Positions 1 through 36,924 of a DNA stretch of 36,924 nucleotides are shown here, one piece after another; the stretch's first letter is position 1, and each line of letters starts with the position of its first letter. The stretch is taken from contig CAIQQJ010000174.1 in assembly GCA_903873905.1 (NCBI GenBank), forward strand, positions 1 to 36,924, read 5' to 3'. A program made the position numbers and the translations under genes. The notes beneath the pieces were generated by a model that worked only from the letters and a program-made list of their open reading frames with translations, was not told the origin of the DNA and searched no databases. The stretch is from an uncultured Flavobacteriales bacterium (GTDB lineage: Bacteria > Bacteroidota > Bacteroidia > Palsa-965).

Positions 1-464
1 ATGGTTTTTTCAAAGGTCTTTTTCCCATCTAGTGTTTGATAAATAAAGAGTTGCTTATAATGATTTCCCATAATATATCGGTCATCGCCCGACAAGACAA
101 CGCCATTCATCCCGTTTGAGATTTGGAAAGCAGATTTGTTGTTTTCTATATCCCAATAATTAATTATTTCACGAGACTTAATCAGTAAATACTTGCTATC
201 AGCCGATGGGATCATATCTACAGCCCCTCTTACAGTTTTGATTTCGGCTACCATCATTCCAGTTTCCGTCGACCAAATTCTCACATTCAGATCGTTGAAG
301 GATCGGGAAAAGATGTATTTCCCATTTGGAGTTCCGGTTACTTGTAGTATTCCTTCAGGATGTCCAATCGGCAGTACAAGTTTAGGCTCCTGTGCTCTTA
401 AGCCAAGTGAACAAAAAACAGCCATGATTAGGAGTAAAGCTTGACACTTGCGTAGTAGTTTCAT
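1..464 (-). CDS. Secreted WD40-repeat-like protein (partial, 3' end outside window)
   Basis: The reverse strand opens with ATG at 464 and stays open to the window edge, about 154 codons. The first 23 residues (MKLLRKCQALLLIMAVFCSL, then GLRAQ) form a Lys/Arg start, a hydrophobic core and an A-Q cleavage site, so a signal peptide is clear. After it come WD40-style blades: a G-H-P-E-G turn, the hallmark V-R-I-W-S-T-E-T-G near residue 53, and a weaker I-N-Y-W-D-I-E-N-N about 40 residues on. The family forms beta-propellers that act as protein-binding scaffolds; in Bacteroidota such proteins are often exported. The remainder, possibly a peptidase or caspase-like domain, lies outside the window, so the function cannot be set. 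GGAG sits about 7 nt before the ATG. The plus-strand reading of this stretch is a shadow. Confidence 0.8.
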   Translation of the reverse strand, partial: MKLLRKCQALLLIMAVFCSLGLRAQEPKLVLPIGHPEGILQVTGTPNGKYIFSRSFNDLNVRIWSTETGMMVAEIKTVRGAVDMIPSADSKYLLIKSREIINYWDIENNKSAFQISNGMNGVVLSGDDRYIMGNHYKQLFIYQTLDGKKTFEKT

Positions 465-572
465 GTTATTCTCCAGAATCATTTACTGTATATTATTTAT
501 CTGTAACAATTTCTTCGGATGGTTTCTAATACTTTGTTTTTTTATTGGTCTTGGAAATGTTTACCCATTCAC

Positions 573-1616
573 TTAATATTTTCCCTCACAACTCAGTAAC
601 CTCACCATCACCAAAATTAATTGCGCATTTGTAAAAGGATCACCACTGTCACATTCCACAAAAGTTACTCCTTGGTATTTCCTTTGACTTTGCGGAAAAT
701 CATATGCTCGATCGTAATAAAACAAAGTCAATCTAACGGTTTCTGCAAGATCACCATTTTCTATCGCATCCAGTGCTTGTTGTGTTGCCAATCCTCCAAG
801 TCGTTTTTGTATTCTTAAAACCGCAGCTGATAAAATCTCTTTTGGGAAACTTCCATAATCTTTCACCAAACGTTGCACACGAATTTCGAAAGGAACTTTT
901 ACCCGATAGCACGGTGCATTTATTTTTAAAGCAAATAGAACATTCGGTATAAAAACTCTCCCAATACTTTGCGATTCATCTTCCACCCAGATTCTTTTTG
1001 AAGAATCCAGTTTTTTCAATGCATCAAAAAGATTATTCTCGAATTGTTCCGATGTAGGTTGTGGCAATTGTCCGATTGCACCAAAAGAAGAACCGCGATG
1101 ATGGGCTAGTGCTTCCAAATCCAGAATTTGTTCACCTGTTTTTCCGATGGCGTGAAGAATTTCCGTTTTTCCTGAACCAGTTTCTCCGCCAATCACTCGG
1201 AAATCAAATTTTTCAGAAAAACTTTCAAGGACGTGATTCCTGAAAGCTTTATATCCACCAGTCAAGATTGCAGATTTAAGGCCAGCATCTTCAAAAAGTT
1301 GGGACATTGAGCCACTTCTCATTCCACCCCTCCAACAATGCACCAAAATCTGTCCATCATGAGAATTTTTCTGGGCAACTTCCACAAATCCAGCCAATTT
1401 TGGGGTAACATAAATCATTCCTTTTGCCACGGCAGCATCCTTTCCAGATTTCTTGTAAATTGTGCCAATATCAGCCCTTTCTTCATTGGTAAATAGTGGC
1501 AAATTGATGGCACCTGGAATGTGCCCAGATTCGAATTCTAATGGCGATCGAACATCCAAAATAGGGACCTTTTTGGCCTCATGAAGGAATTGGGTTATGG
1601 AAAGAGTTTCAGGCAA
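573..1616 (-). CDS. mnmH: tRNA 2-selenouridine synthase MnmH (SelU/YbbB)
   Basis: MnmH converts 2-thiouridine at the wobble position of some tRNAs to 2-selenouridine through a geranylated intermediate. An N-terminal rhodanese domain opens with L-D-V-R-S-P-L-E-F and has the active site H-C-W-R-G-G-M-R-S. It is followed by a P-loop domain with G-G-E-T-G-S-G-K-T near residue 140 and a C-terminal region containing D-R-A-Y-D-F. A longer reading starts at TTG 1679, but those 21 extra codons run into the rpsT promoter and match nothing expected. From TTG 1616 the protein is 347 aa and the catalytic Cys is residue 94, close to Cys97 of the E. coli enzyme, so this start is preferred. It is divergent from rpsT. 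Selenide supply (selD) is not in the window, so the enzyme might act mainly as a geranyltransferase; that is inference. Confidence 0.9.
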   Translation of the reverse strand: MPETLSITQFLHEAKKVPILDVRSPLEFESGHIPGAINLPLFTNEERADIGTIYKKSGKDAAVAKGMIYVTPKLAGFVEVAQKNSHDGQILVHCWRGGMRSGSMSQLFEDAGLKSAILTGGYKAFRNHVLESFSEKFDFRVIGGETGSGKTEILHAIGKTGEQILDLEALAHHRGSSFGAIGQLPQPTSEQFENNLFDALKKLDSSKRIWVEDESQSIGRVFIPNVLFALKINAPCYRVKVPFEIRVQRLVKDYGSFPKEILSAAVLRIQKRLGGLATQQALDAIENGDLAETVRLTLFYYDRAYDFPQSQRKYQGVTFVECDSGDPFTNAQLILVMVRLLSCEGKY

Positions 1617-1631
1617 GATGTGTAGGAAGGC

Positions 1632-1660
1632 TTGAGGTTTAAGAAAAAAACTTATATTTG
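1632..1660 (+). promoter_or_regulatory. rpsT promoter (Bacteroidota -33/-7 type)
   Basis: TTG at 1632-1634 and TATATTTG at 1653-1660 match the Bacteroidota primary sigma consensus TTG / TAnnTTTG, separated by 18 bases. This is slightly shorter than the usual 19-21. Transcription would start near 1667, giving a leader of about 20 nt before the rpsT ATG at 1687. The boxes lie inside the longest open frame of divergent mnmH, which argues for a shorter mnmH. Confidence 0.65.
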
Positions 1661-1686
1661 CACCCTCAAAAATAAACAATACAGAG

Positions 1687-1944
1687 ATGGCAAATCATAA
1701 ATCTTCCTTGAAACGTATCCGTTCTAACGATGCTAAGCGTGTCGTAAACCGTTATCAGGCGAAATCAACCCGCACAGTTCTTAAGAAGATCCGTGAGGAG
1801 AAAGACCCTAAAGTAGCTGCAGCAGCACTTCCGAAAATCATTGGAATGCTTGATAAATTGGCGAAGAAAAAAGTCATTCACAAAAACAAAGCTTCGAATA
1901 TCAAATCGAAACTTACGAAGCACGTCGCGAAAATCGGCAAGTAA
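1687..1944 (+). CDS. rpsT: 30S ribosomal protein S20
   Basis: This is an 85-residue, Lys/Arg-rich protein that starts M-A-N-H-K-S-S-L-K-R-I-R, the typical S20 opening. It continues with an alpha-helical pattern ending in N-K-A-S-N-I-K-S-K-L-T-K-H-V. S20 binds 16S rRNA early in assembly of the small subunit. Length matches the family (85-90 aa). The gene is monocistronic: it has its own promoter at 1632-1660 and a strong intrinsic terminator at 1969-2001. The ATG start is unambiguous. Confidence 0.97.
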   Translation: MANHKSSLKRIRSNDAKRVVNRYQAKSTRTVLKKIREEKDPKVAAAALPKIIGMLDKLAKKKVIHKNKASNIKSKLTKHVAKIGK

Positions 1945-1968
1945 GCTTCTTTTTAAATTTTACTATTC

Positions 1969-2001
1969 AGCACTGCTTCTTAAAAGGCAGTGCTTTTTTT
2001 T
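1969..2001 (+). terminator. Intrinsic terminator of rpsT
   Basis: AGCACTGC (1969-1976) pairs perfectly with GCAGTGCT (1987-1994) around a 10-nt spacer, and a run of seven T follows. It lies 24 nt after the rpsT stop and before radC, so it separates the two transcripts. Confidence 0.9.
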
Positions 2002-2069
2002 GGCCACCTGCGAAATATCTAGAGGAAAACGTTTGAAGCAAACCAGAATCAACCAATCACCAATTTCAT

Positions 2070-2768
2070 ATGTACGCGCCAGTAAAATTATCAATCAAAG
2101 AATGGGCTGAAGACGATCGGCCAAGGGAAAAATTACTTTTAAAGGGTCGTTCTGCATTATCGGATGCAGAATTGATTGCCATTCTCATTGGTTCAGGAAA
2201 TCGAAATGAATCGGCAGTGGATTTGTCCAAACGAATTCTAAATACTGCTGAAAATAATCTCGAAAAATTTTCGCGAATGGGAATTAGTGAATTGAAGCGT
2301 TTTCCTGGTATGGGTGAAGCAAAAGCCTTGAGTATTTTGGCTGCTTTGGAGCTAGGACGAAGGAGAAATGCAAACATTACGGGTGAAGATTCCATGAAAA
2401 TACGTTCCAGTAATGATGCCTATCGGATAATTCGGCCCGATTTGGAGGATTTGCCACATGAGGAATTTTGGATTCTCGTTCTTAATAGGCCAAATACGGT
2501 CATCAAAAAGGAAATTGTGAGTCGTGGGGGAATGAATGCGACGATTGTTGACCCTAAAATTGTATTTAAAATTGCCGTTTCGAATGGAGCTTGTGGCCTT
2601 GTTCTTTGCCATAACCATCCTTCTGGAGCGGTTAAACCCAGCGAGCAAGACATTCGCCTTACAAAAAGACTTCGGGAAGCAGCCAATATTCTGGATATTG
2701 CTTTATTGGACCATATTATCGTAGGTGCGAATACATACTTTAGCTTTGCAGACGAAGGATTACTTTAG
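2070..2768 (+). CDS. radC: RadC family protein (HhH + JAB/MPN metalloprotease-fold domain)
   Basis: The protein has 232 residues, normal for RadC (about 220-230). The N-terminal part has L-S-D-A-E-L-I-A-I-L-I-G-S-G and a helix-hairpin-helix (F-P-G-M-G-E-A-K-A, about residues 77-85). The C-terminal JAB/MPN domain carries the JAMM metal ligands: H181-N-H183-P-S-G, then S and D in P-S-E-Q-D-I. RadC was once linked to DNA repair, but that role is disputed and the substrate is unknown; zinc-dependent hydrolase activity is inferred from the fold. It lies 13 nt upstream of wecB and may lead the same transcript, although the products have no obvious functional link. Confidence 0.95.
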   Translation: MYAPVKLSIKEWAEDDRPREKLLLKGRSALSDAELIAILIGSGNRNESAVDLSKRILNTAENNLEKFSRMGISELKRFPGMGEAKALSILAALELGRRRNANITGEDSMKIRSSNDAYRIIRPDLEDLPHEEFWILVLNRPNTVIKKEIVSRGGMNATIVDPKIVFKIAVSNGACGLVLCHNHPSGAVKPSEQDIRLTKRLREAANILDIALLDHIIVGANTYFSFADEGLL

Positions 2769-2781
2769 TCTTCATTTCGAT

Positions 2782-3894
2782 ATGCTTCATATTCTCACAG
2801 TTATCGGTGCTCGACCACAAATTATTAAGGCTGCTGCTTTAAGTCGGGCAATTCATTTGCATTTTACTGGTTCTATCAAAGAAACGATTGTGCATACCGG
2901 TCAGCATTATGATGATAATATGTCCCAAGTATTTTTTGATGAGTTGGGGATTCCTTCACCAAATTATAATCTCAATATTAATTTGGGGAATCGTGAGGAA
3001 CAAATTGCATTTATGGTTTCCGCTTTGGAAAAGATTTTGATGGAAGAAAAACCAGATGCGATTGTATTGTATGGTGATACCAATTCAACAAAAGCGGGAG
3101 CGGAAGCCGGAAAAAAAATGAATATTCCAATTGTTCATATTGAAGCTGGATTGCGTTCATTCAATTTGAATATGCCGGAAGAATTAAATCGTATTTATGC
3201 CGATCAGGTTTCCTCTTTGCTTTTTTCGCCAACAGCAACTGGAATTGAAAATCTAAAAAAAGAAAATATTTCAAAAGGCGTTTATCATTGCGGTGATGTG
3301 ATGTATGATAATAGCTTGTTTTTTGCAGAAATTGCAGAGCAGAAATCCGATCTTTTTCAAAGGGAAAAATTGGAAAAGAACAAGTATTTTTTAGCCACCG
3401 TCCATCGCGATTTCAATGCTGATTCAGCTGAAAGATTAATTTCCATTTTTGCTGCATTTGACGAAATTGCCATTGAAAATAAAATTCCAATCATCATTCC
3501 AATTCATCCGCGCACACGAAAACAAATTGAATTGATTCCTGAACTCAAGAAAAAAGTTTCAGAAAATAATTTGATTCGTATTATACCGCCCGCGTCATTT
3601 TTGGAAATGATATTGCTCGAAAAGAACGCGAAATTGATTCTCACTGATTCCGGTGGTGTTCAGAAAGAAGCTTATTTCTTTAAAAAGCCCTGCGTAATTT
3701 TACGACCAGAAACGGAATGGGTGGAATTGGTTGAAATAGGTGCTGCCATTCTTGCTGATGCCGATTCGGGAAAAATAGAACAGGCTGTTCGGACATTATT
3801 GCAGCGTGAAATACAGTTTCCTGATATTTTTGGTGATGGTCATGCCGCAGAATTTATTTGTTCCAAAATGAATAACGATCTTTCGAAAAAATGA
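2782..3894 (+). CDS. wecB: UDP-N-acetylglucosamine 2-epimerase (non-hydrolysing)
   Basis: WecB interconverts UDP-GlcNAc and UDP-ManNAc in the cytoplasm, feeding surface-polysaccharide synthesis. The GT-B-fold motifs are all present: G-A-R-P-Q-I-I-K near the start, H-T-G-Q-H-Y-D, Y-G-D-T-N-S-T near residue 97, H-I-E-A-G-L-R-S near 119, A-T-V-H-R, and D-S-G-G-V-Q-K-E-A near 288. From ATG 2782 the product is 370 aa, close to the 376 of E. coli. An in-frame upstream start at 2725 lies inside radC and is rejected because the G-A-R-P motif should sit near residue 10. Its stop overlaps the next start (ATGA at 3891-3894), so translation of the deacetylase gene is probably coupled. Confidence 0.95.
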   Translation: MLHILTVIGARPQIIKAAALSRAIHLHFTGSIKETIVHTGQHYDDNMSQVFFDELGIPSPNYNLNINLGNREEQIAFMVSALEKILMEEKPDAIVLYGDTNSTKAGAEAGKKMNIPIVHIEAGLRSFNLNMPEELNRIYADQVSSLLFSPTATGIENLKKENISKGVYHCGDVMYDNSLFFAEIAEQKSDLFQREKLEKNKYFLATVHRDFNADSAERLISIFAAFDEIAIENKIPIIIPIHPRTRKQIELIPELKKKVSENNLIRIIPPASFLEMILLEKNAKLILTDSGGVQKEAYFFKKPCVILRPETEWVELVEIGAAILADADSGKIEQAVRTLLQREIQFPDIFGDGHAAEFICSKMNNDLSKK

Positions 3895-5201
3895 ATTCAA
3901 TTTTAGTTTATACCAACAAACTTACCAATCGGAGCAGATATATGTTTCGTTTGTATTTCCGTGAATTGTTGGGACTGGAATTAAAAATGACCGATAATTT
4001 GGAGCATTTTCTTGCTGCAGATGGAGCAAAGGTTAGTTATGCCCAACAATCCTTAACCGACGAGTTGTTTTTTTATGCTCGTCATTTGCTTTTTGAAACG
4101 GGGATATGCGAACAGAATATTTCCGTTTTTGATTGGGAAGGAAATGCTGTATTTTTTGCCACTGGAAAAACTTCCACATTACCATTTGATCCTTTTGCAG
4201 CTGGATTTTATTTGGTGAGTCGTTACGAGGAATACCTTCCACATATTCGCGATTCCAACGATCGTTTTGATGCTCATCATAGTTTGGCCTATCAACATAA
4301 ATTTCTGGACAAGCCCGTTGTGAATCAATGGGCGGAAATGATCAGAAAAAAACTTTCTGAAAAATATCCCGAATTAAAATTTGCACAAAAGAAATATCGT
4401 TTTGAACCAACAATAGACATTGACAACGCATACGCATATCGTCAAAAAGGTTTTATGCGTACGGTTGGTGGTTATGCAAAAGCATTCTTGAATTTTGATT
4501 TTGAAGATGTGAGAATGCGAACACGTGTGTTGGCTGGCCTCAGAAAAGATCCATACGATACCTACGATTATCAATTGGAGTTACAAAAAAAATATTCCCT
4601 CAAACCAATTTATTTTTTTCTCGTTGGTGATTATGGCGTGAATGACAAAAATCTTTCCATACAAAATCGTCGTTTCAGGGAATTGATACGGGAAATTTGC
4701 GATTATGCTGATGTGGGTGTGCATCCATCATTCGGTTCCAATACAGAACCAGCTCGATTGCAGGTTGAAATTTCTCGTTTACGAAATATTCTCCATCGTG
4801 ATATTACCAAAAGTCGGCAGCATTTTTTGATGTTGAAATTCCCAAATACCTATCGCAATCTTCTTGATCGGGATATTACGGATGATTATTCTATGGGTTT
4901 TGCCAATGAAATAGGATTCCGTGCAGGAATTTGTACCCCATTCAATTTTTATGATCTTGATTTGGAATCAGAAACCAGCTTGCGCGTTCATCCTTTTGCA
5001 GCAATGGACGGAACTTTGCATTCCTACATGGGACTGTCGCAAGAGGAGGCTATTGAGAAAGTGAAAAATCTGATTGATGAAACAAAAAAAGTTAATGGGG
5101 TTTTTACAACGCTTTGGCACAATGAATCATTGAGTGATGAGAAACAATGGCAAGGTTGGAGAAAAGTTTACGAAGAAATTGTAGAGGAAGCAACGAAGTA
5201 A
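3891..5201 (+). CDS. Polysaccharide deacetylase family protein (NodB-like)
   Basis: This is a 436-residue protein with no signal peptide. Residues 1-165 match a leader domain seen on Bacteroidota deacetylases (F-D-P-F-A-A-G-F-Y-L-V-S-R-Y-E-E-Y is typical; I recall it as DUF7033). The rest resembles a NodB-type carbohydrate esterase: P-T-I-D-I-D-N-A near residue 174 with the catalytic/metal Asp pair, V-G-V-H-P-S-F near 275 and L-W-H-N-E-S near 408. Such enzymes remove N- or O-acetyl groups from sugars using a divalent metal. The 4-nt overlap with wecB and the acyltransferase-like gene downstream point to one cell-surface glycan pathway. The substrate is not knowable from sequence. Confidence 0.85.
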   Translation: MNSILVYTNKLTNRSRYMFRLYFRELLGLELKMTDNLEHFLAADGAKVSYAQQSLTDELFFYARHLLFETGICEQNISVFDWEGNAVFFATGKTSTLPFDPFAAGFYLVSRYEEYLPHIRDSNDRFDAHHSLAYQHKFLDKPVVNQWAEMIRKKLSEKYPELKFAQKKYRFEPTIDIDNAYAYRQKGFMRTVGGYAKAFLNFDFEDVRMRTRVLAGLRKDPYDTYDYQLELQKKYSLKPIYFFLVGDYGVNDKNLSIQNRRFRELIREICDYADVGVHPSFGSNTEPARLQVEISRLRNILHRDITKSRQHFLMLKFPNTYRNLLDRDITDDYSMGFANEIGFRAGICTPFNFYDLDLESETSLRVHPFAAMDGTLHSYMGLSQEEAIEKVKNLIDETKKVNGVFTTLWHNESLSDEKQWQGWRKVYEEIVEEATK

Positions 5202-5205
5202 TTTT

Positions 5206-5296
5206 GAATTTTGAATTCTTGATTTTGAATTCAAAAAATGCGAATATAATTTTCATACATAACAATTTAGAATTCAAAATTCAAAACTCAAAATTA
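5206..5296. repeat. AT-rich imperfect inverted repeat
   Basis: The 100-nt gap between the deacetylase and the acyltransferase-like gene is made of units of TTTTGAA / TTCAAAA. A left arm near 5206-5240 (TTTTGAATTTTGAATTC) is the reverse complement of a right arm near 5272-5296 (GAATTCAAAATTCAAAA), so a long stem can form. A 20-nt part of the right arm recurs at about 26131-26151 in opposite orientation. It could be a weak attenuator or simply a dispersed low-complexity repeat. Confidence 0.6.
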
Positions 5297-5301
5297 TTCC
5301 T

Positions 5302-6216
5302 GTGATCAAACATCATAAAAGTCACGAAATAGACCGAGATCGATGGGATGAATGTATCCGTAAATCGTTCAATGGAATTATCTACGCTTATTCGTGGTAC
5401 CTCGATGTCGTTTGTCCGAATTGGGAAGCACTAATCGATGATGATTATAAAAGTGTGATGCCACTGACCACTGGAAAAAAAATGGGATTGCGTTATTTAT
5501 TTCCACCATTTTTTGTTCAGCAGCTTGGGGTTTTTTCTGTTAACAAATTAACGGCCGAAGATGTACTTGGATTTTTGAAAGCTGTTCCAAAAGAATTTAA
5601 ATACGCAGAAATAAATCTCAACACCTTTAATAAAGTTGTTGGAAATGAATTTGATTTCCGTCCCAACCTTACGCATGAACTTGATTTGATTGAAGCGCAT
5701 GACAATCTGCGAAAGGCTTATGCGGAAAATACAAAACGCAATCTCAAAAAAGCTGAACAGAATAGTTTGTCGCTTACTGATGCTCCATCACGGGAAGAAA
5801 TAATCACACTTTTCAGGAAGGGTAGAGGAGAAGAGGTTAAGGTTTTGCAGGAACCACAGTATGATCTTTTACGAAAATTGCTTCAAGCCTTGGATGCCAG
5901 AGGGCGATTATATTCCAGAGGAGTTCTTGATGCCGATGGCAATCTTCTGGCAGGCGCTTTTTTTGTGGAGTCAAATGGCAAAGTAATTTTTCTCTTTTCA
6001 GGATTAAGTGAAAAAGGGAAAGCATTGGGAGCCATGTTTTTATTGATTGACAGATTTATTTTTGCCAATGCACAGAAAAATTTGGTGCTAGATTTTGAAG
6101 GAAGCAATGATCCCCATTTAGCTCGTTTCTACAGGGGATTCGGCGCAAAAGAATGTGTATATTTACAGGCACGATTCAACCATCTTCCATGGTTTATTCG
6201 TTGGTATAAAAGTTAA
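5302..6216 (+). CDS. FemAB/GNAT-like acyltransferase
   Basis: This is a 304-residue cytoplasmic protein starting at GTG 5302. The C-terminal half looks like the GNAT fold shared by FemAB and BioF2-like proteins: R-N-L-K-K-A near residue 148, L-L-A-G-A-F-F-V near 215, the turn L-S-E-K-G-K-A-L-G-A-M near 236, and D-F-E-G-S-N-D-P-H-L-A-R-F-Y-R-G-F-G-A near 268, which is characteristic. The family transfers amino acids or acyl groups to amino sugars or peptidoglycan precursors. Its position after wecB and a sugar deacetylase suggests it acylates the amine exposed by the deacetylase; this is inference from context. The donor and acceptor are unknown. Confidence 0.75.
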   Translation: MIKHHKSHEIDRDRWDECIRKSFNGIIYAYSWYLDVVCPNWEALIDDDYKSVMPLTTGKKMGLRYLFPPFFVQQLGVFSVNKLTAEDVLGFLKAVPKEFKYAEINLNTFNKVVGNEFDFRPNLTHELDLIEAHDNLRKAYAENTKRNLKKAEQNSLSLTDAPSREEIITLFRKGRGEEVKVLQEPQYDLLRKLLQALDARGRLYSRGVLDADGNLLAGAFFVESNGKVIFLFSGLSEKGKALGAMFLLIDRFIFANAQKNLVLDFEGSNDPHLARFYRGFGAKECVYLQARFNHLPWFIRWYKS

Positions 6217-6242
6217 TTCGCCCATCCAACAATCACTTTTTT

Positions 6243-6890
6243 ATGATTAATGATCTGAGCAAACAATCATCGGTACTCAACATGTACATGGCCGAATTGC
6301 GCGATATCAATGTGCAGAAAGACAGTATGCGTTTCCGTACAAACATCGAGCGTATCGGTGCACTTTGCGCTTATGAAATCAGTAAGAAATTTGAGTACGT
6401 TACGAGTGAAGTGGTAACACCTCTTGGAATTGCCCAAGTACCTGTGTTAAAACAGCAACCTGTTATTGCAACGATTCTTCGTGCAGGACTTCCATTGCAT
6501 CATGGCGTTTTGAGTGTATTTGATAAAGCTGAAAATGCATTTATTTCCGCTTATCGTCAACATCACAAAGACGGTACTTTTGAAGTACATGTGGATTATA
6601 TGGCTTGTCCTTCAATTGAGGGAAAAGAATTGATTCTCTGCGATCCAATGTTGGCCACAGGGACTTCCATGGTATTGACTTATCAGGCTTTATTGCGTCG
6701 CGGAAAGCCAAAACATATTCATGTTCTATCACTTGTTTCCAGTATGTTTGGAATTGATTATGTGCGAAAGAACCTTCCTGAAAATTGCAGCATTTGGACG
6801 TGTGCTGTGGATGAAGAATTAACAGCACAATCCTATATTGTTCCCGGTCTCGGAGACGCAGGGGATCTTGCGTATGGTATAAAGCTTTAA
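6243..6890 (+). CDS. upp: Uracil phosphoribosyltransferase
   Basis: Upp makes UMP from uracil and PRPP in pyrimidine salvage. The protein has 215 residues, as usual. Visible motifs are R-F-R-T-N-I-E-R-I-G at the N-terminus, I-L-R-A-G-L-P near residue 80, the PRPP loop L-C-D-P-M-L-A-T-G-T-S-M near 135 and the uracil-binding tail P-G-L-G-D-A-G-D near 202. The loop has Thr where many homologues have a second Gly. The next gene begins 4 nt after the stop, so upp, the membrane protein and the YjjG-like gene are probably cotranscribed. Confidence 0.96.
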   Translation: MINDLSKQSSVLNMYMAELRDINVQKDSMRFRTNIERIGALCAYEISKKFEYVTSEVVTPLGIAQVPVLKQQPVIATILRAGLPLHHGVLSVFDKAENAFISAYRQHHKDGTFEVHVDYMACPSIEGKELILCDPMLATGTSMVLTYQALLRRGKPKHIHVLSLVSSMFGIDYVRKNLPENCSIWTCAVDEELTAQSYIVPGLGDAGDLAYGIKL

Positions 6891-6894
6891 AAAA

Positions 6895-7410
6895 ATGAAT
6901 GACATTGATGTTGCACATTGGCTAAAAATTGTTGAGGTAGGGCTAATTGCAAGCGTCAAATTCCTTTTTGCTCCATTTGAAGCTGAACGTTACAACTTTT
7001 CTTTCTGGGAATCTTTTGCCGTGACAACGATTGGTGGGCTTGTTGGAATATTCGTATTCTATTATGCAGGATCAAAACTTACAACATGGTGGAGGCACAT
7101 TGTTGCATTGATCAAATCACTCTTTATGCATAAACCTGTTGAAGTGATTGAAAGAAAACACAGAAAAGTATTTACAAGAGGGAGAAGATTTATTATTGGA
7201 ATAAAAATGAAATTTGGACTTGTTGGAGTTGCATTTGTTACGCCTTGTCTAATCTCCATTCCAATAGGAACCATCGTAGCTGCAAATTTTTACAGGAAAA
7301 AGCGTAATGTGATGTTGTATTTTATTATTTCACTTCTTTTTTGGTCACTTCTTCTTAATGGTATTGCACAATATCTGGGCTTGTCACAATATATTGTTAT
7401 TCCAAAATAA
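6895..7410 (+). CDS. Small integral membrane protein of unknown function
   Basis: The protein has 171 residues. Hydrophobic segments lie at about 12-28, 38-58, 104-130 and 138-163, giving three to four membrane passes. A basic loop between them (K-H-R-K-V-F-T-R-G-R-R, about 83-95) should face the cytoplasm. The pattern G-L-V-G-V-A-F-V-T-P-C-L-I-S-I-P-I-G-T-I resembles the Pro/Gly-rich segment of the small multidrug-export/DedA-like group, but only faintly, so no function is assigned. It sits 4 nt after upp and 2 nt before the YjjG-like gene, the tightest packing in the window, which suggests a shared role around pyrimidines or simple cotranscription. Confidence 0.8.
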   Translation: MNDIDVAHWLKIVEVGLIASVKFLFAPFEAERYNFSFWESFAVTTIGGLVGIFVFYYAGSKLTTWWRHIVALIKSLFMHKPVEVIERKHRKVFTRGRRFIIGIKMKFGLVGVAFVTPCLISIPIGTIVAANFYRKKRNVMLYFIISLLFWSLLLNGIAQYLGLSQYIVIPK

Positions 7411-7412
7411 AA

Positions 7413-8111
7413 ATGTCAAAATACCGTCATCTTTTTTTCGATCTTGATCGGACATTGTGGGACATGGAGCTGAATGCAAAAGAAACCCTCGCAGAATTAT
7501 TTGATCGTTACGAATTGCAAAAGCGAGGTGTCGCGTCCTCCGATATTTTCATTGAACATTACAATCGTTATAATGATTTGTTGTGGGATCGTTATCGCCG
7601 CAAATTAATTGACAAAGCGACATTGCGTGCCTTACGATTCAAGCAAACACTCGCGCACTTGGGTATACACGATAATAAACTATCGGAACAATTTGATGTC
7701 GATTATATTACCGAAGCGCCCCAGAAGAAAAAATTATTGCCTGGCACGATTGAAATGTTGGATTCACTTCAAAGTAACTTCAAATTTCATATCATAACCA
7801 ATGGCTTTCCTGAGGTTCAGCATCATAAAATTGCAAATTGTGGTTTGGGAAAATATTTTGAAATAGTAATTACTTCCGAAGGGTGTGGCTATTCAAAACC
7901 GGATCCAAAAATATTTTCACACGCATTGAAAAAATCAGGAGCCACTGCTGAAGAATCATTGATGATTGGAGATGATTTGGCCGTTGATATTGTAGGTGCA
8001 AGAAAAGCAGGTTGGGATCAAGTGTTTTTTAATCCTGCCAAAGGAAGTCACGATGAAAAAGTGACACATGAAATTTCCGATTTGAAGGAATTGGTGACGA
8101 TTTTGAAATAG
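7413..8111 (+). CDS. YjjG-family HAD phosphatase (noncanonical pyrimidine nucleotidase)
   Basis: This is a 232-residue HAD hydrolase with all four motifs: F-F-D-L-D-R-T-L-W-D at residues 7-16 (catalytic Asp pair), I-I-T-N-G-F near 129, S-K-P-D-P-K-I-F near 157 and M-I-G-D-D-L-A-V-D-I near 181. The W after T-L and the helical cap fit the YjjG group, which dephosphorylates UMP, dUMP, dTMP and damaged pyrimidine nucleotides. Lying behind upp, it would oppose or police the UMP pool; this is inference. Only 2 nt separate it from the membrane protein upstream. A bidirectional terminator follows. Confidence 0.88.
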   Translation: MSKYRHLFFDLDRTLWDMELNAKETLAELFDRYELQKRGVASSDIFIEHYNRYNDLLWDRYRRKLIDKATLRALRFKQTLAHLGIHDNKLSEQFDVDYITEAPQKKKLLPGTIEMLDSLQSNFKFHIITNGFPEVQHHKIANCGLGKYFEIVITSEGCGYSKPDPKIFSHALKKSGATAEESLMIGDDLAVDIVGARKAGWDQVFFNPAKGSHDEKVTHEISDLKELVTILK

Positions 8112-8144
8112 TGTATTTTCATTGCAAAAGCTTCGCTAGAAAAT

Positions 8145-8182
8145 AAAAAAAATCCGCCAACATTTCTGAGGCGGATTTTTTT
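8145..8182. terminator. Bidirectional intrinsic terminator
   Basis: AATCCGCC (8151-8158) pairs with GGCGGATT (8170-8177) around an 11-nt loop. A-run on the left and T-run on the right extend the stem to about 13 bp. It sits between the convergent YjjG-like gene and the Cys-rich gene, 33 nt and 17 nt from their stops, so it can end both transcripts. Confidence 0.9.
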
Positions 8183-8198
8183 AACTAATAAATAAAAA

Positions 8199-8459
8199 CT
8201 ATTTCGGAGTTGCAGGAGTTGCAGATTTATCTTTGTCTTTGCAACATCCGCTCTTTTTCTCAGTGCATTTTCCTTTGTCTTTAGCTTCTCCTTTTTTGCA
8301 GCAGGATTTCGCTGTGTCGGTACATTCTTTTTTGCCTTTTTTCTTCTTTCCGTCATCTTTTACAGAAACGATTGAAGTTTTAGAAATCAAAGAAATTGTT
8401 GTCGCAGAAACGCTACCAACCATTCCAGCAAGTGCAAGAATTACAAGAAATTTTTTCAT
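8199..8459 (-). CDS. Exported Cys/Lys-rich mini-protein of unknown function
   Basis: This is an 86-residue protein. Residues 1-19 are a signal peptide (K-K-F-L-V-I-L-A-L-A-G-M-V-G-S-V-S-A, likely cut after A). The mature part is dominated by Lys, Asp and Cys, with six cysteines arranged C-x6-CC-x10-C-x6-CC. There is no lipobox at the cleavage site. The paired cysteines could bind metal or form disulfides in the periplasm; neither is demonstrated. The tail is S-A-T-P-A-T-P-K. I recognise no named family. It is probably monocistronic, with a -7-like box at 8494-8501 and the shared terminator at 8145-8182. A plus-strand frame over the same DNA is a shadow. Confidence 0.8.
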   Translation of the reverse strand: MKKFLVILALAGMVGSVSATTISLISKTSIVSVKDDGKKKKGKKECTDTAKSCCKKGEAKDKGKCTEKKSGCCKDKDKSATPATPK

Positions 8460-8493
8460 GGTTTTATATTTTGGTTTTAATTAATTCGCTACA

Positions 8494-8501
8494 CGAAGAT
8501 A
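8494..8501 (-). promoter_or_regulatory. -7-like box for the Cys-rich mini-protein gene
   Basis: The reverse strand reads TATCTTCG, one base off TAnnTTTG, 34 nt before the start codon. No convincing TTG is seen at the -33 position. The same octamer lies upstream of psd. Confidence 0.4.
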
Positions 8502-8619
8502 GGTCGAATTCGCGTTTTTGATTTTTTCTTTTAAAATTTTAACATAAGGATATGATTTTGCGCACTTTATCTAGCAAAAAGCGCATGTTATTTTCAAAAT
8601 TATCGAGTAGTTTAAAATG

Positions 8620-9276
8620 TTAGAATGTGGCGATTGCGGTTTCCCCTCCTCGCACTACTGCATTTAAGGGAACATTTATTTTTGTTCCCAATGGCAAATA
8701 AACATCAACACGTGATCCGAATTTTATAAATCCCATTTCTCCACCTTGTGTTGCAGTATCACCAACTTTTGAATAGTGAACTATTCTACGTGCAAGTGCT
8801 CCTGCAACCTGACGGAATAAAATTTCACGACCTTTTTCATCTTTCACTACAACAGTCGTTCGTTCATTATCTGTGGAGGATTTTGGATGCCAAGCAACGA
8901 GATAAAGTCCAGGATGATATTTTACATACGTAACATTTCCACCAATAGGATAACGATTCACATGCACATTCATCGGCGACATAAAAATCGAAACTTGAAT
9001 GCGTTTGCCATGGAAATATTCAGGCTCTTCCACTTCTTCAATTACAACAACTTTTCCATCAGCAGGTGCAATGATGTTTTCCGGATTACTTGTCGTATTC
9101 CTAGGTGGATTTCTGAAAAATTGCAGAATGATGTAGAGAAGGAAAATGGAAAGTGCAACAATCAATGCATTCCATATTCCGAACGATGGAAAAATCAAAT
9201 ACATGCCGATGTTCATGATCGCGACAAATAATATTGTCACGGTAATTGTTAGGCGGCCTTCACGGTGAAATTTCAT
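8620..9276 (-). CDS. psd: Phosphatidylserine decarboxylase proenzyme (short form)
   Basis: Psd decarboxylates phosphatidylserine to phosphatidylethanolamine at the inner membrane. The protein has 218 residues, fitting the short form. Two hydrophobic segments occupy residues about 9-30 and 34-52. The catalytic domain shows I-I-A-P-A-D-G-K-V, F-M-S-P-M-N-V-H-V-N-R, Y-H-P-G, and the self-cleavage site M-G-F-I-K-F-G-S-R-V-D-V near residue 186. There the Gly-Ser bond is broken and the Ser becomes the pyruvoyl cofactor. The partner pssA is not in the window. The aminotransferase upstream lies 66 nt away on the same strand; the box at 9297-9304 may give psd its own promoter. Confidence 0.95.
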   Translation of the reverse strand: MKFHREGRLTITVTILFVAIMNIGMYLIFPSFGIWNALIVALSIFLLYIILQFFRNPPRNTTSNPENIIAPADGKVVVIEEVEEPEYFHGKRIQVSIFMSPMNVHVNRYPIGGNVTYVKYHPGLYLVAWHPKSSTDNERTTVVVKDEKGREILFRQVAGALARRIVHYSKVGDTATQGGEMGFIKFGSRVDVYLPLGTKINVPLNAVVRGGETAIATF

Positions 9277-9296
9277 TTATTTTAATTATTGGTTTG

Positions 9297-9304
9297 CGAA
9301 GATA
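9297..9304 (-). promoter_or_regulatory. -7-like box for psd
   Basis: TATCTTCG on the reverse strand, 20 nt before the psd ATG, is one base off the TAnnTTTG consensus. No -33 TTG is evident. Confidence 0.4.
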
Positions 9305-9342
9305 GACATGAGTAGGGGACTTGACACATTAGAATTTAAAAA

Positions 9343-10518
9343 TTATAGACAACTCACAATTATTTCACACGATTCTTTTAGAACAGTTTTGTCAATGTTC
9401 AAAGGTGGTGCAATTCTTAATGCATAATCGCAAAAAAGAAACCAATCGGTAATCACACCTTTTTTAACTGCTTTTTGTATTACGTTTTTCACAATTTCAG
9501 GATTTTCCAAAATAGCAGCGAACAGCAGTCCTTTTCCGCGCAGTTCTTTTATGGCTGGATGCTTTAGTGTTTCCAGAATTATTTTTTCTCTTTCTGCAAT
9601 TCCTTCAACAAGTTTTTCATCCAAAATGGTTTCGATTGTTGCAAGTGCCGCTGCACAACAAACAGCGTTTCCACCAAAGGTTGTGATATGTCCGAGTACA
9701 GGATTTTCAGTCAATGTTTGCATGTTTTCCTTCGAAGAAACGAATGCGCCAATAGGCATTCCACCACCCAATCCCTTTGCGAAAACAATAATATCTGGAA
9801 TAGCATTGCTGTGTTGGAATCCGAAAAGTTTTCCTGTTCTTCCGAAACCAGTTTGTATTTCATCGAAAATTAAAAGTGTTCCAGTTTCGTCACAACGTTT
9901 TCGGATGGCTTCAAGAAAATTTTCATAAGGAACAATTGCTCCTGCTTCTCCTTGAATCGGCTCGACGACAACGCATGCTGTATTTCTGGTTATTAAAATT
10001 AAATCTTCGAAATTATTGTATCGTAAAATTCGTGTTCCAGGAAGCAATGGGCGAAAAGCGGTTTTGAAATATTCATTGCCCATTATGCTCAAAGCACCAT
10101 GCGTACTTCCATGGTAGGCGTTCTCAAATGAAATCAATTCACTGCGTTCTGTAATTCTTTTTGCGAGTTTGAGCGCGCCCTCAATTGCTTCAGCTCCTGA
10201 ATTCGTGAAATAGCAGGAATTCAAAGTGGGAGGAAGGAGTTGTGCAATTTTTTCCGCAAGTTTTGTTTGTGGTGCCTGAACGTATTCTCCATACACATTC
10301 AGGTGCATGTATTTTTCCAGTTGATGATGAATTGCATGTACAACTTTCGGATGACGGTGCCCAACATTACTAACTGAAATTCCAGAAATGAGATCAACAT
10401 ATTTTTTTCCATCAACATCAAAAAGAAATTCACCTTCTGCACGTACAATTTCCAAACCAAGTGGTGTTGGACTTGTTTGCGCGACGTGATTCAGAAAAAG
10501 CTGTCGATTTGAAATCAT
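9343..10518 (-). CDS. Class-III PLP-dependent aminotransferase (acetylornithine/aspartate aminotransferase family)
   Basis: This is a 391-residue fold-type I enzyme. Key features are D-L-I-S-G-I-S-V-S-N-V-G-H-R-H-P near residue 42, the PLP-phosphate loop N-S-G-A-E-A near 107, A-Y-H-G-S-T-H-G near 138, E-P-I-Q-G-E-A-G near 186, F-D-E-I-Q-T-G-F-G-R-T-G near 218 and F-A-K-G-L-G-G-G-M-P-I-G near 246, where Lys forms the Schiff base. The family includes acetylornithine, succinylornithine, ornithine and beta-amino-acid transaminases, and the substrate cannot be picked from these motifs. No arginine or lysine biosynthesis genes adjoin it, which weakens an argD call. A TATCTTTA box lies at 10523-10530, very close to the ATG. 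Confidence 0.88.
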   Translation of the reverse strand: MISNRQLFLNHVAQTSPTPLGLEIVRAEGEFLFDVDGKKYVDLISGISVSNVGHRHPKVVHAIHHQLEKYMHLNVYGEYVQAPQTKLAEKIAQLLPPTLNSCYFTNSGAEAIEGALKLAKRITERSELISFENAYHGSTHGALSIMGNEYFKTAFRPLLPGTRILRYNNFEDLILITRNTACVVVEPIQGEAGAIVPYENFLEAIRKRCDETGTLLIFDEIQTGFGRTGKLFGFQHSNAIPDIIVFAKGLGGGMPIGAFVSSKENMQTLTENPVLGHITTFGGNAVCCAAALATIETILDEKLVEGIAEREKIILETLKHPAIKELRGKGLLFAAILENPEIVKNVIQKAVKKGVITDWFLFCDYALRIAPPLNIDKTVLKESCEIIVSCL

Positions 10519-10522
10519 TTTA

Positions 10523-10530
10523 TAAAGATA
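10523..10530 (-). promoter_or_regulatory. Possible -7 box for the aminotransferase gene
   Basis: TATCTTTA on the reverse strand differs from TAnnTTTG only in the last base. It ends 4 nt before the ATG at 10518, so use of this box would give an mRNA with almost no leader. Confidence 0.3.
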
Positions 10531-10665
10531 ATTAGGATTTGCCTGAGCTTCATTGAATTCATGATTTACGGTGAATGATTATCTTGCTGTATTGGAGACG
10601 TTGCTTTAAATAGCAAAATTATTCTTATCTTTTATCCTTCTTAAAGTGTTCATATTCAGTTGGAG

Positions 10666-13600
10666 ATGAAACCTGGCAGGTTTATTATTCTAATTATATT
10701 TTATTGTTTTCATTCTGTTTTGCTTTTTTCGCAGAGCAGGGGAATAGGCATGCCCAATTTGAGTGATCAGGTTCTGAAATTTGAAGAAAACAAAAATCAA
10801 TTTGATTCACGTGTGCTGTATGAAGTTGACCTTTCAAAAAATGGCAAACTTTTTCTTGAGAAAAACACCTTCACTTATTTTTTCTGGAATCAGCATGAAG
10901 TGGAACAAATGCATCATCCCGATAATGGTGGAAATTCTTCCGATTGGGAAAATGGAGTAACGGTTCATTTTCATTCATTCAAAATGGAATTTATTGGAGC
11001 TAATCCTGATCCAGATGTTACGGCTTTGAATCCTGTTTCGTGGTATAAAAATTATTTTATTGGAAAGGATGAAAACAAATGGGCTTCCGAAGTGAAATTG
11101 TTCAACCAAATTAATTATTCGGAGCTCTATCCTTTTATTGACATGCATGTTTACAACATTGAAAATAATTTGGAATATGATTATGTTGTTAATGAAGGAG
11201 GAGATGCTTCTTCCATAAAAATAAATTACGCAGGTGCCGATAAATTATTTATTAAAAATGGCAATCTGGAAATTGAAACAAGTCAGGGAAATGTGACTGA
11301 ACAAAAGCCTTACGCCTATCAACTTATTGATGGAAATGAAAAGGAAGTAAAATGTAATTTCAAATTAGAAGGGACTCTTGTCTCTTTTGTTTTTCCGAAT
11401 GGATATGATGAATCTGAAAAATTAATTATTGATCCAACATTAATAGTGTCAACTTTCAGCGGATCAACAGCGGATAATTGGGGTTATACTGCTGCATATG
11501 ATGCGCAAGGCAATATTTATGCAGGAGGAATTGCAAATTCATTTGGATATCCAACTACGATCGGTGCATTTCAAACAACCTTTGGTGGAGGCGGAACAGG
11601 TGGAAACTTTTACGCTTTTGATATATCAATTACAAAATACAATCCCACTGGTTCAGCACTATTGTATTCAACCTATCTAGGTGGAAGCGATAATGAACAG
11701 CCGCAAAGTATTAACGTTGACAACAATAATGATCTTGTTGTTGTCGGCAGAACTTACTCTTTCGATTTCCCTGTTACAACAGGTGCATATGATGTGACTT
11801 TCAATGGTGGCGCGGATATTATTGTTACAAAGTTCAATCCTACAGGAACGGCTCTCATTGGTTCAACTTTCATTGGAGGAACAGGCGATGATGGTGTGAA
11901 TATTGATGCAAATTTTTATACATGGAGTTCCTTGAAATATAATTATGGTGATGATGGAAGAAGCGATATTGAAACTGACTTGGCTGGAAATTGTTTTATT
12001 GCTTCATCTACGCAATCAAATAACTTTCCCACTACAGGAGGAGCATTTCAAACTGCATTTGGTGGCGGTTTGCAAGACGGCTGTTTTTTTAAATTTAATT
12101 CTGCATTAACCGCACTTACATTCAGCACATTTTTGGGTGGCTCAGCAGATGATGCTTGTTACTCTATTGCATTGAGTACAAATAATTCACTCTATGTTAC
12201 TGGTGGAACAAGCAGCAGTAATTTCCCCACTACACCAGGAACGCTTCATACAAGTTTTCAAGGTGGAATTTCAGATGGTTTTGTTTCGCATTTTGATCCA
12301 AGTGGTACAGCTATGTTGCAATCATCATTTATTGGGACGAATGCTTATGATCAATCCTATTTTATTCAACTGGATGGAAATTCTAATGTTTATCTGTATG
12401 GTCAAACAGCAGGTGCATATCCTGTAACAGGAGGCGTTTATTCAAATCCAAACAGTGGTCAATTCATTCACAAAATTGATCCGACATTAAGTGCAACAGT
12501 TTATTCAACAGTATTTGGATCTGGTGGATTTAGTCCAAATATTTCTCCTGCGGCATTTATGGTTGATACGTGCGAAAACGTGTACACTTCTGGTTGGGGT
12601 GGACCTTGTATTCCCTATGGAAATACAGGTTCTACAAATGGTTTAGCTGTTACACCCAATGCGTTTCAGTCAACAACTGATGGATGTGATTTTTATTTTT
12701 TCGTATTGAAGAAAAATGCACTCTCACTTTGGTATGCAAGTTATTTTGGTGGAGGCTTAGGATCGGATGAGCATGTTGATGGAGGCACAAGTCGTTTTGA
12801 TAAACAAGGAATTATTTACCAAGCTGTTTGTGCTGGTTGTGGTGGATCAAATAGTTTTCCAACAACAGCAGGAGCATGGTCGCAAACCAATAATAGTTCC
12901 AATTGCAACATTGCGGTAATCAAAATGGATTTTGAATTGGTGAACTTGAGTGCGATTGCAGCAGCAGCACCTTCAGACACAATTTGTCTTGGGTCTACAA
13001 TGAATTTCACAAACACTTCTGTCGGTGCAGTAAATTTTATTTGGAATTTCGGTGATGGAAGTCCGATTGACACAAACGAAATCCCATCGCATACTTATAA
13101 CACCGTAGGATCATTTACGGTAACGCTGATTGCAATAGATTCCTTGAGTTGCAAAACTTCTGATTCAACACATGTTTATATTGTTGTTGTTGCCCCACCA
13201 ATTGTAAATATTGGAAATGATACAACTATTTGTGGTGCACTAAATATTTTGCTGGATGCCGGAAATCCTGGAATGAATTATTTGTGGAGCACAGGTGCTA
13301 CATCCCAAACCATAAATGTTAGCAGCCCAGGAAATTATTGGGTGACGGTTGGAAATAATTCTTGTAATGATCGAGATACAATATCGATACAAACTCTTGC
13401 CACACCAAATCTTGGAAATGACACAACGCTTTGCCAGGGAAATCCTTTGATCTTGAATGCAGGAAATCCAGGCTCGACTTATTTGTGGAATACGGGTGCA
13501 ATAACACAAACTATTTCTGTAAATATTTCCGGAACTTATTATGTTTCATCTGCAGTTGGAATTTGTTCACTATCGGATACTATTGTTGTAAATTTTGTTC

Positions 13601-14298
13601 CAACACCAATTGTGAATTTGTCTAATGATACAACTTTGTGTCCGGGACAATCGTTTATTCTGGATGCTGGAAATCCTGGAGCGAATTATTTGTGGAGTAC
13701 AGGTGCGTTAACACAAACAATAACAGCTTCTGGTAATGCTACTTTTTCCGTCATTGTTTCAGAAGGTTCTTGTACTGCTACCGACTCCATTCATGTGCGC
13801 ACACTTGCAGGAGAAAATCTTGGACCAGATAAAAATCTTTGCGATTTTTTGTCTTTGGAACTCAACGCAGGAACGCTAGATGGCGCCCATTATCATTGGT
13901 CTACTGGTGACAGCACGCAAATCATTACTGTTTCGGAACCGGGAATATATGTTGTTAATGTTCTCTTCGGTCAATGTATTTTGACTGATACCATTATTGT
14001 AGATGGAGGAATGGGTTCTCCTGTATTGTATGTTCCGAATTGTTTTACGCCCAATAGAGATGCATTAAATGATGTGTTCTATGCAGAAGGAACGGACATC
14101 ATTTTATTTCATATGCAAATTTTTGATCGTTGGGGTGAATTGATTTTTGAAAGTTCAAATATCAATGATGGGTGGGACGGATTTTATAAAGGACAAAAAG
14201 TTCAGAATGATGTTTATGTATGTGTGACGGATTACACCACATCTTGCACAGGCGAACAACAAGTTCATAAGATTACGCATGTAACAGTTATGCGATAA
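10666..14298 (+). CDS. Giant secreted T9SS cargo protein: SBBP-type propeller, PKD, four Ig-like repeats, gliding-type C-terminal domain
   Basis: This is a 1210-residue protein starting at ATG 10666; a TTG two codons earlier is ignored. In order: a signal peptide (1-24, ending L-F-S-Q-S); an N-terminal domain to about residue 255, ending I-D-P-T-L-I-V-S-T-F, typical of DUF7948-type proteins; SBBP-like beta-propeller repeats (about 256-770, with F-P-T-T-x-G-A-F-Q and S-T-F-x-G-G motifs); one PKD domain (774-842, W-N-F-G-D-G-S); four tandem Ig-like repeats (848-1115); and a type-B T9SS sorting domain (V-P-N-C-F-T-P-N at 1122, F-D-R-W-G-E-L-I-F near 1155). It should be exported through T9SS and displayed or released, perhaps as an adhesin. 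It runs convergently against the next giant gene, 61 nt away. Confidence 0.9.
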   Translation: MKPGRFIILIIFYCFHSVLLFSQSRGIGMPNLSDQVLKFEENKNQFDSRVLYEVDLSKNGKLFLEKNTFTYFFWNQHEVEQMHHPDNGGNSSDWENGVTVHFHSFKMEFIGANPDPDVTALNPVSWYKNYFIGKDENKWASEVKLFNQINYSELYPFIDMHVYNIENNLEYDYVVNEGGDASSIKINYAGADKLFIKNGNLEIETSQGNVTEQKPYAYQLIDGNEKEVKCNFKLEGTLVSFVFPNGYDESEKLIIDPTLIVSTFSGSTADNWGYTAAYDAQGNIYAGGIANSFGYPTTIGAFQTTFGGGGTGGNFYAFDISITKYNPTGSALLYSTYLGGSDNEQPQSINVDNNNDLVVVGRTYSFDFPVTTGAYDVTFNGGADIIVTKFNPTGTALIGSTFIGGTGDDGVNIDANFYTWSSLKYNYGDDGRSDIETDLAGNCFIASSTQSNNFPTTGGAFQTAFGGGLQDGCFFKFNSALTALTFSTFLGGSADDACYSIALSTNNSLYVTGGTSSSNFPTTPGTLHTSFQGGISDGFVSHFDPSGTAMLQSSFIGTNAYDQSYFIQLDGNSNVYLYGQTAGAYPVTGGVYSNPNSGQFIHKIDPTLSATVYSTVFGSGGFSPNISPAAFMVDTCENVYTSGWGGPCIPYGNTGSTNGLAVTPNAFQSTTDGCDFYFFVLKKNALSLWYASYFGGGLGSDEHVDGGTSRFDKQGIIYQAVCAGCGGSNSFPTTAGAWSQTNNSSNCNIAVIKMDFELVNLSAIAAAAPSDTICLGSTMNFTNTSVGAVNFIWNFGDGSPIDTNEIPSHTYNTVGSFTVTLIAIDSLSCKTSDSTHVYIVVVAPPIVNIGNDTTICGALNILLDAGNPGMNYLWSTGATSQTINVSSPGNYWVTVGNNSCNDRDTISIQTLATPNLGNDTTLCQGNPLILNAGNPGSTYLWNTGAITQTISVNISGTYYVSSAVGICSLSDTIVVNFVPTPIVNLSNDTTLCPGQSFILDAGNPGANYLWSTGALTQTITASGNATFSVIVSEGSCTATDSIHVRTLAGENLGPDKNLCDFLSLELNAGTLDGAHYHWSTGDSTQIITVSEPGIYVVNVLFGQCILTDTIIVDGGMGSPVLYVPNCFTPNRDALNDVFYAEGTDIILFHMQIFDRWGELIFESSNINDGWDGFYKGQKVQNDVYVCVTDYTTSCTGEQQVHKITHVTVMR
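13207..14010 (+). repeat. Four tandem ~67-residue Ig-like repeats inside the giant cargo gene
   Basis: Units begin at 13207, 13408, 13615 and 13816, with spacing of 201, 207 and 201 bases. Each starts N-[IL]-[GS]-x-D-[TK]-x-[IL]-C, has a core L-[DN]-A-G followed by a [LH]-W-[SN]-T-G tryptophan turn, and ends C-x(4)-D-[ST]-I or similar. The first three units share A-G-N-P-G. Unit 4 is the most diverged (A-G-T-L-D-G-A-H-Y-H-W). The regular period suggests duplication of one domain. Confidence 0.85.
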
Positions 14299-14359
14299 AC
14301 GAATTAACGGAGAATCAATTTGGTTCCTTTTTAATTTTACAAAAAATAATTTCTGGAGA

Positions 14360-17308
14360 TTATCTTATCAGCGAAACGTGACCGATCAGATTGCGTGTAT
14401 TACCTTTTATATCCGTCACTTCAATACTCCACACATACACATCAGCTTGTGCTATATTTTTGCCACCATTAGCTCTTCCATCCCAACCTTTTGTAATATC
14501 CTTTGTTTCATAAATGAGATTTCCCCATCGATCGAAGATCATCATATGAAACGAACTCCAATCTAGTCCTTGCCCAACGGGAAAAAACACATCGTTATTC
14601 CCATTTGAATTTGGTGTGAATGCGTTTGGAACATAAAAATCAACTTCAGGTAAAATGCAAATTTCATGAGAAGTTGTATCAACACAACCATCAGGACTTG
14701 TAACTGTCAAAATAACAGGGAAGCAAGTAGCATCCAAATAATTAAAAGTGGGATTCTGCAAAATGGAAGTAGAATTTAATTGATCTCCGAACGACCAATT
14801 CCAAGTTGAAGCATTCGTCGATTGATCAATAAAATTCACTGTTGGATCTGAAACTGTTGGAACAGTTGGCGAAAAGGAAAATTGTGCATCGGCATTTGCA
14901 AAAACCTGAATCAAATTATTGATAACGTATGATGCGATACATCCACTGTCCGAAATTATTTGCAGACTTACAGAATAATTCCCTGGAATATCATAACAAT
15001 GCAAAGGATTTTGAGAAGTGGAAAAATTTCCGTCTCCGAATTCCCATGACCAAGAACTGACATTTCCAGGCGAAGTAATTGTTGAAAGATCTGAAAATTG
15101 AACGCAAACTGGTGCACAGCCACTTGAAATGTCATTGGCAAAATTTGATACTGGAATTGGATTGACACTCACTGAAATAGTTGAACTGTCAATACAAGAA
15201 TTTTGATCCGTAATATAAACGGTATAAATTCCAGAAGTTGTAGGAGTAATAGTTTGCGATGCACCAATTAAATTTCCTGGAGTCCACATGATGGTATAAT
15301 TCGGCACACCTCCTGATGGATTTGCATTCAATGAAACAGATTGACCAGTGCACACTGAATTATCAGAACAACTCGCATTAATATTCAAAGCTGGAGCTTG
15401 TGATATAGTGATGTGAACGGTGTCTATGCAATTGTTTATGTCTGTTACTGTAACAATAAATGTTCCCGCTGTAAGTCCAGTTGCATTTGTACTTGTATTT
15501 CCATTCGACCACAAATAGGTAAAAGGAGCATTTGTACCTGATGCAAGAACTTGTGCAGAACCAGTTGCTTGTCCGAAACATAAAATGTTGGAAGTAGCGG
15601 AAACAGCCAATGAAACTCCGCTTGAATTTGGAATGGAAATGATTTGTGTTCTCGTACAATTATTTGCATCCGTAATTGTACAGGTGTATGTTCCCGCAGT
15701 CAAGTTGTTTGCGCTTGCTGCATTACCACCTGTTGGAGCCCATGAATAAGAATATGGCCCTTGACCACCAAGAACATTTACTGTGGCCGCACCATTGGCA
15801 TTTCCACATGTTGTTGGGAAAATGGAAGTTGTTGAATTGAGAGCCGTTGATTGTGTTATGGTAAACGATTGTGTTATTTGACAACCATTCGCATCTGTAC
15901 TCGTACATGTGTAATTGCCTGCAGATAAACCTGTAGCAGTTGAAGCATTTCCTCCCGTTGGCGACCATAAATAAGTATAGGGTCCGGTGCCTCCAGAAAT
16001 ATTTACCGTTCCTGTTCCTGAATTTCCTCCATTACAAATTACATTCAATTGCGAATTTGTTGCCACAAGAGCTGTTGGTTGTGTAATATTAACCGATGCT
16101 GTAGTTGGACAAGAATTGGCTGCTGTCACCGTCACGGTATAATTTCCAATAGAAAGATTCGATGCTGTTGCGGCATTTCCACCTGTTGGTGACCACAAAT
16201 AAGTAAATGGTCCTGATCCTCCTGTAGGCACTACGCTTGCTGATCCATTTGTCAAACTGTTGCAAGAAATATTAGTGACTGATGTGGTTGCGCCGAGAAT
16301 TGATAGCGTAACAGTCGTTGCACCAGAAGGGTTGCATACGCCGGTTGTATTTAAAGACACCGTATAGGTACCAGGTGCTGAAAAAGTGTGAGATGGATTT
16401 TGTGTAGTAGATGTATTGGATGGGCCAGAAACAGGATCACCAAAATTCCATGTAAAGGAAACTGGACACGGATTGGAAGCTCCAGTAAAGTTTACAGAAT
16501 TCCCTGTAGCGCAAACATAACTGATGGTTGGAACTTCTGGTGGTGCGTTTTGAATTAATATATCATCGATTGCAATTCCATCATAACTATTGCAAGTTGT
16601 TCCTGCACCAAATAGGAAACGGAAAATTACATTGGCTTGTCCTGCCAATCCTGTTAAACAATGCTTTGCTGTTACCCAACCACCACTTCCATTTCCTCCT
16701 TGACAGGATGCAACTGTTGGTCCAATTCGTCCAGTCCAACCATGTTTAACAGGAATAGATGTGAGCCATGTGATGTTATTGTAATTGTACCAATTTGCAT
16801 TCATGCAATCAACCGGGTCATTATACGCACCAACATTTTGCCATGTCACACCGCCGTTAATAGAAGATTGCAAAACCATTCCATCATAATGCCACTCATC
16901 TTCCCAAAAAATCTTGAATGAAATCCATGGGTAGGTGAGCCCAGAAAAATTGAAACATGGACTCTGTAAAGTTGACAGTTCCGAATAATTGTAAAACGAT
17001 CCTGAAAGCCCGCCAACCATCCAAGATTTTGTTCCACCACCAGCAGTATTGATGGTTGGGTGATTAGGTGTGCCCCAAGCCCAATCGGAATTTGTTCCTC
17101 CTGGTGTCCAGGCTGGTACGGTTTCAAATCCTTCATTATAAGGATAAACTGTAATACACTGCGCCTGCAACACATTGACATGACCAAAGAAAGCGAAAGT
17201 GGAAAGTAGAAATGGTAAAAACAATTGTGTAAAAGCACGCGTCCCGAAAACAGGAATGCCTTTTTTGAAACTGATTTTATTTGTAATCACTTCAAGCTTG
17301 TTATCCAT
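14360..17308 (-). CDS. Giant secreted T9SS cargo protein: MAM/lectin-like, PKD and SprB-type repeats, gliding-type C-terminal domain
   Basis: This is a 982-residue protein with a long N-region signal peptide (hydrophobic core about 27-42, V-L-Q-A-Q at 46-50). Next comes a MAM/concanavalin-like domain (55-255, Y-N-E-G-F-E-T-V-P and Y-D-G-I-A-I-D-D-I-L-I), a PKD domain (about 270-335), four SprB-type repeats (about 345-640, each with G-P-[FY]-[TS]-Y-x-W or similar and G-x-Y-T-[VC]-T), an Ig-like unit, two more PKD domains (W-E-F-G-D-G-N and W-S-F-G-D-Q), and a type-B T9SS sorting domain (V-P-N-A-F-T-P-N-S-N-G, then F-D-R-W-G-N-L-I-Y). SprB is the Flavobacterium gliding adhesin; the repeats here suggest a surface adhesin, but a gliding role is not shown. 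Confidence 0.9.
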   Translation of the reverse strand: MDNKLEVITNKISFKKGIPVFGTRAFTQLFLPFLLSTFAFFGHVNVLQAQCITVYPYNEGFETVPAWTPGGTNSDWAWGTPNHPTINTAGGGTKSWMVGGLSGSFYNYSELSTLQSPCFNFSGLTYPWISFKIFWEDEWHYDGMVLQSSINGGVTWQNVGAYNDPVDCMNANWYNYNNITWLTSIPVKHGWTGRIGPTVASCQGGNGSGGWVTAKHCLTGLAGQANVIFRFLFGAGTTCNSYDGIAIDDILIQNAPPEVPTISYVCATGNSVNFTGASNPCPVSFTWNFGDPVSGPSNTSTTQNPSHTFSAPGTYTVSLNTTGVCNPSGATTVTLSILGATTSVTNISCNSLTNGSASVVPTGGSGPFTYLWSPTGGNAATASNLSIGNYTVTVTAANSCPTTASVNITQPTALVATNSQLNVICNGGNSGTGTVNISGGTGPYTYLWSPTGGNASTATGLSAGNYTCTSTDANGCQITQSFTITQSTALNSTTSIFPTTCGNANGAATVNVLGGQGPYSYSWAPTGGNAASANNLTAGTYTCTITDANNCTRTQIISIPNSSGVSLAVSATSNILCFGQATGSAQVLASGTNAPFTYLWSNGNTSTNATGLTAGTFIVTVTDINNCIDTVHITISQAPALNINASCSDNSVCTGQSVSLNANPSGGVPNYTIMWTPGNLIGASQTITPTTSGIYTVYITDQNSCIDSSTISVSVNPIPVSNFANDISSGCAPVCVQFSDLSTITSPGNVSSWSWEFGDGNFSTSQNPLHCYDIPGNYSVSLQIISDSGCIASYVINNLIQVFANADAQFSFSPTVPTVSDPTVNFIDQSTNASTWNWSFGDQLNSTSILQNPTFNYLDATCFPVILTVTSPDGCVDTTSHEICILPEVDFYVPNAFTPNSNGNNDVFFPVGQGLDWSSFHMMIFDRWGNLIYETKDITKGWDGRANGGKNIAQADVYVWSIEVTDIKGNTRNLIGHVSLIR
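15400..16280 (-). repeat. Four tandem SprB-type repeats (~75 residues each)
   Basis: Reverse-strand units of about 225 nt encode G-G-x-G-P-[FY]-x-Y-x-W-[AS]-P-T-G-G-N-A in three copies. The fourth copy (near 15490-15590) is changed to F-T-Y-L-W-S-N-G-N-T-S. Each ends with G-x-[YF]-x-[VC]-x-x-T-x-x-N-x-C. DNA identity between the middle copies is high around the tryptophan turn (15720-15775, 15945-15995, 16170-16225), so slippage or recombination could change copy number. Confidence 0.85.
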
Positions 17309-17777
17309 TCAATGGAATTTACCCAGAATCGGAAATTAGTAATAGCTTGAAGTGGTTAAGGGCCTTGTTTATGAACCCTTTAGGATATTCACTTCAACAC
17401 CCTAAAATTAGGGATTTAAAGCTTGTCAAGCATTAATAAATAATTAACAAATTACATAGTTTTATTAAATAGATTTTAGGAAAGCTTGTTTACAACTGCA
17501 CCTGTTTTCAGTTCTATAGTTTCGAATTCCACGTGGTCTCCTTTCTGAATGAAGAAATAATTATGCAGTAATTCCTTTTAATCGATTTTGTTTTGCACAA
17601 AACGCAAAAATCTATTTGAGTTTCCTTTGAAAATTCAAAATCAGAAAAAAATGCAATTCTCATTCAATGTGATGCGAAAGCCAATTATTGGGATTGCGTT
17701 GAGCATTCTACTTTTATCCGAGGTTCATGAAAAATACTCCAAACTCTCCACTGCAAACTAATAACTAATTTAGACCC
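17309..17777. other. 469-nt gene-free stretch between two divergent genes
   Basis: No credible complete gene is visible. The stretch holds a small perfect palindrome (CCCTAA-AA-TTAGGG at 17400-17413), a possible gene remnant on the minus strand (17476-17577) and, on the plus strand, a 36-codon open frame at 17651-17761 with a hydrophobic patch that I do not call. It must also hold the promoters of both divergent neighbours, but I see no good TAnnTTTG box; TAATTTAG just before 17778 is a weak candidate. Confidence 0.6.
17476..17577 (-). pseudogene. Possible remnant of a cold-shock-domain-like gene (3' end only)
   Basis: On the reverse strand 33 codons lie between two in-frame TAA stops with no start codon. 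The peptide reads protein-like: a L-L-H-N-Y-F-F-I start, then K-G-D-H-V-E-F-E-T-I-E, then K-T-G-A-V-V-N-K-L-S before the stop. The order K-G-D-x-V-x-F-E ... K-G/T-G-x-x-A/V-V-N resembles the last two strands of a cold-shock domain. The expected first half with F-x-F-I RNP motifs is not seen in any frame upstream. It may be a decayed gene or chance; the resemblance is by eye only. Confidence 0.3.
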
Positions 17778-19175
17778 ATGCTGTACGGTATTTTAAAATT
17801 CCTATTTCGGATTACCATCAATGTGTTTTTTCGAAATACGCACAAACATCGTCCCGAATTAATTCCAAATGAAGGACCGTTGATTATTTGCGCTAATCAC
17901 CCTGGAGCATTTCTTGACCCTGTTGTCATTGCATCGATTGTTAATCGCAAAATATTTTTTCTTGCGAAGGGATCGGTTTTTAAAGGGGCATTTGCAAAAT
18001 GGTTTCTACCGAAATTAAATATCATTCCCGTTTATCGTCAAGCTGATGATCCGACGCAGATGCATAAGAATGAGGAAACATTTATTCGTTGTTTTGAGCA
18101 TCTTGGAAATAATGGAACCATTTTGATTTTTCCTGAAGGAATCAGCATTACAGAAAGGAAATTGCGTCCTGTGAAAACGGGTGCGGCTAGAATTGCTTTG
18201 GGTGCTGAAGAAAAATGTGGAAAAGATCTTGGTGTGAAAATTCAATGTATTGGGTTGAATTATGAAAATCCGCATAGTTTCAGAAAAGATGTTTACATCA
18301 GTTACAGCGAACCAATCAATGTTTCTGATTATTACGACAAATTCAAATCAGAAGGGTTTGCCGCTGCAGAAGAATTGACAGAAGAAATTCGAAAACGACT
18401 GGAAGAACAAATGATTCACACCAGCGATGAAGAAACAGATCGTTTGGTATCGGATATTGAACGTTTATACAAACAGGATTTATTAAAGGAGCAAGGTATC
18501 GAGGAAAGTGATAAGCAAGCGGCCTTTGAATTGTCGAAACGAATTGTTCTTACAGTTAATTTTTTCAAGGAACGAGAACCGAAAAGAGTGGAACGAATGG
18601 CACTGGAAATCAGAAGCTATTTCCAGAAAATAGTAGAACTCGGTTTGAGCGATACCGTAATTAATGTTGGGGAAACCGAATCGCGATGGATGAAAAATAT
18701 GAAGGAACTTTTATTTATTGTTGTGGGCTTTCCATTTTTTATTTATGGGATTGTACACAATTACCTCTGTTTTTTATTGGCATCGGTGCTTTCAAAGAAA
18801 TTGGTTAAGCAAAAGGAATATCGCGGTGCCATCGGTGTTGCTGCAGGAATGTTTTTGTTCCTGATCTGGTATATCATTCTTGGAATTCTTTCTTGGAAAT
18901 TTATCCATCATCACGCCTTATCCATTCACCCAGGTTTGGAATGGTTGTGTTATTTTATAACGTGGCCTGTTTTAGGATTATTTGCATGGTATTATTTCTG
19001 CAAATTGCGTTACATCAACAAACGCTGGGTAATGATGTCGCTCTTTTACAAACAAACGGCTCTTGTTTCCGAATTAATTGTGATGCGAAAAAACCTGATC
19101 AAGGAATTGGAACAAGCAATTTCCGACCGAGACAAATACGGAATTGAACCGTGGATGTATGGTGGAAGAAAATGA
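17778..19175 (+). CDS. PlsC-type lysophospholipid/glycerol-phosphate acyltransferase with C-terminal membrane domain
   Basis: This is a 465-residue protein. The acyltransferase domain (about 10-215) has the block N-H-P-G-A-F-L-D-P near residue 38, a basic loop with P-V-Y-R near 92, and I-F-P-E-G-I-S near 117. It should move an acyl chain to a glycerol-phosphate or lysophospholipid at the inner membrane. The spacing H-P-G-A-F-L-D puts five residues between His and Asp, one more than the classic HX4D, as in the N-H-P-N-x-x-x-D branch. The C-terminal part has a charged linker and three hydrophobic segments (about 315-345, 355-378, 392-411), so the protein is membrane-embedded, unlike short PlsC proteins. 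The exact substrate is open. Confidence 0.85.
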   Translation: MLYGILKFLFRITINVFFRNTHKHRPELIPNEGPLIICANHPGAFLDPVVIASIVNRKIFFLAKGSVFKGAFAKWFLPKLNIIPVYRQADDPTQMHKNEETFIRCFEHLGNNGTILIFPEGISITERKLRPVKTGAARIALGAEEKCGKDLGVKIQCIGLNYENPHSFRKDVYISYSEPINVSDYYDKFKSEGFAAAEELTEEIRKRLEEQMIHTSDEETDRLVSDIERLYKQDLLKEQGIEESDKQAAFELSKRIVLTVNFFKEREPKRVERMALEIRSYFQKIVELGLSDTVINVGETESRWMKNMKELLFIVVGFPFFIYGIVHNYLCFLLASVLSKKLVKQKEYRGAIGVAAGMFLFLIWYIILGILSWKFIHHHALSIHPGLEWLCYFITWPVLGLFAWYYFCKLRYINKRWVMMSLFYKQTALVSELIVMRKNLIKELEQAISDRDKYGIEPWMYGGRK

Positions 19176-19211
19176 TTTCAGATGTGCAGATTTCAGATTA
19201 GCAATTACCAA

Positions 19212-19685
19212 TTACTGCTCGTTAGTAACAACTTCTACTGAAAGAATAATGTTTCCAAATGGAACGGCTGAAACAATTACTTCATCGTTCACTTTCACTT
19301 TAACGATTTGTTCTGCAGTGAGTCTTATTTTCTGATTTACACAGGTAATGATTTTCCCATCTATCTGTGTGATTTTTCCGCGAATAACTTTTTTCTGCCA
19401 AGCGTTGGAACATTTCTTGTGGTTCAACAAAACATTTACAAATAAGCGCGCAGGAAGAATGGTTAGGAAAACCAGAATCACATTAAGCCATTCTCTTAAC
19501 GATTGATGTTCCTGTAATCCAAACTTTTCATAATAAAGATTTTCATAGGCAACCAGAAATCCAAAAAGAACAAACGGAATCAGGTACATGGTAATTCCTT
19601 TCACCAAATTTTTATGCGACAAAACGGCAATTTGATCTTTCTCTTCACTATTGAGTTTTACAAGTGCAATCGGTGGTTGGTTCAT
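19212..19685 (-). CDS. Membrane protein of unknown function (two TM + C-terminal beta domain)
   Basis: This is a 157-residue protein without a recognised family. A polar N-terminus (E-E-K-D-Q-I-A-V-L-S) is followed by two hydrophobic segments at about 28-50 and 66-88. A basic stretch (H-K-K-C-S-N-A-W-Q-K-K-V-I-R-G-K) then leads into a C-terminal region with alternating hydrophobic residues (I-T-Q-I-D-G-K-I-I-T-C-V, I-V-K-V-K-V-N-D-E-V-I-V) that looks like a small beta barrel or OB-like domain. It is convergent with the acyltransferase gene (36 nt gap) and divergent from cmk. A good -7 box lies at 19690-19697. Confidence 0.75.
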   Translation of the reverse strand: MNQPPIALVKLNSEEKDQIAVLSHKNLVKGITMYLIPFVLFGFLVAYENLYYEKFGLQEHQSLREWLNVILVFLTILPARLFVNVLLNHKKCSNAWQKKVIRGKITQIDGKIITCVNQKIRLTAEQIVKVKVNDEVIVSAVPFGNIILSVEVVTNEQ

Positions 19686-19689
19686 AAGG

Positions 19690-19697
19690 CAAAAGTA
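19690..19697 (-). promoter_or_regulatory. -7 box for the 19212-19685 membrane protein gene
   Basis: The reverse strand reads TACTTTTG, an exact TAnnTTTG match, ending 4 nt before the ATG. A TTG lies 22 nt further upstream (19720-19722). The mRNA would be nearly leaderless. Confidence 0.45.
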
Positions 19698-19724
19698 CGA
19701 CAGTAAGGATTCGAAATTTCAAGG

Positions 19725-19754
19725 ATTCAAAAATTCGTAACATAATTTTTGAAT
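19725..19754. repeat. AT-rich inverted repeat between divergent genes
   Basis: ATTCAAAAATT (19725-19735) and AATTTTTGAAT (19744-19754) are perfect complements around an 8-nt loop. More TTTGAA units follow to about 19788. It belongs to the same compositional family as the repeats at 5206-5296 and 26131-26151. Confidence 0.6.
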
Positions 19755-19806
19755 TCCATAATGTTTGAATTTTTGAAACTTTGAATTATTCCCCGTGATT
19801 ATTCAG

Positions 19807-19814
19807 TAGTTTTG
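19807..19814 (+). promoter_or_regulatory. -7 box for cmk
   Basis: TAGTTTTG matches TAnnTTTG exactly, 15 nt before the cmk ATG. A TTG at 19781-19783 is 23 nt upstream, slightly farther than consensus. Confidence 0.5.
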
Positions 19815-19829
19815 AAATAGAATTCAGCT

Positions 19830-20534
19830 ATGAAACCAATTACCATTGCCATTGACGGATATTCATCGTGCGGAAAAAGCACGATTGCAAAAAGTTTGGC
19901 TGCAAAACTGCATTATAGTTACGTGGATACTGGTGCAATGTATAGAGCGGTGACGCTTTATTGCATTGACCATGGCTTGATAAAAGATCATGCTTTTGAT
20001 GAGCATGAAATTGTTTTGGCATTGAAGGATATTCATCTCACTTTTAAATTCAATCCTAATACAAAATCTTCTGAAACTTTTCTTAATGGAATAAATGTTG
20101 AAAAGGAAATTCGGAGCATGAATGTTTCTTCAAGCGTGAGTCCTGTTTCGAAAATCCATGAGGTGCGTGTGCACCTGGTTGCATTACAACGTGAGATGGG
20201 AAAAAATAAGGCGGTGGTAATGGATGGAAGGGATATTGGAACAAATGTTTTTCCCGATGCCGAATTGAAAATTTTCATGACAGCAGATCCGGATATTCGA
20301 ACACACCGACGGTATGATGAACTTGCTGCGAAAGGTGTGAAAATTACTTTTGAGGAAGTTCGTGAAAATTTGATTTCACGCGATCATGAAGACACACACC
20401 GCAAGGAAAATCCATTGATCAAAGCCGATGATGCAATCGTTTTGGACAACACGGATTTGACTAGAGAAGAACAACTCGAATTTGTGGTGAAATTGGTAGA
20501 AGACCTGAGTCTTGGTTACGATTTGGCAAAGTAA
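19830..20534 (+). CDS. cmk: (d)CMP kinase
   Basis: Cmk phosphorylates CMP and dCMP to the diphosphates for RNA, DNA and CDP-lipid synthesis. The product has 234 residues with the P-loop I-A-I-D-G-Y-S-S-C-G-K-S-T at 6-18, Y-V-D-T-G-A-M-Y-R-A-V near 36, R-S-M-N-V-S near 92, V-V-M-D-G-R-D-I-G-T near 130 and the C-terminal lid with R-D-H-E-D-T-H-R near 188. Length and motifs are normal for the enzyme. The Y-S-S-C variant of the P-loop replaces the P-A-G-S common elsewhere. Its position next to phospholipid genes fits a link to CDP-lipid supply, though this may be chance. Confidence 0.95.
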   Translation: MKPITIAIDGYSSCGKSTIAKSLAAKLHYSYVDTGAMYRAVTLYCIDHGLIKDHAFDEHEIVLALKDIHLTFKFNPNTKSSETFLNGINVEKEIRSMNVSSSVSPVSKIHEVRVHLVALQREMGKNKAVVMDGRDIGTNVFPDAELKIFMTADPDIRTHRRYDELAAKGVKITFEEVRENLISRDHEDTHRKENPLIKADDAIVLDNTDLTREEQLEFVVKLVEDLSLGYDLAK

Positions 20535-20650
20535 TTTCATTTTAAATTGTTTTTCTTCACAAAGCCCGCTGACGACCATTTCCACTTTCTTGACGGTTAA
20601 TTTTTATTTCGAAACCGCTACAGTCAAGGCTACCGCTTCTTTTCAATTAT

Positions 20651-20763
20651 GGCGTGCCCCTCCTGCGTCGGGTCGGGCTATCCGTTCCAAGTCCTCAGCC
20701 GCAGTGTCGGGTTTGAAAACCCAACACCACGGCTTCCGGGCTTTCCTCTACTATCCCTCACGC
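20651..20763 (-). repeat. Dispersed structured repeat, copy A
   Basis: Read on the reverse strand, it starts GCGTGAGGGATAGTA and ends GGGGCACGCC. The end stem GCGTG/CACGC closes the element. Inside, an 18-bp arm (AGCCGTGGTGTTGGGTTT paired with AAACCCGACACTGCGGCT, with G-T pairs) makes a strong hairpin. Then come GAGGACTTG, GGATAGCCCGACCC and a short variable arm. It is matched base for base over most of its length by copy B at 23021-23150, in the opposite orientation. It is not downstream of any gene read in its own direction. Confidence 0.85.
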
Positions 20764-20899
20764 AAGAAGAGGAGATTACGGAGACAAGAAAACACAACTA
20801 TTGCCACGAATTTCTAAAACCCAAACCCTACTGTGAATCTGCCATTTGAAATCTGCTTATTTGAACATCATTTACACATCATTTCCTCCTCATTTTCCC

Positions 20900-20907
20900 T
20901 AACTTCG
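20900..20907 (+). promoter_or_regulatory. -7-like box for the 20912 gene
   Basis: TAACTTCG is one base from TAnnTTTG and ends only 4 nt before the ATG, so a transcript from it would be almost leaderless. No -33 TTG is seen at the right distance. Confidence 0.35.
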
Positions 20908-20911
20908 CGGC

Positions 20912-21592
20912 ATGAAAGTCCGGTCACGGTTCAGTTATTTTAGAGATAAACTTCAGGTGTTTTTCCTTGGACTTTTGTTTGGTCTTGTTTTGGGCGGAGG
21001 TTTTTTTGTCTTGAAACTTGATCAATACGTGAGGGAGCTGTCATTTTATAAATCATTGACAGAAAAAAAAGATCAGAATGATTTGGTTACAGTCGATACA
21101 AAAACTGAAACTGAAAAGCCTGTTGTTAAAAAAAATAAAAAGGAAAATTCAGTTTCTTATCGAAGCGATTCTACTACAAAAAGTTCTTCCTCTATGGACC
21201 TTGACACTTCAACAAGCGTTGTGTCGAGAGGAAATACCAATGAAAATGGAACAACCTTCGTAGTTCGAAAGGATGAGATGCTGGCTGAGAAAACGTATTC
21301 TGCACAAATTATTGCCAACAAAAAATCGGGTGACTCAACCGCAATTAAAGAAAACCCCAGTACGGTCGATGTTGAGTTCTGGAAATCACCTTTAAATTAT
21401 CATGGATATAAATTCAGCCGAAATAAACTGGTTTTATTCGGTTTTGGCGATCAGGATTTGGTTTCCGTTTTCAAAATGGAAAATGAGACATTTCTAAAAT
21501 GTCTCACTGGTGTTTTTAGGGTTGAGCCAACAACCGAATTTCACCAATTAGAGCGCGTTACCGACGAATCTTTGCTTTCTAAAATCAAATGA
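20912..21592 (+). CDS. Membrane-anchored protein of unknown function upstream of dapF
   Basis: The product has 226 residues. One hydrophobic segment at about 14-34 (F-F-L-G-L-L-F-G-L-V-L-G-G-G-F-F-V-L) after basic residues should anchor it with the rest outside the cytoplasm. A low-complexity Lys/Ser/Thr/Glu linker (about 50-115) leads to a C-terminal domain with L-N-Y-H-G-Y-K-F-S-R-N-K-L-V-L-F-G and F-R-V-E-P-T-T-E-F-H-Q-L. I recognise no family. It overlaps dapF by 4 nt (ATGA), which suggests coupled translation and perhaps a role at the cell wall; the latter is only inference. Confidence 0.8.
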   Translation: MKVRSRFSYFRDKLQVFFLGLLFGLVLGGGFFVLKLDQYVRELSFYKSLTEKKDQNDLVTVDTKTETEKPVVKKNKKENSVSYRSDSTTKSSSSMDLDTSTSVVSRGNTNENGTTFVVRKDEMLAEKTYSAQIIANKKSGDSTAIKENPSTVDVEFWKSPLNYHGYKFSRNKLVLFGFGDQDLVSVFKMENETFLKCLTGVFRVEPTTEFHQLERVTDESLLSKIK

Positions 21593-22371
21593 AACGGACC
21601 TTTTATAAATACGAAGGCACCGGCAACGATTTCATCCTGTTTGACGACAGAGAAAATTCCTTCGATAAGAACAATTCAAAACTAATTGCTCGTTTGTGCA
21701 ACCGAAAATTTGGAATAGGTGCGGATGGCTTGATGTTGTTGCGCAATATAGAGGGATACGATTTTGAAATGGTCTATTTCAATTCCGATGGAAATCCGAG
21801 TTCTATGTGTGGCAATGGTGGAAGATGCATTTCTCGCTTTGCACTTGATATTGGTGCTGTGAAAAAAAACGAAGTGAGTTTCTTGGCCATTGATGGAAAG
21901 CATACTGCAATCATTACGCAAGAAACAGTGAAGTTGAAAATGAATGATGTGAACGAAATTGAGAATGGAAACGATTTTTTCTACTTGAATACAGGTTCTC
22001 CACATTATGTAACATTTAGTGCTCATGTGCATGAACTTGATGTTTTTACTGAAGGAAAAAATATCCGTAACAGTGATCGATTCAAAAAAGAAGGAACGAA
22101 TGTAAATTTTGTAGAGAAGGAAAAGGATGGGATTTTTGTTCGCACGTACGAACGTGGAGTGGAGAATGAAACATTGTCCTGCGGAACTGGCGTAACAGCC
22201 TGCGCGCTTGCAGCTGCGATAAAAGGCATTGCAACATCACCTGAAAAATGTTTGGTGAGCACGCTCGGAGGGAATCTTTCCGTTCATTATAAGCGTGAAG
22301 AAAATGGTTTTTCAAATGTGTGGTTGGAAGGCCCAGCGAATTCTGTTTTCAAGGGAGAAATTGAAGTTTGA
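21589..22371 (+). CDS. dapF: Diaminopimelate epimerase
   Basis: DapF converts LL- to meso-diaminopimelate for lysine and peptidoglycan synthesis without a cofactor. The 260-residue product has Y-E-G-T-G-N-D-F near the start, the first catalytic cysteine in S-M-C-G-N-G-G-R-C near residue 76, G-S-P-H-Y-V near 137, and the second in L-S-C-G-T-G-V-T-A-C-A near 202. Both catalytic Cys residues and the two-lobed pattern are intact. The length is slightly under the 274 aa of E. coli. It starts inside the previous gene and is followed, 86 nt on, by an orphan gene on the same strand. Confidence 0.96.
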   Translation: MKRTFYKYEGTGNDFILFDDRENSFDKNNSKLIARLCNRKFGIGADGLMLLRNIEGYDFEMVYFNSDGNPSSMCGNGGRCISRFALDIGAVKKNEVSFLAIDGKHTAIITQETVKLKMNDVNEIENGNDFFYLNTGSPHYVTFSAHVHELDVFTEGKNIRNSDRFKKEGTNVNFVEKEKDGIFVRTYERGVENETLSCGTGVTACALAAAIKGIATSPEKCLVSTLGGNLSVHYKREENGFSNVWLEGPANSVFKGEIEV

Positions 22372-22457
22372 TGTTGGTCGAAAAAAAATAATTTCGATTT
22401 TTGAAAAGAAATAATTCGGATTCAGTTTTCATTAATAGTATTGTCTAAAAAAGCGTT

Positions 22458-23003
22458 GTGAAAAATTTCACTTTAGAGAATATACGTTCTGCTGAAAATC
22501 AAGATTTGTCGAAAGGAGTTTTCGTGATACTATTTAATGCAACGAACATTCCACCGCACCTGTTGATTTCCATTGAGGGAAAAATTTATTCCATTACTGA
22601 TTCCGGAAGACAACTGGGAAGTTCATTGGAGAAATTGGTTTTGTTTATCAAGCGTAAAAATGTTCCCACAGTTTTTGTAGAATGGATGCAGTTGGAAAGT
22701 TGGAAAGTAGCAACGTTAGAAAGTTTGATTCGGGATTCTTTCTTAAAGTATGATAGGGTGGTGGAAGGTAAAATCTCCTGTTTGTTTCCTATTCGTGCTA
22801 TTGCTGCTGCGGTTTTGGGAGCGGAAATGATGAAGGCTAATTTTATTTTTGAATTGTTTCCGCTAATGGAAAAGAAAAATGCTCTTGGAAAAGTTTTTGA
22901 ACTGAATATGGGAACGGCAATTGTGAATAGCAATTTTAATTTATTGACTTATTCTGATAGTGAACTTCGAAAATCAATTCTTGAAGCGAAGAAAATAATT
23001 TGA
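22458..23003 (+). CDS. Conserved-looking protein of unknown function downstream of dapF
   Basis: This is a 181-residue product with a GTG start at 22458. It has no signal peptide and no membrane segment. The middle has a mixed alpha/beta look (G-V-F-V-I-L-F-N-A-T-N-I, T-V-F-V-E-W-M-Q-L-E), then C-L-F-P-I-R-A-I-A-A-A-V-L-G-A-E near residue 114 and an end L-N-M-G-T-A-I-V-N-S-N-F. I do not recognise the family. Codon use and base composition resemble the neighbours. Copy B of the structured repeat begins 17 nt after its stop, in the same direction, so it may be transcribed with this gene. Confidence 0.75.
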   Translation: MKNFTLENIRSAENQDLSKGVFVILFNATNIPPHLLISIEGKIYSITDSGRQLGSSLEKLVLFIKRKNVPTVFVEWMQLESWKVATLESLIRDSFLKYDRVVEGKISCLFPIRAIAAAVLGAEMMKANFIFELFPLMEKKNALGKVFELNMGTAIVNSNFNLLTYSDSELRKSILEAKKII

Positions 23004-23020
23004 TTTATTAGTTTGATCTC

Positions 23021-23150
23021 GCGTGAGGGATAGTAACGAAAAGCCCGGAAGACGTGGTGTTGGGTTTTCAAACCCGACACTGCGGCTGAGGACTTGCAGT
23101 GGATAGCCCGACCCCAATCCCAACAGCATTGTTGGGATTGGGGGCACGCC
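23021..23150 (+). repeat. Dispersed structured repeat, copy B
   Basis: It opens GCGTGAGGGATAGTA and closes with CACGCC; GCGTG (23021-23025) pairs with CACGC (23145-23149). The main arm spans 23050-23087 with one A-G mismatch at 23052/23085 that is a C-G pair in copy A. The second arm is a perfect 14-bp hairpin, CCCCAATCCCAACA (23112-23125) with TGTTGGGATTGGGG (23130-23143), which replaces the much shorter arm of copy A. Unpaired parts GAGGACTTG and GGATAGCCCGACCC are identical between copies. Confidence 0.85.
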
Positions 23151-23227
23151 CTTATGATTTCAGATTACAAATGAAAAGGACGGCAGGTAAAATTAGAAAC
23201 CTTTGGAGAGGCAGTAGAATTTTCTAT

Positions 23228-24463
23228 TTAATACAAATCAGTATCGTCAATCAAATCAACCACATCTTTGTATTGAACTTTTTTCATTTCTTCTTCTTTC
23301 GATGCTTTTCGAATATCACCATTGCCAGGACCGGAATTATTATCGCCAGGATCCATTGTGTTGTTGAGATCCATGATGTCGTACATCAAATAATTTCCAC
23401 TTGATTTTTTTGCACTTCCGAAACGACAGGCAATTCCAAAATTCACAAATAGGGAAGGAGCAGGTTGCCCATCAAAAAAATTCGCGATGGGTCTTGCGTG
23501 ATTCTGTTGATTGAAAGAATGTGAATACAGCCAAACGTGTTCACGAACGGCAAATCCTCCTGCCACAAAAAAACTGAAATTAGGACTCGGACGGAAATCG
23601 AATCGTACACCATTTGAAAGTCCGGTTTGACCGAATTGAATTATTTTATCACCGAATGGATACAGACTGTCGCCATTGCTGATGTTGTATAATCCTCCGT
23701 ATGATTTACTGTAAATGCTAAACGAAAATTTCGGTGTTGGCTGAAAGTTGAATGAAATGACCCTTGGAAATTGGATGTTGAAATAAAATTTGCTGTCCAA
23801 TTTACCAATACGGAATCCCAACATCGGAAGGTAATTTCGATTGCCGAAAAGAAATGTTTTTGTAATTCCACCGCGCACGCTGAAACTTGGGTTGATCATC
23901 CAATTGAAAACGGCAGCGCTCGCAAATTTGAATTGTTGTGTTTGTTGTTTGTCGTATTTGTCACCAACTACATAAGGAGAAGCATCGACAAACAAAATGA
24001 ATTTTGAGCCGAATCCATAAATTGCACGCAGGCCCATTCCGATTTTATAAAGTTTGTGTTGTTGGTCCAATCCTGAAAAACGGGGTTGATCCAATAATCC
24101 GTTCATCGTCATTAAAAGATGAAACGTGTTCAAATTTGAACTGTCGTTTTTGTCAATGGAAGTGTGCGTGTAAAGCGGACAATAAAATCCAATGTTGGAG
24201 GTGATGAATTTATAATTTCCAAGTCGCGATGTGAGCATTTGACTTGGAATGGAATTCATGCTTTTCATTGGTCGACTTCCTGTTGCATAGAGGTTCATAT
24301 ATAAACAGGGCCGAATATAATTCCTGACTTCCCGCTGTTGTGCGGCAGAAAAAAACTGTTTTTGATTCAATGAATCATTCACACCCGCATGAAGCACGGA
24401 TGCCGGCAGAAAAATAATCAGCCAGCTCAATAGCAATAGAAAATGTTTTGCGCTTCGCATCAT
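23228..24463 (-). CDS. Predicted outer-membrane beta-barrel protein (DUF6268-like)
   Basis: This is a 411-residue protein with a signal peptide (about 1-26, ending L-H-A). The rest is rich in alternating aromatic/hydrophobic strands typical of outer-membrane barrels: K-F-I-L-F-V-D-A-S-P-Y-V, S-F-S-V-R-G-G-I-T-K-T-F, Y-L-P-M-L-G-F-R-I-G, F-S-F-F-V-A-G-G-F-A-V. The tail is an acidic/Asn-Gly linker and a charged segment ending L-I-D-D-T-D-L-Y, so it does not end in the usual terminal Phe. The pattern fits DUF6268-type porin-like proteins, from memory. It overlaps the previous gene by one base (TAATG) and ends the sigma-factor operon. Confidence 0.7.
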   Translation of the reverse strand: MMRSAKHFLLLLSWLIIFLPASVLHAGVNDSLNQKQFFSAAQQREVRNYIRPCLYMNLYATGSRPMKSMNSIPSQMLTSRLGNYKFITSNIGFYCPLYTHTSIDKNDSSNLNTFHLLMTMNGLLDQPRFSGLDQQHKLYKIGMGLRAIYGFGSKFILFVDASPYVVGDKYDKQQTQQFKFASAAVFNWMINPSFSVRGGITKTFLFGNRNYLPMLGFRIGKLDSKFYFNIQFPRVISFNFQPTPKFSFSIYSKSYGGLYNISNGDSLYPFGDKIIQFGQTGLSNGVRFDFRPSPNFSFFVAGGFAVREHVWLYSHSFNQQNHARPIANFFDGQPAPSLFVNFGIACRFGSAKKSSGNYLMYDIMDLNNTMDPGDNNSGPGNGDIRKASKEEEMKKVQYKDVVDLIDDTDLY

Positions 24464-24951
24464 TATTTGGGGTTAGTATTATCCTCGGTGAGAATGCGGA
24501 TCAATTCTTTTTTGAAATCCTCCTCGGCGACGTAAAGTTGCGCCAATTTTTTTGGAGGCAAAATATTTTTCAATTTCGAATTCATTTCTGAAACCAAAGC
24601 GGCATCCTGAACTTTCAATGCAACTTCTTCATCAGCGAGTTTTTGCAATTCATCAGCAGAAAGTTGATCAGCTTGTTCGCGAACTTTTCTATAATCTCTT
24701 TGTAATTGTTTACGAACAGCATCCCGTTTGTCTTGGTAATCATTGTAAATGGGCCAGAATTTTTCCGCTTCGTCGGAAGTCAGGTTGAGTTGCTTGGTAA
24801 TGAATGCAACCTTGAGTGCCTGCACACGTTCTGCCCCAAGCGAATTTTTGGTTGTATCTGCTTTCCCTTTTGGAGGATGTCCCGCTTGAGCGGAAACTCC
24901 ATTCGCAAGGAAAGCGAAGATGAAACTTATGATGAGTAGAATTTTATTCAT
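24463..24951 (-). CDS. Spy/CpxP-like periplasmic protein (often annotated 'sensor of ECF-type sigma factor')
   Basis: The product has 162 residues, with a signal peptide (1-21, ending V-S-A-Q) and then a helical, charged body. It contains L-N-L-T-S-D-E-A-E-K-F-W-P-I-Y-N-D-Y near residue 56, a variant of the LTxxQ motif region of Spy/CpxP proteins, followed by long Lys/Arg/Glu heptad-like helices (K-R-D-A-V-R-K-Q-L). Such proteins act as periplasmic chaperones or stress sensors. It lies 11 nt after the repeat-containing gene and overlaps the barrel gene, so it fits an envelope-stress circuit controlled by the ECF sigma factor of this operon. Confidence 0.8.
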   Translation of the reverse strand: MNKILLIISFIFAFLANGVSAQAGHPPKGKADTTKNSLGAERVQALKVAFITKQLNLTSDEAEKFWPIYNDYQDKRDAVRKQLQRDYRKVREQADQLSADELQKLADEEVALKVQDAALVSEMNSKLKNILPPKKLAQLYVAEEDFKKELIRILTEDNTNPK

Positions 24952-24962
24952 TTCAATTCGGG

Positions 24963-26117
24963 CTATTTATTGATGTCGGAAGCGTCTGCATTGTTGTCTA
25001 GGATGTAATTCAGCATGGGATCGTTTAAATATTCTTCCTGCGGAATGTTTTTCAGGTCAGGGTTTTTATCACTGATAAAATCAGCCACAACACTTTCATC
25101 CAACAAATCCAATTGTGACATAACATCTTTTTTATCTACCTGTTTGACGATATGATCTTGTGGATGGTTTAACTTGAGATTGGAATTATGTTTGTTTGGT
25201 TTTTCAACGGCAACAACATTTTCCTTCGGAGCAATAACTGAATCCTGTTTTTGAATAGGGGCAATGACAGGAGAAATATTTTGTTTTTGCTTACTGTTGT
25301 TTACGAATTCTGTTTTTGTTTTGTGATTTTCATTTTGAATAAAAAACCAAATGCTTGCACTGATTAATAAAGTAACGGAAGCAGCAATTGAAACTGGACG
25401 CGCATAACGTTTCACTATTTCTGCAAAAACAATGATTCTTCCTCTCTCAACAATTAGTTCCGGAGCAACATTCTCTGTTTTCTCTTCCTCTTTTATTCGT
25501 GTTGAAATCCGATCTGCAAGTGTATCAAAGTATCCCGATGGAACATCCTTGTCAAAACCTTGATTCAATTCATCAGTGGCTACACGAGAAATTATTTTTG
25601 TACTTAAATTTTCGAAATAGGAATTTGGAACCTTGAATCCTTCATCTTGCTTGAGATTATCGAGTGCAATGGTTGTATGGAGTTCATTGTCGAATTCATT
25701 GAAATAACCTTCAGGAATTTCGAAGGATTCAGTATTCTTGATGGAAGACAGATTTGCAACAGCAAGAATTTCCTCTGTCAATTTTTCAAAATAACCATCT
25801 GGAACTGTAAAGCAGTTGTCGGACTGCGATTGGAGGTCGTCAGCGTTCAAGTTATTATTTAATGCTGAAAGATTGACGATTGAAATTATTCGTTCAGCCA
25901 ATTCCGAAAAATAATTTTCAGGAATAATAAATCCGGCTTCATTTTTTGTGACTAGTGACAAGTGATAGGTGGCAAGTGACAATTCCTCTTGTTCTGAAAA
26001 ATAATTTTCTGGTACAACAAGTCCATCACCCTTCGCGCGGAGTTTATCCAGCAAAGGTGCATGCTTCGACAAATCATCGAAATCAGCAGGAAGGTTTATG
26101 TCGTTGTACTCGATCAT
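24963..26117 (-). CDS. Putative anti-sigma-type membrane protein with six P-x-x-Y-F repeats
   Basis: This is a 384-residue protein with a single hydrophobic segment at about 247-264 (S-I-A-A-S-V-T-L-L-I-S-A-S-I-W-F-F-I). The N-terminal side (cytoplasmic if it behaves like an anti-sigma factor) carries six copies of [VI]-P-x-x-Y-F-x-x-[LFQ] spaced about 30-45 residues: P-E-N-Y-F, P-E-N-Y-F, P-D-G-Y-F, P-E-G-Y-F, P-N-S-Y-F, P-S-G-Y-F. The distal side is polar and ends with a charged region (L-D-L-L-D-E-S-V-V-A-D-F). No zinc ASD motif is visible. Being next after the sigma gene, it is the natural anti-sigma candidate. I know no named family with six copies. Confidence 0.75.
   Translation of the reverse strand: MIEYNDINLPADFDDLSKHAPLLDKLRAKGDGLVVPENYFSEQEELSLATYHLSLVTKNEAGFIIPENYFSELAERIISIVNLSALNNNLNADDLQSQSDNCFTVPDGYFEKLTEEILAVANLSSIKNTESFEIPEGYFNEFDNELHTTIALDNLKQDEGFKVPNSYFENLSTKIISRVATDELNQGFDKDVPSGYFDTLADRISTRIKEEEKTENVAPELIVERGRIIVFAEIVKRYARPVSIAASVTLLISASIWFFIQNENHKTKTEFVNNSKQKQNISPVIAPIQKQDSVIAPKENVVAVEKPNKHNSNLKLNHPQDHIVKQVDKKDVMSQLDLLDESVVADFISDKNPDLKNIPQEEYLNDPMLNYILDNNADASDINK
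25492..26070 (-). repeat. Six tandem P-x-x-Y-F motif repeats in the anti-sigma candidate
   Basis: Each unit encodes a short helix-turn pattern, hydrophobic-P-x-x-Y-F-x-x-x-x-x-x-[IL], followed by a hydrophobic stretch such as I-I-S-I-V-N-L or I-L-A-V-A-N-L. Copies at protein level are similar but the codons differ, so the array is old or selected for its protein sequence rather than a recent expansion. Confidence 0.75.
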
Positions 26118-26130
26118 TGTATTGGTTCTA

Positions 26131-26175
26131 AATTTTGAGTTTTGAATTTTGTTTTTTTTGTTTTGATTTTTTCCA
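26131..26175 (-). repeat. AT-rich TTCAAAA/TTTTGAA segment between sigma and anti-sigma genes
   Basis: The gap between the sigma factor and the next gene holds AAATTCAAAACTCAAAATT on the reverse strand. The same 19 bases occur at the right arm of the 5206-5296 repeat. Poly-T blocks lie beside it. Confidence 0.5.
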
Positions 26176-26190
26176 GCGAATCGTATCGAT

Positions 26191-26757
26191 TCAATGTGTC
26201 AAATCATCTGTAGCTTTAATAAATGCTTCTATTTTTTTTACGGCATGATGATAAGAAGCTTTCAATGCGCCTACTGATGTTTCCAAAACAGCAGACATAT
26301 CATCATATTTCATGTCTTCAAAATATTTCATGGTGAAAACCAATCTTTGTTTCTCTGGCAATTGAGCAATTGCGATTTGTAATTTTTTCTGAATCGCATC
26401 TCCGCTGAAGAAATTGTCATCTGACAATTGACTTTCAATGCTTTGTTCCACATCGCCAAAACGCACAAATCGATCCGCTTTTCTTTGACGGATGAAGCTC
26501 AATGTTTCATTGGTTGCAATACGATACAACCAAGTATAGAGTTGGGAATCTTCCTTGAAATTGTCCAAGCCTTTCCATGATTTGATGAAAACATTCTGCA
26601 ACACATCATCCGTGTCATCATGATCAATCAGCATTCTTCTGATATGCCAGTACAAACGCTTCTGATAACGTTCCACAATTTTGCGGAATGCATTTTGTCT
26701 GGTTCGTTCTTCCCGAAACAAGTCAATTAATTCTTTATCAGATATTTCTTCCATCAT
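26191..26757 (-). CDS. RNA polymerase ECF-type sigma-70 factor
   Basis: The product has 188 residues. Region 2 spans about 20-90 with Y-Q-K-R-L-Y-W-H-I-R-R, D-D-T-D-D-V-L-Q-N-V-F-I-K-S-W and T-W-L-Y-R-I-A-T-N-E. Region 4 spans about 130-185 with L-P-E-K-Q-R-L-V-F-T-M-K-Y-F and the helix-turn-helix V-G-A-L-K-A-S-Y-H-H-A. Region 3 is missing, as in all ECF sigmas. It heads a four-gene minus-strand operon with an anti-sigma candidate, a Spy-like protein and an outer-membrane barrel, so it likely controls an envelope response. The start is ATGATG at 26757/26754; either is possible. Confidence 0.93.
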   Translation of the reverse strand: MMEEISDKELIDLFREERTRQNAFRKIVERYQKRLYWHIRRMLIDHDDTDDVLQNVFIKSWKGLDNFKEDSQLYTWLYRIATNETLSFIRQRKADRFVRFGDVEQSIESQLSDDNFFSGDAIQKKLQIAIAQLPEKQRLVFTMKYFEDMKYDDMSAVLETSVGALKASYHHAVKKIEAFIKATDDLTH

Positions 26758-26813
26758 AAAAAAAGCTACACCAGTTTCCCGATGCAGCCTTTAAGTTAGA
26801 AATTAATTTCTTC

Positions 26814-27773
26814 CTATTTTTTTCGTGCAATCGCACGAAGGGCAGCATTCACAATATCAATGGTGTCGAGCCCGTATTTTGTCATGAGTTGATCGGGTGT
26901 TCCACTTTCACCAAAGCTATCGTTAACGGCAACCATTTCTAGCGGTGAAGGAATTTCGCTGGTTAAAACATGAGAAATGCTTTCGCCAAGTCCTCCAAAT
27001 TTATTGTGCTCTTCCGCAGAAACAGCGCACCGGGTTTTCTTAACTGAATCTATGACGGCTTTTTCGTCCAAAGGTTTAATGGTATGAATATTAATTATTT
27101 CAGCTGAAATGCCTTGTTTTTGCAGAATTTCCCATGCTTCCAATGCTTTCCATACCAAATGACCTGTTGCGAAAATGGAAACATCGGTTCCTTCATAAAG
27201 TGTTACCGCTTTTCCTATTTCAAATTTCTGATCGGCGGCTGTGAAATTGGGAACGGAAGGACGACCAAATCTCAAATAAACTGGCCCTACATATTCAGCA
27301 ATTGCAATTGTTGCGGCTTTGGTCTGATTGTAATCGCATGGATTAATAACCACCATTCCAGGAAGCATTTTCATCAATCCCAAATCTTCCAGAATTTGAT
27401 GTGTTGCTCCATCTTCTCCAAGTGTAAGTCCTGCATGTGATGCGCAGATTTTTACATTTTTTCCAGAATAAGCAACGGCTTGACGAATCTGATCGTAAAC
27501 ACGACCCGTAGAAAAATTTGCAAAGGTTCCAGTGAAAGGAATTTTTCCTCCGACAGTCATTCCTGCAGCGATACCAATCATGTTCGCTTCAGCAATTCCA
27601 ACCTGAAAAAAACGTTCAGGATGATCTTTCTGAAATGCATCCATTTTCAATGAGCCTGTTAGATCCGCACAAAGTGCAACGACATTTGGATTCTTTTTTC
27701 CAAGTTCAGAAAGTCCCGCACCGAATCCGGAACGAGTGTCTTTTTTTTCTGTAGGGTTGTATTTTTTTTCCAT
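26814..27773 (-). CDS. Transketolase C-terminal subunit (split transketolase)
   Basis: The product has 319 residues and holds the pyrimidine-binding and C-terminal domains of transketolase. Motifs are F-G-A-G-L-S-E-L, A-L-C-A-D-L-T-G-S, F-F-Q-V-G-I-A-E-A-N-M-I-G near residue 60 with the catalytic Glu, S-H-A-G-L-T-L-G-E-D-G-A-T-H-Q near 112, and Y-L-R-F-G-R near 168. The N-terminal half is encoded at 29273-30121, so the enzyme acts as a two-subunit complex in the pentose phosphate pathway. Unusually, the vWA gene lies between the two halves. A long inverted repeat separates this gene from the vWA gene. Confidence 0.92.
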   Translation of the reverse strand: MEKKYNPTEKKDTRSGFGAGLSELGKKNPNVVALCADLTGSLKMDAFQKDHPERFFQVGIAEANMIGIAAGMTVGGKIPFTGTFANFSTGRVYDQIRQAVAYSGKNVKICASHAGLTLGEDGATHQILEDLGLMKMLPGMVVINPCDYNQTKAATIAIAEYVGPVYLRFGRPSVPNFTAADQKFEIGKAVTLYEGTDVSIFATGHLVWKALEAWEILQKQGISAEIINIHTIKPLDEKAVIDSVKKTRCAVSAEEHNKFGGLGESISHVLTSEIPSPLEMVAVNDSFGESGTPDQLMTKYGLDTIDIVNAALRAIARKK

Positions 27774-27795
27774 GACTTATTTCTAATTTTTGAAA

Positions 27796-27863
27796 TCTGT
27801 GCTTTGTGCTCGGTCCACTGCGCTATGTTTTTTATTTACAGAGTACAGTGCACAAAGCACAGA
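27796..27863. repeat. Inverted repeat between the vWA gene and the transketolase C-subunit gene
   Basis: TCTGTGCTTTGTGC (27796-27809) and GCACAAAGCACAGA (27850-27863) are perfect complements, 14 bp. Inside, CACTG and CAGTG can add pairs. It lies in the 95-nt gap within the operon, so it may end or slow transcription between genes, or protect a 3' end. It lacks a long T-run on the minus strand, so a standard terminator is not supported. Confidence 0.7.
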
Positions 27864-27868
27864 CCACA

Positions 27869-29269
27869 TTAATATAATTTAACCGTTACTTGTCCACCTG
27901 GTTCGATTTTGAATTTTCTTTCTATGGTATAAATAGTTTCATGCGCACTTTTTGATCGATAAATGATGCGGTAATTTCCAGGTTGCAGCACAATGTTTTC
28001 ATTTAGTTGACTTGAATTTAAATTGGTAACCCAAGTGAGTTTGTTTTTTTCCTCCAATAGAATTTGTCCTGATCCTTCCGCCGGTTTGAAAATACTTACA
28101 ACACCCGCTTGAGGAATTTGTATCAATGTTGTTTTACTCTGACCAATATCCACATTGTTCATATAGATTCTGGGAAGTGTGAGAATTTCTATATCGTATT
28201 TTCCAACAATATATTTTTCGGGTCTTCCGAAATCCTGAATGTTTACCGTTTGCATTGTTCCCGCTTTTCGAACGATGCATTGTAAACGGGCATAATTATT
28301 TATTCCCGCCACCTGCAGATTCATAAAACCTTGTGGTGCATCAACTGCTATGATGTTGTGTTTGCCAGGAGTTATGACAATGTTTTCTTTTATCACTTCA
28401 GGAATGCTGTGCACAACCAATCGATACGTACTTAAGGGATCAAGAATAATTGTATCTGGTATGCCGCGGTCATTCATGGTGTGCATATAATTGTAACGAA
28501 CAACACCAGTTGTCTGATCATAAAAAGTCATTGCAACATCCGTTTCATTTGGCTTTCCTGCAATGTCAAGAAGATTTACTTGTGCAGTGGTGCTATTCAT
28601 TGCCTGTGAAACAACGATGTTGAGAATGTTGTTGAACGTACTTTCTTCAGCAACATTGTAGACTTTCCCGATGCAATTCAGGGAAGAGTAATCAACCGTT
28701 CCAATTCCAATGACGAAAGGTTTCAGTACAATTCCTTTTTGTTGCAAGGCTAAAGAAACAGCACAAGGATCGCCATCACATTCTTCAAAACCGTCCGTAA
28801 TGAGAATGATGATGTTGCGTGCATTTTTTCCATCAACAGGAAAATCATCTGCGCACTTTTCCAGTGTGTAGGCAATAGGAGTTGTTCCTTTGGGAGTGAT
28901 TTGAGAAATAAATGCGCGCATGGCAGGCACAGCAATGGATGGTCTTGCAATTGGAACTTCCAGTTTTGTATCCTGACAATCGCGGGTTGGTTGCAAATTA
29001 TGTTGATGACCAAAACAGCGCAAACCGATTTCAAGATTTCCAACACCTTTAAGACTGTCGAGAAAACTTGTAAAAAGTCTTTTTGCAATATCCATTTTCA
29101 TTCCCGATTGCCATGTTCCATACATACTGAACGAAGCATCGAAAACAAAAAGAATTCTGGTTAAAGGAGGATTGTATGCACGGTTTTGTGCTTTTAATCC
29201 GGATGAGCAAAAAAGAATTCCTGCAAGAAGAAAAATCCAAATGCGGGAAATAGAGTTCAACTTTTTCAT
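27869..29269 (-). CDS. Secreted von Willebrand factor A (vWA) domain protein
   Basis: The product has 466 residues. A signal peptide covers about 1-28 (I-F-L-L-A-G-I-L-F-C-S-S-G-L-K-A-Q). The vWA domain (about 37-215) has a full MIDAS: F-D-A-S-F-S-M-Y-G, the T of G-T-T-P-I-A-Y near residue 130, and I-T-D-G-F-E-E-C near 155. Several Cys (C-F-G-H, C-Q-D, C-A-D, C-D-G-D-P-C) suggest disulfides in an exported domain. The C-terminal 250 residues look like repeated beta domains (P-G-K-H-N-I-I-A-V-D, L-Q-P-G-N-Y-R-I-I-Y). It binds a divalent metal and perhaps a protein ligand. Its start is 3 nt after the transketolase N-subunit stop. Confidence 0.88.
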   Translation of the reverse strand: MKKLNSISRIWIFLLAGILFCSSGLKAQNRAYNPPLTRILFVFDASFSMYGTWQSGMKMDIAKRLFTSFLDSLKGVGNLEIGLRCFGHQHNLQPTRDCQDTKLEVPIARPSIAVPAMRAFISQITPKGTTPIAYTLEKCADDFPVDGKNARNIIILITDGFEECDGDPCAVSLALQQKGIVLKPFVIGIGTVDYSSLNCIGKVYNVAEESTFNNILNIVVSQAMNSTTAQVNLLDIAGKPNETDVAMTFYDQTTGVVRYNYMHTMNDRGIPDTIILDPLSTYRLVVHSIPEVIKENIVITPGKHNIIAVDAPQGFMNLQVAGINNYARLQCIVRKAGTMQTVNIQDFGRPEKYIVGKYDIEILTLPRIYMNNVDIGQSKTTLIQIPQAGVVSIFKPAEGSGQILLEEKNKLTWVTNLNSSQLNENIVLQPGNYRIIYRSKSAHETIYTIERKFKIEPGGQVTVKLY

Positions 29270-29272
29270 AGG

Positions 29273-30121
29273 CTAATAATCACCACTCGTTTCCGGAAGC
29301 TGTTTCAAAGCCTGTGCCAGTTGTTCATCATTAGGTGCAACACCATGCCATTTATGCGATCCCATCATGAAATCAACTCCAGCACCCATCTCCGTTTTCA
29401 TAAGTATAACGACTGGTTTACCCTTTCCTGTATGTTGTTTCGCGATTTTCAATCCTTCTGTTACTTGAGCAACATTATTTCCATTGGCAATTTTCAGAAC
29501 ATCCCATCCAAAAGCCTTGAATTTTGCTTCGAGATCACCTAATGGCATAACCTTATCGGTAGGACCATCAATCTGTTGACCATTCACATCAATGGTGCAA
29601 ATGATATTGTCAACTTTATTTCCAGCCGCATACATGGTCGCTTCCCAAATTTGTCCTTCATCCAATTCTCCATCGCCATGAAGCGAATAAACAGTGGAAT
29701 CATCCTTATTTAATTTTTTTGCAAGTGCCGCACCAATTGCCACCGACATGCCCTGACCAAGTGATCCTGAGGCAATTCGAACGCCCGGCAAATTTTCATG
29801 TGTGGTTGGATGCCCCTGTAAACGTGTATTTAATTTTCGAAAAGTGGCCAATTCTTTCACTGGAAAATATCCAGAACGGGCTAGAACGCTGTAAAACACT
29901 GGGGAAATGTGACCATTCGAAAGGAAGAAAAGATCTTCTCCGATGCCATCCATCTTGAATTCCTTCGGATTATGCTTCATGGTTTCAAAATAAAGCGTCA
30001 CCAGAAATTCCGTGCAACCCAAAGACCCTCCTGGATGACCGGAATTGACGGCATGAACCATCCTTACAATATCGCGACGAACCTGTGAACACAGGCTTTC
30101 AAGCTCTTTTTCTGTTGCCAT
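29273..30121 (-). CDS. Transketolase N-terminal subunit (split transketolase)
   Basis: The product has 282 residues and is the thiamine-diphosphate-binding half. It shows N-S-G-H-P-G-G-S-L-G near residue 26, F-L-S-N-G-H near 67, G-H-P-T near 102, G-S-L-G-Q-G-M near 116, the TPP motif H-G-D-G-E-L-D-E-G-Q-I-W-E-A near 149 with its distal N, and W-H-G near 258. It pairs with the product of 26814-27773. Together they shift two-carbon units between sugar phosphates. The upstream region has a TACTTTTG box at 30225-30232. Confidence 0.93.
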   Translation of the reverse strand: MATEKELESLCSQVRRDIVRMVHAVNSGHPGGSLGCTEFLVTLYFETMKHNPKEFKMDGIGEDLFFLSNGHISPVFYSVLARSGYFPVKELATFRKLNTRLQGHPTTHENLPGVRIASGSLGQGMSVAIGAALAKKLNKDDSTVYSLHGDGELDEGQIWEATMYAAGNKVDNIICTIDVNGQQIDGPTDKVMPLGDLEAKFKAFGWDVLKIANGNNVAQVTEGLKIAKQHTGKGKPVVILMKTEMGAGVDFMMGSHKWHGVAPNDEQLAQALKQLPETSGDY

Positions 30122-30126
30122 AAAAT

Positions 30127-30215
30127 CAGTTTGCTGTCAGCAGTTTGCAGGCTTTTTTGATAAAAAAATCAGATTAAAAATTCACTTACGACGGCCTACT
30201 GCTGACCGCCAACTG
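30127..30215. repeat. Imperfect inverted repeat upstream of the transketolase operon
   Basis: An 18-nt arm at 30127-30144 (CAGTTTGCTGTCAGCAGT) matches the reverse complement of 30198-30215 at 16 of 18 bases. It lies between the transketolase N-subunit start and its -7 box, so it would be in the 5' leader. No known riboswitch is recognised. Confidence 0.55.
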
Positions 30216-30224
30216 AATGTGCGC

Positions 30225-30232
30225 CAAAAGTA
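30225..30232 (-). promoter_or_regulatory. -7 box for the split transketolase operon
   Basis: The reverse strand reads TACTTTTG, an exact TAnnTTTG match. It gives a leader of about 95-100 nt that contains the inverted repeat at 30127-30215. No clear -33 TTG. Confidence 0.45.
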
Positions 30233-30338
30233 AAGTCTTTATGAGGTAGGGATTCGTTCTGTTAATAACATTCGCATTCTGTTGAAAACTGCGCTTTCCT
30301 CTGTAAAAAGTCTTTCTTCTCCACAATTTTGAAAATGG

Positions 30339-30346
30339 TATTTTTG
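30339..30346 (+). promoter_or_regulatory. -7 box for ychF
   Basis: TATTTTTG matches TAnnTTTG, giving a leader of roughly 45-50 nt before ATG 30401. This places the longer in-frame start at 30329 upstream of the likely transcription start, supporting the shorter protein. Confidence 0.5.
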
Positions 30347-30400
30347 CGCCCCAGAGAGGAATTTGCTTATTCCCTCAGTAATTTTAACCAAAATCAATTT

Positions 30401-31501
30401 ATGGCCTTAAAGTGCGGTATTGTCGGTCTTCCGAATGTGGGTAAATCAACTTTGTTCAATTGTCTGTCAAATGCAAAAGCACAGGCGGCTAATTTTCCGT
30501 TTTGTACAATTGAACCGAACGTAGGTGTCATCACTGTTCCAGATGAACGTATGAATAAACTGGCTGAACTTGTCATTCCTGAGCGGATTGTTCCTACAAC
30601 AATTGAAATTGTTGACATCGCAGGATTGGTGAAAGGTGCAAGTAAGGGTGAAGGTCTTGGAAATAAATTTCTTGGAAATATTCGCGAATGCAATGCCATT
30701 CTCCATGTTGTTCGTTGTTTTGACGATCCAAACGTAGTTCACGTTGATGGTTCTGTAAATCCAGTTCGAGATAAAGAGATTATCGATATGGAATTACAAT
30801 TCAAAGATTTGGAAGCGGTAGAATTGCGTTTGAAGAAATTGGAGAAACAAGCCAAGTCGGGTACAGATAAGGATGCAAAAAAAACATACGACATTCTTCA
30901 ATTGATTCAAGCAGCTTTGATGCAAGGGAAATCGGCGAGAACAGTGGAGATTGCAAAAGAAGATTTAAAATTCATTGAGGATTTACATCTGCTCACCGTA
31001 AAACCTGTGCTATATGTTTGCAATGTGGATGAAGCTTCTGTGAAATCAGGAAACAAACATTCTGCTGCATTGATTGAAGCTGTGAAAGATGAATCAGCTG
31101 AAGTGATGTTGATTACAGCTGCGATGGAAGCGGATATTGCATCAATGGAAAGTTTTGAAGACCGTAAAGCATTTCTTGCTGATATCGGATTGGAAGAACC
31201 AGGCGTAAATAAATTGATTTCATCCGCTTATAAATTATTGGATTTGCAAACTTATTTCACTTGTGGAGTAAAAGAAGTTCGAGCATGGACCATCACACGC
31301 GGCATGAGCGCACCGCAAGCCGCAAGTGTAATTCATACCGATTTTGAGAAAGGCTTTATCAAAGCAGAAGTAATTGCTTACAACGATTTTACAACTTTAG
31401 GTTCCGAGGCCGCTTGTCGCGATAACGGAAAAATAAGAATTGAAGGAAAAGAATATATCGTTGCTGATGGCGATGTAATGCATTTCCGTTTCAACGTTTA
31501 A
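30401..31501 (+). CDS. ychF: YchF/Ola1-family redox-regulated ATPase
   Basis: YchF is a ribosome-associated P-loop ATPase of the Obg branch. The product has 366 residues (E. coli 363). G1 is G-L-P-N-V-G-K-S-T at 8-16, G3 is D-I-A-G-L near residue 69 followed by V-K-G-A-S-K-G-E-G-L-G-N-K-F, and the base-recognition site is C-N-V-D-E near 204, the N-x-x-E form that favours ATP over GTP. The C-terminal TGS domain includes F-T-C-G-V-K-E-V-R-A-W and I-H-T-D-F-E-K-G-F-I-K-A-E. The start at 30401 is chosen because G1 should begin near residue 8; the in-frame start at 30329 adds 24 unmatched residues. Confidence 0.96.
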   Translation: MALKCGIVGLPNVGKSTLFNCLSNAKAQAANFPFCTIEPNVGVITVPDERMNKLAELVIPERIVPTTIEIVDIAGLVKGASKGEGLGNKFLGNIRECNAILHVVRCFDDPNVVHVDGSVNPVRDKEIIDMELQFKDLEAVELRLKKLEKQAKSGTDKDAKKTYDILQLIQAALMQGKSARTVEIAKEDLKFIEDLHLLTVKPVLYVCNVDEASVKSGNKHSAALIEAVKDESAEVMLITAAMEADIASMESFEDRKAFLADIGLEEPGVNKLISSAYKLLDLQTYFTCGVKEVRAWTITRGMSAPQAASVIHTDFEKGFIKAEVIAYNDFTTLGSEAACRDNGKIRIEGKEYIVADGDVMHFRFNV

Positions 31502-31503
31502 CG

Positions 31504-31725
31504 ATGGCTGAAGTCGGATATGTTTTGTTTTTTCTGTGCATCTGGTTTATCATTCCCTATTTGCTGGGAACATTGTTCTTTAAATTTTTAAAAAAACGCT
31601 GGAAAATTTTCGGCAAAGAAAAAGGAGCTGCACGATTTATCAATTATGGGTTTTTTTTACTCTGTGCATTAATCGGATGGCTTTTGGAAATGTTGGTTTT
31701 AACAGGAATAAAAATGATGTTATAG
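31504..31725 (+). CDS. Two-TM mini membrane protein of unknown function
   Basis: The product has 73 residues. Two hydrophobic segments (about 6-27 and 49-69) flank a strongly basic loop (K-F-L-K-K-R-W-K-I-F-G-K-E-K-G). It starts 2 nt after the ychF stop and is translated from the same mRNA. No family is recognised. The coding case rests on the tight spacing and clean hydrophobic pattern. Confidence 0.65.
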   Translation: MAEVGYVLFFLCIWFIIPYLLGTLFFKFLKKRWKIFGKEKGAARFINYGFFLLCALIGWLLEMLVLTGIKMML

Positions 31726-31745
31726 GAAGTGTTTAATTCGAAGTG

Positions 31746-31780
31746 TTTAGTTCGGAGAAAAAAATAGTCGCCGAACTAAA
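31746..31780. repeat. Inverted repeat upstream of parE
   Basis: TTTAGTTCGG (31746-31755) pairs perfectly with CCGAACTAAA (31771-31780) across a 15-nt loop. Partial copies of the arm flank it on both sides (AATTCGAAG, CCGAACTCC). It sits 28 nt before the parE ATG. It could be a terminator for the ychF transcript on one side or a control stem for parE, but no T-run is present. Confidence 0.5.
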
Positions 31781-31807
31781 AATTCCGAACTCCTAACTAA
31801 AAAAGAG

Positions 31808-33691
31808 ATGGCTAAAGACTCAAATTATACCGAAGATAGTATCAAGTCGCTTGATTGGAAAGACCATATTCGTCTACGTCCCGGAATGTATATCGGGAAA
31901 TTAGGTGATGGTTCTTCTCCCGACGATGGCATTTACATTTTGCTCAAAGAAACAATTGATAATTGTATCGATGAATTTGTAATGGGATATGGAAAAACAA
32001 TTGACGTTACGATCAAGGACGGAATTGTTAGTGTGCGCGATTATGGTCGTGGAATTCCATTGGGAAAAGTGATTGATTGTGTTTCGAAAATCAATACGGG
32101 GGCGAAATATGATTCTGAAGCTTTTAAGAAATCCGTTGGATTGAATGGCGTTGGAACGAAAGCGGTCAATGCTTTATCCATGTGGTTTCAGGTACAAGCA
32201 GTTCGTGAAGGGAAATCCAAAATTGCTGAATTCAAACGTGGCGATCTTACAAAAGATGAACGCATAAAATCTTCTGATGAAGCGGATGGAACAATTATTT
32301 CTTTCCGTCCCGATGAAAAAGTTTTTGTCAATTACCATTACATCAATGAATATGTGGAGAAGATGTTGTGGAATTATGCTTATCTCAATGCAGGATTGAC
32401 ACTTCGTTACAATGGTCATTCTATCAAATCAGAAAATGGTTTGCGCGATTTGCTTGATAAAAATTTGAGCGGACCGATTGTTTATCCAATCATTCATCTT
32501 CGCGGTAATGATATTGAAGTTGCCATTACTCACAGCGATCAACAATATGTTGAAGAATATTTTTCTTTTGTAAATGGTCAACATACAACACAAGGCGGGA
32601 CGCACCAAGCGGCATTTCGTGAAGCGGTAGTAAAAGTTATTCGTGATTTTTTCAAGAAAGATTATGAAGCTTCTGATATTCGCACTTCAATTGTTTCTGC
32701 TGTTGCCGTAAAAGTTCTGGAGCCTGTTTTTGAATCGCAAACGAAAACAAAATTGGGTTCACAGGATGTTGGTCCGAAAGGTCCTTCCATGCGCACGTTT
32801 GTTTATGATTTTCTGAAAGTTGAATTGGATAATTATCTCCACAAAAATCCAGAGACTGCAGATTTGCTTCACCGCAAGATTTTGCAAAGTGAACGTGAAC
32901 GCAAAGAACTTTCCGGAATTCAGAAATTGGCCCGTGACCGTGCAAAAAAAGCGAATTTGCACAATAGAAAATTGCGCGATTGTCGCGTGCATTTGAATGA
33001 TATGAAAGATGAACGTCGTTTGCATTCTTCACTCTTCATCACAGAAGGTGATTCTGCAAGCGGATCAATTACCAAAGCGCGTGATGTAACATCGCAGGCG
33101 GTTTTCAGTTTGAAAGGAAAACCGTTGAACGCTTATGGTCTGACAAAAAAAATCGTTTATGAAAATGAGGAATTCAATTTGATTCAAGCCGCAATGGATA
33201 TTGAAGATGGATTGGAAAATCTTCGTTACAATAATATTGTCATTTCAACTGACGCTGATGTTGATGGTATGCACATTCGTCTTTTGTTAATGACGTTTTT
33301 CCTTCAATTTTTTCCGGATCTCGTGAAGAATGGTCACTTGTATATTTTACAAACACCATTGTTCCGCGTTCGCAATAAGAAAGAAACGATTTATTGCTAT
33401 TCTGAAGAGGAACGTAGAAATGCAGTGGCGAAATTGGGAGTGAAACCAGAGATCACACGATTCAAAGGTCTCGGTGAAATTTCTCCTGATGAATTCAAGC
33501 ATTTCATTGGAAAAGACATTCGTCTTGAGCCTGTAATCCTTGGAGCTGGGGCAAAAATTCCCGAAATACTTTCCTATTACATGGGAAAAAATACGCCGGA
33601 ACGTCAAGATCATATCATCGCGAATTTGCGCGTAGAGAAAGATCTTGTTGAAGGTGCTGCGGTAAAAGAAGAAATTGCAGAAACAGTATAA
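31808..33691 (+). CDS. parE: DNA topoisomerase IV subunit B
   Basis: ParE is the ATPase half of topoisomerase IV, which unlinks daughter chromosomes. The product has 627 residues. The GHKL ATP site is shown by [18 protein letters not shown] near residue 50 and [10 protein letters not shown] near 115. The TOPRIM part has E-G-D-S-A-S-G-S near 413 and D-A-D-V-D-G-M-H-I near 482 for the metal. The opening [11 protein letters not shown] and overall length fit the ParE side of the family; a type IV call also rests on pairing with the next gene. parC follows after 35 nt. Confidence 0.93.
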
Positions 33692-33726
33692 TTTGATTTA
33701 ATTGATTTTTCAGCGATACAAATAAA

Positions 33727-36366
33727 ATGGCAGACGAAGAGAACAATGATCTTTTTGATAATACGGAAGGTATCACTGGCGACGGTGATCAGCAACATTC
33801 CGAGCGAACTGATGTACGTATGGTTTCAGGAATGTATGAAACCTGGTTTCTTGAATATGCATCGTATGTAATTCTTGAGCGCGCTGTTCCTTATATCGAA
33901 GATGGTCTTAAGCCCGTGCAACGTCGTATTCTTCATTCCATGTGGGAAATGGAAGATGGTCGTTACAATAAAGTTGCGAATATCATTGGTAACACCATGA
34001 AGTTTCATCCACACGGAGATGCTTCCATTGGTGATGCTTTAGTACAACTTGGTCAAAAGGATTTGTTGATTGATCAGCAGGGAAACTGGGGAAATATTTA
34101 TACCGGTGACCGTGCTGCTGCTCCTCGTTACATTGAAGCACGTCTTTCGAAATTTGCTTTGGATGTTGTGTTTAATCCGAAGACCACTGTTTGGCAAGCG
34201 AGTTATGATGGTCGTAATCGTGAGCCGGTTACTTTACCAATGAAATTCCCTTTGCTTCTTGCACAAGGTGTGGAAGGAATTGCAGTTGGATTGGCTTGTA
34301 AAATACTTCCGCATAATTTCAATGAACTTATTGACGCTTCCATTGCAGCATTGCGTGGAAAGAAATCTGATTTGTACCCCGATTTTGTCACTGGAGGAAC
34401 CGCTGATTTTTCCGCTTACAATGACGGATTGCGTGGAGGAAAAATCCGTGTTCGTGCAAAAATAAAAGTGAAGGACAGCAAAACCTTGATTGTAACTGAA
34501 ATTCCATTCGGAACAACTACGGGAAGTTTGATTGATTCTGTTATTGCCGCGAATGACAAAGGCAAAATCAAAATCAGAAAGATTGAAGATAATACAGCGG
34601 AGTTTGTGGAAGTAATGATTCATTTACAACCGGGAACTTCTACAGATAAAACCATTGACGCACTTTACGCCTTCACCGATTGCGAAGTTTCCATTTCTCC
34701 CAACGCTTGCATCATCGAGAATGAGCGTCCGCGTTTTGTGGGTGTGAATGAAATGCTGCGAATTTCCACTGCGAAAACCTTGGAATTATTGAAGCGTGAA
34801 TTGGAAATTGAATTACATGAATTGAATGAGCAATGGCATTTTTCTTCTCTTGAGAAAATTTTCATCAAGGAAGAAATGTATATCGATTTCAAAAAATACA
34901 GTGATCGCGATACCTTGTATGTTTATTTGCACGAACGTTTCAAACCTTTCAAGAAAAAACTTTTCCGTCTAATCAACGACGAGGATTTACATCGCCTCAC
35001 ACAAATCCCAATGATTCGTATCACACGTTTCGATACGATCAAGGCGGATGAGAAGATGAAAGATCTCGAGGATAAAATTGAACAAGTGAAGCATCATCTT
35101 GCACATCTTGTTGAATTCGCAATTGAATATTTCAAGGATCTCAAGAAAAAATACGGTGCTGGTCGCGAGCGCAAAACTGAAATTCGTCAGTTTGAAATTA
35201 TTGAAGCGCGACAAGTGGTGATGAATAATGTGAAGTTGTATGCCAATAAGGAAGAAGGTTTCATTGGAACAGGATTGAAGAAAGATGAATTCATCTGTGA
35301 TTGTTCTGATCTCGATGAAATCATTATTTTCCGTGGCGATGGTGTGATGATGGTGACAAAAGTTGCTGAGAAAACCTATGTGGGAAAAGACATTATTCAC
35401 ATGGCAATTTTCAAAAAAGGGGATGATAAGACGGTTTACAACATGGCTTATCGTGATGGACGCGCGGGAAATATTATGGTGAAACGTTTTAATGTTTCAG
35501 GTGTAACACGCGACAAGGAATATGCGCTTACACGTGGTGCAAAGGATTCTAAAGTCCATTATTTCTCTGTGAGTCCGAATGGAGAGAGTGAAATCATTAC
35601 AGTTTCGTTAACAGAAAAATCTGGCGCACGTAAACTGACTTTTGATATGGATCTTTCACAAGTTGCAGTGAAAGGACGCGATTCTCAAGGAAATATTCTT
35701 ACACGTTATCCGGTTCGTAAAATTGTTTTGAAATCAAAATCAAAAGTTGCGATTAAAAAACAGAAAGTTTGGTTTGATGACAATACCCATCGTTTGAATT
35801 ACGAAAGTCGCGGAACTTACATTGGTAATTATGGGCCTGAAGATAAAATTCTTTCCATCACACAAACCGGTCATTATCGCATGACGGGAATTGAAACCTC
35901 ATTGCATTTTGATGAAGACATGATCCGAATTGAAATGTATGATCCAACTGCGATTACCACATGCATTTATTTTGACGGTGAAAGCAAAAATTATTTTATC
36001 AAGCGTTTTGCTTTTGAATTGACAGATAAAAAGACACTTTTCATTACTGAAAACGCGGAATCGAGAATAGAACATATCTGCAATCATCCTGGACAAAAAG
36101 TGGTTTTGAAATTTGCGAAAGTGAAAGGTGTTGAACCGAAACCAGAAAAAATAGAAGCTGATGCGTTTATTGAGGTTCGCAATATGAAAGCGAAAGGAAA
36201 TAAACTGAGCGCTGGCAAGATCAAGGAAATCGACATGATTGATCCTTTTGCAGAAGTTACTGCTGAAGAAATTGAGAATGAAGAAGAGGGAGGAAGTCCG
36301 CTTGATCAACTTCGCAAAACGAAAGACACAGGTAAAAAGAGTGGACCGCAAGGGAAATTGTTCTGA
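33727..36366 (+). CDS. parC: DNA topoisomerase IV subunit A
   Basis: ParC cuts and rejoins DNA as partner of ParE. The product has 879 residues. It shows G-L-K-P-V-Q-R-R-I-L near residue 62, the quinolone-determining segment H-P-H-G-D-A-S-I-G-D-A around 94-104, and the catalytic tyrosine Y135 in A-A-P-R-Y-I-E-A-R. A coiled-coil-like stretch lies near 440-500 and beta-propeller repeats follow to about 800 without the canonical GyrA box (QRRGGKG), which favours ParC. The C-terminus is a Lys/Glu-rich tail ending G-P-Q-G-K-L-F. Residue 99 is Ala where GyrA/ParC targets of quinolones usually have Ser; Asp103 is kept. Confidence 0.93.
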   Translation: MADEENNDLFDNTEGITGDGDQQHSERTDVRMVSGMYETWFLEYASYVILERAVPYIEDGLKPVQRRILHSMWEMEDGRYNKVANIIGNTMKFHPHGDASIGDALVQLGQKDLLIDQQGNWGNIYTGDRAAAPRYIEARLSKFALDVVFNPKTTVWQASYDGRNREPVTLPMKFPLLLAQGVEGIAVGLACKILPHNFNELIDASIAALRGKKSDLYPDFVTGGTADFSAYNDGLRGGKIRVRAKIKVKDSKTLIVTEIPFGTTTGSLIDSVIAANDKGKIKIRKIEDNTAEFVEVMIHLQPGTSTDKTIDALYAFTDCEVSISPNACIIENERPRFVGVNEMLRISTAKTLELLKRELEIELHELNEQWHFSSLEKIFIKEEMYIDFKKYSDRDTLYVYLHERFKPFKKKLFRLINDEDLHRLTQIPMIRITRFDTIKADEKMKDLEDKIEQVKHHLAHLVEFAIEYFKDLKKKYGAGRERKTEIRQFEIIEARQVVMNNVKLYANKEEGFIGTGLKKDEFICDCSDLDEIIIFRGDGVMMVTKVAEKTYVGKDIIHMAIFKKGDDKTVYNMAYRDGRAGNIMVKRFNVSGVTRDKEYALTRGAKDSKVHYFSVSPNGESEIITVSLTEKSGARKLTFDMDLSQVAVKGRDSQGNILTRYPVRKIVLKSKSKVAIKKQKVWFDDNTHRLNYESRGTYIGNYGPEDKILSITQTGHYRMTGIETSLHFDEDMIRIEMYDPTAITTCIYFDGESKNYFIKRFAFELTDKKTLFITENAESRIEHICNHPGQKVVLKFAKVKGVEPKPEKIEADAFIEVRNMKAKGNKLSAGKIKEIDMIDPFAEVTAEEIENEEEGGSPLDQLRKTKDTGKKSGPQGKLF

Positions 36367-36532
36367 GCCTTCGATACATCCCAACAATTCTGTTGGGACA
36401 CTCAGTCTGACAAATTCCTCAGAGAAACGAGAAGTGAAAAATACTTCATAACCCAAGATTTTAGTCTGGGGTTATGAATGAAAACAAGATTGGGCTTTAG
36501 CCCTGCCAATACAAAGAGGTATTTCTGTTTAG
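36367..36532. repeat. Mosaic of three hairpins downstream of parC
   Basis: Three palindromes sit side by side: TCCCAACA/TGTTGGGA (36379-36398, loop ATTC), TTCATAACCC/GGGTTATGAA (36445-36478, ten pairs) and GGGCT-TT-AGCCC (36492-36503). The first is embedded in a TTCGATACA...CTCAGTCTGACA context. The second and third, with the ATGAATGAAAA link, resemble REP-type hairpins associated with Y1 (RAYT) transposases, as recalled from other Bacteroidota genomes. No transposase is present here. No gene is visible. Confidence 0.6.
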
Positions 36533-36924
36533 ATGAAAAAATCCGCAATACTATTTGGTTCTTCAGGTCTCATCGGCAGTTGTCTTCTTGAACAACTTCT
36601 CGCTGATGATCGTTATGGCGAAATAAAAATATTTGTTCGCAAGCCAAGTGAAATTTCACATCCCAAGTTGGACGAATTCTTAATAGACTTCAATAAGCTC
36701 GATGATTATCGTGATTTGATAAAAGGCGATGATTTGTTCTGTTGTTTAGGAACGACGATAAAAGTTGCAGGATCAGAAGCGGCGTTCCGTCGTGTGGATT
36801 ACGAGTGGGTGAGGTGGTGTGCTGTAAGTGCGTATGAGAATCATGTGAAAAATTTCCTTGTTATATCTTCGATGGGTGCGAATGCCGATTCCAAAAATTT
36901 CTATCTGCGAACAAAAGGTGAAAT
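36533..36924 (+). CDS. NAD(P)-binding Rossmann-fold protein, HTATIP2/TIP30-like (partial, 3' end outside window)
   Basis: ATG 36533 opens 130 codons to the window edge. The start A-I-L-F-G-S-S-G-L-I-G-S (residues 5-16) is the Rossmann G-x-x-G-x-x-G dinucleotide loop. Further motifs are I-F-V-R-K-P, L-F-C-C-L-G-T-T-I-K near residue 65, G-S-E-A-A-F-R-R-V-D, and V-I-S-S-M-G-A-N-A-D-S-K-N-F-Y-L-R-T-K-G-E near the edge, which holds the S-x(n)-Y-x-x-x-K catalytic pattern of short-chain dehydrogenase-like proteins. Bacterial relatives are usually named oxidoreductase or nucleoside-diphosphate-sugar epimerase. The substrate is unknown. Confidence 0.88.
   Translation, partial: MKKSAILFGSSGLIGSCLLEQLLADDRYGEIKIFVRKPSEISHPKLDEFLIDFNKLDDYRDLIKGDDLFCCLGTTIKVAGSEAAFRRVDYEWVRWCAVSAYENHVKNFLVISSMGANADSKNFYLRTKGE

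Follow-up and report, generated by a model that had tools for sequence, protein, structure and literature searches.

The two opposite repeats in the window (the whole stretch of DNA analysed here, 36,924 nt from an uncultured Flavobacteriales bacterium) are, judged from their sequences, members of the Flavo-1 superfamily by descent, but neither their scores nor their frame would place them in the curated family. Each is built on a conserved two-stranded core, closed by a terminal stem (P1) and bearing two arms (A and B).

Architecture and conserved fold of the window copies

The sequence-only reading had placed two opposite copies of a repeat at 20651-20763 (minus) and 23021-23150 (plus), and both coordinates and strands proved exact to the base; a covariance model of the core found exactly two matches in the window, namely these copies. 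In a host-genome similarity search, copies A and B matched at 92% over 97 nt. The features are, in order:

19830..20534, plus strand: neighbouring cytidylate kinase gene, cmk
20651..20763, minus strand: copy A, type I (window-type) Flavo-1-like element, TTGCGTGAGGG...CACGCC; RF01705 30.2 bits, core model 53.7 bits
20652..20656, minus strand: copy A closing stem P1, 3' strand CACGC
20657..20674, minus strand: copy A arm B, short form GACCCGACGCAGGAGGGG
20675..20694, minus strand: copy A core strand S2, GGACTTGGAACGGATAGCCC (covariation and core model)
20695..20737, minus strand: copy A arm A
20705..20726, minus strand: copy A, arm A tip: REP-like hairpin on a GTGG foot
20738..20757, minus strand: copy A core strand S1, GGGATAGTAGAGGAAAGCCC (covariation and core model)
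20759..20763, minus strand: copy A closing stem P1, 5' strand GCGTG
21589..22371, plus strand: neighbouring diaminopimelate epimerase gene, dapF
23021..23150, plus strand: copy B, type I Flavo-1-like element; RF01705 29.2 bits, core model 50.8 bits, fold z -6.7
23021..23025, plus strand: copy B closing stem P1, 5' strand GCGTG (partner CACGC, 23145-23149)
23027..23046, plus strand: copy B core strand S1, GGGATAGTAACGAAAAGCCC (covariation and core model)
23047..23089, plus strand: copy B arm A
23058..23079, plus strand: copy B, arm A tip: REP-like hairpin TGTTGGG-TTTTCAAA-CCCGACA, preceded directly 5' by a GTGG foot
23090..23109, plus strand: copy B core strand S2, GGACTTGCAGTGGATAGCCC (covariation and core model)
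23110..23144, plus strand: copy B arm B, long stem CCCCAATCCCAACA/TGTTGGGATTGGGG
23145..23149, plus strand: copy B closing stem P1, 3' strand CACGC

Thus P1 (GCGTG/CACGC) closes the core, arm A lies between S1 and S2, arm B lies between S2 and the return strand of P1, and the element ends in TTT-GCGTG and CACGC-CC-AAA. The copies contain every part claimed for them: the end stem, the main hairpin and the conserved blocks. A second arm of variable length had also been described, and arm B is indeed variable (35 nt in copy B vs. 18 nt in copy A), but the variation is not limited to it, as both arms vary and are exchanged. The predicted folds reach -67.4 kcal/mol in copy B (z -6.7) and -53.2 kcal/mol in copy A (z -4.4), with 0/200 shuffles as low in either case; the predicted minimum-energy fold of copy A leaves out the GCGTG/CACGC end stem, which the alignment nonetheless supports. 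The ORFs adjoining the elements (20912-21592, 22458-23003 and 23228-24463; 226, 181, and 411 aa) had no match in Pfam or NCBIfam.

The core itself consists of two 20-nt strands, S1 (consensus GGGAUWGnAGxGnAAAGCCC) and S2 (consensus GGACUUGnAyCGnAWAGCCC), which pair end to end around two GNA/GNA loops, in the order GGG/CCC, A.G, UW/WA, GnA/GnA, G-C with a variable x-y pair, GnA/GnA, AAG/CUU, C.A, and CC/GG. S1 and S2 are near-identical, so that the core is close to two-fold symmetry. Some of its conserved words had been taken for unpaired blocks, and while their conservation stands they are not unpaired: AGGGATAGTA lies opposite GGATAGCCC in one helix, as triples G.A / N.N / A.G, and GGACTTG is paired with AAAGCCC. 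At four loci (L021, L022, L023, L027) a small double hairpin, e.g., CCACATAGTGG-TCCCTTCGGGA, is inserted in S1 or in the symmetric place in S2.

The sequence-only reading had proposed a covariance model of the two copies as a check, and real covariation was found across many cores. Among 62 distinct cores (collected via BLAST, locus or Rfam, not by exact pattern), pairing was found in 96% of core cells, with 87 compensatory cells vs. a mean of 25.5 and a maximum of 38 when S2 strands were dealt among copies, and 3-13 when the partner strand was slid. On 23 type I cores, a dedicated covariation counter returned 15 vs. 4.8 (0/500 shuffles as high). P1 varies in a compensated manner as well, with GCGTT/AACGC in Bacteroides plasmids, GCGTC/GACGC in a microvirus record, and GGCTG/CAGCC at locus L285. 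Hence the fold of the element is under selection, and the strand on which it is kept is the GCGTGAGGG strand, since arm A of 22 host copies contains 45 G.T pairs vs. 4 A.C mismatches. Sheared G.A pairs are well established, and read in their light the G.A-rich triples would indicate the same strand. Dispersal and covariation together bear out the original view of a structured dispersed repeat rather than a decayed gene.

Relation to Flavo-1 and distribution

Flavo-1 RNA corresponds to Rfam family RF01705 (Weinberg et al., 2010; PMC2864571), and in the open full-text literature no paper naming Flavo-1 assigns it a function. The sequence-only reading had counted two outcomes against itself, a match to a described Rfam family and a lack of covariation in many copies. 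The second did not occur, covariation being strong, and the first came half true: the window copies are kin to Flavo-1, yet both score below the Rfam gathering cut-off for RF01705 (42 bits). In the host genome (3.93 Mb in 181 contigs), 78 RF01705 matches were found, 10 of them above cut-off, and these elements follow two frameworks: type I, the window form, with a T-tract followed by GCGTGAGGG, and type II, the canonical Flavo-1, with AAATAGCC...GCGGG...GTGAAGTG and then ~35 nt to CTGCTCC. The canonical outer frame (UAGCC...GGGAaaaagu) is replaced in the window copies by the GCGTG/CACGC frame and arm B. A covariance model built from type I cores alone nonetheless matched 19/19 tested type II host copies (24-49 bits, E 3e-4 to 1e-11), so that the window form constitutes a second framework within the Flavo-1 superfamily. 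The covarying pairs are identical in type I and type II cores, and one type II host copy (locus L043, 42.6 bits with the Rfam model) bears the arm A of the window copies.

Of 52 matches listed for copy B in the host genome, palindromic part-matches included, about 40 are places matching at E<=1e-13, and the family numbers at least 40 copies there. At least 114 stretches of bacterial genomes contain the exact type I pattern, and the displayed records with a named phylum are Bacteroidota (Flavobacterium, Algibacter, Pedobacter, Chryseosolibacter, Adhaeribacter, Marinifilum, Chitinophagaceae, and others); similar elements are found phylum-wide, as the sequence-only reading had stated for "other Bacteroidota genomes". 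RF01705 matches were obtained in 95/247 genomes of the host's class, and at least 128 copies lie in a single Flavobacterium chromosome, its genus being inferred from a metH match to Flavobacterium sp. LHD-80. Related elements are also carried by 83 Bacteroidales plasmid records and by one microvirus record (MG945641.1, unverified, from civet faeces), in which the element (5607-5666; L335 22-81) sits between genes, has the compensated P1 GCGTC/GACGC, and has its folding strand opposite to the coding sense. Two further candidate "phage" carriers, MT837256 and MT837462, were set aside, as their gene content looks like that of small Bacteroides plasmids, not viruses.

Overall, the copies are intergenic and occur in either orientation, both on chromosomes and on plasmids. 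Relative to neighbouring genes, host type I copies are of mixed orientation (+- 7, -+ 7, -- 7, ++ 2), and no conserved neighbour gene was found across the phylum, the genes adjoining the examined copies being varied; clusters of common neighbours do occur in Flavobacterium, and these look like orthologous positions that have been kept. The core was absent from 10 regions of congeners or other relatives matching the genes around the window copies. A bias with replication, as in IS200/IS605-type or lagging-strand elements, was considered, and orientation proved inconsistent among chromosomes (of five complete Flavobacterium chromosomes, one was nominally biased, p 0.04, and four were not).

Arm exchange, hypervariable loops, and the REP hairpin

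Both arms differ between otherwise alike copies and are swapped among copies. Upstream of metH in Flavobacterium, the element is found at 24/25 parsed loci (a presence that is over-counted, these loci being best matches to an element-containing query), and it stays in place while many species differ in the upstream gene and the types of arms A and B change from species to species. Beside these same elements (loci L238-L262) lie additional dispersed repeats, a CCTACAAGGTTTTAAAAACCTTGCAGG palindrome and ACTTAGAACCTTAGAATCTTAG repeats. Plasmids of the p5482 group join one element and its right flank to different left flanks, with the junction at the 5' edge of the element, and deletion forms between the two similar strands occur at L218 and L226. 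Edge junctions, varying metH upstream genes, and deletion forms fit homologous recombination between dispersed copies, and elements shared among plasmids may stem from plasmid shuffling. No exact empty site was found for the element, and plasmids likewise gave no clean empty sites, the breakpoints being shared left-edge junctions. By eye, the listed flanks showed no target-site duplication, the terminal TTT-GCGTG/CACGC-CC-AAA being present, and a search for an autonomous version, with a gene carried in one of the arms, found none.

A different pattern was observed in three MAGs (G372-G374; L133, L159, L132, and relatives), where 118 type I copies carry 118 different inserts of 31-35 nt (mode 33) between CACAGCGAG and CGAGCGAGG, in a nearly invariant scaffold. 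The inserts share a weak consensus, CCTCTAAGTTTGTTTATGAATTAAAGTTTGATC, and the closest pair is 79% identical under a lenient gapped alignment; there are no recent duplicates. No internal pairing was supported within these loops, and their local complementarity equalled the control; the idea of guides copied from the host genome was dropped when the 20 tested loops found no other match in their genome. Simple mobility fails to account for this pattern, and so does decay; in these MAGs either each copy is functional or the loop is diversified. It is tempting to speculate that the superfamily is a phylum-wide scaffold presenting an exchangeable or actively diversified arm A sequence. We regard this as rather improbable; if true, it would represent a sequence-presenting (guide-, receptor- or marker-like) system, or else a way of diversifying sequence that has no described counterpart among dispersed repeats.

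In the host lineage, arm A has a distinct tip. The host genome encodes a single REP-associated tyrosine transposase (RAYT; NF047646 104.5 bits, cut-off 80; L033 1261-1803, G000:C106:81549), flanked by GTAG/GTGG-TGTCGGG...CCCGACA hairpins. The same REP stem, usually GTGG-footed, caps arm A in the two window copies and in ~25 other elements, with only a handful of free copies. The foot is GTGG or GTAG in 16/21 scored copies (GTGG in 15 host copies, GTAG in one; both window copies have GTGG), and the GTRG tetranucleotide that marks REP/RAYT systems was found at the hairpin foot of the arm A tip only. To judge from the 7-bp stem and the foot, and from their occurrence in one genome, arm A is probably derived from a REP, although the loops differ. 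The core, however, was absent within 1.5 kb of the host's three Y1 genes and beside 29/30 other Y1 genes, which makes the host RAYT unlikely to explain the family. Three Flavo-1-rich genomes have no Y1 transposase gene at all, and most relatives of the element are missing the REP tip. A RAYT or IS200 transposase was therefore rejected as the enzyme that moves the core.

Candidate explanations and comparison with known systems

The explanation that we favor, at about even confidence, is that the window copies are type I elements of the Flavo-1 superfamily, non-autonomous, and spread by a putative enzyme acting on the folded strand together with recombination, with a REP in arm A in the host. 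The element has a closed three-way structure, made of P1 with its terminal TTT...CC-AAA, the core helix, and the two exchangeable arms. Recognition of this folded single strand by the putative enzyme would explain why the fold is retained while the element spreads non-autonomously, and homologous recombination between scattered copies would swap arms and flanks. In the host lineage, arm A would have gained the REP hairpin of the resident RAYT, which may have helped this sub-lineage to multiply. The failed searches for an exact empty site, a target-site duplication and an autonomous relative speak against this explanation, as does the absence of the core beside nearly all Y1 genes. Against purely selfish spread, the metH copy kept in many Flavobacterium species and the three-MAG loops point to a per-copy function or active diversification.

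Such a function could be that of a structured RNA, trans-acting or protein-binding and produced from many dispersed loci, in which the GNA/GNA core binds protein and the arms vary. We consider this possible but less likely: Rfam classes Flavo-1 as "sRNA", the core is strictly conserved across the phylum, G.T exceeds A.C on one strand, old copies keep the scaffold though their loops diverged, the position at metH is conserved, and in F. psychrophilum several of the structured 5' transcripts coincide with a Flavo-1 match (PMC9723704). In that same species, however, the matches are sense or antisense to transcripts and many fall outside them (PMC9723704), and the mixed gene orientation in the host, the varied neighbours, and the >100 copies per genome of some Flavobacterium, unusual for an sRNA, argue against it. 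Indifference to gene orientation would rather suit a DNA-level site, single-stranded or cruciform (a protein landing, replication or recombination signal), with each copy kept for its function in cis, as would the unduplicated copies with intact scaffold, the elements carried by conjugative plasmids and by a single ssDNA phage record, and the recombination junctions at the edge of the element; given the inconsistent replication orientation (one of five Flavobacterium chromosomes nominally biased) and the folding strand of the phage record, opposite to the coding sense, we consider such a site unlikely.

A REP/BIME system moved by the host RAYT would account for an arm A tip, GTRG foot included, that equals the REPs flanking that gene, and Bacteroidetes subclass 2.6 transposases are reportedly flanked by atypical structures that occur elsewhere in the genome (PMC6006769). 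With no core beside the three host Y1 genes and 29/30 others, most relatives lacking the REP tip, and Flavo-1-rich genomes without a Y1 gene, we find it very unlikely. A gene remnant, a terminator or a chance repeat is scarcely credible: in one copy (L006) the T-tract 5' of the element is reminiscent of a terminator tail, but in neither direction is the hairpin followed by a T-run, on which ground an intrinsic terminator was rejected, and the phylum-wide covariation counts refute all three.

Among known systems, the non-autonomous Flavo-1-superfamily element favored here resembles MITEs and ERIC/BOX-type repeats in being short, dispersed, intergenic, palindromic, multicopy, and present in both orientations. 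It differs in that no target duplication or parent transposon was found, and in an elaborate single-strand fold conserved far beyond what those names require. With REP/RAYT systems (PMC6006769) it shares the arm A tip, i.e., the GTGG/GTAG foot and the TGTCGGG/CCCGACA stem that the REPs next to the host RAYT have, whereas the remainder of the element does not resemble a REP and is missing beside RAYT genes; through this nested hairpin a Flavo-1-type element would, in a single lineage, be linked to a known enzyme of single-stranded DNA. With Flavo-1 (RF01705) itself it has in common the core strands GAUnGnAGnGnAAAGCC / GGACUUGnAnCGnAnAGC and their pairs. The window copies differ from it in their scores below cut-off, the GCGTG/CACGC closing stem, the GGG/CCC outer pairs, the extra arm B, and other flanks, while canonical host copies have the frame AAATAGCC...GTGAAGTG...CTGCTCC, unlike the window copies. 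Flavo-1, a name without function since 2010, thus turns out to be the core around which a larger modular element is built, in two frameworks and with defined ends, arms, and folding strand, and the core model, together with genomes holding >100 copies, makes its function directly testable.
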